DNA from: an uncultured Eubacteriales bacterium
Lineage (GTDB): Bacteria > Bacillota > Clostridia > Lachnospirales > Lachnospiraceae
Assembly (NCBI GenBank): GCA_900314565.1
Contig: OMVU01000016.1
Location: 54,802 to 118,801 of the forward strand
DNA: 64,000 nt
Direction: 5' to 3'
Shown: positions 1-64,000 of the stretch, in pieces
Layout of the letters: each line of letters starts with the position of its first letter
Position numbering within the stretch: position 1 is the stretch's first letter
The notes under the pieces: model-generated
Databases searched by the model: none
The model's input: only the letters and a program-made list of their open reading frames with translations
Told to the model about the DNA's origin: nothing
Made by a program: the position numbers and the translations under genes

Positions 1-621
1 CCGTATGATCCGCACAGTCCGTATTCAGCCAGCAAGGCTTCGTCTGATTTTATGGTCAAGGCTTTCATGGACACCTATAAGTTCCCGGCCAATATCACGA
101 ACTGCAGCAATAACTACGGCCCGTATCAGTTCCCGGAGAAGCTCATCCCGCTGATGATCAACAATGCACTGCATGGCAAGGATCTTCCGATCTACGGCGA
201 CGGCAAGAACATCCGTGACTGGCTTTATGTCGAGGATCACTGCAAGGGCATCGACATGGTCCAGGAGAAGGGAAAGCTCTTTGAGACCTATAATATCGGA
301 GGACACAACGAGCGCGAGAATATCCAGATCGTAAAGACGATCATCTCGACCCTTCGTGAAGAACTCGCTGACGATGATCCGAGAAAGCAGCATGTGACCG
401 AGGATCTTATCAAGTATGTCGCAGACCGCAAAGGCCATGACCGCCGCTATGCAATCGCTCCGGACAAGATCCGCGCGGAAGTCGGCTGGTATCCGGAGAC
501 GACGTTCGAGGTCGGCATCAAGAAGACGATCCGCTGGTATTTCGATCATCAGGAGTGGATGGAGCATGTGACCAGCGGCAATTATCAGAAGTATTATGAG
601 GAAATGTACGCGGACAGGTGA
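1..621 (+). CDS. rfbB: dTDP-glucose 4,6-dehydratase, 3' part (5' end outside window)
   Basis: The frame is open from base 1, so this is the C-terminal 206 residues of a protein that is normally about 340 to 350 residues long. The enzyme converts dTDP-glucose to dTDP-4-keto-6-deoxyglucose, the second step of dTDP-L-rhamnose synthesis, using tightly bound NAD. The short-chain dehydrogenase YxxxK catalytic pair is visible at Y8 and K12 of the visible part (motif YSASKAS), followed by the [14 protein letters not shown] stretch typical of RfbB/RmlB and the substrate-binding [16 protein letters not shown] segment. The reading frame ends at TGA 619-621. The thymidylyltransferase rfbA follows after 124 bp, so this is the upstream part of a rhamnose-precursor operon. 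No anomalies are visible. Confidence 0.95.
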
Positions 622-745
622 TCTGCCGCGCATGTGAGGGAAAGAGGCTGCTCGAAGGAGAACGGCCTCTTTGCTGTGATTTGGGATGATTCATCCGTCT
701 GCTGCTGTTGATTTTAAACTGTATTATTTCAGGAGAATTAAGACT

Positions 746-1615
746 ATGAAGGGAATTATTCTTGCCGGAGGTTCCGGGACCAGACTGTATCCGCTGACCA
801 AAGCCGTGAGCAAGCAGCTCATGCCGGTCTATGACAAGCCGATGATCTATTATCCGCTCTCGACGCTCATGCTGGCGGGGATCCGCGAGATCCTTATTAT
901 TTCCACTCCGCGGGATCTGCCGCACTTTGAGGAGCTTTTCGGGGACGGCAGCCAGCTCGGCATGCGCTTCGCCTACAAGGTCCAGGAGTATCCCCGCGGA
1001 CTTGCGGACGCGTTCATTCTCGGGGAAGAATTTATCGGGGACGACAGCGTTGCCCTGGTCCTCGGCGACAACATTTTCTACGGGCAGAAATTCTCGCCCG
1101 TTCTGCGCGCGGCAGCGTCCAGAGAGAAGGGCGCGACGATCTTCGGCTATTACGTAAAGGATCCGAGAGAGTACGGCGTTGTTGAGTTCGATGAGAACGG
1201 CAAGGCGATCTCGATCGAGGAGAAGCCGGAGCATCCGAAGTCAAAGTACGCAGTGCCGGGCCTTTATTTCTACGACAATGATGTCGTGGAGATCGCAAAA
1301 AATGTAAAGCCCTCTGCACGCGGAGAGATCGAGATCACCTCGGTCAACAATGAGTATCTGCGGAGAGGAGATCTCTACGTCGAGACACTCGGCAGAGGAT
1401 TCGCCTGGCTCGATACCGGAAACCACGACATGCTGCTCGACGCGGCAGATTTTGTTGCAGCGTTCCAGAAGCGGCAGGGACTCTATATTTCCTGCATCGA
1501 GGAGATCGCCTACAAGAGAGGCTTTATCGATGCCGATCAGCTTAGAGCGCTTGCGGAGCCGCTCCTGAAGACTGCTTACGGACAGTATCTTGTTGAGATC
1601 GCCGAAGGGCTCTGA
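746..1615 (+). CDS. rfbA: Glucose-1-phosphate thymidylyltransferase
   Basis: Condenses dTTP with glucose-1-phosphate to give dTDP-glucose, the entry step of the dTDP-L-rhamnose pathway, in the cytoplasm. The 289-residue product has the normal family length. The nucleotidyltransferase signature [11 protein letters not shown] is at residues 8-18, LGDNIFYG near residue 108 and EEKPEHPKS near 160, all diagnostic of RmlA. The start at 746 is preferred over an in-frame ATG at 686 because AGGAG at 731-735 is well placed and family members begin MKGIILAGG. It lies between rfbB and a short-chain dehydrogenase and is probably co-transcribed with them. Confidence 0.96.
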
Positions 1616-1682
1616 TCAGATGCGGGCCGGGGATTTTTGGGGATATTCCCGGAACACGATAAAAAAGGAGTTGCATAGTTAA

Positions 1683-2525
1683 ATGAAAGTACTTGTAACA
1701 GGAGCGAATGGCTATATCGGAAGACATGTCACGAAGAAGCTCCTTGACTGTGGCTGCCAGGTCGTGGCTTCCGATATTCGTTTTGATGCTAAGGACACGG
1801 AGGCTCTTTACAGAGAAATCGATCTCTTTTCCGCAGAAGGGGATCTCTTTACTGAGCTGGGCTGCCCGGATGTCTGCATCCATCTTGCATGGAGGAATGG
1901 CTTCGACCACTATAATTTCACCCATGTGGGCGATCTTCCGGGCCATTACGCTTTTCTGACGGGACTGATCGACGCGGGACTTTCCCAGCTGGTCGTCATG
2001 GGAACCATGCATGAAGTCGGCTACTTCGAGGGAGCTATTACCGAGGATGCGCCGACGCATCCGGTCACGCCCTATGGGATCGCCAAGAACGCACTGCGGG
2101 AGCTTATGGAGATCTACTGTGCGAAAAAGAACACGGTGCTCCAGTGGACGCGGGGATATTACATCCTCGGCGACGATGCGAGAAACAACAGCATCTTCTC
2201 GAAAATGAAGGAGGCTGAAGCCCGGGGCCAGGAGCTCTTCCCGTTCACGACCGGAAAAAATAAATTCGATTTTATTACTGTCGATGAGCTGGCCGCTCAG
2301 ATCGCGGCGGTCGCGATGCAGACGGAAGTAAAGGGGATCATCAACTGCTGTTCGGGCAGGCCGGTCGCACTCGCGGAGCAGGCGGAAAAATTTATCCGCG
2401 ACAATAATATGAAGATCAGACTTGACTACGGAAAGTTCCCGGACAGGGCGGATGCTTCGCCTGAAGTCTGGGGGGATCCGGAAAAAATAAACAGGATCAT
2501 GGCGGCAGCTGCCGGTAAAAAATGA
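1683..2525 (+). CDS. NAD(P)-dependent sugar epimerase/reductase of the extended SDR family
   Basis: A 280-residue protein with the Rossmann motif GANGYIG at residues 7-13 and the YxxxK pair at Y131 and K135 (YGIAK). A Thr/Met/His stretch just before (VVMGTMHEVGY) sits where SDRs hold the catalytic Ser/Thr. It is not RfbD, which is present separately at 16630, and it lacks the RfbB signature. Its place between rfbA and rfbC suggests action on a dTDP-linked sugar, for example a 4-keto-6-deoxyhexose reductase giving a second 6-deoxysugar, but the exact reaction cannot be read from the sequence. AAAGGAG at 1665-1670 precedes the ATG. A UDP-sugar epimerase is a possible alternative. Confidence 0.8.
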   Translation: MKVLVTGANGYIGRHVTKKLLDCGCQVVASDIRFDAKDTEALYREIDLFSAEGDLFTELGCPDVCIHLAWRNGFDHYNFTHVGDLPGHYAFLTGLIDAGLSQLVVMGTMHEVGYFEGAITEDAPTHPVTPYGIAKNALRELMEIYCAKKNTVLQWTRGYYILGDDARNNSIFSKMKEAEARGQELFPFTTGKNKFDFITVDELAAQIAAVAMQTEVKGIINCCSGRPVALAEQAEKFIRDNNMKIRLDYGKFPDRADASPEVWGDPEKINRIMAAAAGKK

Positions 2526-2577
2526 CAGAAGAAAACGGACGATTCAGGTACAGCCGTTTATGAAAGAGGAAAAAATC

Positions 2578-3138
2578 ATGGGAAAAATTACAGTAGAAAC
2601 ATGTGACATCGAAGGTCTCAAGGTCATCACACCGGCCGTTTACGGCGATAACCGCGGCTATTTTATGGAGACATACAATTATAACGATTTTAAGGCGGCC
2701 GGGATCGATCAGGTCTTCGTACAGGACAATCAGTCCAGCTCGACGAAAGGGGTCCTGAGAGGTCTTCATTTTCAGATCAATTTCCCGCAGGACAAGCTTG
2801 TCCGCGTCGTGAAGGGAGAGGTGTTCGATGTCGCTGTCGATCTGAGGCCGGGTTCCTCGACCTACGGAAAGTGGTACGGCGTACTGCTCTCCGCAGAAAA
2901 CAAAAAACAGTTCTTTATTCCGAAGAATTTTGCCCACGGCTTCTATGTCCTCTCGGATGAGGCGGAATTCTGCTATAAGTGCACGGATTTCTATCATCCG
3001 AACGACGAGGGCGGACTTCTCTGGAGCGATCCGGAGATCGGTGTGGAATGGCCGATCCCTGAAGGCGAGATCCCGAATCTTTCCGAAAAGGATAAGAAGT
3101 GGGGCGGCATCAGGGAGTTCACGGAAAATCGCAGATAA
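2578..3138 (+). CDS. rfbC: dTDP-4-dehydrorhamnose 3,5-epimerase
   Basis: Epimerises dTDP-4-keto-6-deoxyglucose at C3 and C5 to dTDP-4-keto-L-rhamnose, the third rhamnose step. The 186-residue product is a cupin protein of normal length. The catalytic histidine is in LRGLHFQ (H64), followed by the family stretches GEVFDVAVDLR and PKNFAHGFYVLSDEAEF. An in-frame ATG at 2560 also exists, but the start at 2578 has AAAGAGG about 8 bases upstream and fits the family N-terminus better. It lies 52 bp after the SDR gene and about 100 bp before the exporter permease, with a small hairpin repeat (3137-3207) in that gap. Confidence 0.95.
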   Translation: MGKITVETCDIEGLKVITPAVYGDNRGYFMETYNYNDFKAAGIDQVFVQDNQSSSTKGVLRGLHFQINFPQDKLVRVVKGEVFDVAVDLRPGSSTYGKWYGVLLSAENKKQFFIPKNFAHGFYVLSDEAEFCYKCTDFYHPNDEGGLLWSDPEIGVEWPIPEGEIPNLSEKDKKWGGIREFTENRR

Positions 3139-3207
3139 GGAGCCGGATACCGCCCATACATCTGAAGCATGTGTGGCAGCGGAATCGGCATCCGAACGGA
3201 GTTGATC
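3137..3207 (+). repeat. Dispersed hairpin repeat, family D, copy 1
   Basis: Begins AAGGAGCCGG right after the rfbC stop and ends before the wzm ribosome site. It shares AAGGAGCCGG, CCGCCC, GCATG and GGCATCCGAA.GGA blocks with 16526-16594, which lies before rfbD. CCATACAT pairs with ATGTGTGG inside it, so it can fold in mRNA. It could be an intra-operon processing or stability element. Confidence 0.6.
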
Positions 3208-3237
3208 AGAATAACTCACGTTATTAGAGGAGATCAT

Positions 3238-4647
3238 ATGTCTTTTAAGAAAAAAATCGTGCTGGCGCTGCTCTTCCTTTTTGCGGTGCTTTTGAACGTT
3301 TTTATTCTGACACACAGGAGCGGCCTGTCGGATACCGTGGAAGTACGGATGACGCTGTCCGGCGACGCGGCAGACGCAGTGCAGCTCTATTACGGAAATT
3401 CACCGCAGTTCCAGCCTTCGAATCAGGTGACGGTCGATTACGCCGGAGGAAATAAAGAACAGGAGATGGTCTTTACGATCCCGTCTGACGCGACCTATCT
3501 GAGGATCGATCTCGGTTCCCAGAAGGCGTCTTTCAGGATCAGCGGTGCGCACTATGTGTATAAGCAGAGCACGGAGCCGTTATCCCTGCCCGCATTTGCG
3601 GGAGGGACGGCGGAAGAGATGAACAATATCGTCTCTTCCGAACTTTCCGGGGACACGCTCCTTGTCGAGACAGAAGCCGGGGATCCGTACATTACGGCCG
3701 GGACCGGACCGTACGCTTTGGCGGAGCAGATTGCAGCCGCAAAGAGCAGGAACAACCTGATCAAGAATATTTTCTATGCGGCGGTCGCTGATCTGGCTTT
3801 TCTTGTGCTCTTCATTTTCCGGAAGAGATTTTCGACGCTTCCGGCAGAGCTCATCCAGAACAGGAAACTTATCCTGCAGCTTGCGAAAAACGACTTCAAG
3901 ACGAAGTACGCGGGGTCTGTATTCGGAATTATCTGGGCGTTCATACAGCCGACGGTCACGGTCGTGGTCTACTGGTTCGTCTTCCAGGTCGGGCTGGGGG
4001 CAGGGGATGTCACGTCGAAGACGGGCCTCACATACCCGTTCGTCCTGTGGCTCATCTCAGGTCTCGTTCCCTGGTTCTTTTTCCAGGATGTCCTGATTGG
4101 CGGGACCAACGCACTCATGGAGTACACCTATCTGGTCAAGAAGGTCGTCTTTAAAATCTCGATCCTTCCGATCGTCAAGGAGATCTCGGCGCTCTTTGTG
4201 CATCTTTTCTTCATTGCGCTCATGCTGGTACTCTATGCGTTCGGCGGGTTCCTCCCGGATCTCAAGGTGGTGCAGGTCCTCTATTATTCCTTCTGCCTTT
4301 TTATGTACGGCCTGGGCGTCTGCTATGCGACCTGCTCGATCGTCGTCTTTTTCAGGGATCTGACGCAGATCATATCGATCATTATTCAGATCCAGGTCTG
4401 GATGACACCGATCATGTGGAATATTGATACGCTGGGCGCCAGGATGCCGTCCTGGCTCATTACGATATTCAAGCTCAACCCGATGTTCTATATTGTCAAC
4501 GGCTACCGCGATGCCATGATCAACAAGGTCTGGTTCTGGGAGCGCTTTGACCTTACGTTCTATTTCTGGGTCGTCACCGGGGCCTTCTTTGTACTTGGAG
4601 CATACGTATTCAAGCGGCTGAAAGTCCATTTCGCGGATACACTGTAA
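3238..4647 (+). CDS. wzm: Polysaccharide ABC transporter permease (Wzm/TagG type) with extra N-terminal extracytoplasmic domain
   Basis: Membrane subunit that, with the ATPase at 4754, exports an undecaprenyl-linked polysaccharide across the cytoplasmic membrane. The C-terminal part, from about residue 205, is a standard ABC-2 permease: NDFKTKYAGSVFGIIWAFIQP and about six hydrophobic helices. The 469-residue length is far above the usual 260 to 280. The excess is an N-terminal helix (about residues 5-24), a beta-rich stretch of about 140 residues that should lie outside the cell, and a second helix at about 175-195. The start at 3238 follows AGAGGAG. That added domain is absent from textbook Wzm proteins and may bind glycan or a partner. 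Confidence 0.9.
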   Translation: MSFKKKIVLALLFLFAVLLNVFILTHRSGLSDTVEVRMTLSGDAADAVQLYYGNSPQFQPSNQVTVDYAGGNKEQEMVFTIPSDATYLRIDLGSQKASFRISGAHYVYKQSTEPLSLPAFAGGTAEEMNNIVSSELSGDTLLVETEAGDPYITAGTGPYALAEQIAAAKSRNNLIKNIFYAAVADLAFLVLFIFRKRFSTLPAELIQNRKLILQLAKNDFKTKYAGSVFGIIWAFIQPTVTVVVYWFVFQVGLGAGDVTSKTGLTYPFVLWLISGLVPWFFFQDVLIGGTNALMEYTYLVKKVVFKISILPIVKEISALFVHLFFIALMLVLYAFGGFLPDLKVVQVLYYSFCLFMYGLGVCYATCSIVVFFRDLTQIISIIIQIQVWMTPIMWNIDTLGARMPSWLITIFKLNPMFYIVNGYRDAMINKVWFWERFDLTFYFWVVTGAFFVLGAYVFKRLKVHFADTL

Positions 4648-4653
4648 ATTTTT

Positions 4654-4675
4654 CAGGAACGCCTCGGCGTTCTTG
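4654..4675 (+). repeat. Short GAACGCC palindrome, family B, copy 1
   Basis: Near-perfect 22-bp palindrome CAGGAACGCC-TC-GGCGTTCTTG, a few bases after the wzm stop. The same palindrome recurs at 10549, 29752, 62732 and 62903, always between genes, in the manner of REP elements. Here it runs into the family C element. Confidence 0.75.
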
Positions 4676-4734
4676 CCGCGACGTGCGCGGCGCGTCAGCG
4701 CCTTCTACTGCGCACGTCTGCGAACCGTCGGAGG
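4666..4734 (+). repeat. Composite dispersed repeat, family C, copy 1
   Basis: About 69 bp that recur in inverted orientation at 48731-48799 with only a few mismatches. The core has inverted arms GACGTGCGC and GCGCACGTC around GTCAGCGCCTTC, and one end carries half of the family B palindrome. It ends in GGAGG just before the wzt ribosome site, so it lies in the translated leader of wzt. Confidence 0.75.
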
Positions 4735-4753
4735 TTTTTATAGAGGAGACTCT

Positions 4754-6049
4754 ATGCAGGATATTGCAATCGAAGTATCACATGTAACAAAACAATATAA
4801 GCTCTACGACAAGCCGATGGACCGCCTGAAGGAATCTCTCGGACTCAGCAGAAAGAAGCGCTATAAGGAAATCTATGCGCTGAAGGACGTCAGCTTCAAT
4901 GTGAGACGAGGGGAGTGCGTGGGCATCATCGGGACCAACGGTTCCGGAAAGTCCACGATCCTTAAGATCATAACCGGCGTTCTGAACCCGACCGAGGGCA
5001 GTGTAGCTGTCCGCGGCCGAATATCGGCCCTGCTCGAACTGGGTGCCGGTTTCAATCAGGAATATACTGGGCTTGAGAACATTTATGTGAACGGGACGGT
5101 CATGGGATTCTCCCGCGAGGAGGTGGATGCCCGGCTCAACGACATCATCTCATTCGCGGACATCGGTGATTTCATCAATCAGCCCGTGAAGACCTATTCC
5201 TCCGGTATGTTCGTCCGCCTCGCCTTTGCCGTCGCGATCAATATCGACCCGGAGATCCTCATCGTCGATGAAGCTCTCTCCGTCGGTGACGTCTTCTTCC
5301 AGGCCAAGTGCTACCACAAGTTCGAGGAGTTCAAGAAGGCCGGGAAGACGATCCTCTTCGTCAGCCATGACCTCGGCTCTGTAGCCAAGTACTGTGACCG
5401 TGTCGTTCTTCTCAACAAGGGACATAAGGAGACAGAAGGCGATTCCAAGCGGGTGATCGATATCTACAAGCAGATCCTTGTTAACAACCCGCACGCCGAC
5501 GACCGTTCCGCGATCAAGGAGGACATCTCCCGCTACCTCAACGAGGAGAATGCGAAGGGAAAGTGGTACGGGAAGCTGGAAATGAATCCCCAGCTCCTCG
5601 ACTACGGTGAGAAACAGGCGGAGATCATTGATTTCGCCGTTGTCGATGACAAGGGGGAAATTAATTCCGGCATCGTCAAGGGAAGCGAATTCACGATCAA
5701 AATGAAGGTCAAATTCAACCGGGAGCTGGTCGACCCGCTTTTCTGCTTCACTATCAAGGATCCGCAGGGGACGGAGGTCACCGGGACCAATACGATGCTT
5801 GAGCGCATCGATACGGGGACCTTTAAGCCGGGAGACGTGACTGTGGTGGAATTCAGACAGAAGATGAATCTGCAGGGACGGAGCTATCTGCTCTCCCTGG
5901 GCTGCGTCGGCTTCGCGGACAACCGGTTCGCGGTCTACCACAGACTGTATGACATCTGTGATATCAATGTCATCTCGGATAAGAACACGGTCGGCTTCTA
6001 CGATATGGATTCCACGACCGTGATCGATGGAAAAGTCAGGCACGCATAA
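4754..6049 (+). CDS. wzt: Polysaccharide ABC transporter ATP-binding protein with C-terminal Wzt-type domain
   Basis: Provides ATP hydrolysis for polysaccharide export through the Wzm permease. Residues 1 to about 250 are an ABC ATPase of the Wzt/TagH class: Walker A GTNGSGKST at about 60-68, signature SSGMFVRLAF, Walker B EILIVDEAL and H-loop FVSHDL. Residues from about 270 to 431 form an extra beta-rich domain (KQAEIIDFAVVDDKGEI, GRSYLLSLGCVGF) of the kind that in E. coli O9a Wzt recognises the capped non-reducing end of the glycan. The start at 4754 has GAGGAG upstream. Next to a methyltransferase and a kinase, this domain suggests capped-end recognition here too. Confidence 0.93.
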   Translation: MQDIAIEVSHVTKQYKLYDKPMDRLKESLGLSRKKRYKEIYALKDVSFNVRRGECVGIIGTNGSGKSTILKIITGVLNPTEGSVAVRGRISALLELGAGFNQEYTGLENIYVNGTVMGFSREEVDARLNDIISFADIGDFINQPVKTYSSGMFVRLAFAVAINIDPEILIVDEALSVGDVFFQAKCYHKFEEFKKAGKTILFVSHDLGSVAKYCDRVVLLNKGHKETEGDSKRVIDIYKQILVNNPHADDRSAIKEDISRYLNEENAKGKWYGKLEMNPQLLDYGEKQAEIIDFAVVDDKGEINSGIVKGSEFTIKMKVKFNRELVDPLFCFTIKDPQGTEVTGTNTMLERIDTGTFKPGDVTVVEFRQKMNLQGRSYLLSLGCVGFADNRFAVYHRLYDICDINVISDKNTVGFYDMDSTTVIDGKVRHA

Positions 6050-6067
6050 AGTATAGGAGCAAATGAT

Positions 6068-7876
6068 TTGATTCTGGAAGGAAAACATGCAAAGCGCTGC
6101 GGCGTGTATGCGTTTTATGATAAAGACGGGCATGCGGACGGATATGTCGTTGAATTTCTGAAGGGGCTCCGTGAGGTCACGGATCACCTTCTTGTCGTCG
6201 TGAACGGGGAGATCGACGAGGAGAGCAGGGCCAGGCTTCGTGCGAACTCGGATGACGTCATGATCCGGCCGAACGAGGGCTATGATATTACCGCCTATAA
6301 GAAAGGGCTCTTTCGTTACGGCTATGAAAAGCTTCTCGAATATGACGAGGCTTTTATCTGCAATGATACGCTCTTCGGCCCGATCCATCCGTTCTCCGAA
6401 ATGTTCGATGCGATGGCCGGACGGGACCTTGATTTCTGGGGCATCACGGCTTTCCACGAAGTCCCCTTCGACCCGTTCGGGACCGTGAAGTACGGATACC
6501 TTCCGCAGCACATCCAGTCCTTTTTCCAGGTCTTCAGAAAGGATTTCATGAAGACTGCGGACTTTAGGGAATGGTGGGAGAAAATGCCTGCGATCGACGG
6601 CTATCTGCAGGCGATCGGAACGCATGAAGCGGTCTTCACAAAGGAGATGCAGGACCGGGGGTACAAGTGGGACGTCTACTGTGATCCCGCCCCGCTGGAG
6701 GGCTTTACGTGGGATCCGCTCAGGGATTTTCCGCGTTATCTTCTTGAGACACAGAGGTGCCCGGTCATCAAGCGCAGGAACTTCTTCCAGGATTATGGAG
6801 AAGCCATCGGGAGAAGCGGCGGCGAGGCGACGCTCGAAGCGTTCGAGTACATCCGGGATGAGACGGAGTATGATACGGACCTCATCTGGGAGAACCTGCT
6901 CCGCACGGTCAATATGGCAGACCTTAAGAAGCGCCTGCACTTAAATTATACGGTATCCGAAAAGATTCCGCGAAAAACTGAGGACAGTGCAGTTCCCGCC
7001 AAAGACGGACACTTACGCACAGCACTTGTCTGTCACGTGTATTATGAAGATCTTGCACGAGGCTGTGCTGCTTACGCCGCAAATATGCCGGCCGGGACGG
7101 ATTTTTATGTGACGGTCCCGGATGAGAGGAGACTTGCGAGCGTCAGGGAAGCATTCGGCCCGCTCGAGGCGGATCACCGGATCGAATACCGGATCACCGG
7201 CAACCGCGGTAGGGATGTCGCACCTTTCCTTGTCGGTGTGAAGGATATCCTTTCGAAGTATGACCTGATCCTGAAGATCCATGATAAGAAGGTGAAGCAG
7301 GCTGTTCCGCTCTCCATCGGACGTTCCTGGGAGTATGAGTGTTTTCAGTGCCTCCTGCCGACCCGCACTTTCGTGGAAAATGTCATCGACCTCTTCGAGA
7401 AGAATCCGCGGCTCGGCCTTCTGACCCCGCCCATTCCGATTCATGGCCCTTATTTTCCGACGACCGGAAGAGGCGAGTGGGGCGTAAATTATGATGTGAC
7501 GAACGAACTTGCCGCAAAGCTCGGGATCAGGGCTCCGATGGATCCTCTTAAAGAGCCTGTCGCACCGCTCGGTTCTGAGTTCTGGGTGCGGACCGATGCC
7601 ATGAAGACGCTTTTTGCACATGACTGGGAGTATGACGAGTTCCCGGAAGAGCCGGTCGCGATCGACGCGACGGTGCTTCATGCGATCGAACGGCTCTACC
7701 CCTTCGCGGCACAGGCGGACGGATTTTACACAGGCTGGCTCGTATCAGATTCGTTCGGTAAGATCGAGATGGATAATCTGACTTATATGAACGCAGGTCT
7801 CGCAAAGGCGGAGTCGGAGCGGATCGGGCGGTATGCCCCGTTCCATGAGCTCGTCGATGCTGTCAAAAAGTCCTGA
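6068..7876 (+). CDS. Rhamnan synthesis F (RgpF)-like protein, two RgpF-type halves
   Basis: A 602-residue cytoplasmic protein of the rhamnan synthesis F family, which helps build rhamnose-glucose wall polysaccharides. The first half shows RPNEGYDITAYKKGL, ICNDTLFGPIHPF and DLDFWGIT. The second half (about 320-602) repeats the family pattern with HVYYEDL, GNRGRDVAPFL, LKIHDKK, GLLTPP and FYTGWLVSD. The start is TTG at 6068: AGGAG at 6055-6059 is well spaced, and the next gene opens with an almost identical N-terminus (MILD) from ATG. It lies 18 bp after wzt and 11 bp before its paralogue. Its sugar specificity cannot be told. Confidence 0.88.
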   Translation: MILEGKHAKRCGVYAFYDKDGHADGYVVEFLKGLREVTDHLLVVVNGEIDEESRARLRANSDDVMIRPNEGYDITAYKKGLFRYGYEKLLEYDEAFICNDTLFGPIHPFSEMFDAMAGRDLDFWGITAFHEVPFDPFGTVKYGYLPQHIQSFFQVFRKDFMKTADFREWWEKMPAIDGYLQAIGTHEAVFTKEMQDRGYKWDVYCDPAPLEGFTWDPLRDFPRYLLETQRCPVIKRRNFFQDYGEAIGRSGGEATLEAFEYIRDETEYDTDLIWENLLRTVNMADLKKRLHLNYTVSEKIPRKTEDSAVPAKDGHLRTALVCHVYYEDLARGCAAYAANMPAGTDFYVTVPDERRLASVREAFGPLEADHRIEYRITGNRGRDVAPFLVGVKDILSKYDLILKIHDKKVKQAVPLSIGRSWEYECFQCLLPTRTFVENVIDLFEKNPRLGLLTPPIPIHGPYFPTTGRGEWGVNYDVTNELAAKLGIRAPMDPLKEPVAPLGSEFWVRTDAMKTLFAHDWEYDEFPEEPVAIDATVLHAIERLYPFAAQADGFYTGWLVSDSFGKIEMDNLTYMNAGLAKAESERIGRYAPFHELVDAVKKS

Positions 7877-7887
7877 GGGAGTATCTT

Positions 7888-9588
7888 ATGATATTGGATG
7901 TGAAATCAAAAAACCGATGCGTGGTCTTTCTCTTCTACGACAAAGACGGGATCGTGGATCAGTATGTCCTTGATATGCTGGATGATCTGCGGGAGAACGC
8001 AGCCTTCGTATATGTCGCAGTCAACGGCGTCATCACCCCGGAAGGCAGGGCAAGGCTTGCCCGGCACTCGGATGAAGTCTTCTGCAGGGTCAATGCCGGA
8101 TTTGACGTAGGCGGCTACCGCGACGCGATATTTAACCTGGGCTTCAGGGAACTTGCGAAGTATGATGAGCTTGTCCTAATGAACTATACGTTCTTTGCGC
8201 CGCTCTATCCCTTCCGCGAGATGTTTGAGACAATGAATCCGAAAGATCTCGATTTCTGGGGGATTACGAAGCATCATACGGTGCCCGGGGATCCTTACGA
8301 CGGAAAGATCGTTTACGGATATCTTCCTGAGCATCTCAATTCGCACTTTTTCGCGCTCCGAAGAGATTTCTTCCTGAGCTGGAGCTACCGGGATTTCATT
8401 TGCAATATGAAGAATCCGGGCTCCTATCTGGAGTCGATCACGCAGTATGAGGTGATCTTTACAAAGCATTTTGCCGATCTGAATTATAAGTGGGCGGCCT
8501 ATGCGGATTCTGACCGCTTCGAGGGCACATACTATGCTCCCTTCATGTTCGCAGCGTCCGAACTCATAGAGGAGGACCGGTGCCCGATCGTCAAGCGCCG
8601 GACGTTTTTCTCCGACTACCAGTTCTTTCTGCTGAATACGGCCGGTGAGTGCTCATACCGTGCCTATGAGGCCATCAAAAAGCTTCCCGGTGTGCGGACC
8701 CGTCCCATTTGGGAAAACATTCTGCGTCTGCAGAATCTGCCCGATATACGCCAGGTCGTTCATCTTACGTACCTCGTGGATTCGGAGTTCACCCGGCATA
8801 CATTTTCTCCGGATGATGAGGCGGCGGTCTTTGTTTTCTGCGAGCCGGGCGTTGACCGGGAGCTTGTGGCAGGACGCTATCTGAGGAAAATCCCGGATAC
8901 GGTCCGCGTCATCTATATGGACGGACCCGAGACATACGCGGAAAAGCTGATCGCGGCCTCCATGCAGGCGGAGGATTACTTCTTCGTCGGCGTCCTGAAT
9001 CTCTTTGACGTGCGGAAGGCTCCCGAGCCGAAATCGGAAGCGGCCTCTCTCCTCTATCGGGAGGAGGAGAGCGTGATCGGGTCGGCAGCGCAGATCGGAA
9101 ATATTCTCGATGAAATGAAAGAAGAGCGGGCTCTCGGACTTCTGGTCCCGCCGGTCCCATCCTTCGGAAGGTATTTCGCGGAGATCGGAGACGGCTGGAC
9201 AGGCCTTTACGACGAGCTCCTTGAGACACTGAAGCTTCTTAAGATGACCTTCCCGGTCACAAAGACGGATGCCCACCCGGCTTTCCCGTACGGAGGAAGC
9301 TTCTGGGCGAGGGGCAAGGCCCTCATGCGGGCAGGTCTGTATCTGCGGGACGGGCGCCTGGCAGAGCTCGTGCGCGATCCGGATAAGCAGCTTCTCATCC
9401 GTCTGCTCCTACCTTTCCTGATGCAGGAGGAGCGCTATCTGACGGGAATCGTGACCGGCACGAAGTACGCCGCGATCGAATTCACGAATCAGGATTACAT
9501 GCTTCGCGTTAACAACCGCATGGTATTTGAAAAGTTCGGACCTGACTATTATGAGCAGGAGCTGAAAAAGATCAGAGGAAAAGCATGA
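7888..9588 (+). CDS. Rhamnan synthesis F (RgpF)-like protein, paralogue with degenerate C-terminal half
   Basis: A 566-residue paralogue of the preceding protein, evidently from tandem duplication (both open with CVVF/CGVY-type strands followed by YDKDG). The N-terminal half keeps the family layout: RVNAGFDVGGYRDAIF, LMNYTFFAPLYPF and DLDFWGITKHH. The C-terminal half keeps GLLVPPVPSFGRYF, YGGSFWARGKAL and YLTGIVTGTKYAAIEF but has lost the NRGRD and LKIHDKK motifs. The two halves may therefore differ in activity. Its stop overlaps the methyltransferase start by ATGA (9585-9588), so the two are translationally coupled. Confidence 0.86.
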   Translation: MILDVKSKNRCVVFLFYDKDGIVDQYVLDMLDDLRENAAFVYVAVNGVITPEGRARLARHSDEVFCRVNAGFDVGGYRDAIFNLGFRELAKYDELVLMNYTFFAPLYPFREMFETMNPKDLDFWGITKHHTVPGDPYDGKIVYGYLPEHLNSHFFALRRDFFLSWSYRDFICNMKNPGSYLESITQYEVIFTKHFADLNYKWAAYADSDRFEGTYYAPFMFAASELIEEDRCPIVKRRTFFSDYQFFLLNTAGECSYRAYEAIKKLPGVRTRPIWENILRLQNLPDIRQVVHLTYLVDSEFTRHTFSPDDEAAVFVFCEPGVDRELVAGRYLRKIPDTVRVIYMDGPETYAEKLIAASMQAEDYFFVGVLNLFDVRKAPEPKSEAASLLYREEESVIGSAAQIGNILDEMKEERALGLLVPPVPSFGRYFAEIGDGWTGLYDELLETLKLLKMTFPVTKTDAHPAFPYGGSFWARGKALMRAGLYLRDGRLAELVRDPDKQLLIRLLLPFLMQEERYLTGIVTGTKYAAIEFTNQDYMLRVNNRMVFEKFGPDYYEQELKKIRGKA

Positions 9589-10502
9589 AAGAAGAAATCA
9601 TCGGTAAGGTCAAGCTGAATTACAGCTGGTACAGCGGGGAAGATCTTTACAGTGACGGGGACGCGGTCGAGAACCGGATCCTCGATATCGTACGGAATGA
9701 GGAGGGCTATGAGTTTGCCCTCGACGAGTATACCAGCTGGCCGATCCTCTACCATCTGACAAGACAGAGGGAAAATATCGTCCTTCCCATGGAGATCGGG
9801 AAGACGGATGAAGTCCTTGAGGTCGGCGCGGGAATGGGCGCTGTCACAGGAGCGCTGGCGCGGAAGGCGAAGAAGGTCGACTGCATAGAGCTCTCAAGAA
9901 GGCGGTCTCTTGTCAATGCCGAGAGGCATAAAGACCTCGACAATATAGAGATTTTTGTCGGCAATTTCCGCGATATCCGGATCGAAAAGAAGTATGACGC
10001 AGTGGTCCTCATCGGTGTTCTCGAGTACGCGGTCTACTACGTCGGCGGGGAGAACCCCTATGAGACTTTTCTTAAAAAGATTGCTGAGTGCCTGAAGCCG
10101 GGCGGAAAACTGTATGTCGCGATCGAGAATAAACTCGGGATGAAGTATTTCGCGGGCTTTCATGAGGATCACCTTGGGAAGCCGTTCGTCGGCATCGAGG
10201 GATATAAAAAGGGAGACCACGTAAGGACCTTTACAAGATCCGAACTGTCTGAGCTTGCTTCCCGGTGCGGATTTGAGGATCTCTATTATTTCTATCCGTT
10301 CCCGGACTATAAGCTTCCGACAGTCATCCTGAGCGATGACAATATCCGGGATGCGGAGATCGATTTCGATGAGGATTCGAATTATGACCTCGATATCCTG
10401 AAGCTTTTCTCTCAGAGAAAGGCTTTTGCAGGCCTGAAGGGGACGGACGAGAGAGCGATTTTTGCCAATTCGTTCCTCCTGAAAGCAGTCAGGAAGGGCT
10501 GA
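9585..10502 (+). CDS. SAM-dependent methyltransferase (class I), probable glycan-capping enzyme
   Basis: A 305-residue class I methyltransferase. The SAM-binding motif VLEVGAGMGAVTG is at about residues 77-89, an acidic ribose-binding residue follows in DCIELSRRR, and the later motifs are DAVVLIGVLEYA and LKPGGKLYVAIENKLG. The start overlaps the previous stop by four bases. The next gene encodes a kinase-like protein with a coiled coil. In E. coli O9a one protein, WbdD, joins a methyltransferase, a kinase and a coiled coil and ends O-antigen chains by phosphorylation and methylation. By analogy this enzyme may methylate the chain terminus; that role is inference. A small-molecule or backbone-sugar methyltransferase is the alternative. 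Confidence 0.85.
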   Translation: MKEEIIGKVKLNYSWYSGEDLYSDGDAVENRILDIVRNEEGYEFALDEYTSWPILYHLTRQRENIVLPMEIGKTDEVLEVGAGMGAVTGALARKAKKVDCIELSRRRSLVNAERHKDLDNIEIFVGNFRDIRIEKKYDAVVLIGVLEYAVYYVGGENPYETFLKKIAECLKPGGKLYVAIENKLGMKYFAGFHEDHLGKPFVGIEGYKKGDHVRTFTRSELSELASRCGFEDLYYFYPFPDYKLPTVILSDDNIRDAEIDFDEDSNYDLDILKLFSQRKAFAGLKGTDERAIFANSFLLKAVRKG

Positions 10503-10548
10503 AGAACGAATCTTCCCTTTGGAATCCGGTCCGTGCCGCACGGCACGG

Positions 10549-10570
10549 CAGGAACGCCGAGGCGTTCCTG
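10549..10570 (+). repeat. Short GAACGCC palindrome, family B, copy 2
   Basis: Perfect palindrome CAGGAACGCC-GA-GGCGTTCCTG in the 174-bp gap between the methyltransferase and the kinase. It is preceded by CCGTGCCGCACGGCACGG, itself palindromic, so the mRNA here should be strongly folded between two genes of one operon. Confidence 0.75.
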
Positions 10571-10676
10571 AATGATGAACTGTTGATCATTAAAATAAGA
10601 GGTGAGCTGGCCCGGGAAGCCCGGGAGAAGGGAATGCCCGACTGCTTATTTACGACGGCCGGGTGTGCGTGAGTAT

Positions 10677-11762
10677 ATGAAGAAGATACTTGTGAAGTGC
10701 TCTGATGAGAGAAGCCGCAGATATTCTGTCATAACGACCATTATTGAGGAGGGCGATGAAAAACACGTTCTCAAGGAGCCTGTCTACCCTGAGGGGGAGA
10801 AGCATATCAGAGAACTGGTTTCTTTCCGGGATGTACTGTCGGCCGCTTACCCGCAGATCATCCCGTGTCCTGTGAGGATCGAGGATGGGAAAGCGGTATT
10901 TGATTTTATCAGGGGAGAGTCCCTTGAAAAGAGATATAACGAGGCAGTGGAATCCGGAGATCCGAAGGCCTTTGAGAAGATCCTTGACTGTCACAGGGAT
11001 CTGCTGTGTGCTAATCCGGAAAATGAAGAGATCTTTTCTCCTTCAGACGAATTCAGGGCATGGTTCGGAAGCGCTGCGGCTTATGAGGGCAAGCCGGGCT
11101 TTCGCGCCGCGAACTTCGACGCGATCCCGGGCAATATCATTTTCTCGGAGAACGGACCCTGCTTTATCGACTATGAGTGGACGATGAATTTCTCCATGCC
11201 CAAAGATCTGGTCATTTACCACTGTGTGAGAGATTTTTATTATCACAATGACCGTGTCGAGGAGTTTTATCCTCTGGAGAAGGCGATGCGTTATCTCGGG
11301 ATCGGGACAGATCCTGACCTTCTGCAGAAGAGCTACGAGCACTTTTTCGGGCAGGTCATAAAGGATCCGGACGGAAGGAGCTTTGGCCTTATCAAGTCAG
11401 CGTCGAAAAGATCCCGGATCGGAATCGGGGAGCTCAGAGAGGAAAAGGCCAGGGCGGACGAGTCCGCTGAATTCGCCAATGATATGTGGAAGCAGTGCGC
11501 TGCCGCTGTTTTTGATCTGCAGGGCCGGCTCGCCCGGATCGATGAGGAGTGGGAGAAAAAGTATGCTCTGCAGGACGCTACCTGGACAGGAAAATACAAT
11601 GCGGAAAAGATCCGGGCAGATCAGGCCTATGCGGATCTCATGAAAGAATATCAGGTCCTGAACAGGGACAGAGATATATGGAAATCCCGCTACGAGGCAG
11701 TGACAGAGACCAAAGCCTATAAGGCGACGGAAAAAGTCAGGAAGGTACTTAGAAAAGGATGA
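10677..11762 (+). CDS. Kinase-like protein (APH/WbdD type) with C-terminal coiled coil
   Basis: A 361-residue protein whose first 250 residues match the protein-kinase-like/aminoglycoside-kinase fold. The candidates are a beta-3 lysine K33 in HVLKEP, a catalytic loop NFDAIPGN with D148 and N153, and a metal-binding aspartate D165 in CFIDYEW. From about residue 260 to the end it is charged and heptad-like (ELREEKARADESAEFA, EEWEKKYALQD, DRDIWKSRYEAV), indicating a coiled coil. It follows a methyltransferase and overlaps by ATGA the coiled-coil start of a glycosyltransferase. This is the domain order of WbdD, split over two genes. An in-frame GTG at 10602 has a badly spaced ribosome site, so 10677 is preferred. 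The substrate is unproven. Confidence 0.75.
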   Translation: MKKILVKCSDERSRRYSVITTIIEEGDEKHVLKEPVYPEGEKHIRELVSFRDVLSAAYPQIIPCPVRIEDGKAVFDFIRGESLEKRYNEAVESGDPKAFEKILDCHRDLLCANPENEEIFSPSDEFRAWFGSAAAYEGKPGFRAANFDAIPGNIIFSENGPCFIDYEWTMNFSMPKDLVIYHCVRDFYYHNDRVEEFYPLEKAMRYLGIGTDPDLLQKSYEHFFGQVIKDPDGRSFGLIKSASKRSRIGIGELREEKARADESAEFANDMWKQCAAAVFDLQGRLARIDEEWEKKYALQDATWTGKYNAEKIRADQAYADLMKEYQVLNRDRDIWKSRYEAVTETKAYKATEKVRKVLRKG

Positions 11763-14095
11763 ATCTCGAAAAAAATTATCAGGAAGAATACGAACAGCTG
11801 AAAAAGGATTTCGATGCTCTCCATAAGCGGTATGTGGATGCCAGAAAGGCCGCGATCGAACGGTCTGAGATGGCTGCCCGGCTGGCTTCGAATAAGACGA
11901 TGCTTGTCTACCGAAAGGCGCAGGTGAAGACCGGGAAGGGTGATCCCTTCGCGCAGCTCCGCCCCCTCCTTACACAGGCGGAGGCGAAGATGGTCTGCAA
12001 CATCGACCATCTCGCTTACCGGAGAGGTGACGTCGTCATCCGCGGATGGGCGTTCGATATGCAGGGCGTCGTGCCGCCGCTCATGGTACGTGACAGGAGC
12101 CGTATTCTTCCGATCCAGGAGAACTGGTATCCCCGCACGGACGTCAATGACCAGCTGAGCCTGCCGGAAGAAATGTGCACGGGCTTTTCTGTCCGCATTC
12201 ATCTGAAGGATATCCGCCATGAGACGATCCTTTTTGAATTCGAGAATGAGTTCGGATATGTCGCAAAGGAAGTGAAGGTCCTTCTCAAAGAGAAGGAGCG
12301 CAAGGCATACCTTGAGAAGAACGCGCATCCGGTCTACGCGATGGACAGCGCCGGCTACGACGACTGGTTCCATGACCACATGGTCAGTGAGGAAGAGCTC
12401 CAGCGTCAGAGCAGAAGAAAACTTCCCTATATGCCGCTCATCAGTATCGTGATCCCGCTCTTCAATACGCCGGAGCGTTTTCTTGATGAGCTTATGGAAA
12501 GCCTGCTCGGCCAGTCCTACCGGAATATTGAGATCTGTCTGGCGGACGGCAGTACTTCTCCGGAGCCCGGGAGGATCATAGCGGAGAAGTATCAGAGCGA
12601 TCCGAGGGTCCGGTATCAGAAGCTTGCGGTCAATGCCGGAATCTCCGGCAATACCAATGAGGCGATCAGGATGGCGAAGGGAGAGTTCATTCTCCTCTCG
12701 GACCATGACGATACGCTCGAGAAGAATGCCGTATATGAGATCGTCTATGCCATGAACCGCGATCATACGATCGACGTCGTCTACACGGATGAGGATAAGC
12801 TCATGTACTCCGCCGGAGTCTACTACAGTCCGAATTTCAAGCCGGACTATAATCCGGACCTCCTGCGATCCAATAACTATATCACGCATATTTTCTGCGT
12901 GAGAAAATCTCTGGCGGATGAGATCGCCGGCCCGGACGGGGAGTATGAGCGGAGTGAATTTGACGGCGCGCAGGATTATGATTTCATACTGCGCTGCTGC
13001 GAGAAAGCCCGCAGAATTTATCATGTCCCGAAGTTCCTGTACCACTGGAGAGCGCATGCTTCGTCGACGGCCGGAAATCCGGAGAGCAAAATGTATGCGT
13101 ATGAGAACGGCAGACGTGCGATCGAAGCCCACTATAAGAGAGTCGGAATCCCGGCCAGAGTCGAGCTTGCCGAGGATATCGGAAGCTACCGCACGGTCTA
13201 CGAGATCCAGGGCGAACCGCTCGTTTCGATCATTATTCCGAACAAGGATCTTTCGGATGTCCTGAAGAGAGCGGTCGATTCGATCTTCGAAAAGTCGACC
13301 TACAGGAATTTCGAGATCGTCATCTGTGAGAATAACAGTACGGAGCCGGAGACGTTCGCGTACTACGAGGAACTTCAGAAAGCTCACGACAATGTCCATG
13401 TGGTCACCTGGGAGAAGGAGTTCAATTTTTCCGCGATCAATAACTATGCAGTAAAGCACTCGAAGGGGGAATACCTGATCTTCCTCAACAATGACGTGGA
13501 GGTCATCACGGACCGCTGGATCGAGGAGATGCTGGGCTACTGCCAGAGAAGCGACGTCGGTGCGTGCGGAGCGAGACTGTATTATCCGAACGACAGACTG
13601 CAGCACTGCGGCATCGTGGTCGGGATCGGCGGGATCGCCGGTCATATCTGCCATCTTGAAAAGCGCAGTCACGGAGGATATTTCGGCCGTATTTTCAAGA
13701 CACAGGATGTCAGCGCTGTCACAGCGGCCTGCATGATGATGCCGAGGCGGGTGTTCGAGGAGGTCGGCGGCTACGACGAGGAGCTGGCCGTCGCTTACAA
13801 CGACGTGGATCTGTGCCTCAAAGTGCGCGAGAAGGGGCTGCTCGTCGTATACAATGCGTGGGCGCAGCTCTACCACCATGAATCGCTCTCGAGAGGTTCG
13901 GACGATGTGAAGGTGGATAAGAAAAAGCATGACCGCCAGATGAATGAGGCGAGGATCTTAAAGAGCCACTGGCCGGAAATCTTCGAGAAGGGCGATCCTT
14001 ACTTCAATCCGAACCTTGATTACAGTGCTGCCGAGTATGTTCTGGCAGGGACGATCCCTCCGAACTACTCCGCGCTTTCGAAAAGGGAAGTGTAA
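11759..14095 (+). CDS. Tandem GT2 glycosyltransferase with N-terminal coiled coil
   Basis: A 778-residue cytoplasmic glycosyltransferase for the exported polysaccharide. Order: heptad-like coiled coil at about 1-60; a beta-type domain at about 80-175 with IRGWAFDMQ; GT2 domain 1 at about 225-460 (ISIVIPLFNTPERF, SDHDDTL, VYTDEDKL, FDGAQDYDF, YHWRAH); and GT2 domain 2 at about 480-750 (VSIIIPNKDLSDVL, FLNNDVEV, DVSAVTAACMM, NDVDLCLKV). Both nucleotide-sugar DxD-like sites are present, so two linkages per protein are likely. It overlaps the kinase gene by ATGA and is nearly contiguous with a paralogue. Rhamnose or galactofuranose transfer is plausible but not provable. Confidence 0.9.
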   Translation: MNLEKNYQEEYEQLKKDFDALHKRYVDARKAAIERSEMAARLASNKTMLVYRKAQVKTGKGDPFAQLRPLLTQAEAKMVCNIDHLAYRRGDVVIRGWAFDMQGVVPPLMVRDRSRILPIQENWYPRTDVNDQLSLPEEMCTGFSVRIHLKDIRHETILFEFENEFGYVAKEVKVLLKEKERKAYLEKNAHPVYAMDSAGYDDWFHDHMVSEEELQRQSRRKLPYMPLISIVIPLFNTPERFLDELMESLLGQSYRNIEICLADGSTSPEPGRIIAEKYQSDPRVRYQKLAVNAGISGNTNEAIRMAKGEFILLSDHDDTLEKNAVYEIVYAMNRDHTIDVVYTDEDKLMYSAGVYYSPNFKPDYNPDLLRSNNYITHIFCVRKSLADEIAGPDGEYERSEFDGAQDYDFILRCCEKARRIYHVPKFLYHWRAHASSTAGNPESKMYAYENGRRAIEAHYKRVGIPARVELAEDIGSYRTVYEIQGEPLVSIIIPNKDLSDVLKRAVDSIFEKSTYRNFEIVICENNSTEPETFAYYEELQKAHDNVHVVTWEKEFNFSAINNYAVKHSKGEYLIFLNNDVEVITDRWIEEMLGYCQRSDVGACGARLYYPNDRLQHCGIVVGIGGIAGHICHLEKRSHGGYFGRIFKTQDVSAVTAACMMMPRRVFEEVGGYDEELAVAYNDVDLCLKVREKGLLVVYNAWAQLYHHESLSRGSDDVKVDKKKHDRQMNEARILKSHWPEIFEKGDPYFNPNLDYSAAEYVLAGTIPPNYSALSKREV

Positions 14096-14099
14096 TCTT

Positions 14100-16523
14100 A
14101 TGAGAAATGACGGATTTTTAATAAAAAACGACAGGTTCTCCCTCGCGGAGCCGGACCTTTTCATGCTGCGCGGCCATCTGGCTCCGCGGACAGAGGTCAC
14201 GGCGAAGCTGGGCGGAAAACCGTTTCCGCCGGAGGTGAGGAAGCTCACGGAAAATGTCGATGAGCGCTACGGCGGCAGTGAGACGATCGTGACCTTCCGC
14301 ATTCCGGAGGATGTGAAAGACCGGGATACTCTGAAGGTCTACACGACCGGGGAGAAAGGGAGACGCCTTGCCTTTGAGATCAGGGGAAGGGATCTCCGGG
14401 AGAAACGCAAAGGCATCAAGCTTTTCGTCGACGATTTCACTGTCAGTGAAAAGGACGGGTTCGTTCGGATCCAGGGCTGGGCTGTTTCAACTGTGCCGGT
14501 CGAGATGGCCGTTCTTGATTCGGAAAAACAGAAAATGCCGGTGAAGGTGGAGCGCTATCAGAGGATCGACGTCGTAGACCTTTTTGATGAAGTGAAGGTC
14601 GATGAGATGAGCGGTTTTCATATCGAACTTCGCCCGATTCCGAAAAAGAGCGTATATCTCGCCTTTCGGGCGGGAGAGCATCGGATGCTTCGGGAATTTC
14701 GGACAGATCCGGTGAGCTTCCGGGCGGAGCGTGCCGGACATCTTGCGAAAAAGGGTACGGAATATCTGAAGTATCACGGTGTGAAGGCGCTTGTGGAGAA
14801 GACCTATAACAAGCTTTTCAACCCGGCCATGAAACCGGTCATTTACGCAGACTGGATCAAAAAGCATCTTCCGAGCGAGAGAATTCTTGCTAAGCAGCGG
14901 AAGGATGTCTTTGACCCGGCACCACTTTTTTCAATCGTCGTTCCGCTGTATAAGACACCGGAGAAATATCTGACAGAGCTCGTGGAATCCGTCAGGGCAC
15001 AGAGCTATGAGAACTGGGAGCTCATATTATCAGACGGCAGCGGAGAGAATTCCCCGCTCACGGACATCCTTGGCCGTCTGGCGCTCACGGATGCGCGTAT
15101 TAAGGTCACGGGCGGCGGAAAGCGGCTCAATATCTCCGAGAACACGAACACGGCGATCGCTGCCTCCACAGGAGATTATATCGTTTTCTGTGACCACGAC
15201 GACCTGCTCGCTCCGAATGCGCTCTACGAGAATGCCTGCGCGGTCAGGAAGGATCCGGAGGTTGAATTCTTATACAGCGATGAGGACAAGATCGGCATCG
15301 GCGACAAGTACATGCAGCCGAACCTGAAGCCGGATTATGATCCGGATTTCCTGACGTCCGTCAACTATATCTGCCACCTGCTGGTCGTAAAGAGAACTCT
15401 GATCGACCGGGTCGGTCTTCTGAATCCGGAGTTCGACGGAGCACAGGATTATGATTTTATCCTTCGATGCACGGAAGAGACGCAGAAGATCGTCCATATC
15501 CCGAAGATCCTATATCACTGGAGATTCTTCGAGGGCAGCACTGCCGCAAATCCGGAGTCGAAGACCTACGCGTTCGACGCGGGGTGCAGAGCGATCCAGG
15601 CGCACTATGACCGTCTCGGCTGGCCGGCAAAATCTGTGCCCGGCGAGTACCCGGGCATTTACCGGACAGAGTGGAACTGGGGAACAACACCGCGTGTTAC
15701 CATCCTGATCCCTAACAAGGATCATGTGGATGACCTGAAGAAGTGCCTGGCGAGTATCGACCGGGGAGTTCGGTATCCGGATCTCGAGATCCTGATCGTT
15801 GAGAATAACAGCACCGAACAGGAGACGTTCGATTATTACAGGACACTGAAGGAGCAGGATGAGAGGGTGAAGGTCGTCTACTACGAAGGCGGCTTCAACT
15901 TCTCCGCGATCAACAATTTCGGCGCGCGCTATGCGACCGGTGAGTATCTTTTCCTGCTCAATAACGACACGGAATTTATCAGCGACGACGTCATCGGCGA
16001 GATGCTCGGATTTGCCCAGAGACCGGATGTCGGGATCGTCGGCGCGAGACTGTACTATGAGGACAACACGATCCAGCATGCCGGCGTGATCGTCGGCTGG
16101 GGCGGCATCGCGGGACATGCGTTCGTCAATCAGTCGCGGGGCGAGACCGGCTATCAGCACAGGATCATTTGCCAGCAGGATCTCTCCGCGGTGACCGCAG
16201 CCTGCATGATGGTCAGAAAGAGCGTCTTTGACGAAGTCGGAGGGCTCACGGAAGAGCTGGCTGTCGCATTCAACGACATTGATTTCTGCATGAAGGTGCG
16301 GGAAGCCGGATACCTGATCGTGTACGATCCCTATGCGGAGCTGTATCACTATGAATCCAAGTCGAGAGGGCTCGATCAGGGAAATCCCGAGAAGGTAAAA
16401 CGGTTCCAGCGGGAGATGGATATTTTCCAGAAGCGCTGGCCTGAGATCCTGAGGGACGGGGATCCTTATTATAACCCGAACCTCTCCATGGTCACGCAGG
16501 ACTTTTCATTGAAGAGAAACTGA
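14100..16523 (+). CDS. Tandem GT2 glycosyltransferase with N-terminal beta domain
   Basis: An 807-residue paralogue of the preceding enzyme. It lacks the coiled coil but keeps a beta-type domain around residues 105-210 (VRIQGWAVST) that shares the GWA motif with its neighbour. GT2 domain 1 follows (FSIVVPLYKTPEKYL, CDHDDLLAP, YSDEDKIG, FDGAQDYDF, YHWRFF), then domain 2 (VTILIPNKDHVDDL, LLNNDTEF, LSAVTAACMMV, NDIDFCMKV). The ATG at 14100 lies 4 bp after the previous stop; an ATG at 14016 inside the previous gene is less likely. It builds part of the polysaccharide repeat. The sugar donor is unknown, though dTDP-rhamnose is made by this locus. Confidence 0.9.
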   Translation: MRNDGFLIKNDRFSLAEPDLFMLRGHLAPRTEVTAKLGGKPFPPEVRKLTENVDERYGGSETIVTFRIPEDVKDRDTLKVYTTGEKGRRLAFEIRGRDLREKRKGIKLFVDDFTVSEKDGFVRIQGWAVSTVPVEMAVLDSEKQKMPVKVERYQRIDVVDLFDEVKVDEMSGFHIELRPIPKKSVYLAFRAGEHRMLREFRTDPVSFRAERAGHLAKKGTEYLKYHGVKALVEKTYNKLFNPAMKPVIYADWIKKHLPSERILAKQRKDVFDPAPLFSIVVPLYKTPEKYLTELVESVRAQSYENWELILSDGSGENSPLTDILGRLALTDARIKVTGGGKRLNISENTNTAIAASTGDYIVFCDHDDLLAPNALYENACAVRKDPEVEFLYSDEDKIGIGDKYMQPNLKPDYDPDFLTSVNYICHLLVVKRTLIDRVGLLNPEFDGAQDYDFILRCTEETQKIVHIPKILYHWRFFEGSTAANPESKTYAFDAGCRAIQAHYDRLGWPAKSVPGEYPGIYRTEWNWGTTPRVTILIPNKDHVDDLKKCLASIDRGVRYPDLEILIVENNSTEQETFDYYRTLKEQDERVKVVYYEGGFNFSAINNFGARYATGEYLFLLNNDTEFISDDVIGEMLGFAQRPDVGIVGARLYYEDNTIQHAGVIVGWGGIAGHAFVNQSRGETGYQHRIICQQDLSAVTAACMMVRKSVFDEVGGLTEELAVAFNDIDFCMKVREAGYLIVYDPYAELYHYESKSRGLDQGNPEKVKRFQREMDIFQKRWPEILRDGDPYYNPNLSMVTQDFSLKRN

Positions 16524-16525
16524 AG

Positions 16526-16594
16526 AAGGAGCCGGGTCCCGCCCGCGACTGCGCTGCATGAGCGGCTGCGGGACAGGCATCCGAATGGATTTGG
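16526..16594 (+). repeat. Dispersed hairpin repeat, family D, copy 2
   Basis: Starts AAGGAGCCGGGTCCCGCCC just after the GT2 stop and ends GGCATCCGAATGGATTTGG before rfbD. GTCCCGC pairs with GCGGGAC over 25 bases. It is related to 3137-3207 in both sequence and position (between two operon genes). Confidence 0.6.
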
Positions 16595-16629
16595 CTGGAT
16601 GAAACTTCCAGTATCAGAGGAGTAGAAAA

Positions 16630-17538
16630 ATGAAAGCATTAGTCACAGGTGTAGCCGGACAGCTCGGTCATGACGTGATGAATGAACTCGCAAAGAGAAA
16701 TATCGCCGGGGTAGGAACTGACCTGAAAGAAGTATACAGCGGTGTCATGGATGGCACGCCGGTCACGACGATGCCCTATATTCCGATGGATATTACGGAC
16801 CCGGAGAGCGTCAGGAAAGGGATCATCGATACGGGAGTGGATTTTGTGATCCACTGCGCGGCCTGGACTGCGGTCGATAAGGCCGAGGAAATGCCGGAAG
16901 CATGCCGGAAGGTCAATGCTTACGGGACCCTGAATATTGCGAAGGTCTGCGAGGAGCTGGACATTCCGATGATGTATTTCTCGACGGACTATGTATTCAA
17001 CGGCAACGGGACAAGGCCCTGGGAGCCGGAAGATGCGTACGAACCGCTCGACGTCTACGGACAGACGAAGGCGGAAGGGGAAGTCGCAGTGCGCGAACAT
17101 GTAAAGAAGTTCTTCATTCTGAGGATTGCCTGGGTCTTCGGTGTGAACGGAAAGAACTTTATTAAGACCATGCTGAATCTCGCAAAGAATCACACGACTC
17201 TTCGGGTCGTGAATGACCAGATCGGAACGCCGACCTATACGTACGATCTTGCAAGGCTGGTCGTTGACATGGCGCTCACCGATAAGTACGGAATCTATCA
17301 TGTCACGAATGAGGGAGATTATATTTCCTGGTATGATTTTGCGTGCGCGATCTTCAAAGAGGCAGGCATTTCGACTGTGGAAGTGATCCCGGTGACATCG
17401 GAGGAGTACGGCGCGGCGGCGAAGAGGCCCTACAACAGCAGGATGGACCGTTCGAAGATCGTCAAAGCGGGGTTTGAACCGCTTCCCGACTGGAGAGACG
17501 CTCTTCGAAGATATGTGGCGATCCTGAAAGAGATGTAA
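16630..17538 (+). CDS. rfbD: dTDP-4-dehydrorhamnose reductase
   Basis: Last step of dTDP-L-rhamnose synthesis: NAD(P)H reduction of dTDP-4-keto-L-rhamnose. The 302-residue product has the family length, with the Rossmann motif GVAGQLGHD at residues 7-15, the conserved FSTDYVFNG strand, the YxxxK pair Y143/K147 (YGQTK) and GTPTYTYDLARLV. The start follows AGAGGAG. It is separated from rfbABC by the exporter and glycosyltransferase genes, which supports one rhamnose-polymer locus rather than an isolated precursor operon. Confidence 0.95.
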   Translation: MKALVTGVAGQLGHDVMNELAKRNIAGVGTDLKEVYSGVMDGTPVTTMPYIPMDITDPESVRKGIIDTGVDFVIHCAAWTAVDKAEEMPEACRKVNAYGTLNIAKVCEELDIPMMYFSTDYVFNGNGTRPWEPEDAYEPLDVYGQTKAEGEVAVREHVKKFFILRIAWVFGVNGKNFIKTMLNLAKNHTTLRVVNDQIGTPTYTYDLARLVVDMALTDKYGIYHVTNEGDYISWYDFACAIFKEAGISTVEVIPVTSEEYGAAAKRPYNSRMDRSKIVKAGFEPLPDWRDALRRYVAILKEM

Positions 17539-17647
17539 GCGGCGGACTGCTGACAGTCTTAACGACGCAGCCTGTGCGTCCCCCGGAGGGTCATAAAACC
17601 TCCGTAATAAAATCACAAGCAGTGCCAGGTACTGCATAGAGGTTTTT

Positions 17648-19978
17648 ATGGAAAAAACGTTTCGTCCGAAATTTCGCTTTAAGACTGCACTCGTACTTTC
17701 GGCAGCTATCCTCATTACGTGCCTGATCGTCTTCAACGAGTATATATTCGGGGACAGGATCCTTGCCTTTTATGACATAGGATCGGACACTTCGCAGCAG
17801 TACCTGCCGCAGATCCTGACTGTCGTCAGAAAGCTTCACGAAGGAGATATTACACTCTGGGACGCTACCAACGGCTTCGGTGTCAACATGAATATGCTGA
17901 CGATCACGAACCCGTTTTTTGCAGTCATCTATCTCGTGGGCGCGCTGCTCGGAGAAAAGGCAGTCTTCGGGGCGATGATCTGGCTGTATGTCGCGGAGAT
18001 CGTCGCTGCGGGTCTGGCAGCGTATCTTTTTATGTCTGCGTTCAGACTCAGCGAGCGTGCAAAGTGCATTGCCTCCTACATGTACGCGTTCAACGGGTTC
18101 ATGCTCGTATGGGGACAGCACTATCAGTTCGCGGCTGTGCCGGTCCTTCTCATGCTCGAGCTTTTCTTTGCTGAGCGCTGTATCCGCGCTCCCCGGAAAT
18201 GGAAGGCGCTGACGCTCATGACGACCCTCGTCGTCATAAACAGCATGTATACCGCATACATGATCCTGCTCTTTAGCGGTGTCTATGTAGTGGTGCGGGT
18301 CTTCCTCGGAAGGCTCCGGGGGTTCTTCGGGTATGTCCGGGACGTCTTTCACCTTGCATGGGTCATGGGACTCGGCGTCGGGATCGGCTTTATCACGCTC
18401 CTGCCGAATATCTCGGCGATCCTGAGCGTCTCCTCGCGTCTTGCCTCTGAAGCCACGCTTATGGAGCGCCTTTTCGGATACCGTTATCCGATCGATTATT
18501 ATCAGGCCCTGGTCGGGCGTATGTTCATGACGACTGCGAAGGGGATCTCAAGCTACAGAGGATACCTCAATTACTACGAGGATCCCAATCTGTTCCTGTC
18601 CACACTTTCTGTGATCCTGCTCGCTCAGTATGTTTTTCTCATACCCCGCATCAGCATGGGCCTTCAGAGAGGAGAAAGGGCACCTCTTAAGAGGACCGTG
18701 GCGAAGCGGATCATAGCGCAGTATCTGCTGCTTTTCCTCTGTGCCTTTGCGGCAGGGTTCCCGACGGTCGGAACCGTCCTGAACGGCTTTACGGCGCCGT
18801 TCTCAAGATTTTTCTTTCTCTTTATGCCGTACCTGTCCCTCATTTCCGCGTCCGTGCTTTCGGAAATTTTCAGACAGAAGAGGATCAGCATCCCGGGCCT
18901 GCTTTTTGCCGCAGCGGGGATCTTATTCGTCTATATCCGCTATATCTTCATGCCGGATGCACAGAATCCCTGGTATGTTCCGGTCTTTCATCTTGCAGGC
19001 GGGCTTTGTATGTGCGTGCTCGTCCTTTTCCTCGGTCTGAAAAAGGAGATCCTTCCGAAGAAATATCTGGCGGTCATCCTTGGGATGGTCCTGATGATGA
19101 ATGTGGGCATCGATGCGGTCTCAAACTTCCGGAATCGGGAGACCGTCATGAAGGACGGGGAATATTTTGAAAGACTGTACGACGGGGACACCCTTGAGGC
19201 GTTGGCTTACCTGAAGGAGACAGATGATGAATACTACCGGGTCGAGAAGACCTATGGAGCGACCCTCTGCATGGATTCTCTCGCACAGGGCTACCATTCG
19301 GTAAGTACCTATAACTCGACGCAGAACGCGAATATACAGAATTTTATCCGGGAAGACTGGCCGGGGATTCTCTATGCAGATATAAATCACTACATGTATA
19401 TCCTCGGATGTACGAACCGGAATGAAGCCGAGCTCGTCGGGATCAAATATGTTCTCTCTGAATCCGACGATGCGGGTATTCCCGGCATGGAGAAAATGAA
19501 GACCTTCGGAAGGATCACCGTCTATACGGATCCTTCCGTCAGGAATATAGCATCCTTCTATCCGAGATCCGTGGTCGAGCCGACTTACGGGATCGACGCG
19601 AACGGCTTTACGGGAACGGCATTCGTCAGGTATACGGACAGGAATCCCTCAGCGGAGATCACACTGAAAGATCAGGTCAGGGATGACAGGATCGACGGGA
19701 CCGCAGAGGTTCCTGAGGACGGACTGCTCCTCATCGCGATTCCCTTTGAACACGGATGGGATGTTTACGTGGACGGCGTGGAGGTGGAGCAGCGCAAGGT
19801 CGAGCACGGATTTATCGGCGTGGAGCTTGCGGCCGGCAGGCACGAGATCTCCGTTCGGTATCTCTGTCCGGGTCTTGTAAAGGGCACGGCGATCAGTGTA
19901 TTTTCCCTGCTGCTCTTTGGTCTTTTCATTATTCTGGAGCATATTTATGTGAAGAGAAAGCGCAGCATGAATCCGTAA
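17648..19978 (+). CDS. YfhO-family membrane glycosyltransferase-like protein
   Basis: A 776-residue integral membrane protein. It has a first helix near residues 12-30, an extracytoplasmic loop with the acidic FYDIGSDTSQQYLP motif expected for GT-C enzymes, about twelve further helices up to residue 500, and a C-terminal beta-rich extracytoplasmic part containing IPFEHGWDVYVDG, the hallmark end of YfhO. YfhO proteins of Bacillus and Listeria add sugars from polyprenyl-phosphate carriers to teichoic acids outside the cell, so this protein probably decorates the exported polymer. AGAGG precedes the ATG. The 109-bp gap before it contains CCTCCGG-type inverted segments but no clear promoter. Confidence 0.85.
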   Translation: MEKTFRPKFRFKTALVLSAAILITCLIVFNEYIFGDRILAFYDIGSDTSQQYLPQILTVVRKLHEGDITLWDATNGFGVNMNMLTITNPFFAVIYLVGALLGEKAVFGAMIWLYVAEIVAAGLAAYLFMSAFRLSERAKCIASYMYAFNGFMLVWGQHYQFAAVPVLLMLELFFAERCIRAPRKWKALTLMTTLVVINSMYTAYMILLFSGVYVVVRVFLGRLRGFFGYVRDVFHLAWVMGLGVGIGFITLLPNISAILSVSSRLASEATLMERLFGYRYPIDYYQALVGRMFMTTAKGISSYRGYLNYYEDPNLFLSTLSVILLAQYVFLIPRISMGLQRGERAPLKRTVAKRIIAQYLLLFLCAFAAGFPTVGTVLNGFTAPFSRFFFLFMPYLSLISASVLSEIFRQKRISIPGLLFAAAGILFVYIRYIFMPDAQNPWYVPVFHLAGGLCMCVLVLFLGLKKEILPKKYLAVILGMVLMMNVGIDAVSNFRNRETVMKDGEYFERLYDGDTLEALAYLKETDDEYYRVEKTYGATLCMDSLAQGYHSVSTYNSTQNANIQNFIREDWPGILYADINHYMYILGCTNRNEAELVGIKYVLSESDDAGIPGMEKMKTFGRITVYTDPSVRNIASFYPRSVVEPTYGIDANGFTGTAFVRYTDRNPSAEITLKDQVRDDRIDGTAEVPEDGLLLIAIPFEHGWDVYVDGVEVEQRKVEHGFIGVELAAGRHEISVRYLCPGLVKGTAISVFSLLLFGLFIILEHIYVKRKRSMNP

Positions 19979-20017
19979 GAAAGATAAGACCTTAAGACGG
20001 ACAGAGAAAAAATACAG

Positions 20018-20229
20018 CAGGCTCTTGCGAAACTCTGTGCGAAATGGAATTGTGTGAACAATTCAAACAATCTGCACAAGCCTTAGAACTTCTTCATGAA
20101 CGAAAGATGTGGAATGCGATTTTTGCGAATGATTTTCCACATCTCGAGTGAATGTTAGAAGTTCTTGGCGCGGAAGCCGTTTGAATGTTCATACAATATC
20201 CATGAAGCACAGAATATCGCAATTGCCTG
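20018..20229 (+). repeat. Nested palindromic repeat, family A, copy 1
   Basis: A 212-bp element with ends CAGGCTCTTGCGAAACTCTGTGC and GCACAGAATATCGCAATTGCCTG (imperfect terminal inverted repeats). An internal palindrome pairs AGAACTTCTTCATGAAC with its counterpart around the centre GATGTGGAA...TTCCACATC. Related copies lie at 40224, 41984 (remnant), 48872, 50244 and 59704. It fills the gap after YfhO and ends 28 bp before the next start codon. There is no coding capacity, so it is MITE- or REP-like. The 279-bp gap holds nothing else recognisable. Confidence 0.85.
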
Positions 20230-20257
20230 GAAAATTACAGCCGTAAAAGGAGCAGAC

Positions 20258-22051
20258 ATGCCAAAAATCACACCCTATAAAATCAAAAAGGCTTTTTTAT
20301 ACCTGAAGCATTTCGGGCCCCGTGAATTCATGAATCATCTCTTTGAGCGGCTGGAGCCGGAGGATGTCCCCTATGACGGATGGTTCCGTTCCCACACGCC
20401 CTCTAAGGAGGAGCTCGAGAAACAGAGGAAGGCGAAGATCAAGGAGGGACCGCTTTTTTCACTGGTCGTTCCCGCCTACTGCACAAAGGAGCGCTTCTTC
20501 AGGGAGATGATCGATTCCGTGATCGGCCAGACCTATGAGAACTGGGAACTCTGTATCGCGGATGCGAGCGACCGGGAACCGGTTTCGGGAGAGCGGTCAG
20601 TCGGTGAGATCGTCAGGGACTATGACGACGATCGGATCCGCTATAAAAAGCTTGAAAAAAATGAAGGAATCGCCCAAAATTCGAACGCTGCGATGGCGAT
20701 GGCGCACGGAGACTACATAGCGCTCATTGACCATGATGATCTCATAGCCCCGCACGCTCTTTACCGTTTGGCTGAGTGCATCGCAAAGACCGGTGCGGAT
20801 GTCCTGTACACAGATGAGGACAAGATCACGGAAGATAATTCGAAGCACTTTCAGCCGCATTTCAAGCCGGATTTCAATCCGGACCTGCTGCGCTCGAACA
20901 ATTACATCACACATCTCCTGGTGGTGCGGCGAAGTCTGGCGGAGAAGGTCGGCGGATTCAGGCCGGAGTTTGACGGTGCCCAGGACTATGATTTCATTTT
21001 CCGGCTCACGGAAAAGGCAGAAAGAATAGGACACGTTCCGGAGGTCCTCTATCACTGGCGCACATCGGAGAGCTCCACAGCGGACAACCCGATGAGCAAG
21101 ACCTACGCTTATGAAGCGGGAAAACGGGCGATCGAGGAGCACCTCGTACGGTCGAACATTGCCGGGACCGTCGAGATCCTTCCGGATTTCGGCTTCTACA
21201 GGGTCCGTTATCCCGTGCAGGGAGACCCGCTCGTCTCGATCATTATTCCGAATAAGGACTCGGCGTCCATGCTTCGGAGCTGTATCGAATCGGTCTGTGA
21301 ATCCTCCTACACCAATTTCGAGATCGTTGTGATCGAGAACGGAAGCGCAGAGCGCGAGACGTTCGAATACTATAAGGAGCTCTCGGAGGATCCGAGGATC
21401 CGTCTCGTGCGCTGGAAAAAGCCCTTTAATTACTCGGCGATCAACAACTACGGTGTCCGGTTCGCGAAGGGCGAGTATCTGCTGTTCCTGAACAATGATG
21501 TACGGGCGGAGATCACGCCGGACTGGCTCTCCGAAATGCTCGGCGTCTGCCAGAGAGAGGACGTCGGGATCGTCGGAGCCCGGCTTTATTATCCGAACAA
21601 CAAGACCCAGCACGCGGGAATCGTGATCGGGATCGGAGGGATCGCGGGCGCGATGTTCGTGGATCTGCCGAAGGGGAGAGGCGGGTATCTCCACAAGGCG
21701 GCGATCCTGCAGGACCTCTCCGCAGTTACGGCGGCCTGCATGCTGGTCGACAGAAAGGCCTACGATGCGGCCGGCGGCTTTACCGAGGAACTCGCAGTCG
21801 CTTTCAATGACGTCGATTTCTGTCTGAAGGCGGGAAAGGCGGGATACAGAGTCGTATATGACCCGTATGCGGAACTCTATCATGACGAATCGAGAACGCG
21901 CGGTCCGGAGGACACTCCGGAGAAGGTAAAACGGTTCCAGGGAGAGATCGAATACATGCGGAAGCACTGGATCGATATCATAAAGAACGGGGATCCGAAT
22001 TATAATAAGAACCTTTCCCTGAAGAAATGGAATTATTCACTGCGCGTCTGA
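20258..22051 (+). CDS. Tandem GT2 glycosyltransferase
   Basis: A 597-residue member of the same two-domain GT2 group as 11759 and 14100 but without an N-terminal accessory domain. Domain 1 contains FSLVVPAYCTKERFF, IDHDDLIAP, YTDEDKITE, FDGAQDYDF and YHWRTS. Domain 2 contains VSIIIPNKDSASML, FLNNDVRAE, LSAVTAACMLV and NDVDFCLKA. The start at 20258 is preferred because AAAGGAGC lies just upstream and the longer in-frame extension would be encoded by the family A repeat. It probably adds sugars to the rhamnose-containing polymer; the donor is not known. Confidence 0.9.
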   Translation: MPKITPYKIKKAFLYLKHFGPREFMNHLFERLEPEDVPYDGWFRSHTPSKEELEKQRKAKIKEGPLFSLVVPAYCTKERFFREMIDSVIGQTYENWELCIADASDREPVSGERSVGEIVRDYDDDRIRYKKLEKNEGIAQNSNAAMAMAHGDYIALIDHDDLIAPHALYRLAECIAKTGADVLYTDEDKITEDNSKHFQPHFKPDFNPDLLRSNNYITHLLVVRRSLAEKVGGFRPEFDGAQDYDFIFRLTEKAERIGHVPEVLYHWRTSESSTADNPMSKTYAYEAGKRAIEEHLVRSNIAGTVEILPDFGFYRVRYPVQGDPLVSIIIPNKDSASMLRSCIESVCESSYTNFEIVVIENGSAERETFEYYKELSEDPRIRLVRWKKPFNYSAINNYGVRFAKGEYLLFLNNDVRAEITPDWLSEMLGVCQREDVGIVGARLYYPNNKTQHAGIVIGIGGIAGAMFVDLPKGRGGYLHKAAILQDLSAVTAACMLVDRKAYDAAGGFTEELAVAFNDVDFCLKAGKAGYRVVYDPYAELYHDESRTRGPEDTPEKVKRFQGEIEYMRKHWIDIIKNGDPNYNKNLSLKKWNYSLRV

Positions 22052-22064
22052 GAAGGGGCAGTTT

Positions 22065-23039
22065 ATGGAGAAAAAGGTATCAGTTGTCATACCGAATTAC
22101 AACGGACTTGCATTTTACAGAGATTGTCTGCTTGCACTGAGGGAACAGACCAGGATGCCGGACCGGATCGTAGTGATCGACAACGGCTCGACAGATCAGA
22201 GCGCAGAGGCCATCGAGAGGGAGTTTCCCGAGGTCGAGCTCCTGCGCCTTGGCACGAATACAGGCTTCTGCGGTGCCGTCAACGCAGGGATCATCGCCTC
22301 CTATGATATGGATTACGTGATCCTGCTGAACAACGACACGAAGGCCGATCCCTGCTTCGTGGAAGAGCTTCTCGCGGCGATCATAAAAAATGACAGGATT
22401 TTTTCCTGTCAGGCAAAAATGCTCAGTATGGCGGATCCGTCCGTCATGGATGACGCGGGCGATTATTACTGTGCCCTCGGATGGGCTTTCGCGAGGGGAA
22501 AGGGAAAACCGGCGGACCGTTATGAGAGACCCGTCTCCCTGTTCTTCTCCTGTGCCGGAGCCGCGATCTACAGTGTAAAGATCCTTCGGGAAATCGGAAA
22601 ATTTGATGAAAATCATTTCTGTTATCTCGAGGATACGGATGTGGGATGGAAGGCAAGGATCAACGGATACAGGAATGTTTTCGTGCCCACGGCAAAAGTC
22701 CTGCACATCGGAAGCGCGACGACCGGCTCGCTCTACAATGATTTCAAGGTCAGGAACAGCTCCCGGAACAGTATCTATCTGATCTATAAAAATATGCCTT
22801 CGTTCCAGATCCTTCTCAATCTGCCCCTTCTTGTCTTCGGATTTTCCGTGAAGGCAGCCTTCTTCTTCAGAAGGGGATTCGGCGGTGTCTACATGAAGGG
22901 CATTGTGAACGGATTCCGGCTCTGTCGGAAAGGTGCGGAAGAAGGAAAGAAAGTGGTATTCAAATCTGAGAATCTGCCGCATTATTTCCGAATACAGCTG
23001 GAATTGTGGGTCAATTGCGTGCGCAGATTGATCGGATAG
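22065..23039 (+). CDS. GT2 glycosyltransferase, rhamnosyltransferase-like
   Basis: A 324-residue single-domain GT2 enzyme: VSVVIPNYNGLAFY at the N-terminus, VIDNGSTDQS, LLNNDTKADP (the metal/donor site) and FCYLEDTDVGWKA, typical of bacterial rhamnosyl- and related transferases. A hydrophobic stretch near residues 245-265 (FQILLNLPLLVFGFSVKAAF) suggests membrane contact. It starts 13 bp after the previous stop with AGGGG upstream and ends the first transcription block; a separate promoter follows at 23087. Confidence 0.88.
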   Translation: MEKKVSVVIPNYNGLAFYRDCLLALREQTRMPDRIVVIDNGSTDQSAEAIEREFPEVELLRLGTNTGFCGAVNAGIIASYDMDYVILLNNDTKADPCFVEELLAAIIKNDRIFSCQAKMLSMADPSVMDDAGDYYCALGWAFARGKGKPADRYERPVSLFFSCAGAAIYSVKILREIGKFDENHFCYLEDTDVGWKARINGYRNVFVPTAKVLHIGSATTGSLYNDFKVRNSSRNSIYLIYKNMPSFQILLNLPLLVFGFSVKAAFFFRRGFGGVYMKGIVNGFRLCRKGAEEGKKVVFKSENLPHYFRIQLELWVNCVRRLIG

Positions 23040-23086
23040 CAGCAAACAGTTTTTTTATTTTTAAGATTTGGCTTGTACTTTCTGCC

Positions 23087-23115
23087 TTGCATTTGCAGAA
23101 ACGTTATAGTATAGT
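23087..23115 (+). promoter_or_regulatory. Sigma-A-type promoter for the sugar-phosphate transferase
   Basis: TTGCAT at 23087-23092 and TATAGT at 23110-23115 with a 17-bp spacer. A T-rich run (TTTTTTTATTTTT) just upstream at 23050-23062 may act as an UP-like element. The leader of about 125 bases contains the hairpin GCGGCAT-TTT-ATGCCGC. Confidence 0.7.
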
Positions 23116-23242
23116 TTATTGGAAATGCGTGGAGGGGCTTTTTGTCTTAAGAATGCTGTGTGCAGCAGGAACGTAAAAGCCCGGTCCTTCATTAAAAGCG
23201 GCATTTTATGCCGCGCAAAGATGGCAGGAAGGTATTATTGAA

Positions 23243-24649
23243 GTGATAGAAGAGAATCAGAAGTATTACAGCCGGTTCCTGGCTGTGGTCGATGCCTTGA
23301 TTCTGATCGGGTCCTTCATGCTGTCCTGGTATATCCGATATCGAAGCGGGCTGTTCGAATCATCCGTCGAAGCGGTTCCGCTCAGAATATATCAGCGGAC
23401 ACTTGTGATGATCGTCCCGGCGATGATCGTCATCTATTCCGCGTGTAATCTATACAGCAGCAACCACCGCTTCAAAGGAAGACGCCTCGAGATCGCGTCT
23501 GTCCTGGAGGCGAATCTGATCGGCGGCCTTCTCCTCCTGTCCTCCCTGCAGATCCTTTCGCAGATGTACTGGTCGAGATGGCATATCTTTATGTTCTTCG
23601 CATTCAATACGGTGTTTGATATCACGGCCAGATTTATGATCTGGGGATTTATCAAGCGAATGAGAAAGCGGGGGAAGAATCAGAGACATGTGCTGCTTGT
23701 GGGATACAGCCGGGCGGCAGAAGAATACATTGACCGTGTTGTACAGAACCCTCAGTGGGGATTCAATATCCGGGGCATTCTCGATGACCGCATTGAAGCC
23801 GGAACGATGTACAAGGGGATCAAAGTCCTTGGCAAGATCGATAACCTTATGATCATCCTGCCTGAGAACCGGCTCGATGAGATCGCGATCACGCTGAGCC
23901 TCGGGGAATATTACCGGCTCGAAGAGATCGTTGCGCTCTGCGAGAAATCAGGTGTTCATACTAAATTTATACCGGATTATAACAAAATTATCCCCACGAA
24001 GCCCTATACGGAGGATATCCTGGGGATGCCGGTCATAAATATCCGATATGTTCCGCTCATGAATACATTTCCGGCTGCGATCAAGCGGCTGTCGGATCTT
24101 TTCGGAAGTATTGCGGCGATCATTCTGGCTTCTCCGATCATGCTGGTCTTTGCGATCATCATCAAGGTGACTTCACCGGGACCGCTGATCTTTAAACAGG
24201 AGAGGGTCGGCCTGCACAATAAACCGTTCATGATGTACAAATTCAGATCCATGATCCAGCAGGATGAGAAATCTGAAAAGAAAGCCTGGACGGTCAGGGA
24301 TGACCCGAGGGTCACGAAAGTCGGAAGGATCATGAGGAAGACGAGCATCGACGAGCTTCCTCAGCTTTTCAACGTTCTGAAGGGCGAGATGTCGCTGGTC
24401 GGTCCGCGTCCTGAGAGACCGTTCTTTGTGGAGAAGTTCCAGGAGGAGATTCCCCGCTACATGGTCAAGCATCAGGTGAGGCCCGGTATGACAGGGTGGG
24501 CTCAGATCCACGGCTACAGGGGTGATACTTCGATCAAAAAAAGGATCGAGTATGATTTATATTACATTGAGAACTGGACACTGGGGCTTGACATTAAAAT
24601 CCTTTTCCTGACCATTTTTAAAGGATTTGTCAGCAAGAATGCTTATTGA
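23243..24649 (+). CDS. Polyprenyl-phosphate sugar-1-phosphate transferase (WcaJ/WbaP type)
   Basis: Starts polysaccharide repeat synthesis by moving a hexose-1-phosphate from a nucleotide sugar to undecaprenyl phosphate. The 468-residue protein has four or five N-terminal helices (first about 13-30), a Rossmann-like central domain (HVLLVGYSRAAEEYI) and a C-terminal bacterial sugar transferase domain from about residue 270: KRLSDLFGSIAAI, SPGPLIFKQERVG, MYKFRSM, TSIDELPQLFNVLKGEMSLVGPRP and RPGMTGWAQ. The start is GTG 23243 after AGGAAGG. It has its own promoter, so its level can be set apart from the upstream genes. Glucose or galactose specificity cannot be decided. Confidence 0.92.
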   Translation: MIEENQKYYSRFLAVVDALILIGSFMLSWYIRYRSGLFESSVEAVPLRIYQRTLVMIVPAMIVIYSACNLYSSNHRFKGRRLEIASVLEANLIGGLLLLSSLQILSQMYWSRWHIFMFFAFNTVFDITARFMIWGFIKRMRKRGKNQRHVLLVGYSRAAEEYIDRVVQNPQWGFNIRGILDDRIEAGTMYKGIKVLGKIDNLMIILPENRLDEIAITLSLGEYYRLEEIVALCEKSGVHTKFIPDYNKIIPTKPYTEDILGMPVINIRYVPLMNTFPAAIKRLSDLFGSIAAIILASPIMLVFAIIIKVTSPGPLIFKQERVGLHNKPFMMYKFRSMIQQDEKSEKKAWTVRDDPRVTKVGRIMRKTSIDELPQLFNVLKGEMSLVGPRPERPFFVEKFQEEIPRYMVKHQVRPGMTGWAQIHGYRGDTSIKKRIEYDLYYIENWTLGLDIKILFLTIFKGFVSKNAY

Positions 24650-24673
24650 TTTGTAAGAAAGGATATGGTAATC

Positions 24674-25918
24674 ATGGCATCAGGCAGAAACACAAGAAAC
24701 AACAGGAGGCGCCGCAAAAAGAAGAAAGGCGGAAATATCGCGCTTTTTGTTGTTGAGATCGTAATTCTGGTCGCACTGGCCATCGGCGTATTTGCTTATT
24801 CCAGGATTAACAAGGGACTGAAGAACCTTGGAACAGAGATGGGTGATCAGCAGCAGACCGGCGCAGAACAGACCGGAGACGTTCAGCAGGCAGCACAGCC
24901 GGAAGATATGGCGGATGTCGTCATAAACGAGGGCGTTGCGACCAATGAAGTTCTTACAGGTTATACAAATATCGCACTTGTCGGAATCGATACACGTGAT
25001 GGCGATATCGATTACGCGAACTCAGACACGATGCTCATCGCGAGCGTGAACAATGACACATGGGGAGTCCGTATGGTATCCCTCTACAGAGATACTTACC
25101 TCAACATGGATCCCGAGAACGGCGGGTGGAACTTCAATAAGTGCAACTCGGCTTATGCGCACGGCAGCGTGCATCAGTTCCTCTCCATGCTGAACGCCAA
25201 CCTCGACCTCAATATTACGGAGTATGTCATCGTTGATATGAAGGCGCTGGCGACGCTTGTGGATGACCTCGGCGGAATCTCCGTTATTCTGACGGAGGAG
25301 GAAGTCGGCCACCTCAATAACTACTGTGTTGAGACTTCCGAGATCACGGGTATGGATTACACTCCGCTCGAGTATTATGAGGGCCAGGAGGCAACAGAAT
25401 ACAATCTTACAGGGATTCAGGCGGTCGCCTATGCGAGAATCCGTTATACATCTGGTAACGACCCCAAGCGTACACAGAGACAGAGACTTGTCATCGAGAA
25501 GATCGTCGACAAGGCAAAGAGCTCCGGTATCGCTTCTGTCAGTGCGATCATCGAGCATGTCTTCCCGCTTGTAAAGACATCCTTCTCAAGTGCGCAGCTG
25601 GTCAAGATGGCAAGTCAGATGTTCAACTATAATATCGAGAAGACGAGCGGATTCCCGTTCGAGCATCTTGAGCCCGATTCGATTATTGCGACCAACGGCG
25701 ACAGCATTGACGCGCTGATCCCGGTCACCCTTGCACAGAATGTCAGCGAACTGCATGAGTTCCTGTTCGACGATTATGAATATCAGGTCTCCCCGACTGT
25801 TCAGTCCTACAGCGATCAGATCGTAGCAGACAGCGGTATGGGTGATGATTATCGCGAGATGGCGATCCAGAACAGTATTGTGCCGGATATCGGCAGTGAG
25901 GCTGACCTTGCAAGATAA
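24674..25918 (+). CDS. LytR-CpsA-Psr (LCP) family polymer-to-peptidoglycan ligase
   Basis: LCP proteins move undecaprenyl-linked wall polymers onto peptidoglycan outside the membrane. The 414-residue protein has a basic start (NNRRRRKKKKGG), one membrane helix at about residues 20-41, a Gln-rich linker and the LCP domain from about residue 95: NIALVGIDTRDG, NSDTMLIASVN, VSLYRDTYLNM, KCNSAYAHG, YVIVDMKALATLVDDLGGI and AYARIRYTSGNDPKRTQRQR, with the expected pyrophosphate-binding arginines and acidic residues. AGAAAGGA fits ATG 24674 better than ATG 24665. It follows the sugar-phosphate transferase closely, so the exported glycan is probably wall-anchored. Confidence 0.92.
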   Translation: MASGRNTRNNRRRRKKKKGGNIALFVVEIVILVALAIGVFAYSRINKGLKNLGTEMGDQQQTGAEQTGDVQQAAQPEDMADVVINEGVATNEVLTGYTNIALVGIDTRDGDIDYANSDTMLIASVNNDTWGVRMVSLYRDTYLNMDPENGGWNFNKCNSAYAHGSVHQFLSMLNANLDLNITEYVIVDMKALATLVDDLGGISVILTEEEVGHLNNYCVETSEITGMDYTPLEYYEGQEATEYNLTGIQAVAYARIRYTSGNDPKRTQRQRLVIEKIVDKAKSSGIASVSAIIEHVFPLVKTSFSSAQLVKMASQMFNYNIEKTSGFPFEHLEPDSIIATNGDSIDALIPVTLAQNVSELHEFLFDDYEYQVSPTVQSYSDQIVADSGMGDDYREMAIQNSIVPDIGSEADLAR

Positions 25919-25992
25919 TTCGGAGGATCCATGATCATATAGCGGGTCTGTGAAGCAGGTAATACTGCTTTCCGATTACAGTAAGAAATGAA

Positions 25993-26044
25993 AGAAAAGT
26001 ACCGTCCGGACTGCTCTTCGCAGTTTACGGTACTTTTTCTTTTC
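25993..26044 (+). terminator. Rho-independent terminator after the LCP gene
   Basis: AAAAGTACCGT (25995-26005) pairs with ACGGTACTTTT (26027-26037), followed by TTTCTTTTC. A long stem and T-rich tail directly downstream of the LCP gene make this convincing. Confidence 0.85.
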
Positions 26045-26077
26045 ATCAAATTTGATCTCAGTGTGAGGTGAACAGAT

Positions 26078-27019
26078 ATGGGACATTCTCTGGTCGATGT
26101 GATCATTCCGACTTACAGGCCCGGCCCGGAGGTAAGAGAGCTTCTTCGGAGGCTCCTGCTTCAGACGTGTCCTGTCGGTCATATCCTGATCGTCAATACG
26201 GATGAAACAAAGTGGGATCCGACCGTCACGGAAGGAATACCCAATGCACAGGTCTTTCATATTGCGAAGAGTGCGTTCGATCATGGCTCGGCAAGGAACC
26301 TGGGGGCAGCACATTCGGAGGCGGATTACATTGTATTCATGACACAGGACGCGATTCCCTGTGACCGGTATGTGATCGAGAGGCTGGTCGATTCCCTGAA
26401 AAGCAGCCCGGACATAAAGGCTGCCTATGCGAGGCAGCTTCCGAAGAAAGGATGCAGGATCATCGAGCGTTATCAGAGGAGCTTTAATTATCCCCCCGAA
26501 AGCCGCATCAAGCGGATCGAAGATCTTGATGAACTCGGGATCAAGACATTCTTCTGCTCGAATGTATGCGCCTGCTATGACAGAAAATATCATTTGGAGT
26601 CAGGCGGTTTTGCGGTCCCGAGCATTTTCAATGAGGATATGATCTTTGCCGGAAATGCAGTCAAAGCAGGATACGCGGTGGCGTATGCTGCGGAGGCCCG
26701 TGTCCTTCATTCTCATAATTATACGGTCATGGAGCAGTTCCACCGGAATTTTGACAATGGCGTCTCCCAGGCTATGCATCCTGAGATTTTCGAGGGGATA
26801 CGATCCGAGGGGGAAGGGGTAAAGATGGTGAAGAAGACTGTCCTGTACCTGCTGAAAAAAGGAAAAGGATATCTCATCCCTTATCTTGTCATTCAAAGTG
26901 CCTGTAAGCTTCTCGGATTCTCGCTCGGTAAGAAGGTGAACAAGCTTCCTGAACGGCTCATTATGTACTGTACCATGAGTCCGGACTTCTGGCGGAATCA
27001 CAGGGAGTTGCTGAAATGA
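26078..27019 (+). CDS. GT2 rhamnosyltransferase-like glycosyltransferase
   Basis: A 313-residue GT2 protein with VDVIIPTYRPGPEV at the N-terminus and the AFDHGSARNLGAAHSEADY motif; an F(D/N)HG.(T/A)RN motif is typical of bacterial rhamnosyltransferases. MTQDAIP replaces the usual DxD site, as in that subgroup, and SIFNEDMIFAG carries the acidic acceptor-side motif. AGGTGAACAGAT precedes the ATG. It sits behind the LCP terminator, so it needs its own promoter or read-through. It probably acts on the same rhamnose polymer. Confidence 0.87.
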   Translation: MGHSLVDVIIPTYRPGPEVRELLRRLLLQTCPVGHILIVNTDETKWDPTVTEGIPNAQVFHIAKSAFDHGSARNLGAAHSEADYIVFMTQDAIPCDRYVIERLVDSLKSSPDIKAAYARQLPKKGCRIIERYQRSFNYPPESRIKRIEDLDELGIKTFFCSNVCACYDRKYHLESGGFAVPSIFNEDMIFAGNAVKAGYAVAYAAEARVLHSHNYTVMEQFHRNFDNGVSQAMHPEIFEGIRSEGEGVKMVKKTVLYLLKKGKGYLIPYLVIQSACKLLGFSLGKKVNKLPERLIMYCTMSPDFWRNHRELLK

Positions 27020-27093
27020 TCCGATTTTGACGCAAAATTACCGATTATACAGAACTGTCGAAGCTTAAGGAAAAGTATCACACAATATTCACA

Positions 27094-27122
27094 TTTCGGC
27101 TCTATGATTTATCTTATATAAT
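27094..27122 (+). promoter_or_regulatory. Probable promoter of the HtrA-type protease gene
   Basis: A consensus -10 box TATAAT at 27117-27122 with a weak -35 candidate TTTCGG at 27094-27099 and a 17-bp spacer. The 100-base leader has TGACAG/CTGTCA and GCAGGC/GCCTGT inverted segments, so it may fold before the ribosome site GGAGG. Confidence 0.55.
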
Positions 27123-27222
27123 ATGGTTGACAGTCATGGGTGTGCAGGCGCGGCGGCAATCCTGACCTTTGCGGGTCCGGGCCGACCGTCAAAGAGGCCT
27201 GTGCTGTCACGGAGGTTTTTTT

Positions 27223-29523
27223 ATGGGTGAGCGAGAACAGAATTTGAACAGAGAAGAAAAGACTGACGGGATGCCGGATGTAATGATGGAGATTCCGGCA
27301 GATGAATTTTCTGCAGATGAATTTTCAACTGATGAGGCTCCGGCAGATGAGACTCCGGCTGACGGGGTTTCTGCAGATGAAATTCCGGCAGAAGATATTT
27401 CGGCTGATGAGATTCCGGTCGACGTGTTTCCGGATGAACAGAAAGAGGAGCCTTTGACCGTCTCTTCCGAGAGTGTGACGGAGATTCTCATGCCGGAGAA
27501 TAAGGAACTGTCTTCCGAACGGCAGACAGAACCGTTCGGCTCGGACGAACCGCATATGTACGGTGGGGATCAAAACTGGTCGGAGGATGCTGTCCGGACC
27601 GCTTCCCCGGATCTTTCCGGGGCACAGGAAAATGATGGCGCCGCTGACCTCGTCGGGACTTCTCCTTCTGATTCGTTTGAACAGAATACGACGTATGTGA
27701 GAACAGAAGAACCTTCGGAGGAGTCTCAGACCATGGAGCAGTCTTCTCAGTCTGAAGAAGAACCGTTTCGTCAGGCGGACAGGTCTGAAGAACAGTTAAA
27801 CCGTCAGGCAGGCAAGCCTGAAGGAGAACAGTACCGTCAGGCAGGAAGGCCTGAAGGAGAACAGTACCGTCAGACAGGCGGATCCGGAGAAGAACAGTAC
27901 CGTCAGACAGGCAGGAACGAACAGGAACCTTACCGGCAGGATGGCGGAAGGAACGCGGACTGGCGCAGCCGGGCCAGCCGGACGAACGATACGAACGGAA
28001 GCTTTGATTCGGCAGAAGGACGGAATGGCGGTCGATATTCAAGCAGCTATGACCGCTACCGCTTTGAGAATCCTTCGAACCGCGGACCTGTCAATACACC
28101 GGATTCCCGTTTTCCGGAAGAATCAAAGAAGCCGTCTTCCGGAAAAGAGCATAAAAACGGAAAACGCGGATGGATCGCGGCGGGAATCGCGGCGGGCGTG
28201 CTCGCAGCTGCGTTCCTCCTGTTCTTTGGCATCCGTGCAGCGCTCATGAGTGCAGTCAACACTGCCCGGAGTACTCCTCCCGCTGAAGCGCAGGCAGGAG
28301 CACAGGCGGGAGCAGAGGCGGAAGCGCCGGCCAAAGAGCCTGAGATCACGATCGGCAATCCGGATCAGAAGCCGGAAAATCCGCAGGCAGCCGGAAGGGC
28401 TGATACTGAGACAACGGAGCAGAGAGAAGAAATGACGGTCCCCGAGGTCGTTCAGATGTGTCTTCCTTCCATGGTCGCGATCACGAACACTACGGTGGAA
28501 GAATACAGGGATTATTTCGGCGGCACCCGGACATATGAAAATGTCAGCGCGGGATCCGGTATCATTATCGGGGGAACAGAGACGGAGCTTCTCATCGCGA
28601 CCAACAATCATGTCATCGCGAATTCTTCGGATATCACGGTCACTTTTATCGATGATTCGGTCTGTTCAGGAACGGTCAAGGGACAGGCCAGCGATGAGGA
28701 TCTGGCAATTATCAGTGTGAATCTTTCTGATATTCCTGCCGAGACAAAAGAGCATATCGCAATCGTTGCGATCGGAAATTCAGATGAACTACAGGTCGGG
28801 GAGACCGTCGTTGCAATCGGAAATGCGCTCGGATACGGACAGTCCGTATCGAGAGGCGTCGTGAGCGCTCTGAACCGGGATGTCACCGTGGACGGCGTTA
28901 CCCATACACTCATTCAGACAGATGCCTCCATTAACCCGGGCAATTCCGGCGGCGCACTGCTGAACCTTCGCGGTGAGCTCATTGGAATCAATGAGGTCAA
29001 GTATGTCAATACGGAAGTCGAGGGAATCGGTTACGCGATCCCGATCAATGTGGCAGAGCCGATCCTTACAAATCTCGGCAGCCGTGTCCAGAGAGAAAAG
29101 GTCGGTGATGAGGACCGCGCATATATCGGCATCAAGTGTGTCGGCGTGAACAGCGAGTATGTTCAGTACGGATATCCGGCAGGGGTCTATGTGAGCGAAG
29201 TGACACCGGGCGGGCCTGCAGATCAGGCAGGACTTCGCACGGGCGATATCATTACGGCAATCGACGGAGTTCCGGTATCCACAACGGACCAGCTGCTGGA
29301 CAATCTCGAATACTATGCAGCCGGAGAGACGGTCGACTTCTCTGTCAGCCGTGAGGGCGCACAGATCGGAACGTTCGAGACGACCAAGATCCCGATCACC
29401 CTTGGCAGGAGAAGTGAGTCCGGCCTGGATGATCCCTTGGAGGGGAACGGGACGGCAGCTCCGGAAGAAGGTTCCGGAAATGAAGAGCGTGACGCCCGGG
29501 GCTTCCCAACGATGCCGGAATGA
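27223..29523 (+). CDS. HtrA/DegP-type membrane-anchored serine protease with repetitive acidic N-terminus
   Basis: Extracytoplasmic quality-control protease, 766 residues. Residues 1 to about 315 are a cytoplasmic, disordered, acidic region with short Ala-Asp-Glu-Pro repeats (about 18-65) and an 11-residue Arg-Gln...Glu-Gln-Tyr repeat (about 183-247). One membrane helix lies at about 316-341, then an Ala/Glu linker, then the trypsin-like domain with catalytic H463 (NNHVIAN), D493 (DEDLAIISV) and S575 (NPGNSGGAL), and one PDZ domain at about 635-730 (GPADQAGLRTGDIITAIDGVPV). GGAGG lies just before the ATG. The protease part is canonical; the long N-terminus is not. Confidence 0.93.
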   Translation: MGEREQNLNREEKTDGMPDVMMEIPADEFSADEFSTDEAPADETPADGVSADEIPAEDISADEIPVDVFPDEQKEEPLTVSSESVTEILMPENKELSSERQTEPFGSDEPHMYGGDQNWSEDAVRTASPDLSGAQENDGAADLVGTSPSDSFEQNTTYVRTEEPSEESQTMEQSSQSEEEPFRQADRSEEQLNRQAGKPEGEQYRQAGRPEGEQYRQTGGSGEEQYRQTGRNEQEPYRQDGGRNADWRSRASRTNDTNGSFDSAEGRNGGRYSSSYDRYRFENPSNRGPVNTPDSRFPEESKKPSSGKEHKNGKRGWIAAGIAAGVLAAAFLLFFGIRAALMSAVNTARSTPPAEAQAGAQAGAEAEAPAKEPEITIGNPDQKPENPQAAGRADTETTEQREEMTVPEVVQMCLPSMVAITNTTVEEYRDYFGGTRTYENVSAGSGIIIGGTETELLIATNNHVIANSSDITVTFIDDSVCSGTVKGQASDEDLAIISVNLSDIPAETKEHIAIVAIGNSDELQVGETVVAIGNALGYGQSVSRGVVSALNRDVTVDGVTHTLIQTDASINPGNSGGALLNLRGELIGINEVKYVNTEVEGIGYAIPINVAEPILTNLGSRVQREKVGDEDRAYIGIKCVGVNSEYVQYGYPAGVYVSEVTPGGPADQAGLRTGDIITAIDGVPVSTTDQLLDNLEYYAAGETVDFSVSREGAQIGTFETTKIPITLGRRSESGLDDPLEGNGTAAPEEGSGNEERDARGFPTMPE
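27768..27965 (+). repeat. 33-bp in-frame tandem repeat, about six units
   Basis: Units start at 27768, 27801, 27834, 27867, 27900 and 27933, exactly 33 bp apart, each near CCGTCAGGCAGG...GAACAGTA. They encode RQAGRPEGEQY-like 11-mers. The middle units are almost identical at DNA level, indicating recent slippage; the outer ones have diverged. Confidence 0.9.
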
Positions 29524-29556
29524 AAGACGGGCGTTCCTGAATAAAGAGATACGGAA

Positions 29557-29590
29557 AGGCTGCCGCGGGAACGGCAGCCTGTTTTTTTGT
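29557..29590 (+). terminator. Rho-independent terminator after the HtrA gene
   Basis: AGGCTGCC (29557-29564) pairs with GGCAGCCT (29573-29580), followed by GTTTTTTTG. Classic layout 34 bp after the protease stop. Confidence 0.9.
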
Positions 29591-29628
29591 CGGTCCTCCT
29601 GCGTTCATTGCCATCGCGCAAATATCAC

Positions 29629-29657
29629 TTGTTGGATGGATTTGTTCGCTGTACAAT
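29629..29657 (+). promoter_or_regulatory. Probable sigma-A promoter of clpX
   Basis: TTGTTG at 29629-29634 and TACAAT at 29652-29657 with 17 bp between, placed after the HtrA terminator and about 140 bp before clpX. No CtsR- or CIRCE-type operator is recognised near it. Confidence 0.55.
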
Positions 29658-29751
29658 TATCTGAGGGTCGAACGGTATTTGTCACAGACTCAAGCCGGAG
29701 ATCAAAGCTCGTAATCCGGGGCTTTGTCCGGTGGACCGAACTCCCTCACGG

Positions 29752-29773
29752 CAAGAACGCCGAGGCGTTCCCG
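29752..29773 (+). repeat. Short GAACGCC palindrome, family B, copy 3
   Basis: CAAGAACGCC-GA-GGCGTTCCCG in the clpX leader, 23 bp before the start codon. It is preceded by CACGG, as is the partial copy at 48790. Confidence 0.7.
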
Positions 29774-29796
29774 AATACAATGAAAGAGAGAAACAT

Positions 29797-31218
29797 ATGT
29801 CAGATATAATAGACGATACAAAAAAAGAAATCGAGGAGTCTGTAAAGGAATCCGAGAAGAAAAAGCAGGAACGGTACTGCTCCGTGTGCCACAGACCGGA
29901 ATCCGTCACGGGGCCGCTTGTGACGCTGGGGGATATGTCTGTCTGCAGTGACTGTATGCAGAAGAGCATGGATTATATGAAAAATTCCAATTTCGATCTG
30001 AGCTCTCTCTTTAAAGGTCTTTCGAATTTCCCGAATATTTCCTTTCTGAACTTCGGAGGGGAAGAAGCTCCGCGGAAAGCACCGAAAGCGAAGAAGGAAG
30101 AGGAAATTCATTTTGAAATGAATGACATCCTTCCTCCGCATAAGATCAAGAAGCAGCTGGATGAGTACGTCATCGGACAGGAACGGGCGAAGAAGATCAT
30201 TTCAGTCGGCGTCTACAATCATTATAAAAGAGTCATCGGCGAACAGCGCCTTCAGGAGGCAGCGAAAAAAGACAGGGAGGCGGATCCGAATGCCGCGATG
30301 CCGGTCGAGATCCAGAAATCCAATATGCTCATGATCGGTCCCACCGGGAGCGGAAAGACGTATCTGGTCCAGACACTGGCAAGGCTGCTGGATGTTCCGC
30401 TTGCGATCACGGACGCGACGTCGCTGACGGAAGCCGGATATATCGGCGATGACATCGAGAGCGTCGTCTCAAAGCTCCTCGCGGCTGCGGACAACGATGT
30501 CGAGAGGGCTGAGCACGGCATCATATTTGTCGATGAGATCGACAAGATCGCAAAGAAAAAGAATACGAATCAGAGAGATGTCAGCGGGGAGGCGGTCCAG
30601 CAGGGAATGCTGAAGCTCCTGGAGGGGGCTGAGATCGAAGTGCCTGTCGGCGCGACAAGCAAAAATGCGATGGTACCGCTCAAGACGATCAACACGAAGA
30701 ACATCCTGTTCATCTGCGGCGGGGCTTTTCCGGACCTTGAGACGATCGTGAAAGAGCGTCTCACGAAGAGGAGCTCGATCGGATTCCATGCCGACCTTAA
30801 GGATAAATATGATGACGATCCCGATATTCTCACGAAGGTGACCGTGGAAGATCTCCGAAAGTTCGGAATGATCCCCGAGTTCCTTGGCCGTCTTCCGATC
30901 ATCTTCTCCCTGGAGAGCCTGACGGAGGATATGCTTGTCCGTATTCTGCACGAGCCGAAGAATGCAATACTGTCTCAGTATGAGGCTCTTCTCGCGATGG
31001 ATGAGGTCAAACTCACTTTCGAGGATGACGCGCTGCACGCGATCGCGGAGAAAGCGGCAAAGCAGGATACAGGCGCGAGAGCGCTCCGTTCGATCATAGA
31101 GGAGTTCATGCTGGACATCATGTACGAGATCCCGAAGGATGACAATATCGGAGAAGTCATTATCACCGGCGACTATATTCGCGGGACGGGCGGACCCCGC
31201 ATCCTTATGCGGACCTGA
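29797..31218 (+). CDS. clpX: ClpX-type ATP-dependent unfoldase with altered RKH loop
   Basis: AAA+ unfoldase that feeds proteins to ClpP, 473 residues against the usual 410 to 430; the extra length is partly a charged N-terminal extension. The zinc-binding domain has C28, C31, C50 and C53. Walker A GPTGSGKT is at 181-188, pore loop AGYIGDDIES (GYVG in most ClpX), Walker B IIFVDEIDKIA, and sensor 2 DTGARALRSIIE. The IGF loop that docks to ClpP is kept (I328-G329-F330). The loop that normally holds the RKH substrate-binding motif instead reads VGATSKNAMVP. No clpP or lon lies nearby. It may be a paralogue with changed substrate choice. Confidence 0.92.
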   Translation: MSDIIDDTKKEIEESVKESEKKKQERYCSVCHRPESVTGPLVTLGDMSVCSDCMQKSMDYMKNSNFDLSSLFKGLSNFPNISFLNFGGEEAPRKAPKAKKEEEIHFEMNDILPPHKIKKQLDEYVIGQERAKKIISVGVYNHYKRVIGEQRLQEAAKKDREADPNAAMPVEIQKSNMLMIGPTGSGKTYLVQTLARLLDVPLAITDATSLTEAGYIGDDIESVVSKLLAAADNDVERAEHGIIFVDEIDKIAKKKNTNQRDVSGEAVQQGMLKLLEGAEIEVPVGATSKNAMVPLKTINTKNILFICGGAFPDLETIVKERLTKRSSIGFHADLKDKYDDDPDILTKVTVEDLRKFGMIPEFLGRLPIIFSLESLTEDMLVRILHEPKNAILSQYEALLAMDEVKLTFEDDALHAIAEKAAKQDTGARALRSIIEEFMLDIMYEIPKDDNIGEVIITGDYIRGTGGPRILMRT

Positions 31219-31265
31219 ATGGAGTTCAAACGACGCCGCCCGGCAAAATGAAAGTTGTACAGATG

Positions 31266-31295
31266 TTCGACAAAGCAGTCAAAATCGTGTATCAT
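31266..31295 (+). promoter_or_regulatory. Probable promoter of the zinc-ribbon gene
   Basis: TTCGAC at 31266-31271 and TATCAT at 31290-31295, 18 bp apart. The same TGTATCAT -10 context occurs before malQ at 40099-40105. The leader of about 120 bases contains the family F segment and ends in AGGAGG. Confidence 0.5.
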
Positions 31296-31315
31296 TATTT
31301 TAATGGTTATCGAAC

Positions 31316-31347
31316 GGTGCCATTCGCATTGCGCTTGCGCTCCATGC
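31316..31347 (+). repeat. Dispersed repeat, family F, copy 1
   Basis: A 32-bp stretch (GGTGCCATTCGCATTGCG...CCATGC) that matches the reverse complement of 34029-34060 at 28 of 32 positions. It lies in the leader of the zinc-ribbon gene. Confidence 0.55.
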
Positions 31348-31418
31348 AGATGGCGGTCCCGGAGCTGAGTGAGAACATAATCAATACACATTCATATATA
31401 TTTTAGGAGGAACATACC

Positions 31419-31859
31419 ATGTCAGATGATTTCTTTGGCGATCTGGGAAAATCCATTTCACGTGTCACACAGAAAGCGGTGGGCCGCACCGGCGAGCTCT
31501 TTGAGACAACGAAGATCAATGCACAGATCTCCGGTGAGCAGCGTGAGATCGAAAAGCTGTATGCGAAGATCGGAGCAGTTGTTTATCGGAAAATCGCGAA
31601 CGGCACGATGGAAGCAGATGAAGATATCGCGCCGATCGTCGATGATATCCGCGCGCATGCAGGCCAGCTGGCTTCCCGCAGAAGGGCTCTGGCCGGCGTT
31701 AAGAGGATGAGAGTCTGCCCGGCCTGCGGTGAGCTGATTGCGACGGATGTTGCCTTCTGCCCGAAATGCGGAACGCCGGTCGTTGTGGATAATACTCCCG
31801 CAGCACTGACAGATGCAGACGAAGAAGATGACGACGAGTACATCGAAACGGAGGAGTAA
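31419..31859 (+). CDS. Small zinc-ribbon protein
   Basis: A 146-residue soluble protein. The first 90 residues are predicted helical (EQREIEKLYAKIGAVVYRKI). Then a zinc ribbon has CPACG and CPKCG knuckles (about residues 104-124), and the C-terminal tail is strongly acidic (DADEEDDDEYIETEE). This helix plus zinc-ribbon layout occurs in many Firmicutes proteins of unknown role. The stop TAA directly abuts the next ATG (31860), so the two are translationally coupled, pointing to a joint role with the signal-peptidase-II-like protein. AGGAGG precedes the start. Confidence 0.8.
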   Translation: MSDDFFGDLGKSISRVTQKAVGRTGELFETTKINAQISGEQREIEKLYAKIGAVVYRKIANGTMEADEDIAPIVDDIRAHAGQLASRRRALAGVKRMRVCPACGELIATDVAFCPKCGTPVVVDNTPAALTDADEEDDDEYIETEE

Positions 31860-32315
31860 ATGAACTGGCTGTTCTTTTCGACGATATTGTATAAAATCGA
31901 TGATATCCTGAAGAGAAAGGCGGAGACAAAGCTTACGCCGGGCAGCGAACCGATTGAATGTCTCGACGGAAAGGTTCGCCTTGAAAGGGTTCGGAACAAG
32001 GGACTTGCCGGCGGAAAGTTCAGTGACAGGGAGGAGGACGTCCGCAATCTGACGACACTTGCCTTTTTCGGAGTCCTTATGCGGTTCCTTGCAGAGCTGC
32101 CGAAGAAAGGGCATTCCGCTAAAAAGCTCGCTCTGGCCATGGCGGCCGGAGGAGCAGCCGGCAATGTGGCGGACAGGTGGAAGCGCGGGAGCGTTACGGA
32201 TTTTATCAGTGTGCGCGTCGGAAAGCTTAAAAAGATTGTTTTCAATCCTGCGGATATTTTTATAGGGATCGGCGGTCTTGTAGCGGTCTTTGACGCATTC
32301 TTCAACAAAGAGTAA
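31860..32315 (+). CDS. Signal peptidase II (LspA)-like membrane protein
   Basis: A 151-residue membrane protein that follows the LspA pattern in order: NKGLAGG (like NxGxAFG), GGAAGNVADRWKRGSVTDFI (like GGxxGNxxDRxxxGxVxDF, first catalytic Asp) and FNPADIFIGIGG (like FNxADxxI, second catalytic Asp). The first LspA helix is short or missing and the middle is unusually charged, so topology may differ from housekeeping LspA. True LspA cleaves diacylglyceryl-prolipoproteins. Whether this one does so, or is a specialised paralogue tied to the zinc-ribbon protein, is open. Confidence 0.65.
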   Translation: MNWLFFSTILYKIDDILKRKAETKLTPGSEPIECLDGKVRLERVRNKGLAGGKFSDREEDVRNLTTLAFFGVLMRFLAELPKKGHSAKKLALAMAAGGAAGNVADRWKRGSVTDFISVRVGKLKKIVFNPADIFIGIGGLVAVFDAFFNKE

Positions 32316-32321
32316 AGTTCC

Positions 32322-33884
32322 ATGAGGATTACAGAAAACAGACTATATCTATATGCGACGGCATTTTTCTCCGGAATGTCCGTCATGGCCGTAGAGATGG
32401 GGGCGAGCAGACTGCTCACCCCATACTTTTCATCCTCCCAGGTGATCTGGACGGTGATCATCGGCATCATCATGATCGCGATGGCGATCGGCAATGTCTG
32501 GGGAGGCAGGGCAGCGGATAAAAATCCGGATCCCGGGAATCTCTACCGGCGAATCCTGCTCGCGGCGGTCTGGATCGCGGTCATTCCGCTGGTCGGACGT
32601 TACGTGATCCTCGGTGTAACGTACGTTGTTGTCCGATTTATATCGGGAAATTATCTTGTGTGGGCGTCCTTCGGAGCCTGCCTTGTCCTGTTCGTATTTC
32701 CTCTTATGCTGCTCGGAACGGTCACCCCTTCCCTCATCAAATACGCGACGGGAAATCTGACCGACAACGGAAAGACGGTGGGGACGATCGAGGCGTGCGG
32801 GACGGTCGGGAGCATTCTCGGCACCTTTCTCCCGACGTTCATCACGATCCCGAATTTCGGTACGGCGGTGACGTTCTACATTTTCGCGGCAATTCTGGCG
32901 CTGCTGGCTTTCCTTTATTTCCTGAGTGCAGGGAAGGGTGCGGTAAAAGGAGGAATCGCGGCGGGAGCCATCATCGCGCTTCTCTTTGTCCCTTTTGACT
33001 ACAGCTTCGCCTTCTGGGAGAAAGATCTCGTCTATGAAGACGAATCGATTTATAATTATCTGCGGGTGAGGGAAGATTCGGAGAGCGTGATCCTCTCGAC
33101 GAACGTCCTTGAGGGCGTTCAGTCGATTTACAGGAAGAGCGGCGGACTGACCGGAATGTACTATGATTACGCGCTGGCTGCCCCGCTCATGGCTGATACG
33201 GGAAATGAAGAGCCGCATCTCCTCATTCTCGGAATGGGGACCGGTACGTACGCGAAACAGTGCAGGAGTTATTTCCCGGAAATCGTTTCAGAGGGCGTGG
33301 AGATCGATCAGAAAATAGTAGATCTCTCGCGGAAGTATTTTGATCTTCCGGAGGATATTTCGGTTGAAGTCGGGGATGGAAGGGCGTATCTGAGAACTGC
33401 GGGGACCTATGATGTGATCATGGTCGACGCATATCAGGACATCACGATCCCTTTCCATATGTCCACCACGGAGTTCTTTGAAATGGTGAATGAGCACCTG
33501 TGTCCGGGCGGCGTCATGGTAGTGAACATGAATATGATGACGGACCAGGAAGGCGGGATCAATGATTATCTGATCGATACGATCTGCAGCGTCTTTCCGG
33601 ATGTCGCCACTGTCACGGTGGGGAACAACACGAACCAGGAGCTTTTTGCTTCGGCGGAGCCCGGGCTTGCGGAAAGGCTTGCCGGGAAAATTTCGCAGAT
33701 GGATGAAGACGATCCTCTGAAATACCAGATGGAGACAGTGCAGAAAAAGCTTGTTCAGGAAAAAGGCGGAAATTATATTCTGACGGATGATAAAGCGCCG
33801 GTCGAGATTCTCGGAATGCAGGCGCTCGACAGTCTGATTTCCAACACGCTCGAAGCCTACGGAGGAATCGAAAACCTTCTGTAA
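32322..33884 (+). CDS. Membrane-fused spermidine synthase-like protein
   Basis: A 520-residue protein with about seven N-terminal membrane helices (to residue 230), including the family motif VEMGASRLLTPYFSSSQVIWT, and a cytosolic spermidine-synthase-type domain at about 245-470. That domain has LILGMGTGTYAKQC (SAM-type glycine motif), GVEIDQKIVDLSRKYF, GDGRAYL and DVIMVDAYQDITIPFHM. Fused forms of this kind are common, and few have a proven aminopropyltransferase role. It starts 6 bp after the LspA-like gene with a poor ribosome site, which suggests coupling. Confidence 0.85.
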   Translation: MRITENRLYLYATAFFSGMSVMAVEMGASRLLTPYFSSSQVIWTVIIGIIMIAMAIGNVWGGRAADKNPDPGNLYRRILLAAVWIAVIPLVGRYVILGVTYVVVRFISGNYLVWASFGACLVLFVFPLMLLGTVTPSLIKYATGNLTDNGKTVGTIEACGTVGSILGTFLPTFITIPNFGTAVTFYIFAAILALLAFLYFLSAGKGAVKGGIAAGAIIALLFVPFDYSFAFWEKDLVYEDESIYNYLRVREDSESVILSTNVLEGVQSIYRKSGGLTGMYYDYALAAPLMADTGNEEPHLLILGMGTGTYAKQCRSYFPEIVSEGVEIDQKIVDLSRKYFDLPEDISVEVGDGRAYLRTAGTYDVIMVDAYQDITIPFHMSTTEFFEMVNEHLCPGGVMVVNMNMMTDQEGGINDYLIDTICSVFPDVATVTVGNNTNQELFASAEPGLAERLAGKISQMDEDDPLKYQMETVQKKLVQEKGGNYILTDDKAPVEILGMQALDSLISNTLEAYGGIENLL

Positions 33885-33927
33885 GAGACCTTCTTCGCAG
33901 CGCAGAGAAACAACAGAAATTTGCGCG

Positions 33928-34069
33928 TATCTACGAGCGGTGCCGGATGGAGCAAATGGGCGGCTGGGAGCTTGCTCACAAAGCCGCACATCTTGCGAAC
34001 AGACGATAGCGCGACAGCGCGGCAGTGAGCATGAAGCGCAAGCGGAATGCGAACAGCACCGCTCAGATA
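33928..34069 (+). repeat. Large imperfect palindrome with family F segment (copy 2, inverted)
   Basis: Outer arms TATCTACGAGCGGTGC (33928-33943) and GCACCGCTCAGATA (34056-34069) enclose a second hairpin GCGGCT...AGCCGC. The right part (34029-34060) is an inverted copy of 31316-31347. It occupies most of the 237-bp gap between the synthase-like gene and the receiver gene. No open frame or promoter is evident inside it. Confidence 0.6.
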
Positions 34070-34121
34070 AATAGAAATTTAACACAGGACACGGATCATT
34101 TGAGCGAGAGAAAGAAGCGGG

Positions 34122-34589
34122 ATGGCAGATACTATGGATGACAGAACGATATACAGACGGTCCGGAAAACAGGCGGAGCATGAGGGTGCCCGCATTCTGA
34201 TCGCTGAGGACAGTCCGCTCCATCGGGCTTTGATCACGATCCAGCTCACAATGGCGGGATATGTGGTCGAAGAGGTGTATAACGGGATCGAGGCGGTCAG
34301 CCGTATCGAGAAATCCGCGCCCGGGTACTATGACGCGGTCATCATGGATGTCTATATGCCTGTGATCGACGGGATCGAGGCAACAAAAAGGATCCGTGCC
34401 CTCCCGGATCCGGTCAGAGCGTCTGTGCCGATCACCGCACTCTCATCCGATTCCACGGAGGCAGAGAAAGAGCTTGCCCTCTTTTCGGGGATGGACGAGT
34501 ATCTTGTGAAGCCGCCGGATCAGGATGTACTGGTCGATGCGATCGAACTGATCATAAGCAGACATGAAGCCGGAAAAGGAAAGATATGA
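34122..34589 (+). CDS. Stand-alone response-regulator receiver protein
   Basis: A 155-residue CheY-like receiver with no output domain. The acidic pair is in LIAEDSPLHR, the phospho-acceptor Asp in VIMDVYMPVIDG, the switch Ser/Thr in ITALSSDS, and the conserved Lys in EYLVKPP. A 24-residue charged N-terminus precedes the domain. The sequence resembles the C-terminal receivers of hybrid histidine kinases. No kinase gene lies nearby, so its partner is encoded elsewhere. ATG 34122 has a weak ribosome site, and ATG 34134 is an alternative. Confidence 0.88.
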   Translation: MADTMDDRTIYRRSGKQAEHEGARILIAEDSPLHRALITIQLTMAGYVVEEVYNGIEAVSRIEKSAPGYYDAVIMDVYMPVIDGIEATKRIRALPDPVRASVPITALSSDSTEAEKELALFSGMDEYLVKPPDQDVLVDAIELIISRHEAGKGKI

Positions 34590-34625
34590 GGCGGCATTCA
34601 ACTGAACAAAATAATTCACGTACCG

Positions 34626-34667
34626 TGCGTATGCGGGCCCCGGCATCTGCCGGGGCCCGCATACGCA
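34626..34667 (+). terminator. Perfect 20-bp-stem hairpin, probable terminator
   Basis: TGCGTATGCGGGCCCCGGCA and its exact reverse complement are separated by only two bases. It lies 37 bp after the receiver gene and 2 bp before the -35 box at 34670. No T-run follows on the + strand, so it may be a structural block or a transcription insulator rather than a classical terminator. Confidence 0.6.
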
Positions 34668-34669
34668 GT

Positions 34670-34698
34670 TTGACAGCAGTTTGCCATACTGATATAAT
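34670..34698 (+). promoter_or_regulatory. Consensus sigma-A promoter for the second glycan module
   Basis: TTGACA at 34670-34675 and TATAAT at 34693-34698 with exactly 17 bp between: both boxes match consensus fully. It drives the GtrB/GtrII/acyltransferase genes through a leader of about 250 bases. Confidence 0.88.
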
Positions 34699-34704
34699 TG
34701 AAAG

Positions 34705-34950
34705 GCATATGTCCGGATGTGAAAGAACGTGTCTGATTTTTCTTTGCAGGAACTTTCCCTGCTGATCAGGATGTTCGGATGCGTATCAGATCCGGGATGT
34801 AAGCGGACTCGTTAATGAAAAGCCGGTTTTCCGCCTGACCAGAGGCGGAGCCGCATGAAGAGCGACACGATCTGCTGAGGCAGATCAATATTTGTACGCG
34901 GATATTTACGGAACCGGGGATTTCCTTAAATATCTGCGATTTAGGGAGAA
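34705..34950 (+). other. Long untranslated leader, no known riboswitch recognised
   Basis: About 245 bases between the promoter and the GtrB gene. Visible inverted pairs are CCGCCTGACCAGAGGCGG and GATCTGC-TGAG-GCAGATC. No known riboswitch core was recognised by eye and no start codon with a good ribosome site precedes 34955. Confidence 0.4.
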
Positions 34951-34954
34951 CTGG

Positions 34955-35887
34955 ATGAAACTACTATCTGTGGTCGTGCCATGCTACAACGAGGAAGCGG
35001 CACTGCCGTATTTTTATGAGGCGATCACTAAGGTCGCTCGGGATTTTTCCGGGAGGGATGTGGAATTTGAATTCCGCTTTGTAAATGACGGTTCCAAAGA
35101 CGGGACGCTTAAGGTCCTGAAGGCGCTCCGGGAGAAGGATCAACGGGTGCATTACATTTCATTTTCCAGAAATTTCGGGAAAGAAGCCGCCCTCTATGCG
35201 GGACTTACCGCGGCAGAGGGTGATTATATCACTCTGATGGATGCAGACCTGCAGGATCCGCCTGAGAAGTTATATGAAATGTACAGCGCAGTGACGGAGG
35301 AAGGCTATGACTGCTGCGGCCTCCGCCGGGTGACGAGGAAGGGAGAGCCCCCTGTGAGGTCTTTTTTTGCCCGGCAGTATTATCAGATCTTCAATAAGAT
35401 CTCGGATGTCGAGCTGGTCGACGGCGCGAGGGATTTCCGCCTGATGACCCGTCAGATGCTTGATGCAGTGCTGAGCCTTAAGGAGGTGAACCGGTATTCA
35501 AAGGGAATCTTCAGTTGGGTAGGATTCAATGTCAAGTGGCTTGAGTATGAAAATGTAGAGCGTGTCGCAGGCGAAACGAAATGGAATTTCTGGAAGCTCC
35601 TCGCCTACTCTGTAGAGAGTTTTGTGGATTTTTCCGTTGCGCCTCTGCACTTTGTTTCGGTCATGGGAATCCTTACGACCTTTATCGCAGTCCTCGCGAT
35701 CATCTTCGTCATCGTCCGTCAGCTCGCGTTCGGAGGATCGGCCTACGGATGGCCTTCTCTTGTCTGTATCATCCTTCTGCTCGGGGGGCTTCTGATCTTC
35801 AGCATCGGTATAGTCGGAGAGTATCTGGCGAAAATGTATCTGGAAATCAAAGACCGGCCGGTCTATATCGTAAAAGAGGAAGAGTGA
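34955..35887 (+). CDS. GtrB/DPM1-like polyprenyl-phosphate glycosyltransferase
   Basis: Transfers a sugar from a nucleotide donor to undecaprenyl phosphate on the inner membrane face. The 310-residue protein has the GT2 core with LSVVVPCYNEEAALP, FVNDGSKDGT, SFSRNFGKEAALYAGL and MDADLQDPPE (metal site), and then two C-terminal helices (FVSVMGILTTFIAVLAIIFV and the segment near 270-295) as in GtrB. The start at 34955 follows AGGGAG. It is first in a four-gene unit with two GtrII-like enzymes and an acyltransferase, which fits side-group addition outside the membrane. Confidence 0.92.
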   Translation: MKLLSVVVPCYNEEAALPYFYEAITKVARDFSGRDVEFEFRFVNDGSKDGTLKVLKALREKDQRVHYISFSRNFGKEAALYAGLTAAEGDYITLMDADLQDPPEKLYEMYSAVTEEGYDCCGLRRVTRKGEPPVRSFFARQYYQIFNKISDVELVDGARDFRLMTRQMLDAVLSLKEVNRYSKGIFSWVGFNVKWLEYENVERVAGETKWNFWKLLAYSVESFVDFSVAPLHFVSVMGILTTFIAVLAIIFVIVRQLAFGGSAYGWPSLVCIILLLGGLLIFSIGIVGEYLAKMYLEIKDRPVYIVKEEE

Positions 35888-35890
35888 CAT

Positions 35891-37411
35891 ATGCTTTTTT
35901 CTGTTAAGGGTTTCAGGAATTTCCTGAAAAGGTGTCCATGGATCTGTCCGCTCGTGCTTGCGGTGCTGGTCCTTGCCTACGGCGGGAAAGTCATCTATCA
36001 GACCGTCTCTCTGGATCTTGAGATCATGATGGACAGTCCAAACTCTCTTTATCGGGCCTGGTCTGCCTTCGGAAGATGGGGCCTGATCCTTTATAAGTGG
36101 ATTTTTGGCATGTGGAATTACAACGCCGGGATCGAGACCGGTCTGCTCCTTCTGAATCTGGCGGCAGCGATGTTTTCATTTGCCTATCTGCTGGATACAC
36201 TGACTGAAGGAAAAAACCCGCTCGGCGTAGCGGCCTTCACAGCGCTTTATCTCACGCATCCTGTCTGGGGTGAGCAGTTCCTCTACATGCTGCAGGGAGC
36301 AGCAATCTCTTTTGCCGTCTTCCTTATGCCTGTCGCACTCATGCTGTATACAGATGGGCTCAGGGGGAAAAAACCGGTCAGGATCATCGCAGGTATCCTT
36401 CTTGGCGGCTTTGTTTTTGGCTGTTATCAGTCTTTCGTCATCATGACGGCCGTCGGGCTGGCAGGGATCTTTCTCTTTGAGATGCACCGCACAAGACCGA
36501 AATTTGTCCGGGGATTTCTGACAGGAGTCCTCTATGTTCTGCATGTGCCGCTTGCCTTCCTTGTGAGTAAAGCCGGATCTTACGTGCAGAAAATGCTTTA
36601 CGCGAATAATTCCACGTCCAATTATCTCACGGACCAGATCCGCTGGGGAAAAGATTCTGCGGACGAGTGTCTGAAGGTCATCCGCGGCTTTTTTGACACG
36701 GTATTTCTTCTGAAGGACTCCTACTTCAATATTCTTCTGCCGGCCGTATGCATACTTGTCCTTGTGCTGATCATCTTAAAATTCAGGGAGTTCGGTAATC
36801 CGGTCCCTGCGCTCATTGGAGCTCTTGCAGTCGCTCTCGGACCGATGTATCTTGTGTCGTTTACAGCGACGACGCCCCAGTACCGCTCGGAACTCACGCT
36901 GCCGCTTACGGCGGCGCTGCTTTCCTTTGCGTGCCTGATGCTGATCAAAATAAAACCGGTCAGGATCCTTTTCTTTATTTTCTGTATGTATATTGCGTTT
37001 TTGCAGGCGAATACTTTTGCCCGTATAAATTATACGGAATATATTCGCTATCAGCAGGATGTTTCTCTCTCGGAGGAGATCATTCAGGAGTCAAAGGATT
37101 TAGGCGTCACAGACTTTGAAAATACGAGACTGGTCATTATCGGAAACCGCATTGCGCCGCTCAACAGTGCGTGCGAACCGCGGCATCCGAATTCCGCAGT
37201 GGGGGCTTCAGTTTATGAGCTTGAAATGATTTCGATGAATAAGGCCAACTGCTTCATACGGGATTTGGGAGTCAGGTATAAAATGTGCTCAAAAGGGGAT
37301 TTAAAGACTGCCAGGGATTATGCGAATGCCAATAATATGCCGATTTATCCCGCAAAAGGCTTTGTCGCTCTGGATCCGGAGTCCGGTCTGCTCATCGTAC
37401 GTCTCTCCTGA
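35891..37411 (+). CDS. GtrII-like (Glucos_trans_II) membrane glycosyltransferase
   Basis: A 506-residue protein with about eleven membrane helices. An acidic extracytoplasmic loop after helix 1 (SLDLEIMMDSPNSLY, then AFGRWGLIL) matches the layout of GtrII-type enzymes that move a sugar from polyprenyl phosphate onto a surface glycan. A short extracytoplasmic C-terminus ends with LIVRLS. AGAGGAAGAG precedes the ATG, 3 bp after gtrB. It is a paralogue of the next gene. The family name is from pattern recognition, not a search. Confidence 0.75.
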   Translation: MLFSVKGFRNFLKRCPWICPLVLAVLVLAYGGKVIYQTVSLDLEIMMDSPNSLYRAWSAFGRWGLILYKWIFGMWNYNAGIETGLLLLNLAAAMFSFAYLLDTLTEGKNPLGVAAFTALYLTHPVWGEQFLYMLQGAAISFAVFLMPVALMLYTDGLRGKKPVRIIAGILLGGFVFGCYQSFVIMTAVGLAGIFLFEMHRTRPKFVRGFLTGVLYVLHVPLAFLVSKAGSYVQKMLYANNSTSNYLTDQIRWGKDSADECLKVIRGFFDTVFLLKDSYFNILLPAVCILVLVLIILKFREFGNPVPALIGALAVALGPMYLVSFTATTPQYRSELTLPLTAALLSFACLMLIKIKPVRILFFIFCMYIAFLQANTFARINYTEYIRYQQDVSLSEEIIQESKDLGVTDFENTRLVIIGNRIAPLNSACEPRHPNSAVGASVYELEMISMNKANCFIRDLGVRYKMCSKGDLKTARDYANANNMPIYPAKGFVALDPESGLLIVRLS

Positions 37412-37438
37412 TGACCTGTTTTGAGGAGGTATTGTAAT

Positions 37439-39022
37439 ATGATGAGAGAAAAGAAACAATCATCGGGGAGCAGTCTTGCCGGTGATTTTTATGAGTACTG
37501 TCGGGAGAGGACGCTGTATATCGTTCTCCTGGCTGCTGTCTTCCTCGCAGTCTACGGAGTCTGGACGACACAGGATATCATGACGTTTGATGCTGAGGGA
37601 TTCTACGTTGAGGATCTGGTGGGAGGCTGGCTGAAAGGCTGGATCGGTGTCGGAAGATGGGGCTTCTTCCTTTTGAAGAAGGTCCTCCGCGTCGTGATCA
37701 TTAACCCGTACTTCTCGATGGCGGTCTTTCTCGTTGCATTTCCGCTCTCATCGGTCGTCTGGTCCTTTTTTATCTTTCGTGCGCAGGGGAACAGGGCAGA
37801 TACGAAAGCCGATGTCCTGATTTTCGGACTTGTCTATCTCACCCACCCGATCTGGACCTATCAGTATGTTTTCCGGAACCAGATAGAGGTCTTTTCCATA
37901 GCGCTTGTCATCCTGGCTTTTGCCATGGCTTTTTTCGCGGAGTGGATGGAAACAGGGCAGATTCTTCCCATGGTCTTTTCTTTTGCTGCGACAACATTTG
38001 TCTTCGGATGTTATCAGGGGCTCACACTCCTGTATGGGGAGGCAGTCATTGTCTATTTTTTTCTGCTCCTGTCCTCGAATGAGGACAGCGGAAAGAATCT
38101 GAGAATATTCTGGGTCAGGCTTCTTCGGGGATTTCTCTTTTCTGCGGCGGCCTACGGTCTCGCAAGTGTGCTCACGATGATCTCAAGAACAATCACGGGT
38201 ACGGGAAATGCGAACAAGTACCTGACAAAGGGCATACGGTGGGGAAAAGATCCGGTCGGCGTGTGCCTTCGGAATATTTTCGTTTTTGTGAAAGAGGCGG
38301 TGTTCGGAAATGCCTCGATTTTTACACCGATCTTTGCAGTGCTCATCCTTCTGCTGATTCCGTGGATGTTCAGCCGGGTCGTACGGCGGAAGAAGGGGGC
38401 TGTTCTCCTGTTCCCGGTCGCACTTGTCATGATCCTTTTCTGCTTTATACTGGACTTTCTGTCCGGTACCAGGGTCATAATGAGAACCCAGTTCCTGATT
38501 GCCTTCTGCATCGCTTTTCTGGCAGAATTCCTGTTCGTCAGGATCTGCGGATCTCTCCGGGAGAGATCCTCGCTCGTCTCTGCGGTTGGCCTTGGCCTTG
38601 CGCTTTGCATTGCGGTCCTGCCTGCTGCCCAGCAGACGGACAGATGTCTCTATGTTATGACCAAAGTGCTGGAAAAGGATGAGGAGACGCTCCTGGGGTT
38701 CTATGGTGAAGCCCTGAAGCAGGGAGCTGTCCCCGATATGCCGATTTACATTTTCGGGGCAAAAGACTTTCAGGGCACAGATGCCGCGAAGGTGATCGAT
38801 TCGGAAGGGTACGAGAGGATCGTTGTGTCTTATCTCTCCCTGATCGGGACCGCTCATGAGACCAAGGTGATCACGGCGATGCGTGCACTCGGGTGCCCGG
38901 TCGATTATCCGGATAAAGAATTTAAGGAAACCGCCAAGTCGATCGCTGCCGATCTTCCCACATGGCCGCGCGAAGGCTCTGTTTATGTTGGAGACGGTGT
39001 AATAATCGTCCATTATGCGTGA
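37439..39022 (+). CDS. GtrII-like (Glucos_trans_II) membrane glycosyltransferase, paralogue
   Basis: A 527-residue paralogue of 35891: the same topology, with the loop DIMTFDAEGFYVEDLVGG and GVGRWGFFLLKK after helix 1, YLTHPIWTYQYVFRNQ near helix 4 and the closing VYVGDGVIIVHY. The start at 37439 has GAGGAGG about 10 bases upstream; ATG 37442 is the alternative. Two such transferases served by one GtrB suggest two acceptor positions or two linkages for the same sugar. Confidence 0.73.
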   Translation: MMREKKQSSGSSLAGDFYEYCRERTLYIVLLAAVFLAVYGVWTTQDIMTFDAEGFYVEDLVGGWLKGWIGVGRWGFFLLKKVLRVVIINPYFSMAVFLVAFPLSSVVWSFFIFRAQGNRADTKADVLIFGLVYLTHPIWTYQYVFRNQIEVFSIALVILAFAMAFFAEWMETGQILPMVFSFAATTFVFGCYQGLTLLYGEAVIVYFFLLLSSNEDSGKNLRIFWVRLLRGFLFSAAAYGLASVLTMISRTITGTGNANKYLTKGIRWGKDPVGVCLRNIFVFVKEAVFGNASIFTPIFAVLILLLIPWMFSRVVRRKKGAVLLFPVALVMILFCFILDFLSGTRVIMRTQFLIAFCIAFLAEFLFVRICGSLRERSSLVSAVGLGLALCIAVLPAAQQTDRCLYVMTKVLEKDEETLLGFYGEALKQGAVPDMPIYIFGAKDFQGTDAAKVIDSEGYERIVVSYLSLIGTAHETKVITAMRALGCPVDYPDKEFKETAKSIAADLPTWPREGSVYVGDGVIIVHYA

Positions 39023-39031
39023 GGATACAGA

Positions 39032-40054
39032 ATGGAAAAAAAGAGGCTGTTTTATCTGGATTTTATCCGGACAATAGCACTGTTCATTATACTGGTCGTG
39101 CATTTTAACGCGACGATCACCAATATGTTCACGCTGCCCTCAAAGTTCACCGGAAGTGTTCTGCCGGGCGGCATCTACCTTGGTGAGCTCGGATCCGGCC
39201 TTTTTTTCATGATTTCCGGTGCGGCACTCGGGCTCACACTTGACCGGCCGTTTCGGACCGGACAGTTTTATCAAAAAAGGGTAAAGGCAATTTATCCGAT
39301 GTTCTACATTGCCTTTCTCGTAAGCTTCGGCATCCGGTTTACGGAGAATCCGGCTTATTACGCAGCGGTTCCCTCGGCTTCCATTCTTTACACAGTGTTC
39401 GGGATCGATATGTTCGCAATGTCAGTCGGCTGGAGCGGATTGAATTTCGCCTGTGTGGGGGAGTGGTTCACAGGGGTGATCCTCATTTTATACCTGATGT
39501 TTCCGGTTTTCCGAAAGGGCGTTTCGAAGGTGCCTTTTGTCACTGCGGTCCTTGCAGCCGCGCTTTTCATCCCGCTCCATCTGTCGGGGATCGACAGAGG
39601 GCTTGTTTTCCTAAATGCGCTGAAATTCCTGTTCGGCATTTACTTTACGAAATACAGACTGTACGAGAAGAAGCTTACCGCGCCGGCCGGTGTGATCCTT
39701 TCTCTTTTTGCGGTCCTTCTGTTTCCGCCGCTTGGAATCCCCGCCGGTTTTGGCGCTCTGTTCCTGTCAGCCGGAATGTTCATGATCCTCTCTGTGCTCG
39801 CACCGTTCCTTGAGCTCGGAGGCGTGAAGGAATTCTGCGGGCTGGCGAGCCGTTATTCTTACGCCGCTTTTCTGGTCCATCATGTACTGATCCAGAGAAT
39901 GGTCCGGAATTTCGATCTGGGAACGCTCCGCAGACGGGATGCGTTCCTTTTATTCGGGGTCTACCTGACTTTTACGGCAATTTGCTCAGTCCTTCTCTAT
40001 ACGGCAAATGAAAAGCTGAACGCAGCCCTGAAGCCCCGGGAAGACCGGGCATGA
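39032..40054 (+). CDS. Acyltransferase-3 family membrane protein
   Basis: A 340-residue integral membrane acyltransferase with about ten helices. The N-terminal signature YLDFIRTIALFIILVVHF carries the catalytic-type Arg and His of the family, and ISGAALGLTLDRPF and QKRVKAIYPMFYI follow. These proteins usually O-acetylate surface sugars. It starts 9 bp after the second GtrII gene and ends the module, so it probably acetylates the same glycan. Confidence 0.85.
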   Translation: MEKKRLFYLDFIRTIALFIILVVHFNATITNMFTLPSKFTGSVLPGGIYLGELGSGLFFMISGAALGLTLDRPFRTGQFYQKRVKAIYPMFYIAFLVSFGIRFTENPAYYAAVPSASILYTVFGIDMFAMSVGWSGLNFACVGEWFTGVILILYLMFPVFRKGVSKVPFVTAVLAAALFIPLHLSGIDRGLVFLNALKFLFGIYFTKYRLYEKKLTAPAGVILSLFAVLLFPPLGIPAGFGALFLSAGMFMILSVLAPFLELGGVKEFCGLASRYSYAAFLVHHVLIQRMVRNFDLGTLRRRDAFLLFGVYLTFTAICSVLLYTANEKLNAALKPREDRA

Positions 40055-40076
40055 CCGTTCTTTCGACCGTCGATTA

Positions 40077-40105
40077 TTTACGATTTGGCCCAAATGGTGT
40101 ATCAT
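40077..40105 (+). promoter_or_regulatory. Probable promoter of malQ
   Basis: TTTACG at 40077-40082 and TATCAT at 40100-40105, 17 bp apart. A hairpin with arms GCAGTCCGG and CCGGACTGTGC (40158-40203) follows, then the family A repeat, giving a structured leader of about 230 bases. Confidence 0.55.
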
Positions 40106-40223
40106 GTTAGCGGGAATAAGACTGCATGCGGCAGTCTGCCCCTCTGTGAGAGCATAAAGCGCAGTCCGGAAAAGCGCTTGGGCATTTTCGGCCGGACTGT
40201 GCATTAAGCGATAAATAATTTTT

Positions 40224-40310
40224 AGGCAATTGCGAAAGTCTGTGCTTCATGGAAATTGTATGAACATTCAAACAACAATTCCATTTTGCACAGAGTTTCG
40301 CAAGAGCCTG
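40224..40310 (-). repeat. Nested palindromic repeat, family A, copy 2 (short, inverted)
   Basis: An 87-bp element, TAGGCAATTGCGAAAGTCTGTGC to GCACAGAGTTTCGCAAGAGCCTG, in opposite orientation to the other copies and lacking the middle palindrome. It ends 24 bp before the malQ start, just ahead of the ribosome site TAGGAG. Confidence 0.8.
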
Positions 40311-40334
40311 ATAAATAATGTTAGGAGAAGAGTG

Positions 40335-41870
40335 ATGAGAAAAAGTGGTATCTTATGTCCGATTTCCTCTCTGGCTTCAAAGTACGGGATCGGAAGCTTT
40401 TCGCAGGAGGCATATGATTTTGTCGACTTCCTTGTCGAGTCGGGGCAGAGCTACTGGCAGGTGCTTCCCTTCGGACCGACCGGTTTCGGCGACTCTCCGT
40501 ACCAGAGTTTTTCGACCTTCGCCGGAAATCCGTACTTTATAAGCCCTGATCTGCTGATCAAGGACGGCCTGCTCTCTGTACATGAGGTGAGGGAATACGA
40601 TTTCGGCTCTTTTGTCGATACTGTCGATTATGGCGCTCTCTATAATAACCGCTTCAAAATGCTGCAGAAGGCCTGCGACAGGTTCCTTGAGAATCCGGAT
40701 CCGGAATATGAGGACTTCAAGAAGGAAAACGCCTACTGGCTGGACGATTACTGCCTGTATATGGCAATCAAGCTTGCAAACGGCGGGAAGCCCTGGTCTG
40801 AGTGGGACGAAGATCTCCGCACCAGATATCCGGATGCTCTGGTCGAAGCCACCGCGAAGCATCTCGACGTGATCGAGTTCTTCTCCTTCCAGCAGTATGA
40901 GTTCCAGAAGCAGTGGAAAAAGCTTCACAGCTATGCGAATGAAAAAGGCGTGGAGATCATCGGGGATATTCCGTTCTACACCGCTGTCGACAGCGCGGAC
41001 TCCTGGGCGAACCCGAAAATGTTCCTCCTCGACGAGGAAAATGTGCCGACGAAGGTCGCCGGATGCCCGCCGGATGCATTTTCCGCGGACGGTCAGCTCT
41101 GGGGCAATCCGATCTATGACTGGAAATATCTGAAAAAGACACATTACGAGTGGTGGATCCGCAGGATCAGGCGCAGCCTTGAGTTCTGTGATGTACTCCG
41201 CGTCGATCATTTCCGCGCGTTCGATGAGTATTACGAGATCCCGTACGGCGAGAAGACCGCAAAGAACGGCAAATGGGTCAAAGGCCCCGGCATGGGCCTC
41301 TTCAGGCAGGTAAAAAAGGAGCTCGGCGATATTCATATCATCGCGGAGGATCTCGGCTATATCACTCCGTCTGTCCGCAAGCTGGTAAAGGACACGGGCT
41401 TCCCGGGAATGAAAGTCCTTCAGTTTGCCTTCGACTCCCGCGAGGAGAGCGATTATCTCCCGTACAATTATGATCATAACTGTGTCATCTATACGGGAAC
41501 GCATGATAATGAGACGACCCGGGGATGGATCGAGAATATCAACGATCATGACAGGGATTTTGCCCGCCGCTATATCAATTCTCTCTACACGGATTACGGC
41601 GCTTTCACGTGGGATTTCATCCGCGCTGCGCAGGCCTGCACGGCGGATACCTGTATTGTTCCTCTCACGGATTATCTGGTCAAGGGCAATGAAGCGAGGA
41701 TCAACCATCCCTCCACGCTCGGAACGAACTGGCAGTGGCGTCTCCGTCCGAATGAGCTGTCCCACGAGCTTGCAAAGAGCATTTACGAGATGACGAAGCT
41801 CTACGGCCGTCTCCCGAAAAAGAAGAAGGAGAAGGAAGAGGAAGAGAAAGAGGAGAGCACAAAAGAATAA
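40335..41870 (+). CDS. malQ: 4-alpha-glucanotransferase (amylomaltase)
   Basis: Moves alpha-1,4-glucan segments between maltodextrins and releases glucose; GH77, cytoplasmic. The 511-residue product has CPISSLASKYGIGSFS at the start, the nucleophile Asp in VLRVDHFRAFDEY, the acid/base Glu in IIAEDLGYITP, and GTHDNETTRGW. The start at 40335 follows AGGAG; an upstream in-frame extension would be encoded by the family A repeat. The last 20 or so residues are a Lys/Glu run (KEKEEEEKEE) that is not part of the fold. It stands alone, with no other glycogen or maltose genes nearby. Confidence 0.95.
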   Translation: MRKSGILCPISSLASKYGIGSFSQEAYDFVDFLVESGQSYWQVLPFGPTGFGDSPYQSFSTFAGNPYFISPDLLIKDGLLSVHEVREYDFGSFVDTVDYGALYNNRFKMLQKACDRFLENPDPEYEDFKKENAYWLDDYCLYMAIKLANGGKPWSEWDEDLRTRYPDALVEATAKHLDVIEFFSFQQYEFQKQWKKLHSYANEKGVEIIGDIPFYTAVDSADSWANPKMFLLDEENVPTKVAGCPPDAFSADGQLWGNPIYDWKYLKKTHYEWWIRRIRRSLEFCDVLRVDHFRAFDEYYEIPYGEKTAKNGKWVKGPGMGLFRQVKKELGDIHIIAEDLGYITPSVRKLVKDTGFPGMKVLQFAFDSREESDYLPYNYDHNCVIYTGTHDNETTRGWIENINDHDRDFARRYINSLYTDYGAFTWDFIRAAQACTADTCIVPLTDYLVKGNEARINHPSTLGTNWQWRLRPNELSHELAKSIYEMTKLYGRLPKKKKEKEEEEKEESTKE

Positions 41871-41939
41871 AGACAGCGATCATGCGATCGCCTTCTTAGG
41901 CTGTGCTTTTGAAAAGCAGCTGAAGAATGAGGCATAAGC

Positions 41940-41975
41940 GGCCGTCGGCAGGGTTTTGGGCCGGCGGCCCTTTAC
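41940..41975 (+). terminator. Possible terminator after malQ
   Basis: GGCCGTCGG pairs with CCGGCGGCC across a loop of about 12 bases and is followed by CTTTACG. The T-run is short, so termination may be weak. Confidence 0.4.
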
Positions 41976-41983
41976 GTGATACC

Positions 41984-42004
41984 GCAGCGTTTCGCAATTG
42001 CCTG
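41984..42004 (+). repeat. Family A repeat, right-end remnant (copy 6)
   Basis: GCAGCGTTTCGCAATTGCCTG is nearly identical to the right end of copy 4 (50470-50490). Only the end survives; it lies 32 bp before the thyA start. Confidence 0.65.
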
Positions 42005-42036
42005 TTTAGCTAATAAAGTGTGGAGGAGAAAAGAGC

Positions 42037-42885
42037 ATGAGTCTTGCCGATCAGATTTTCAAGGAAACGTGCAGGGATATTCTGAATAACGGGACGGACA
42101 CGAGAGGGGAGAAAGTACGCCCTCACTGGGAGGACGGGACTCCGGCCTACACGATCAAGCAGTTCGGAGTTGCGAACCGCTACGATCTCCGCAGGGAGTT
42201 CCCGGCGCTCACACTGAGAAGGACAGCTCTGAAGAGCGCCATGGATGAGATCCTCTGGATCTGGCAGAGAAAGTCGAACAACATAGGGGACCTGCATTCC
42301 CATATCTGGGACGAGTGGGCGGATGAGAACGGGTCCATCGGAAAGGCTTACGGCTACCAGCTCGGGATCAAACACGTTTATAAAGAAGGCATGTTCGACC
42401 AGGTGGACCGTGTCCTCTACGACCTTAAAAATAACCCGTTCAGCCGCCGGATCATAACGTCGCTCTATAACCACGAGGACCTTCACGAGATGAATCTGTA
42501 TCCGTGCGCCTGGTCCGTCACGTTCAACGTCACACAGACGAAGGGAGAGGAGAAGCTCACGCTGAATGCGGTGCTCACGCAGAGATCGCAGGACATGCTG
42601 GCGGCCAACAACTGGAATGTCTGTCAGTACTCGATCCTGCTCATGATGATCGCCCAGGTCTGTGACATGATCCCGGGCCAGCTCGTTCATATGATCGCGG
42701 ATGCCCATATTTATGACAGGCACGTTCCGATCATTGAGGAGCTGATCAGCCGCCCCGAATATCCTGCCCCGAAGGTCTCTCTGAATCCGGAGATAAAGGA
42801 TTTCTACGCATTTACCACGGATGATCTGATCGTTACGGACTATCAGCACGGGGAGCAGGTCAAAAATATCCCCATTGCGATCTGA
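42037..42885 (+). CDS. thyA: Thymidylate synthase
   Basis: Methylates dUMP to dTMP with methylene-tetrahydrofolate. The 282-residue product carries the catalytic Cys157 in YPCAWSVTFNV, the phosphate-binding QRSQD motif, and HIYDRH near the C-terminus. Upstream, DTRGEKVRPHWEDG and YGYQLG fit ThyA. The stretch LAANNWNVCQYS replaces the usual LGLPFNIASY, typical of the clostridial variant. GGAGGAGAAAAG precedes the ATG. No folA follows. Confidence 0.95.
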   Translation: MSLADQIFKETCRDILNNGTDTRGEKVRPHWEDGTPAYTIKQFGVANRYDLRREFPALTLRRTALKSAMDEILWIWQRKSNNIGDLHSHIWDEWADENGSIGKAYGYQLGIKHVYKEGMFDQVDRVLYDLKNNPFSRRIITSLYNHEDLHEMNLYPCAWSVTFNVTQTKGEEKLTLNAVLTQRSQDMLAANNWNVCQYSILLMMIAQVCDMIPGQLVHMIADAHIYDRHVPIIEELISRPEYPAPKVSLNPEIKDFYAFTTDDLIVTDYQHGEQVKNIPIAI

Positions 42886-42904
42886 GTAGTTCCACTGCTC
42901 AGAT
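42880..42904 (+). other. Hairpin overlapping the thyA stop codon
   Basis: ATCTGAG (including the TGA stop) pairs with CTCAGAT, with an inner AG/CT pair and a five-base loop. There is no T-run, so it is more likely an mRNA 3'-end or stability element than a terminator. Confidence 0.4.
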
Positions 42905-42907
42905 TAT

Positions 42908-42989
42908 GGGAATTCTGCATCAGAACCGGGTATCACTTTGCGCATTCATCTCACGATTGAAATCACGGGAATTCTGCGTCAGAGATTAA
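42908..42989 (+). repeat. Short dispersed repeat, family E, two copies
   Basis: GGGAATTCTGCATCAGAA at 42908-42925 and ACGGGAATTCTGCGTCAGAG at 42965-42984, then ATTAAAA. A third copy lies at 48838-48862. These fill the gap between thyA and ispG; no gene is seen there. Confidence 0.6.
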
Positions 42990-43120
42990 AATTTTAGCCC
43001 CATAAATTGCCTGAATGAGAAAAATAGATTAAGATGAAAAGGCAGAGAACCGGCCGGAAAGCAGATGTTTTCAAAGAGCGTAAATACGGATCCGGCCTTA
43101 CGGAGGCAGACGAAAGAACA

Positions 43121-44179
43121 ATGTACAGAGATCATACAAAAGAAATACAGATAGGCTCCCGCGTGATCGGCGGTGGAAATCCGATTGCGGTCCAGTCTAT
43201 GACCAATACCAGGACAGAGAATGCAGCCGCAACGATCGCGCAGATCCTTCAGCTTGAGGAAGCCGGCTGTGAGATCATCCGATCGACGGTCCCGACGATG
43301 GAAGCTGCGGAAGCATTTCGCACGATCAAAAATGCTATCCACATTCCGATCGTCGCGGATATTCATTTTGATTACAGGCTCGCGATCGCCGCGATGGAAA
43401 ACGGGGCGGACGCGATCAGGATCAATCCCGGCAATATTGGAAGTCCCGACCGCATCAAGGCGGTCGTCGACTGTGCGAAGGAACGGAATATTCCGATCCG
43501 TGTCGGCGTCAACTCGGGATCTCTGGAGAAGGAGATCGTTGAGAAATACGGAAGGGTCACAGCGGAAGGACTCGTCGAGAGCGCGCTCGACAAGACACGG
43601 ATTATAGAGGAGATGGGCTATGACCGCATGGTCATCAGCATCAAGTCCTCGGACGTACTGATGTGCGTGAAGGCGCACGAGATCATCGCGGAGAAAACGG
43701 ATTATCCGCTCCACGTGGGCATCACGGAAGCCGGTACAGTGTTCTCAGGTACCGTAAAGTCTTCTGTGGGACTTGGCATGATCCTCGGTCAAGGGATCGG
43801 AGACACGATCCGGGTTTCGCTTACAGGCGACCCGATCGAGGAAGTGCGGGTCGGAAAGAGGATCCTGCAGACGCTCGGACTGCGCCGGGGCTATATCGAA
43901 GTTGTCTCCTGCCCGACCTGCGGGCGGACACAGATCGACCTGATCAGTCTCGCGAATTCCGTCGAAAAAATGGTCGAAGGCATTCCGCTCGATCTCAAAG
44001 TCGCAGTGATGGGCTGCGTTGTCAACGGGCCGGGCGAAGCCCGGGAGGCGGATCTCGCTGTCTGCGGCGGCGTCGGCACAGGGCTCATCATGCGCCGCGG
44101 GGAGATCATACGGAAAGTTCCGGAGTCGGAGCTCCTTTCCGCGCTCAGGGAGGAACTCGAGAACTGGAAGAGCAATTGA
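43121..44179 (+). CDS. ispG: 4-hydroxy-3-methylbut-2-enyl-diphosphate synthase
   Basis: Iron-sulfur enzyme of the MEP isoprenoid pathway, which makes HMBPP from MEcPP and so supplies undecaprenyl carriers. The 352-residue product starts MYRDHTKEIQIGSRVIGGG and shows QSMTNTRTEN, PIVADIHFDYRLA and NPGNIG. The three cluster cysteines are in SCPTCGRTQ and GCVVNGPGEA. An in-frame ATG at 43034 would add 29 residues, but GGAGG at 43102-43106 and the family N-terminus favour 43121. It lies 8 bp before polC. Confidence 0.94.
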   Translation: MYRDHTKEIQIGSRVIGGGNPIAVQSMTNTRTENAAATIAQILQLEEAGCEIIRSTVPTMEAAEAFRTIKNAIHIPIVADIHFDYRLAIAAMENGADAIRINPGNIGSPDRIKAVVDCAKERNIPIRVGVNSGSLEKEIVEKYGRVTAEGLVESALDKTRIIEEMGYDRMVISIKSSDVLMCVKAHEIIAEKTDYPLHVGITEAGTVFSGTVKSSVGLGMILGQGIGDTIRVSLTGDPIEEVRVGKRILQTLGLRRGYIEVVSCPTCGRTQIDLISLANSVEKMVEGIPLDLKVAVMGCVVNGPGEAREADLAVCGGVGTGLIMRRGEIIRKVPESELLSALREELENWKSN

Positions 44180-44187
44180 GGTAATTT

Positions 44188-47100
44188 ATGTATCCTAACG
44201 GAACGGCATTTCGAAAGGCATTTCCAAGCCTGGATCTCTCTCCGGAGGTTCAGGCTTTGCTTGACAACTGTGTTGTGGATCGTCTGATCGTGAACGGGGA
44301 CAAGACCCGCATGCGGATCTATATCTCTTCGGAAAACTGGATCGGAAAGCGCTATATTTATGAGATCGGGGAGGCGATCTCCGAACAGATCTTTGAAAAT
44401 GTAAAGATGGAGATCAGCATCGTCGAGCGTTTCAAGCTGTCCTCCCAATACACGCCGAAGAACTTTTACCGCGTATACAGAAAGTCGATGCTGCTTGAGC
44501 TCAAGACGGTCAGCCCGCTTCTGTATCAGGCCTTTCTTCATACGACGCTCGAATTCGAGGGGGACCGTGAGATCAGGGCGAAGATATCGGACAGCCTGAT
44601 CGCGGGTCAAAGGCAGGATGAGCTCGTCGGATATCTTGACAAGGTCTTCTGTGAGCGTGCCGGTTTTTATAATGTGACAGTGACGGGTGAGCTCGTTGAA
44701 AATGAAAACAAGGACATCTACGCAGCGGATGATGAAAAGATCAGGAACCGGGTGAGGGCGGTCCTCAGAAGAAACGCCGGCAGGGCAGAGAAGAAGGAAG
44801 GGGAGGCGCAGAAGCAGCAGAAGCTTCCGAATGCATCGGAAAAGCGCTACCGCCAGCAGAAGGCTTTTGCGTCGAGCGATCCGAATGTGATCCTTGGAAA
44901 AGGGATCTGGGAGGATCCGATCCCGATCAGCGAACTCGGGGAGGATCCCCATGAGGTGATCGTCCGCGGGGAAGTTTTCGCTGTGGAGACAAGGGAGACG
45001 AGGAACGGCAAGATCATTTTCAACGTCTCGATGACAGATTACACGGACAGTATCCGGTTCAAGCTGTGGCTTCTGCCGGAAGAGCTGAAGGAATATACAG
45101 ATACTTTCAAAAAGGGCAGATGCTTTCTCGTCAAGGGCATGATGGATTTCGATCAGTTCGAGAAGGAAGTCATGATCAAGACGGTCTACTCGATCAAGAA
45201 GATCGATCCTTTCAAAACAGTCAGAGAGGATCACGCCGCGGCGAAGCGCGTTGAACTGCACTGTCATACGAAGATGTCCGATATGGACGCGGTCTCTTCC
45301 GCGAAGGATATCATCGGACAGGCGAAGCGGTGGGGAATGAAAGCCCTTGCGATCACAGATCACGGAGTAGTGCAGGCCTTTCCGGAAGCGCATCACGCGT
45401 CGGATGAGAAAGACCCTGATTTTAAGGTCATCTACGGCTGTGAAGGGTATCTTGTCGACGATATGGTCAGCATGGTATCCGGCAGAACAGACGTGAGCGT
45501 GGAGGAGCCGGTCGTCGTTGTCCAGATCGTGACGACCGGAATGAGCGCGGTGAGTCATGATATTATTGAACTGTCCGCGCAGAAGATCGTGAAGGGAAAC
45601 CTGACGGACAGTCTGACGACGCTCGTCAACCCGGGCAATCCGCTTCCCTTTTCCTTTACGAGGGAGACCGGAATCCGGGACGAGATGCTCCCCGGCATGC
45701 CGGATCTTCGCGGAGCCCTTGTCCGGTTCCTGGAATTTGCGGGCGATATGCCCATCGTCGCCTACGATGTGGATCTCGTTACGGAGTTCCTCAGGGAAGG
45801 GTGCAGAAAGACAGGTCTTTCCTGGGATTCCGACGGAAAAGGGGAACGGACACTCGTAGATATTTCGGGCTGTGTCCGATTCCTTCTTCCTCAGGTGAGC
45901 AGGAGTTCCCTCGAGAAGCTGTCGAAGGCCATGAAGGTACCTCTCGGCAATCCGAACAGGGCAGGCGATCAGGCCTATGCGATGGCGAAAGCCTTCCTGC
46001 TGCTTCTCGATGCCATGAAGAAGGAGCAGATCAGGACATACGGAGACCTCAATGCCCGCGGCATGATCTCTGAGGAGCGGATCAGGAATCTTCCGTATTA
46101 TCACATTATCATACTGGCGAAAAATGAGACGGGCCGCCGCAACCTCTATCGGCTCGTGTCTGAGTCGCACCTCAAATATTTTAAGAAGAGGCCCCGCATT
46201 CCGAGATCCCTTCTCATGGAGTGCAGGGAAGGTCTGATCCTTGGCTCTGCCTGTTCAGCAGGAGAGCTGTATTCGGCGATCCTTCTCGAGAAACCCGCGT
46301 CGGTGATCACAAAGATCGTGAATTTCTACGACTATCTGGAAGTGCAGCCGATCGGGAACAACGGTTATCTTGTCAGGGATGAGCTCCACGGGATCAAAAC
46401 GGACGATGACCTGAGGGAGATCAACAGGAAGATCGTGAAGCTCGCCGACGAATTCCATAAGATGTGCGTCGCCACGTGCGACGTTCATTTCCTGAATCCG
46501 GAGGACGCGATTTATCGAAGCATCATACAGTCCAGTCACGGTTACAAGGATGAAGGGCAGCCGCCGCTCTACCTGCATACGACGGAGGAGATGCTGGCCG
46601 AGTTCGCCTACCTCGGTGAGAAGAAGGCGTACGAGATCGTTGTTGAAAATACGAACCGTGTGGCGGATATGATCGAACAGATCTCTCCGATCCACCCGGA
46701 CAAGTGCCCGCCGGTCATCGAGAATTCGGATTCCGAGCTAATGGAAATGTGCTACGCGACGGCGCGCAGCATTTACGGGGACCCGATTCCGGAGCAGGTC
46801 AGGAAGCGGCTGGACAAGGAGCTCACATCCATCATCAATAACGGGTACGCGGTCATGTATATCATTGCCCAGCGTCTTGTGAAGAAATCCAGAGACGACG
46901 GATATCTCGTCGGCTCCCGTGGATCTGTCGGGTCGTCGCTGGTCGCGACCATGTCCAATATCACGGAGGTGAATCCTCTGCCGCCCCACTACCTGTGTCC
47001 GAACTGCCACTATGTGGACTTCGATTCGGAGCTCGTAAAGTCCTACGGGGGACGATGCGGGGCCGATATGCCGGATATGGTGTGTCCGCACTGCGGGACA

Positions 47101-48603
47101 CCGCTCTCCAAGATGGGATTTGACATCCCGTTCGAGACGTTCCTGGGGTTCAAGGGGGATAAGGAGCCCGATATCGACCTGAATTTTTCCGGTGATGAGC
47201 AGGGCATTGCCCAGCAGTATACGGAAGTCATCTTCGGGAAGGGACAGACCTTCAAGGCAGGTACGGTCGGCACGGTCGCCGAAAAGACAGCCTACGGCCT
47301 TGCGATGCATTATTTTGAGGATAAGGGTGTCTCCAAGAAGAACTGTGAGCTCGAGCGCCTTGCACAGGGCTGTGTCGGTGTCCGCAGAACGACCGGCCAG
47401 CATCCCGGCGGAGTCATCGTTCTCCCGAAGGGGATGGATATCAACTGGTTCACGCCGGTCCAGCACCCTGCAAATGATATGTCCTCCGACATCATCACGA
47501 CACATTTTGACTATCACTCGATCGACCGGAACCTTCTGAAGCTCGATATTCTGGGCCACGATGATCCCACGATCATCCGCATGCTCGAGGATCTCACCGG
47601 AACGGACCCGCTCAGCGTACCGCTGGACGACCCCGGCGTCCTGTCTCTCTTTTCGGGGCTTGACGCGCTCGGTCTCAGGCCCGGGGATCTCGGAAGCATC
47701 GATCTCGGAACGCTCGGCGTACCCGAGTTCGGGACGAACTTCGTCATGGGCATGCTCCGCGATACGAAGCCGAAGACGCTCTCCGAGCTGATCAGAATAT
47801 CCGGCCTGTCCCACGGCACGAACGTCTGGCTGGACAACGCCCAGTACTTTATCAAGCAGGGAGACTGTACGCTGTCCACCGCGATTTGCACACGTGACGA
47901 CATCATGCTGAACCTGATCGCCTGGGGCGTGGAGCCTGAGCATTCCTTCAAGATCATGGAGGCTGTGCGAAAGGGCAAAGGGTTGACGCCTGACCAGGAG
48001 AAGGAGATGCGCGAACACGGCGTGCCGGACTGGTACATCAAGTCCTGTAAGCGCATCAAATACATGTTTCCGAAGGCCCATGCGGCGGCCTACGTTATGA
48101 ACGCCTTCCGCATTGCCTACTATAAAATAAATTATCCTCTTGCCTATTACGCGGCGATGTTCTCGATCCGCGTCACGACCTTTGACTATGTCATTATGGC
48201 TCAGGGCAGAAAAGTGCTCGAGGCAAAGTACGAGGAGCTCTCAAAGAGCAGTGAGAGAAGCCCGAGGGAGGAGGAGATGATGAAGGACATGCTCATCGTC
48301 CGCGAGATGTACGCCCGCGGCTTTGAGTTCGCCCCCATCGATCTCTACAAATCGGGCGCGACTCGCTTCAGGATCCTGGACGGGAAGCTGCTGCCTTCCT
48401 TCAACTCTGTCGCCGGTCTGGGCGACAGCAACGCCGTGGCGATCGAGAAGGCGGCGAAGGAGGGACCCTTCCTCTCGAAGGATGATTTCAGGAACAGGAC
48501 GCATACGTCCCAGACGATCGTTGACCTGTTCGATGAGTACGGGATTCTCGGAGATATTCCCGAGACGAATCAGATCTCGCTGTTCGACCTGATGTCGGGC
48601 TGA
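44188..48603 (+). CDS. polC: PolC-type DNA polymerase III alpha subunit with catalytically dead exonuclease domain
   Basis: Replicative polymerase of low-GC Gram-positives, 1471 residues (B. subtilis PolC is about 1437). Order: N-terminal domain; OB fold (about 265-345); PHP domain (VELHCHTKMSDMDAV, AITDH, GCEGYLVDD, CDVHFLNP) interrupted by the DEDD exonuclease domain (about 440-610); zinc motif CPNC/CPHC (about 935-970); palm with PDIDLNFS; and C-terminal helix-hairpin region. In the exonuclease domain FDxETTG reads VQIVTTG (Q446, V448), HNxSFD reads YDVDLV (V531) and HHRAxYD reads PNRAGDQ (N590, Q595). All five catalytic positions are lost, so proofreading by this domain is not expected. 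Confidence 0.96.
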   Translation: MYPNGTAFRKAFPSLDLSPEVQALLDNCVVDRLIVNGDKTRMRIYISSENWIGKRYIYEIGEAISEQIFENVKMEISIVERFKLSSQYTPKNFYRVYRKSMLLELKTVSPLLYQAFLHTTLEFEGDREIRAKISDSLIAGQRQDELVGYLDKVFCERAGFYNVTVTGELVENENKDIYAADDEKIRNRVRAVLRRNAGRAEKKEGEAQKQQKLPNASEKRYRQQKAFASSDPNVILGKGIWEDPIPISELGEDPHEVIVRGEVFAVETRETRNGKIIFNVSMTDYTDSIRFKLWLLPEELKEYTDTFKKGRCFLVKGMMDFDQFEKEVMIKTVYSIKKIDPFKTVREDHAAAKRVELHCHTKMSDMDAVSSAKDIIGQAKRWGMKALAITDHGVVQAFPEAHHASDEKDPDFKVIYGCEGYLVDDMVSMVSGRTDVSVEEPVVVVQIVTTGMSAVSHDIIELSAQKIVKGNLTDSLTTLVNPGNPLPFSFTRETGIRDEMLPGMPDLRGALVRFLEFAGDMPIVAYDVDLVTEFLREGCRKTGLSWDSDGKGERTLVDISGCVRFLLPQVSRSSLEKLSKAMKVPLGNPNRAGDQAYAMAKAFLLLLDAMKKEQIRTYGDLNARGMISEERIRNLPYYHIIILAKNETGRRNLYRLVSESHLKYFKKRPRIPRSLLMECREGLILGSACSAGELYSAILLEKPASVITKIVNFYDYLEVQPIGNNGYLVRDELHGIKTDDDLREINRKIVKLADEFHKMCVATCDVHFLNPEDAIYRSIIQSSHGYKDEGQPPLYLHTTEEMLAEFAYLGEKKAYEIVVENTNRVADMIEQISPIHPDKCPPVIENSDSELMEMCYATARSIYGDPIPEQVRKRLDKELTSIINNGYAVMYIIAQRLVKKSRDDGYLVGSRGSVGSSLVATMSNITEVNPLPPHYLCPNCHYVDFDSELVKSYGGRCGADMPDMVCPHCGTPLSKMGFDIPFETFLGFKGDKEPDIDLNFSGDEQGIAQQYTEVIFGKGQTFKAGTVGTVAEKTAYGLAMHYFEDKGVSKKNCELERLAQGCVGVRRTTGQHPGGVIVLPKGMDINWFTPVQHPANDMSSDIITTHFDYHSIDRNLLKLDILGHDDPTIIRMLEDLTGTDPLSVPLDDPGVLSLFSGLDALGLRPGDLGSIDLGTLGVPEFGTNFVMGMLRDTKPKTLSELIRISGLSHGTNVWLDNAQYFIKQGDCTLSTAICTRDDIMLNLIAWGVEPEHSFKIMEAVRKGKGLTPDQEKEMREHGVPDWYIKSCKRIKYMFPKAHAAAYVMNAFRIAYYKINYPLAYYAAMFSIRVTTFDYVIMAQGRKVLEAKYEELSKSSERSPREEEMMKDMLIVREMYARGFEFAPIDLYKSGATRFRILDGKLLPSFNSVAGLGDSNAVAIEKAAKEGPFLSKDDFRNRTHTSQTIVDLFDEYGILGDIPETNQISLFDLMSG

Positions 48604-48629
48604 TGGTGGTGAATGAACTTCAATATACG

Positions 48630-48727
48630 CATTCTATCTCAGTGGGGAAGACCCCGCTTCTACAAGCGGCGGGTAAAACAATATCCGGCTCATCTCAGTG
48701 GTGGGTTACAATCCCCCACTGAGATAA
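48630..48727 (+). other. Hairpin-rich segment, possible IS200/IS605-type end remnant
   Basis: ATCTCAGTGG occurs at 48636 and 48692 and, inverted, at 48716-48725. The last two pair around GGGTTACAATCCC, and ACCCCGCTT pairs with AAGCGGCGGGT. Subterminal hairpins of this sort occur at ends of IS200/IS605 elements, but no tnpA or tnpB frame is present. The 494-bp gap from polC to 49098 consists of this segment and repeat families C, E and A. Confidence 0.35.
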
Positions 48728-48730
48728 AAG

Positions 48731-48799
48731 CCTCCGGCGGATCGCAGACGTGCGCAGTGGAAGGCGCTGACGCGCTGCGCACGTCACGGCAAGAACGCC
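48731..48799 (-). repeat. Composite dispersed repeat, family C, copy 2 (with half family B)
   Basis: The reverse complement nearly matches 4666-4734, including GACGTGCGC/GCGCACGTC arms and the GGCGTTCTTGCCG end. It begins CCTCCGGCGG and ends GCAAGAACGCC. Confidence 0.75.
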
Positions 48800-48837
48800 A
48801 AGTCACGTGAGCGAGACTTGAACTCGCGACTAAAAAT

Positions 48838-48862
48838 TACGAGAATTCTGCGTCAGAGCTTA
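48838..48862 (+). repeat. Short dispersed repeat, family E, copy 3
   Basis: ACGAGAATTCTGCGTCAGAG followed by CTTAAAT, matching 42965-42989. It ends about 10 bp before family A copy 3. Confidence 0.6.
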
Positions 48863-48871
48863 AATACTTGC

Positions 48872-49066
48872 GAAGGCGCTTGCGAAACCCTGTGCGAAAT
48901 GGAATTGTGTGAACAATTCAAACAATCTGCACAAGCCTTAGAACTTCTTCATGAACGAAAGATGTGGAATGTTCCACATCTTGAGTGAATGTTAGAAGTT
49001 CTTGGCGCGGAAGCCGTTTGAATGTTCATACAATTTCCATGGAGCACAGATTTTCGCAATTGCCTG
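48872..49066 (+). repeat. Nested palindromic repeat, family A, copy 3
   Basis: A 195-bp copy closely matching copy 1 (20018) but with the central loop shortened: GATGTGGAA and TTCCACATC directly abut here. The right end TTTTCGCAATTGCCTG is 31 bp before the next start codon. Confidence 0.85.
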
Positions 49067-49097
49067 ACTGCATTTACACACTGCAAGGAGGAACCTT

Positions 49098-50198
49098 ATG
49101 ACCGCCGTCAAGGAAGCCTTTCACGGCAGCGACCTCGAAAAGGTCGAAGCCGTATACGGAATACCGAAAGAAAAAATCGTAAGCTTCGCAGCCAACGTCA
49201 ACCCGCTCGGCATCTCCGGGAAAATGAAACGGGAACTCGCCGAACATCTTGACGTGGTCACGTCTTACCCGGACAGGGAGTATAAGGCTCTGCGGGAGAC
49301 CATAGCGGACTACACAGGCACGAGCGCGGAGCGCGTTCTTGTAGGGAACGGGTCGACTGAGCTCATTTCCCTCTTCATCCGCACGGAGCATCCGGTCAAA
49401 GCGGTCATTCTGGGACCGACCTATTCGGAGTATGAGCGGGAGATTGCTCTGTCCGGCGGTGAAAGTACATACTTCCCGCTCCCGGAGGACAACGATTTTA
49501 TTCTGAATGTCGACACCTTCTGTGAAGCGCTCGCGGAGGATACCGATCTCGTCGTTCTGTGCAACCCGAACAATCCGACGTCGACAGCCCTCTCCACGGG
49601 TGAGATCGAAAAGATTCTCCTATCCTGCGGGAAGAAGGGAATCTTCGTGAGCATCGACGAGACGTATGCCGAGTTCGCGGACGACCTGGCCGGCATTACC
49701 GCGATCCCGCTCTGCGAGAAGTACGACAATCTGATCGTTCTGCGGGGAACTTCCAAATTCTTCGCGTGTCCGGGGATACGGCTCGGCTACGCAATCTGCG
49801 GAAACGCAGAACTGAGGGAGGCTATGCGGAGCAGCCAGAATCCCTGGTCGCTCAACTCTCTTGCGGATCTCGCGGGACAGAGCATGATGACGGACACGGA
49901 ATATCAGAAAAAGACGTGGGAGCTGATCGATTCGGAGAGAAGAAGAATGACAGCCGTTCTCAGGGCCTGGGAAAGTGTTAAAGTGTATCCGGCGAGAGCG
50001 AACTTCATTTTCATGAGGATCCTCAGGGAGGATGTCACGGCCGGAGATCTCTTCGTTCACTGCATAAAGAAAGGACTCATGATCCGGGACTGCTCCACAT
50101 TCCCGTTCCTCGGCGATCGATATGTGCGGTTCTGTGTCATGCTGCCTGCCGATAACGACCGGCTGCTCGATGCGATGGCGGAGGTCCTTGATCCCTGA
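49098..50198 (+). CDS. PLP-dependent aminotransferase of the HisC/CobD group
   Basis: A 366-residue fold-type I PLP enzyme: FAANVNPLG near the N-terminus (as in threonine-phosphate decarboxylase CobD), PDREYKALRETIADYTG, NGSTELI, CNPNNPTST, SIDETYAEF, the PLP lysine in RGTSKFFACPGIRLGY, and the closing RDCSTFP...RFCVML. This set fits either histidinol-phosphate aminotransferase or CobD; the NVNPLG start and the absence of his genes lean towards a CobD-like role, but no cobalamin gene is near. AAGGAGG precedes the ATG. Confidence 0.82.
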   Translation: MTAVKEAFHGSDLEKVEAVYGIPKEKIVSFAANVNPLGISGKMKRELAEHLDVVTSYPDREYKALRETIADYTGTSAERVLVGNGSTELISLFIRTEHPVKAVILGPTYSEYEREIALSGGESTYFPLPEDNDFILNVDTFCEALAEDTDLVVLCNPNNPTSTALSTGEIEKILLSCGKKGIFVSIDETYAEFADDLAGITAIPLCEKYDNLIVLRGTSKFFACPGIRLGYAICGNAELREAMRSSQNPWSLNSLADLAGQSMMTDTEYQKKTWELIDSERRRMTAVLRAWESVKVYPARANFIFMRILREDVTAGDLFVHCIKKGLMIRDCSTFPFLGDRYVRFCVMLPADNDRLLDAMAEVLDP

Positions 50199-50243
50199 CG
50201 GAATAGGATATATTTATGTCCATGAGAGTGCTGAAGTGTTACA

Positions 50244-50490
50244 CAGGCTCTTGCGAAACTTTGTACGGAATTAAATTGTATGAACGATTCAAACAATCTG
50301 CACCAGCCTTAGAACTTCTTCATGAACGAGAGATGTGGAATGAGCAAAAACCGTGCTGTCTGAGCGCAGCGAGTTCACGATTTTTGCGAATGCTTTTCCA
50401 CATCTTGAGTGAATGTTAGAAGTTCTTGGCGCGGAAGCCGTTTGAATGTTCATACAATTTCAATGAAGTACAGCGTTTCGCAATTGCCTG
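50244..50490 (+). repeat. Nested palindromic repeat, family A, copy 4 (longest)
   Basis: A 247-bp copy with an enlarged centre: GCAAAAACCGTG and CACGATTTTTGC add another stem level within the GATGTGGAA/TTCCACATC arms. The right end is 30 bp before the TTG start at 50520. The 321-bp gap holds nothing else recognisable. Confidence 0.85.
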
Positions 50491-50519
50491 TCATAGTTGC
50501 AAACTTTGGAGGTCATGAC

Positions 50520-53500
50520 TTGATCAGAACACTCGGAGTAAAAGAAGAACAATTTGAGGAGATCCTCCGCGGTCTGACCGCTGCTCCGGACTTTATCGAC
50601 ATGGAGTGCGGGACGGGGAAGACCTGCAGCGGGGAGATCACGATACGGTGCTTTGAGGATTTTCGTCTGAAGGGCTACATAACGACCGATGAGGCAAGGA
50701 TCGTGCCGGAAAAGAGCCGCTTTGCGGGCGCTCCTTTCAGGCTTGTGTTCGGCGTCGACACCGCAGGGCTTCAGGATGGGGATGTCGTCACGGGCAACAT
50801 CTGTGTGGAGACGAACGGAGGGGCCGTGAGCATTCCGGTGCGTGTCAGCGTCCGGGATCTGATCGCCCAGTCCTCCTACGGAAGCATAGAAACACTCGAA
50901 GATTTCGGTGTCCTGGCGCAGGGAAATTATGAGGAGGCACTGCGTCTTTTCAGAAGTCCTGCCTTTCAGAAGATCCTGTCGGGAAAGGACCGCCGGTTCA
51001 GGGCTCTTTACCGGGGACTTTCACGAAATCCGGTCACTTACTCCAGAATGGAGGAGTTCCTGATCGCTTCCGGCATCAAGAGGCCGGTCGTCCTCACAGC
51101 GGATACTTCGGAGAGAAGGCTCTTCGATCTTCGGGAGTCGGTCCAGGAAAATGTCACGATCCACCGCAGCGGATGGGGCGGCATTGAGATCACCGCCGAG
51201 GCGGAGGGAGATTTTATCGAACTTCCGCGCAGAAAACTGTATGTGGATGACTTTGTCGGATCGATCTGTGAATTCGGGTTCGTGATCCGGAAAGAAAAGC
51301 TCGGGAACGGGATAAACTATGGCAAGGTCTTACTCGGTGCCTATAATTTCAATGCCGAGATCCCGGTCATGGCCAGTTCCCATGGAGAGCTCAGGGTGGA
51401 CATGACGATCATTTCCCAGAAGAACAGGGTCCGCCTCACATCCCTCTATCTCGATTATCTGATGGACCGCACAGACGTAAAGACGTTTTACTCGCAGACG
51501 AAGAAAACGCTCGCCCATATCCGGGAGACCGAGAGCTTACCGATGAGCTGCGAGCTCTACGAAGCGTACGTCGAGGAGCTCGGAGGGAACCGGACGGAAG
51601 CCAGAAGGATCCTTCAGGAGATCTCAAAGAGGAGCTTTAAGGAGGAGCCGCTGGAGAACCGGGCTGCATTTTTCTATGTCGGTTATATCACCGGCCTGCT
51701 CGACCCGGCAAAGGTCGATATCGCTCTTAAGATCAGGGAGATGCAGCAGAGAAAACAGGAGAGTCTCCTGCTCACCTGGATCCTGTTCCGGGTGGACCCG
51801 GATCTCCTGAGAAGCCCGTCGAAGAAAATGCGCTACATGGAGAAACTGTATGCATCTGGCTGCAGGAGTCCGATCCTCTACATGGAGGCGATCTATCTGA
51901 TCCGCCGCGACGGGAATAATCTGCGAAGGATGAATGCTTTTATGCGGAGCGTGCTCCTCTTCGCGGTCAACGCGGGGATGATCTCGGAAGACATGGCGCG
52001 CCGTGCAGCGCACCTCTCCGACAATGAAAAGAGCTTTACGGGCATCATGTACAGAGTACTCGCAGGCGCTTATGAATATCATCCGCTGCCGGATGTACTG
52101 GAGGCTGTCTGCAAGCTCCTCATGAAGTCGATGACGCTGGGACCGGAGTATTTCAAGTGGTTCCGCCTTGCCGTAGAGCACGAGATCCGGATCACAAGGA
52201 TCTATGAATTCTACATCGAGACAATGCCGGAGAATTATCAGAAGCCTCTGCCGAGATCTGTCCTTCGGTATTTCGCGATGAATAATATGCTTTCCGACAG
52301 AAAGAAAGCGCTTCTGTACGCGAATATTATAAAGAACCGTCAGGCAGACCGCCGTACTTACGCGATCTATGAGCCGACGATGCGTGATTTTGCCGAGCGG
52401 ATGCTCTCCGACGGCCGCCTGGATCCGCAGTATGCGATCCTCTATCAGAATTTCATCACGGATGTCGTGGATTCGGAGGACGGTGAACTGATTGCGCCGG
52501 TCCTCTTTACGAGCCGCGTATACACGGACGATCCCCGCATGCGGGAGGTCATCGTCGTCCATGAGGAGATGGAAGGGGAGGAGCGCTGGCCTGTCAGGGG
52601 CGGGGAAGCCTACATCCGCCGCTATACTGACCGTGCCGCCATCCTCTTTGCAGACTGGCTGGACAACCGGTATGCGAGCGGTATTGCGTTTTCGGAGGAG
52701 CCGCTTCTCTCGGAGAAAGGCCTCGCGGATGCCTGTATCCTGCAGCGCGTAAGATTTCCGGGGCTGATCCTGCACGCCTGTGTGGATGAAGAGGGAAATG
52801 TGCTGAGCGGCGAGGAAAAGAGCGAGCTTCTCGAGGCTGCTGTGGCATCGGACGCTTTTACGGAGGATTTCCGGCGGGAGATCAGGCGCACCCGCCTTGC
52901 GGAACTGATTTCCGGAGGAGACCGGGAAGCGCTTGAGCAGTTCCTTAACGGGCTTCCGGTCGAAGATCTAAGCGGCAGGGACCGGGTCATGGTGATTGGC
53001 GCCATGATCGGATGCGGACTCATGGGAAAAGCCTTTGAGGTGATCCGTACCCTTGGCGCGGAGGGGATCGACCCCAGACTGCTCGTCCGCCTTGTCGAAT
53101 ATGAAATTGCCGAACATGATTTTCTGGAAAATGAAGATATTCTCCTCCTCTGCGCCTATGTCTTCCGACAGGGCAAATTCGGCGAGCATATGCTCGAATA
53201 CCTTGCGGAATACTTCAGCGGGAGCCTGAGCGAGATGCTGCTCGTCAGGGAATCCGCCGCCGATTTCTTCGTCGATACGAAGGGGATTGAGGAGAGGATC
53301 CTCAGCAGGGCTACCTTTACGGGAAGACTGCTGCCCGAAAAATCTGACATTCTGGCAAATTACAGGGAACACGGCGGGAACCGGAAGGTCGTGCGGGGAT
53401 ATCTCCTCATGGAATCCGACCGGTGCTTCAGAGCCAGGACAAAGATCAGTGATTATTCGGCTGCATTTATTGAGAAGACCATAAGGACCGGCGAGAAGAC

Positions 53501-54059
53501 GGATCTCATCATGAAGCTTGCCCTTCTCCTCTGTTATTCGAAGAAGGAGAAGCTCGGCATGCGGGAGGAGGAGATCGCAGAATCGCTGCTTGCAGAATGC
53601 GCTTCGAAGAATCTGCGGTTTGCATTTTTCAGAGATCTTCCCGGACGGCTGACCTCGCTTTATGAAATCGAGGACCGGGTCTTCATCGAGCATGATGCGG
53701 ATCCGAATGCACTGGTGACTCTGTACTACAGGATGTCCATGGATGATGAATCGTTCCGGTCAACACCGATGACGCAGATCTATAAAGGCATCTTCTCGAG
53801 AGAATTTGTTCTGTTTTACGGGGAGAGCATGGAATATTACATTGTGACGGAGGAGGACGGTGCGGAGACACGTACGGAAGTGCGCGTCACCTCTGCCCGT
53901 TCGGTCGATATGCACGGCCGCAGCCGGTATCAGCTGATCAATCAGATGCTCGCTGCAAGGGAGGCCGGCAATTTGGATGTGCTCAGAGAAAAGATCCGGG
54001 AGTACAGGCGGGCTGAACAGGTCGTCGATGCGGTCTTTGAGCTGGAGGAAGAATTTTGA
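50520..54059 (+). CDS. Large solenoid-like protein of unknown function (DUF5717-like)
   Basis: A 1179-residue, apparently soluble protein. Two beta-sandwich-like segments (about 20-110 and 205-300) flank a short helical part. A very long helical region (about 310-1050), probably an alpha-solenoid, follows, and the C-terminus (about 1060-1179) mixes strands and a charged helix. No signal peptide or membrane helix is seen. The start is TTG 50520 with GGAGG 6 bases upstream; an ATG at 50516 is out of frame. The stop overlaps the next start (TTGA), tying it to an Hsp70-like partner. From memory it matches family DUF5717 of Lachnospiraceae; function is unknown. Confidence 0.75.
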   Translation: MIRTLGVKEEQFEEILRGLTAAPDFIDMECGTGKTCSGEITIRCFEDFRLKGYITTDEARIVPEKSRFAGAPFRLVFGVDTAGLQDGDVVTGNICVETNGGAVSIPVRVSVRDLIAQSSYGSIETLEDFGVLAQGNYEEALRLFRSPAFQKILSGKDRRFRALYRGLSRNPVTYSRMEEFLIASGIKRPVVLTADTSERRLFDLRESVQENVTIHRSGWGGIEITAEAEGDFIELPRRKLYVDDFVGSICEFGFVIRKEKLGNGINYGKVLLGAYNFNAEIPVMASSHGELRVDMTIISQKNRVRLTSLYLDYLMDRTDVKTFYSQTKKTLAHIRETESLPMSCELYEAYVEELGGNRTEARRILQEISKRSFKEEPLENRAAFFYVGYITGLLDPAKVDIALKIREMQQRKQESLLLTWILFRVDPDLLRSPSKKMRYMEKLYASGCRSPILYMEAIYLIRRDGNNLRRMNAFMRSVLLFAVNAGMISEDMARRAAHLSDNEKSFTGIMYRVLAGAYEYHPLPDVLEAVCKLLMKSMTLGPEYFKWFRLAVEHEIRITRIYEFYIETMPENYQKPLPRSVLRYFAMNNMLSDRKKALLYANIIKNRQADRRTYAIYEPTMRDFAERMLSDGRLDPQYAILYQNFITDVVDSEDGELIAPVLFTSRVYTDDPRMREVIVVHEEMEGEERWPVRGGEAYIRRYTDRAAILFADWLDNRYASGIAFSEEPLLSEKGLADACILQRVRFPGLILHACVDEEGNVLSGEEKSELLEAAVASDAFTEDFRREIRRTRLAELISGGDREALEQFLNGLPVEDLSGRDRVMVIGAMIGCGLMGKAFEVIRTLGAEGIDPRLLVRLVEYEIAEHDFLENEDILLLCAYVFRQGKFGEHMLEYLAEYFSGSLSEMLLVRESAADFFVDTKGIEERILSRATFTGRLLPEKSDILANYREHGGNRKVVRGYLLMESDRCFRARTKISDYSAAFIEKTIRTGEKTDLIMKLALLLCYSKKEKLGMREEEIAESLLAECASKNLRFAFFRDLPGRLTSLYEIEDRVFIEHDADPNALVTLYYRMSMDDESFRSTPMTQIYKGIFSREFVLFYGESMEYYIVTEEDGAETRTEVRVTSARSVDMHGRSRYQLINQMLAAREAGNLDVLREKIREYRRAEQVVDAVFELEEEF

Positions 54060-55321
54060 ACGAGGTTCGAGAGTTACTGATAGGGTTTGAGTTCGGCAGG
54101 GAGACGTCTGTGATCTGCTATTATGACAGGAAGTCTGAGGAGCCGGTCTGTGTCACGACCAAGGTGGGAACGAATCTGTTCGATTTCCCGTCGATCCTTG
54201 CCTATGTTCCTTCAAAAAATGAATGGCATTTCGGACTTGAGGCCGAGTATTTCGGAAAACTGCCGGGCGGCATTATGGTCTCTTCCGTATATGATCTGGC
54301 TTTTCGCGGAGGATCGATCCGCGTTGCTGACCGTGAGATGGAATCCTTTGAGCTTCTGCGCGTGTTCTTTCTGGAATCTCTGAAACTTCTGGGGATCCGG
54401 AATGTCGTCCAGTCGATCTCCAAGATCGTGGTCACGACGCGGGAGATCTCAGCTCCGCTCGTTTTTGCGGTACGAAGGGCTCTGTCCTCGATCGGTCTCA
54501 GGGTCGGGCAGTATTCGATCCAGGATCTCAGAGAGAGCTTTTATTATTACACGTACAGCCAGCGTCCGGATCTGTGGACACGCAGCGTCGTGCTCTTCAC
54601 CTTTGAGAAGAGACTGCTCACTGCATTTGTACTCTCCGAGAAAAAGGACACGAATCCGATCGAGGTCGGTGTACAGACGTGCGGGAGCGTCCGGATCCCG
54701 GATGGGGAGGAGGAGAAGAACCGGGCGCTTCTTGACTGCGCGGCGTCCGCCATGAAGGGAAGCGCCTTTTCGGGTGTGCTCATGACAGGGGACTCCTTTG
54801 ACCCGGAGATCTACAAGCCCGCCTGCGATGACCTGAGCCGTGAAAGGAACCGCATTTATTTTGAGGACGATCTCTTTGTCAAAGGCGCGTGCTATGCGGC
54901 TTATGAACAGGCAGAAAGACATGCCTTCCGCGGGCGGGTCTATATGAGTGAGAGCAGGGTCCGGATGAATGTCGGGATGGATATGATCGTCGGCATGAAT
55001 ACGGTCGCGGTCCCCCTTATCCGCGCGGGATCGAGCTGGTTCGAGGCTTCCGAGTCCTGCGAGTTCATTCTGGATGACCGGGATTACCTGGTGTTTACGC
55101 TGCAGGAGATGGGGAGCTCGGGTCGAAGAAATTTCCGGATGGATCTTCCGGAACTCCCGAAACGGCCCAACCGGACTACAAGGATCCGGCTGACTCTTGA
55201 ATGTCTCTCCCCCGAGGTCTGTGAGATCCGGGCGGAGGATCTCGGATTCGGTGATTTTTATCCCGCGACCCACAGGATCTGGAAGGGGAACGTTTCACTT
55301 TTGCCGGAAAGGGCAGACTGA
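54056..55321 (+). CDS. Degenerate Hsp70/actin-like protein of unknown function (DUF5716-like)
   Basis: A 421-residue protein with the order of an actin/Hsp70 fold: IGFEFGRETSVICYY (phosphate-1-like), FDFPSILAYV, KIVVTTREISAPLVFAVRRALSSIGL (like the VPAxFxxxQRxAxxxAxxxAG segment), a second hairpin SVVLFTFEKRLLTAFVL where DLGGGT is expected, GVLMTGDSFDPEIY (adenosine-like) and VKGACYAAYEQA. The phosphate-2 glycines are missing, so ATP turnover is doubtful. The start is TTG 54056, overlapping the preceding stop, with GGAGG upstream. It probably forms a complex with the large solenoid and the TPR protein. Confidence 0.72.
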   Translation: MNEVRELLIGFEFGRETSVICYYDRKSEEPVCVTTKVGTNLFDFPSILAYVPSKNEWHFGLEAEYFGKLPGGIMVSSVYDLAFRGGSIRVADREMESFELLRVFFLESLKLLGIRNVVQSISKIVVTTREISAPLVFAVRRALSSIGLRVGQYSIQDLRESFYYYTYSQRPDLWTRSVVLFTFEKRLLTAFVLSEKKDTNPIEVGVQTCGSVRIPDGEEEKNRALLDCAASAMKGSAFSGVLMTGDSFDPEIYKPACDDLSRERNRIYFEDDLFVKGACYAAYEQAERHAFRGRVYMSESRVRMNVGMDMIVGMNTVAVPLIRAGSSWFEASESCEFILDDRDYLVFTLQEMGSSGRRNFRMDLPELPKRPNRTTRIRLTLECLSPEVCEIRAEDLGFGDFYPATHRIWKGNVSLLPERAD

Positions 55322-55330
55322 GGATAAGCG

Positions 55331-56131
55331 ATGGCAGGTTACAGACTATGCCGCGTTCGTGCGGCGGAAATTCCGTTTTTTATAGAGAGCATCAGCACAA
55401 ATATCTATACGATCGAGGAGCTGTGCTTCTTTCTCCACAACAATATCCCGCTCGTCGACGCATCGATCATGAACCGCGAACTCACGCGGTGGGTCGCGCA
55501 GGGGCTCGGGCTCACGAAGCTTTCCGTGACCATGGAGCAGGCGCTTGCCAGGCAGGCGGATATTTCCGACTTTGTGATGCCCGTTTTCCGGGAGATCGGG
55601 TACCTCTCGACCACGGAGATGGCATCCTTTTCGAAGAGCCTCAGTGAGTTCTCGCGGCTTCCGCTCCATCTGCGGCTGAAAATGAAAGGCGACGCCCTGG
55701 TCCGCGGCGGAAAATACCAGGCTGCGATCCGTTCTTATCGAAAGATCATCGAGGACGCCGGTGAGTACAACTTCAGACCGGAATTTCTTGCGGGCGTGTG
55801 GTATAACCTTGGAGTTGCCGAGATGAAGCTGATGCTTTTCGAGGAGGGGCTCCGGGCTTTTACGTGTGCTTACGATCTTCATCCCACGAAACTGCACGCC
55901 CGGGCGTGCATGCGCGCGCTGGCGGTCACCAAGCCGGCGGGTAAATTTTCGGAAGCTATGGAGGAGATCCGGTCGAGACATACGGAGGACGGATTTCTCA
56001 GCGAGGAGCTCGTTCTGGAGACCCTTGAGGCGGTCGGTATTGCAGAGAGAGGTGCGGATACATCGATCCCGGAGGATATATCAAAGTGCGTGCAGACCTG
56101 GATGCGGGAATACAGGAACGCGACAGGGTGA
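55331..56131 (+). CDS. TPR-like protein, third gene of the DUF5717/Hsp70-like operon
   Basis: A 266-residue soluble protein. Residues 1-110 are helical with IYTIEELCFFLHNNIPLVD. Residues 110-205 carry tetratricopeptide-like helices (KGDALVRGGKYQAAIRSYR, VWYNLGVAEMKLMLFEEGLRAFTCAYDLHP), and the C-terminal 60 residues are charged. It lies 9 bp after the Hsp70-like gene with GAGGATAAG upstream. TPR proteins often bridge Hsp70 to clients; that role here is inference. Confidence 0.75.
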   Translation: MAGYRLCRVRAAEIPFFIESISTNIYTIEELCFFLHNNIPLVDASIMNRELTRWVAQGLGLTKLSVTMEQALARQADISDFVMPVFREIGYLSTTEMASFSKSLSEFSRLPLHLRLKMKGDALVRGGKYQAAIRSYRKIIEDAGEYNFRPEFLAGVWYNLGVAEMKLMLFEEGLRAFTCAYDLHPTKLHARACMRALAVTKPAGKFSEAMEEIRSRHTEDGFLSEELVLETLEAVGIAERGADTSIPEDISKCVQTWMREYRNATG

Positions 56132-56218
56132 GAGACGGTCCTCATCGATCTGCCGGGGCAGGCGGCCTGTTCTTCAGGCAAATCCCGGCACAGGAAGCGG
56201 GAGAATATCCCATTTGCC

Positions 56219-56247
56219 TTGTCAAAAAAAACGAGATGTTGTATAGT
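56219..56247 (+). promoter_or_regulatory. Sigma-A promoter of purB
   Basis: TTGTCA at 56219-56224 and TATAGT at 56242-56247 with a 17-bp A-rich spacer. The leader of about 140 bases has the hairpins GCTTTTGTTCC/GGAGCAAAAGC and CTCGCGTACGCGAG. No purine riboswitch core was recognised. Confidence 0.75.
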
Positions 56248-56390
56248 GAGCGTGATTTGTACGTTTTTACAGTCAAAGCTTTTGTTCCTTTGGAGCAAAA
56301 GCGGAGCAGGGATATCCGCCGGGCTTACACATGCTCGCGTACGCGAGGATGCGCTTTAGATTCGGTTTGTTCTTAAGAAATGGAGCAGTT

Positions 56391-57839
56391 ATGGCAGAAG
56401 AAAAAAGAACCTATGACAGATACGTAAGTCCTCTCTCGGAACGCTACGCGAGCCGGGAAATGCAGGAGGTCTTCTCACAGGACCGCAAATTCCGCACATG
56501 GCGGAGACTCTGGATCGCCCTTGCGGAGACGGAGAAAGAGCTCGGACTTGACATAACCGATGAGCAGATCGCGGAGATGAAGGCACACGCGGATGACATC
56601 AACTACGAGGATGCGAAAGCACGGGAAAAAGAAGTGCGTCACGATGTCATGAGCCATGTATACGCATATGGGCTGCAGTGCCCGAAGGCCAAAGGCATCA
56701 TTCATCTCGGTGCGACGAGCTGCTATGTAGGCGATAATACGGACATTATCCTGATGCGGGATGCGCTCGGCATTATTCGCAGGAAGCTGATCAACGCGAT
56801 CGCTGCACTCGCGAAATTTGCCGGTGACTACAAGGATCTTCCGACCCTCGCCTTTACGCATTTTCAGCCGGCCCAGCCGACGACGGTCGGAAAGCGCGCG
56901 ACGCTCTGGATCAATGAGTTCATGATGGACCTGGAAGATCTGGACTATGTGACCGGATCGCTCAAGCTGCTCGGATCCAAAGGAACGACCGGATCTCAGG
57001 CGTCCTTCCTGGAGCTCTTTGGGGGAGACCATGAAAAGTGTGAGAAGATCGACCCGATGATCGCTGAAAAGATGGGATTTCAGAGCTGCTACCCGGTCTC
57101 GGGACAGACTTATTCGAGAAAAGTCGATACGAGAGTCCTGAATGTTCTTGCGGGAATAGCCGCTTCCGCAACGAAATTCTCCAATGACATCCGCCTTCTC
57201 CAGCACCTGAAGGAGGTGGAAGAGCCGTTCGAGAAGAGTCAGATCGGGTCTTCCGCCATGGCCTACAAGAGAAATCCGATGCGCTCCGAGAGGATCGCGT
57301 CCCTCTCCCGCTATGTGATTGCGGACGCGATGAATCCGGCTGTGACATCCGCCGTGCAGTGGTTCGAGCGCACGCTGGATGATTCCGCGAACAAGAGGCT
57401 CTCTGTTCCGGAAGGGTTCCTGGCCTGCGACGGGATCCTTGATCTTGTCGTCAACGTCGCGGACGGACTGGTCGTCTATCCGAAGGTCATCAGAAAGCAT
57501 ATGATGGCGGAGCTTCCCTTCATGGCAACAGAAAACATCATGATGGATGCCGTGAAGGCAGGCGGAGACCGCCAGGAGCTCCATGAGAAGATACGTCAGC
57601 TGTCGATGGAAGCCGGACGTCATGTCAAGGTCGAGGGAGGAGAGAACAATCTCTTTGACCTCATCGCGGAAGATCCGGCATTTCCGCTTACCCGGGAGGA
57701 CCTTCTTGCGTGTCTGGATCCCGCAAAGTATGTCGGGCGCGCCCCGCAGCAGGTGACGGCTTACCTTGAGAAAGTGGTAGCCCCTGTGCTCAGGGAAAAT
57801 GCTTCCGACCTCGGATATACATCGGAAATAAATGTCTGA
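56391..57839 (+). CDS. purB: Adenylosuccinate lyase
   Basis: Cleaves SAICAR and adenylosuccinate, releasing fumarate, in purine synthesis. The 482-residue product shows YVSPLSERYASREM at the start, HLGATSCYVGDNTD (catalytic-type His/Ser region), TLAFTHFQPAQPTT and the fumarase-superfamily signature SSAMAYKRNPMRSERI near residue 290. The start at 56391 is chosen over an upstream ATG by family length and the GGAG ahead of it. It has its own promoter and stands apart from other pur genes. Confidence 0.95.
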   Translation: MAEEKRTYDRYVSPLSERYASREMQEVFSQDRKFRTWRRLWIALAETEKELGLDITDEQIAEMKAHADDINYEDAKAREKEVRHDVMSHVYAYGLQCPKAKGIIHLGATSCYVGDNTDIILMRDALGIIRRKLINAIAALAKFAGDYKDLPTLAFTHFQPAQPTTVGKRATLWINEFMMDLEDLDYVTGSLKLLGSKGTTGSQASFLELFGGDHEKCEKIDPMIAEKMGFQSCYPVSGQTYSRKVDTRVLNVLAGIAASATKFSNDIRLLQHLKEVEEPFEKSQIGSSAMAYKRNPMRSERIASLSRYVIADAMNPAVTSAVQWFERTLDDSANKRLSVPEGFLACDGILDLVVNVADGLVVYPKVIRKHMMAELPFMATENIMMDAVKAGGDRQELHEKIRQLSMEAGRHVKVEGGENNLFDLIAEDPAFPLTREDLLACLDPAKYVGRAPQQVTAYLEKVVAPVLRENASDLGYTSEINV

Positions 57840-57929
57840 CAGATCCCTCTGGATGATCTGACTGAAGGATACAGATCCCGGGCTTCTTCTTTTGGAAGGA
57901 GCAGCCGGGTGCATGAAGGAGCTATGAAT

Positions 57930-58577
57930 ATGCAAATCAGAAAAATGATCGCGCTGGCACTTGCCGCCGTACTGACACTGTCTGCCGCGGCAGGCTGCGG
58001 GAAAAAGAAAGAGACTGAGATCACGACGGTCACAGCGCAGGAGAGTGTGCCTGCGAAGGCAGTCTCCGCCGATCCGGTGGATACATCTGAGGAGATCCCG
58101 GAGCTCACAGTCGTTGTGACGGACGGAACGGGTACCGAACAGGTCCGCGTACCGGCCAACTGGCAGTATATGACCGGGAAGCTTGACCCGTCCGGGACCG
58201 TGGATGCGAATTTTCCGATCATGGTCGGTGATCAGAAGACCAACGTATACGTGATCTCGAATTATGAGTCAAAACAGGGTGCTGTGACATCTCTTGATGA
58301 TTACAGCAGCGTGCTCGTGAACGGAGTGTCAGGGGGAGGCGTGCTCACCAATGTGCAGAACATGGGCACGGAGACGATGATCCTTGATGCAAGCCATTTT
58401 GCTGCTAAGCGGACGATCCTCTATGCGGATTATGAGGGACTGCAGATCGAATACATCATCTATGCGGTCGAGGGGATCTCCAATTATTACCAGTTCGAGT
58501 GCTGGGGGTATGCGGATAAGGCGCACAGGAACGAACAGCTTTTTGACAACATCGTAAACGCTTTTATTGGAATTTAA
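57930..58577 (+). CDS. Putative lipoprotein of unknown function
   Basis: A 215-residue secreted protein with a charged start, hydrophobic core and a lipobox-like SAAAGC ending about residue 21 (alanine at -3 rather than the common leucine), followed by KKKE and a Thr/Val/Ala-rich linker. The rest forms a compact alpha/beta domain (about 60-215) with VRVPANWQYMTG near its start. GAAGGAG at 57916-57922 best serves ATG 57930; ATG 57924 and GTG 57909 are in frame too. The family is not recognised. A long palindrome follows its stop. Confidence 0.75.
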   Translation: MQIRKMIALALAAVLTLSAAAGCGKKKETEITTVTAQESVPAKAVSADPVDTSEEIPELTVVVTDGTGTEQVRVPANWQYMTGKLDPSGTVDANFPIMVGDQKTNVYVISNYESKQGAVTSLDDYSSVLVNGVSGGGVLTNVQNMGTETMILDASHFAAKRTILYADYEGLQIEYIIYAVEGISNYYQFECWGYADKAHRNEQLFDNIVNAFIGI

Positions 58578-58579
58578 CG

Positions 58580-58784
58580 AAACTGCCCATACCCCGGGCT
58601 TTTATAGCGCCGGGAATAAATATTTCCATGTCGGGACGCTCCCGCTCGCTCGCACTGGCAGCGGTACTAACTTTCTTTTGAAGCCTTCGGCTTAACAAGA
58701 AAGAAGTACCGGCCGTGCTCGGACGCCCGCCATTGGAAATTATTTATTCCCTTTCGCAGTGTAACCTGGGTGTATGGGCAGTTT
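58580..58784 (+). repeat. Near-continuous 205-bp nested palindrome
   Basis: Arms pair at several levels: AAACTGCCCATAC...(58580) with GTATGGGCAGTTT (58772-58784), GGGAATAAATATTTCCA with TGGAAATTATTTATTCCC, CGGGACG with GGACGCCCG, and GGTACT..CTTTCTT with AAGAAAG.AGTACC round the tip CCTTCGG. It lies between two convergent genes and may end transcription on both strands, or be a MITE-like insert. No open frame is seen. Confidence 0.8.
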
Positions 58785-58802
58785 TAGAACCTGACCTCGG
58801 GC

Positions 58803-59615
58803 TTAACGGACGCCGAGACTGATAAGTTTTTTTCTTGCATCGCTGTAATCCTTAAAGAGGATTGCAGCGATTCCTGCTTTCCGGGAAGCTTTTATATTTT
58901 CCTCGTTGTCATCGATAAAGACCGCGTGGGCTGGATCGATATGATTTTTCCGGATGAGCGTCTCAAAGATTGCCTGATCCGGCTTCCTTACATGCTCGCG
59001 GAAGGACCAGGTACTGCCGTCCATATACCGCTCGAAATCCATGACCCCGTTCTCAGAGAGCTTCTCGTAGGCGTGCAGTGACCAGTTGGAGAGGATATAC
59101 AGCTTATAGCCTCTGTTCTTCAGGGATCTGAGCCATTCGTCGGTGTACGGAAAAGGCCTGATACATGTGTACATGGTCTCGATCAGGAGACGGATCTCCG
59201 CGGAATACTCCGGAGCGATCATACAGAACTTCTGCACAAGGGTCTCAAAAGGCTCGACGGAAAGATCGCATTCCGCAAAGAGAGGGGAATCGATGACCTT
59301 CTCCAGGATGGCCTTCCTGGCATCCTCGGAGATATCCAGCTCCATGGCGAATTTTGTCCACGGAAAATCCAGAAGAACACCGCCTACGTCAAAAATGACG
59401 GTATCTATGAGCATGGGCTCAGTGGGCGTAAGGATCTTTGCCACGAGCAGAATGGCGTAGAGAAGGATGGGAAGAAGGATCGTGGCAGCGAGAGATGCCC
59501 GGAACCAGGCGGATGCGGCCGGACTGTGCCCGAAAGCCGAGATAAAGGCGATGGCGTAGACGCCAAGTAGAACTGCGATTGTGATGATGGCAAGAATCTG
59601 CCGTATTTTTTTCAT
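58803..59615 (-). CDS. HAD-superfamily hydrolase with N-terminal membrane helices
   Basis: A 270-residue protein. Two hydrophobic helices (about 7-28 and 39-63) anchor a cytosolic HAD domain of the haloacid-dehalogenase type: motif I VIFDVGGVLLD (about 73-83), motif II YILSNWS, the motif III lysine in VRKPDQ and motif IV VFIDDNEEN. Soluble HAD phosphatases of this subgroup are about 200 residues; the membrane part is added. The substrate is unknown. It is transcribed towards the palindrome at 58580-58784, and a family A repeat lies 89 bp before its start. Confidence 0.85.
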   Translation of the reverse strand: MKKIRQILAIITIAVLLGVYAIAFISAFGHSPAASAWFRASLAATILLPILLYAILLVAKILTPTEPMLIDTVIFDVGGVLLDFPWTKFAMELDISEDARKAILEKVIDSPLFAECDLSVEPFETLVQKFCMIAPEYSAEIRLLIETMYTCIRPFPYTDEWLRSLKNRGYKLYILSNWSLHAYEKLSENGVMDFERYMDGSTWSFREHVRKPDQAIFETLIRKNHIDPAHAVFIDDNEENIKASRKAGIAAILFKDYSDARKKLISLGVR

Positions 59616-59703
59616 TTTTCTAACCCCTGCTGCTTTCGGACTGCCGGAACATACGTCGGACAGTCTCCAAACAGATGCGAATCCTTTCTGAATTAATGGA
59701 TGC

Positions 59704-59788
59704 CAGGCGCTTTCGAAACTCTGTGCGGAATGAAGCCGTTTGAATGTTCATACAATTTCCATGAAGCACAGTCTTTTGCAATTGCCTG
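59704..59788 (+). repeat. Nested palindromic repeat, family A, copy 5 (short)
   Basis: An 85-bp copy with both ends (CAGGCGCTTTCGAAACTCTG; TTTTGCAATTGCCTG) but no central palindrome. It sits between divergent genes, 89 bp from the HAD start and about 200 bp from the ricin-lectin gene. The rest of the 375-bp gap holds only the promoter at 59910. Confidence 0.8.
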
Positions 59789-59909
59789 TTAATGGATGCA
59801 GCCCCCCTCCGGAAGGGCGCAAAGTACGGCGGGAGACCGCGTCTTTTTACGGCCCTCCGCTCACGCGTACCTTCATTATAATCTGCCGAAAAACTGCTGT
59901 CAAAGTATG

Positions 59910-59939
59910 TTGCAATCGCCGGGGAAACTGAGCTATACT
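59910..59939 (+). promoter_or_regulatory. Probable promoter of the ricin-lectin gene
   Basis: TTGCAA at 59910-59915 and TATACT at 59934-59939 with an 18-bp spacer, about 50 bp before the TTG start and its AAGGAGGGG ribosome site. Confidence 0.65.
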
Positions 59940-59990
59940 TAGCTTAGATGTCTCTCGCTGCCGGACGAGATTAATAAGGAGGGGATTGTA

Positions 59991-61979
59991 TTGAAAAGGA
60001 TCCTTGTATTTTTCCTGACCGGTCTGCTTGCGGTTACTCCGTGTGTACCGGCATACGCGGCGGGATATGAGGAGGCACCTGATCTGGCAGAGGCAGAGGC
60101 CGGATCAGTGACAGATGGGGAACTGTCAGTGTCAGAGACTGCCGGATCGGATACCGAAAATCAGGTGACCGCGGGAGATTCCGCGGGAAGAGAGACAGAG
60201 GGAGCGGTATCCGGAAGAGGGGATGCTGGGACGATGGAAGGTGCGGACGCAGCAGCCTCAGGGAACACGGAAAGCACCGCTGCGCGTAAGAACGCGGCGG
60301 CCGACGGCTCCAGCGGCTCAGGCGAAGGGGAGAGCGGGGAGGAACTTTTCGCAGGCCCATGGCCCATGGATCCGGAGGATGGCGGCGTTTATTATATCCA
60401 CTGCGCGGGTGATATGAACGCGGTCCTGGATATTGAAGGTGCGAGCCTTGCCAACAGAGGAAACCTTCAGCTTTACGGAATCAATTATACGGAAGCGCAG
60501 CTGTTCACGGTAATGAAGCTCGCGAACGGGAATCTTGTCTTTTTTAACCACAAGAGCGGCAAGGTCCTGGATGTCGAAGGCGGGGAGACCGGGGACGGGA
60601 CGAATGTCAGCCAGTTCGAGTGGGACGGGTCGGATACGCAGCAGTGGCAGGCCGCGAAGAATGAAGACGGGAGCTATGTGCTGTGGAATGCCGGCAGGCC
60701 GGAACTTGTTCTGGACGGCGGCGGATCATTTGCTGACGGAACGAATCTGGGACTTTACAAGTACAACGGGACAACGGCTCAGTCTTTTGTATTTGAGGAG
60801 GCACAGGTAAAGGATCTCAGCGGCTCAATTGTCCTGCGTCCGCTGAAAGGATCGAAGATGGCTGTTTCCGCCGGAGAAGATTCTTCACTGGCGGTTGATA
60901 ATTATTCCGACGATAATGCAATACATTTTGAAATGACTCTGTATTGGGGCGGATACTATACGATCCGGAATCAGATGAATGAACAGGTCATTGAGGCATC
61001 CGACCGGGATGTGGCACAGGAGTCCTCAATAATCCTGGGAGAGATGAACGGATCGGACGCACAGCTCTGGAAGCCGGTGCGGAACGAAGACGGTTCCTAC
61101 ACCTTCTTTTCGAAGCTTCGGAGCGATCTGGTCATGGAGACGGCCGATTCTTACCCGTATGTCGGGTCTGTACTGAGGCTCGCTGAGTATGACGGACAGA
61201 ACAATGAGCGGTTCAAGATCTCCACGATCGAGGTCACGCCGACGCTGTTTCCCGGAATGGTCTTTTCGCTCGCTTCGCTCCTGAATACTGATTATGTGCT
61301 CGATGTCTTCGAAGGATCCTCCGCCGACGGAGCGAACATCGGGTTGTTTCCTGGAAATAACACAGATGCACAGAAGATCACCCTTGAGACTGCAGAAGGG
61401 GTAGATGGACAATTTTTCCGCCTGAAGACGGCATATGGGAAGTATATAACGGTATCCGGCGAGAGCGCGGAGCCCGGCGCGAACATTATACAGGATTCGG
61501 CAAAGGATCTTCCTGGCCAGTACTGGTATCCTGACGCGAACGCCGACGGGTCCTATACATTACGCTCCGCGCTGGATCAGGATTATGTACTCAGCACAGC
61601 TTATAATGCGGGCGGGTCCGGCACAAATATTGAACTGTATCCTTTCAACGGTTCTGCGGGTCAGAAGTGGCATCTTGCGTCCATGTATGTAACATACTGT
61701 CAGGTCACTGCTGACAGGAGTCATATCGTGATCAGGGCGACAGGGCATACACCTTCCTCTGATGACGGTCAGGTATATCTTTTTGCAGTGGCTCCGTACA
61801 GCCAGAATACAGCCGGATACGAACCGGTCGCATCCGGCCAGCTGGGAGACCGTATCGCTCTGAGCGTTCCTTACGCCGGGGATGATGATGCGGGCCTTTC
61901 CGGAAAGAAATTCTATCTCGCCGTTCTCGACGGAGGAATCTATCATGTGGTAAGCAACGGCTGCATGGCAGCGGGATAA
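59991..61979 (+). CDS. Secreted protein with ricin-type beta-trefoil lectin domains
   Basis: A 662-residue exported protein. The signal peptide ends near PAYA-AG (residue 22); a low-complexity Ala/Ser/Thr/Glu linker runs to about 118; three ricin-B-like regions (about 120-270, 275-415, 420-565) follow with QxW-type motifs such as TQQWQAAKNEDGSY, AQLWKPVRNEDGSY and QKWHLAS. The last 95 residues (DGQVYLFAVAPYSQNTAGYEP to YHVVSN) resemble the opening of DUF5722 glycosidase-like proteins but stop soon after. TTG 59991 follows AAGGAGGGG. It probably binds surface or host glycans. Confidence 0.82.
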   Translation: MKRILVFFLTGLLAVTPCVPAYAAGYEEAPDLAEAEAGSVTDGELSVSETAGSDTENQVTAGDSAGRETEGAVSGRGDAGTMEGADAAASGNTESTAARKNAAADGSSGSGEGESGEELFAGPWPMDPEDGGVYYIHCAGDMNAVLDIEGASLANRGNLQLYGINYTEAQLFTVMKLANGNLVFFNHKSGKVLDVEGGETGDGTNVSQFEWDGSDTQQWQAAKNEDGSYVLWNAGRPELVLDGGGSFADGTNLGLYKYNGTTAQSFVFEEAQVKDLSGSIVLRPLKGSKMAVSAGEDSSLAVDNYSDDNAIHFEMTLYWGGYYTIRNQMNEQVIEASDRDVAQESSIILGEMNGSDAQLWKPVRNEDGSYTFFSKLRSDLVMETADSYPYVGSVLRLAEYDGQNNERFKISTIEVTPTLFPGMVFSLASLLNTDYVLDVFEGSSADGANIGLFPGNNTDAQKITLETAEGVDGQFFRLKTAYGKYITVSGESAEPGANIIQDSAKDLPGQYWYPDANADGSYTLRSALDQDYVLSTAYNAGGSGTNIELYPFNGSAGQKWHLASMYVTYCQVTADRSHIVIRATGHTPSSDDGQVYLFAVAPYSQNTAGYEPVASGQLGDRIALSVPYAGDDDAGLSGKKFYLAVLDGGIYHVVSNGCMAAG

Positions 61980-62040
61980 TACGGCAGGAGGATCGCAGTG
62001 CGATCTTCAAAATGATCGCGCCGACATTCTGCCGCGGCGT

Positions 62041-62092
62041 AAAAAAGGACTGCCCGGGGGTGTTTCATTTCCCCATGCAGTCCTTTTTTCTT
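62041..62092 (+). terminator. Rho-independent terminator after the ricin-lectin gene
   Basis: AAAAAAGGACTGC (62041-62053) pairs with GCAGTCCTTTTTT (62077-62089), then CTTGCC. The stem with A-run and T-run can act on both strands. Confidence 0.9.
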
Positions 62093-62171
62093 GCCTCTTT
62101 GAGAGCTCTGTGGTATTATTTTCTAGCGTTAAAAATGAAAACAGTAATGTTGCAATAAGGAGCATAAGTAA

Positions 62172-62732
62172 ATGGCAGAAATGAAAACGAACACAGGCCT
62201 CGAGGAAGAACTGAAGGTGGATCCTTCGACGCTGCTCGGCCAGTGGAGAAAAAAAGCGTATGATCAGAACACGGATAAGGAAGTTCTGCGCAGATTCTGG
62301 GCGAATTATTTTGATATTGAGAAGGGAATTTACGCAAAGCTGCTCGAAAATCCGGATGAAGTCGTCAGAGGGACAGTCCGTGAACTCGCAGAGAAGTATG
62401 GGATCAGTGTAGAGACCATGGTCGGTTTTCTGGATGGGATCAATGACAGCCTCGTGGAGAAAAATCCGATCGAGACGATGACCGAGGATACCGAAGTAAG
62501 TCTGGGGTTCGATAAAGAGCGTCTTTATAAGAACATGGTCGACGCGCGGGCAGACTGGCTGTACGGGCTTCCTGCCTGGGATGAGATCTTCTCCAAAGAA
62601 AAGCAGCATGAGCTCTTCCTCGAGCAGAGAAAATCCGGGACGATCGTAAAGCCGAAGAAGATCGGCCGCAATGATCCGTGTCCGTGCGGTTCGGGCAAGA
62701 AGTATAAGCAGTGCCACGGCCGCAATAAGTAA
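62172..62732 (+). CDS. SEC-C motif protein
   Basis: A 186-residue soluble protein with a C-terminal zinc-binding SEC-C motif, [19 protein letters not shown] (residues about 164-182), as at the end of SecA. The first 150 residues are helical ([35 protein letters not shown]) and match no enzyme I recognise. The motif binds zinc and, in SecA, contacts SecB or ribosomes; a chaperone- or ribosome-linked role is possible. AAGGAG precedes the ATG. It stands alone between two terminators. Confidence 0.85.
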
Positions 62733-62760
62733 AGAACGCAAAAATACCGAGGCGTTCTTG
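62732..62760 (+). repeat. GAACGCC palindrome, family B, copy 4 (loop enlarged)
   Basis: AAGAACGC and GGCGTTCTT separated by an A-rich insert, directly at the SEC-C stop codon. Confidence 0.55.
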
Positions 62761-62775
62761 ATAATGAAGTACAAT

Positions 62776-62816
62776 AAAATGGCAGACACCTGAAATGATG
62801 TCTGCCATTTTTATTC
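62776..62816 (+). terminator. Rho-independent terminator after the SEC-C gene
   Basis: AAAATGGCAGACA (62776-62788) pairs with TGTCTGCCATTTT (62799-62811), followed by TTATTC. Confidence 0.85.
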
Positions 62817-62923
62817 TTCATCGCGCAATACTCGTGTCTTCAGACATGAGATACGCGCGCAAAGTGAAACTCGCCTTCATCGTGAGTACAATCTCGCGAT
62901 GAAGAAACGCTGAGGCGTTCTTG
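62816..62923 (+). repeat. Inverted-repeat segment with family B copy 5
   Basis: CTTCATCGCG (62816-62825) and CGCGATGAAG (62895-62904) form outer arms with partial pairs inside (ACTC/GAGT). The family B half-palindrome GAAACGC-TGA-GGCGTTCTTG (62903-62923) is appended. It lies between the SEC-C gene and the convergent lipoprotein gene; no gene is seen. Confidence 0.55.
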
Positions 62924-62991
62924 AATAAGGCGCCTTCCATTATTTTTCATGATCGCGCGGGACCTCCGATGCGGCAGGACACACGGTCACA

Positions 62992-63675
62992 TCATTTGAC
63001 GGTGACTCTCCAGTAGAGCTCTGTCTCCACAGGACTGTGGGTCAGATCGTCGAAGACAAGGGTCACGTCATTGGACGAGTCTGTCAGAATGTATCCGAGG
63101 ACTGCGGTGCAGGAATCGCCCTTCTCTACCGGCATGGCCTGCGGATTCAGTTCCGGATCATTCGTGTCGAAGAAATACTCCGTGCAGGCTTTGCCTTTGG
63201 AGTCCAGAAGCTTGAAAGAATAATTTCCAAGCATGATGGCGTCAGGCCTTCCGATATTTTTGTAGGTATAGGTGATGCGTACGACCTTGTCTGCGTCCTG
63301 ACCCGGGGAGCGGATGTCTGTGAGCTCGATCGAATTGATCGTAAGCTCGACGTCACCGGTATTGGAATTGTATGTTTCCGCCTTGTCGACCTTCACCTCC
63401 TTAGCATCGTCATCCAGCTTGACATCTGTGCCGGGGAGGACATTTAAGCCCTCGGCCGGATCTGAGCCTGAAGTCGGAGCGTCTGCTATGGGTTTTTCCT
63501 TGAGATAGTCGGGAAGGGAATCTTCGGCGTTCCCCGCAGGATTATTCTCGTCCATCGATTTTGTTGCTGCGCCGGAACCCGTGGAAGCGGTGTCTCCGCC
63601 CTTCTTCCCGCAGCCTGTGAAAAGCATGACTGAGACAAGGGCTGCGGCGACCCATGGATAATACTTATGTGCCAT
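62992..63675 (-). CDS. Putative lipoprotein with DUF4352-like domain
   Basis: A 227-residue lipoprotein: signal peptide with SVMLFTGC lipobox (Cys at about residue 22), a Gly/Ser/Asp-rich linker to about 105, then a beta-sandwich of the DUF4352/DUF5067 kind (VELTINSIELTDIRS, VVRITYTYKNIG, AMPVEKGDSCTAVLGYIL, VTLVFDDL) as seen in many Firmicutes surface lipoproteins. The start at 63675 has AAGGAGGG upstream on the - strand; ATG 63705 is further out and less likely. Role unknown. Confidence 0.82.
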   Translation of the reverse strand: MAHKYYPWVAAALVSVMLFTGCGKKGGDTASTGSGAATKSMDENNPAGNAEDSLPDYLKEKPIADAPTSGSDPAEGLNVLPGTDVKLDDDAKEVKVDKAETYNSNTGDVELTINSIELTDIRSPGQDADKVVRITYTYKNIGRPDAIMLGNYSFKLLDSKGKACTEYFFDTNDPELNPQAMPVEKGDSCTAVLGYILTDSSNDVTLVFDDLTHSPVETELYWRVTVK

Positions 63676-63794
63676 ATCTGGCCCTCCTTTTCGTAAATAA
63701 GACATATGACTTCAAAGCGTCCGGGAAATCACCCTCAGATTCAGAGCGGAGCATCGTCCCGCGCTTCTGCCGACACATCATATTTTGAATGATA

Positions 63795-63823
63795 AGTATA
63801 TCATAAAGAACCGAATTGGGCAA
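63795..63823 (-). promoter_or_regulatory. Probable promoter of the - strand lipoprotein
   Basis: On the - strand, TTGCCC (63823-63818) and TATACT (63800-63795) are 17 bp apart, about 120 bp before the start codon at 63675. Confidence 0.55.
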
Positions 63824-63944
63824 TGGATAGGGAAGAGCCTTGGATCAATGAAAAGTGAAAAAACTGTGACCAAAGGAAAAAGCAAATTTTTATTGAAACC
63901 TATGTCAACCATTTTTGAAAATGTCCCTAAAAATATGTAACATT

Positions 63945-63975
63945 AGCACCGGATCTTTCCGGTGCTTTACTTTTC
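63945..63975 (+). terminator. Hairpin with T-rich tail at the right edge
   Basis: AGCACCGG (63945-63952) pairs with CCGGTGCT (63959-63966) and is followed by TTACTTTTC. No + strand gene ends before it, so it may be an attenuator in the leader of a gene beyond the window. The rest of 63824-64000 shows no gene. Confidence 0.55.
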
Positions 63976-64000
63976 AGGGATTGCCTCGTGGATGATAAAT

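Follow-up and report, generated by a model that had tools for sequence, protein, structure and literature searches.

A genus of Lachnospiraceae whose PolC retains an exonuclease domain without catalytic residues beside a complete PHP metal site

The polC gene and its exonuclease domain

The window, by which we mean the whole 64,000-nucleotide stretch of DNA analysed here, contains a polC gene that is open throughout, with no internal stop (Table 1). Two PolC models match almost the whole protein (NF001688 with 1604.8 bits against a cut-off of 873, and TIGR01405 with 1465.1 bits against 1043.45). This was the single PolC found in the source genome, which also has one separate DnaE. An alignment with the E. 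faecium PolC and the structural match described below place the exonuclease domain inside the PHP domain, as in the PolC type. Besides PDIDLNF, the sequence LDILGHDDP is intact at residue 1119, and we take these two to be the active-site (catalytic) motifs of the polymerase. Among 30 long sequences of the genus, 29 keep PDIDLNF, all 30 keep LDILGHDDP and 27 keep the Q-x-x-[LI]-F end motif. Two adjoining proteins of unknown function, DUF5717 (1216 aa) and DUF5716 (421 aa), are encoded at 50409-55321, downstream of both polC and an aminotransferase.

Table 1. Coordinates of polC and of its domains, motifs and altered exonuclease positions in the window
Feature	Position	Strand	Basis
polC, PolC-type DNA polymerase III alpha subunit, 1471 aa	44188..48603	+	ORF, profile matches
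PHP domain part 1; H358, H360, D367, H392, E419 all kept	45223..45477	+	
DEDDh (DnaQ-like) exonuclease insertion, residues ~440-622; without the catalytic residues, predicted fold intact	45505..46053	+	
Exo I: Q446 and V448 replace Asp and Glu	45523..45531	+	genus and E. faecium PolC alignments
Exo II: V531 replaces Asp	45778..45780	+	genus and E. faecium PolC alignments
Exo III: N590 replaces His, Q595 replaces Asp	45955..45972	+	genus and E. faecium PolC alignments
PHP domain part 2; H639, C689, D765, H767 all kept	46093..46677	+	
Polymerase motif PDIDLNF, residues 994-1000, intact	47167..47187	+	
C-terminal clamp-binding-type motif QISLF, residues 1462-1466, intact	48571..48585	+	motif per the available portion of PMC3919608

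The D-x-E, D and H-x4-D residues of an active DEDDh exonuclease are absent from the window PolC, which reads Q, V, V, N and Q at these positions. In the alignment with the solved E. faecium PolC, the catalytic pair (Ala in that exonuclease-inactivated chain) is matched by Q446 and V448, the Asp of Exo II by V531, and the His and Asp of Exo III by N590 and Q595, respectively. D431 and E433 are the catalytic residues of the E. faecium exonuclease domain according to PMC12592400; this and the other papers are cited here for the portions of their text available to us. The genus alignment, made of the window and 33 other sequences, puts all five positions in identical columns. The Pfam exonuclease model still matches the window domain (30.4 bits, cut-off 24). 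Thus, both alignments bear out the original prediction that all five DEDDh residues are lost from a full-length domain in an intact frame. We also considered whether the residues might be displaced nearby; D594, which lies beside Q595, is not conserved in relatives, many of which read RAFPR or RAYPR here, and displacement was therefore rejected.

Loss of the exonuclease site in the genus and the family

We scored 34 distinct sequences of the genus, the window included, which are complete at all the scored positions and come from part of the genus genomes searched; partial fragments, such as L032, L063 and L069, were left out. None of the five DEDDh residues is kept in 28 of these sequences and one is kept in the other 6, so that the alignment of related PolC, which the original prediction had proposed as a check, extends the loss to the whole genus as scored. 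As all 34 sequences keep at most one of the five residues, a frameshift or a sequencing or assembly artefact is ruled out. The replacing residues vary: position 446 is Q in 17 sequences, S in 11, A in 3, D in 2 and T in 1, and position 595 is R in 30, Q in 3 and L in 1. The contigs of the genus are named as Lachnospiraceae, Clostridiales or Clostridia records and are mostly MAGs, some of them from goat or sheep ileum.

A few relatives showed peculiarities of their own. One (L038, ~1335-2159) has a repetitive insertion of ~50 residues inside the dead exonuclease domain with the frame open, and in another (L063) polC is split across two frames, with a break close to where the exonuclease domain begins. 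A further genus member has a second PolC-like frame of 800 aa (G020:C230:8761-11130), with a good exonuclease match of 96.6 bits.

Outside the family, we searched 24 genomes from other families of the order and fetched and read the PolC of 20; all 20 keep the five exonuclease residues. Judged from these sequences, the DEDDh-intact PolC is the ancestral state. Within the family, a canonical Exo III box is present somewhere in 351 of 397 genomes (334 genera), only part of which were read, and in which the box may lie outside PolC. The 46 genomes without the box comprise 24 in which the exonuclease is lost (21 genera; one of them, G414, was scored from a broken match pattern alone, its residues not being read), 11 with a variant box and a complete site, and 11 in which the region is missing. 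The domain is deleted, with the PHP halves joined by a short linker, in 14 of the 21 exo-lost genera, and it is retained in a dead form in the other 7 (g1, g64, g77, g122, g183, g244 and g358). Altogether, 90 of the 110 family genomes scored outside the genus keep all five residues, in a sample that is enriched for losses.

The losses are scattered over a 69-taxon tree built from the polymerase part of PolC. We counted 11 events on the uncollapsed tree, 8 after collapsing branches with support below 0.9 and 7 after collapsing those below 0.95, all on the assumption that the exonuclease is not regained. Two genera are mixed: g112 contains a deleted (G445) and an intact (G147) domain, and g77 a dead (G112) and an intact (G424) one. 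A single ancestral loss shared by the family is rejected because of this scatter and of the genus-mates with an intact domain, and we conclude that the exonuclease was lost separately at least 7-8 times in the family.

Eight family rows were set aside because part of the PHP or exonuclease region is off the contig or outside the frame. Among them is G157, where a natural split of PolC was considered and rejected, as undetermined bases lie at the junction; its second PHP part has all four ligands and the first part shows the other five.

Fold, constraint and the PHP metal site

The AlphaFold2 model of the exonuclease domain has a pLDDT of 88.8 and a pTM of 0.86. In this model the RNase H-like exonuclease fold is kept, and the best structural matches are the exonuclease domains of PolC, DinG, DnaQ and epsilon, led by the E. 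faecium PolC (9qpc) with an rmsd of 1.8 A. The model of the PHP and exonuclease domains together is weaker (pLDDT 77.9), with values of 39 to 78 in 10-residue blocks over the first 90 residues, in the first PHP part.

We calculated dN/dS for five unsaturated pairs of genus sequences; the pairs L066/L067 and L046/L060 were not used because their exonuclease dS exceeded 1.2. The dead domain gave values of 0.14, 0.17, 0.08, 0.06 and 0.08, compared with 0.01-0.04 for the second PHP part and the polymerase part and 0.03-0.10 for the N-terminal domain in the same pairs. The former range excludes the polymerase value of L050, which we judged to be distorted since its match ends at residue 1153. The dead exonuclease domain is thus under purifying selection. 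As its dN/dS is little above that of the N-terminal domain, this constraint alone does not show a scaffold role. Mean pairwise identity in the genus is 48 percent for the exonuclease domain versus 76 for the polymerase part; the corresponding means for 26 exo-intact PolC are 58 versus 72. Therefore, the dead domain is more relaxed than the exonuclease domain of the exo-intact genera. Of its 14 invariant columns, 4 are charged (E461, D498, K583 and R591) and the remaining 10 hold Gly, Pro or a hydrophobic residue; E461 and D498 lie in the stretches IIE and GIxD, common to intact PolC.

The window PolC has the full set of nine PHP metal ligands (Table 1), in agreement with the nine-ligand PHP-exonuclease pattern HHDHEH[C/H]DH, and HHDHEHCDH is kept in 34 of the 34 genus rows. 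Outside the genus, the 20 exo-lost family genomes (19 genera) have the nine ligands in every case. Of the 90 exo-intact ones, 83 have all nine and 7 have a broken PHP, a rate that is inflated because this sample over-represents low-scoring PolC. The PHP is also broken in 1 of the 20 outgroup PolC, with the exonuclease intact. The eight PHP-broken PolC (L103, L104, L105, L107/L186, L119, L123 and L198 from the family, L087 from the outgroup) have lost one or more ligands and all keep DEDHD, the reverse of the state in the window. In none of the genus, the 110 family and the 20 outgroup PolC scored are the two nuclease sites lost together. However, this mutual exclusion is not significant when the genus is counted once (Fisher P=0.34), and we rejected it as a proof.

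The original prediction had pointed to an Asp in the sequence CDVHF. This residue, D765, was read correctly, and E. faecium PolC has Asn at the matching position (GNVHY). An Asp is found there in 19 of the 20 outgroup PolC read; it is the usual state in the order, and hence was not gained in compensation for the lost exonuclease. D765 occupies the position of D226 of M. tuberculosis DnaE1, in which nine PHP residues bind three zinc ions, the site proofreads and the change D226N abolishes exonuclease activity (PMC5636811, available portion). The available text of PMC3919608 describes a strong conservation of the nine PHP positions among PolC.

Proofreading in exo-lost PolC and comparison with known systems

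In three terminal sister pairs the branches of the exo-lost member are longer, by 2.0-3.0x for PolC, 1.5-2.0x for DnaE and 1.5-2.3x for RpoB, the RpoB of one partner (G424) being a fragment of 530 aa. The DnaE and RpoB sequences of the sister pairs are L241-L280. Over seven contrasts, on a tree with some weak nodes (43, 47 and 59), the branch ratios were 1.95, 1.48, 2.34, 0.97, 1.43, 1.25 and 0.80 for RpoB and 1.47, 1.64, 1.95, 1.02, 1.21, 1.26 and 0.76 for DnaE. For the polymerase part of PolC the longer branch was on the exo-lost side in all seven, one being nearly equal (1.01). We also considered a genome-wide mutator. At first, 12 of 12 gene-by-pair ratios exceeded 1, but one pair turned out not to be true sisters; with proper ancestors this non-sister contrast was about 1 and three added contrasts were mixed, and the mutator is kept only as a suggestion. 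The longer exo-lost branches suggest either a reduced fidelity or a lineage effect, neither of which is proven.

A search of the source genome for a separate DnaQ, another check named in the original prediction, did not yield a convincing replacement. Its stand-alone DEDDh matches are a KapD-like protein, whose best model is KapD (61.7 bits, below that model's cut-off of 169), and a DnaQ-like gene in two overlapping frames (G000:C66:7130-7601; L034/L035), which is either a broken gene or an assembly error. In the genus, we sorted the matches by eye according to their extent and found the KapD-like stand-alone kind in ~33 of 41 genomes and the DnaQ/PolC-type kind in ~12 of 41, counting the split copy and the 800-aa frame of G020. 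A genus-wide stand-alone DnaQ or epsilon was not detected in the 41 genomes with one Pfam model, a search of limited sensitivity that can miss divergent homologs and missed the window's own degenerate domain. From these counts no stand-alone epsilon appears to be general, and within the limits of the one-model search epsilon as a general replacement is unsupported.

We consider it probable that the window encodes a working, clamp-tethered replicative PolC in which the DEDDh domain is a pseudo-exonuclease scaffold and the PHP is the proofreader. The inserted exonuclease would have turned into a pseudo-exonuclease while the frame, the polymerase motifs, the predicted fold and purifying selection persisted. 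The trinuclear zinc site of the PHP would remove mismatched 3' ends, like its counterpart in M. tuberculosis DnaE1, and the pseudo-exonuclease may persist as a scaffold in the loop beside this site; in G. kaustophilus PolC the DEDD domain is inserted in a loop lining the PHP metal site (PMC5636811, available portion). As both nucleases were present in the ancestral clostridial PolC, the DEDDh nuclease would be dispensable; its losses in the family, at least seven or eight in number, more often took the form of a deletion than of a dead domain left in place. Several observations count against this reading. G. kaustophilus PolC, with one PHP ligand changed, has no PHP exonuclease activity (PMC5636811, available portion). 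The exclusion of the two losses is not significant, the first PHP part is poorly predicted in the combined model, and the constraint on the dead domain is little different from that on the N-terminal domain. Some exo-lost lineages also evolve more rapidly in DnaE and RpoB, which a drop in fidelity would lead one to expect, although the contrasts are mixed. We hold more tentatively, at a little under an even chance, the generalization that across the Lachnospiraceae the PolC PHP is the replicative proofreader, with the DEDDh site redundant, lost at least 7-8 times, sometimes kept as a constrained scaffold and never lost together with the PHP in our sample, some losses perhaps raising the genome-wide substitution rate.

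The claim in the original prediction that proofreading must come from the PHP domain or from a separate DnaQ-like protein was too strong. Its PHP half gains support from the nine ligands in every scorable exo-lost PolC and its epsilon half is unsupported by the one-model search; a demotion of PolC relative to DnaE1 and a tolerated lower fidelity remain as alternatives to any replacement. A demoted PolC would need no proofreader, if DnaE1 with its own intact PHP copied most of the chromosome. The DnaE1 of the source genome does have nine PHP ligands, read off its sequence, the idea was raised for PolC+DnaE1 species in PMC3919608, which also notes that exonuclease-less PolC is restricted to clostridial genomes, and the longer polymerase branches in the seven contrasts fit as well. 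Yet the polymerase and clamp motifs are kept, purifying selection on the polymerase part is strong, and demotion alone would not account for the nine PHP ligands of every exo-lost PolC scored; we regard it as unlikely. Less probable still is that lower replication fidelity is simply tolerated and buffered by mismatch repair. MutS was present in 22 of 22 genomes tested and the exo-lost members of the three sister pairs are longer-branched in RpoB and DnaE, but the seven RpoB contrasts are neither universal nor free of lineage effects, and the loss persists genus-wide, while in B. subtilis selection acts against the strongest hypermutators (PMC11890065, available portion).

We give equally little credence to a stand-alone DnaQ-like exonuclease that proofreads for PolC in trans. 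Exonuclease-family matches in 37 of 41 genus genomes, many of them stand-alone, would favor it, though this count includes PolC's own domain, the widespread kind resembles the KapD-like protein by match extent, and the DnaQ/PolC-type kind is confined to the minority given above. Finally, a DEDDh domain still active through other residues is hardly conceivable: the predicted RNase H-like fold is kept, but most of the invariant columns are Gly, Pro or hydrophobic, the charged E461 and D498 belong to stretches that intact PolC share, and the genus varies at 446 (Q, S, A, D or T) and 595 (R, Q or L).

PolC is described as proofreading through its built-in DEDDh exonuclease, and a genus with a dead DEDDh site and a complete PHP is a natural experiment, in which a single purified enzyme and one mutant of it would suffice to decide whether the PHP proofreads in PolC. 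In the gut and rumen bacteria of this group, the PHP site of the same PolC is likely to be the replacement nuclease. The findings also suggest that loss of the PolC exonuclease can pass through a dead-but-retained state. In our searches of open-access PMC we found no earlier report of a retained, catalytically dead PolC exonuclease. Deletions have been known since 2013, when Exo-less PolC was put at 6 percent of PolC, all but one in Clostridia and Negativicutes, and no PolC+DnaE1 replication system had yet been characterised experimentally (PMC3919608, available portion). What is new is a predicted-folded, constrained PolC exonuclease without catalytic residues, genus-wide as far as read. It contradicts the statement, in the accessible part of a 2026 survey, that in Pol III alpha the PHP and not the DnaQ domain is inactivated (PMC12926913).

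Compared with the canonical PolC of Bacilli (G. kaustophilus; E. faecium 9QPC/9QRN), the domain order, the PHP with an inserted DEDDh and the polymerase core are alike. In those enzymes, however, the PHP is the changed site (Asn in E. faecium, one ligand in G. kaustophilus) and the DEDDh is the natural proofreader, and the window has the reverse. The PolC without Exo insertion of Clostridia and Negativicutes (PMC3919608, available portion) have likewise lost DEDDh function in PolC+DnaE1 bacteria; there the domain is absent, as in 14 other genera of the family, whereas the window domain is full length, retained, predicted folded and constrained, with its catalytic residues gone. The Pol I orthologs and PolA2, as far as described in the available text of PMC12926913, resemble the window in retaining a DnaQ-like domain with a disrupted active site, but are A-family polymerases. 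The M. tuberculosis DnaE1 PHP-exonuclease and the window PolC have the nine zinc ligands in common, among them the Asp at which a change to Asn removes exonuclease activity in the former (PMC5636811, available portion); the former is a DnaE with measured PHP activity, and the latter a PolC known from its sequence.
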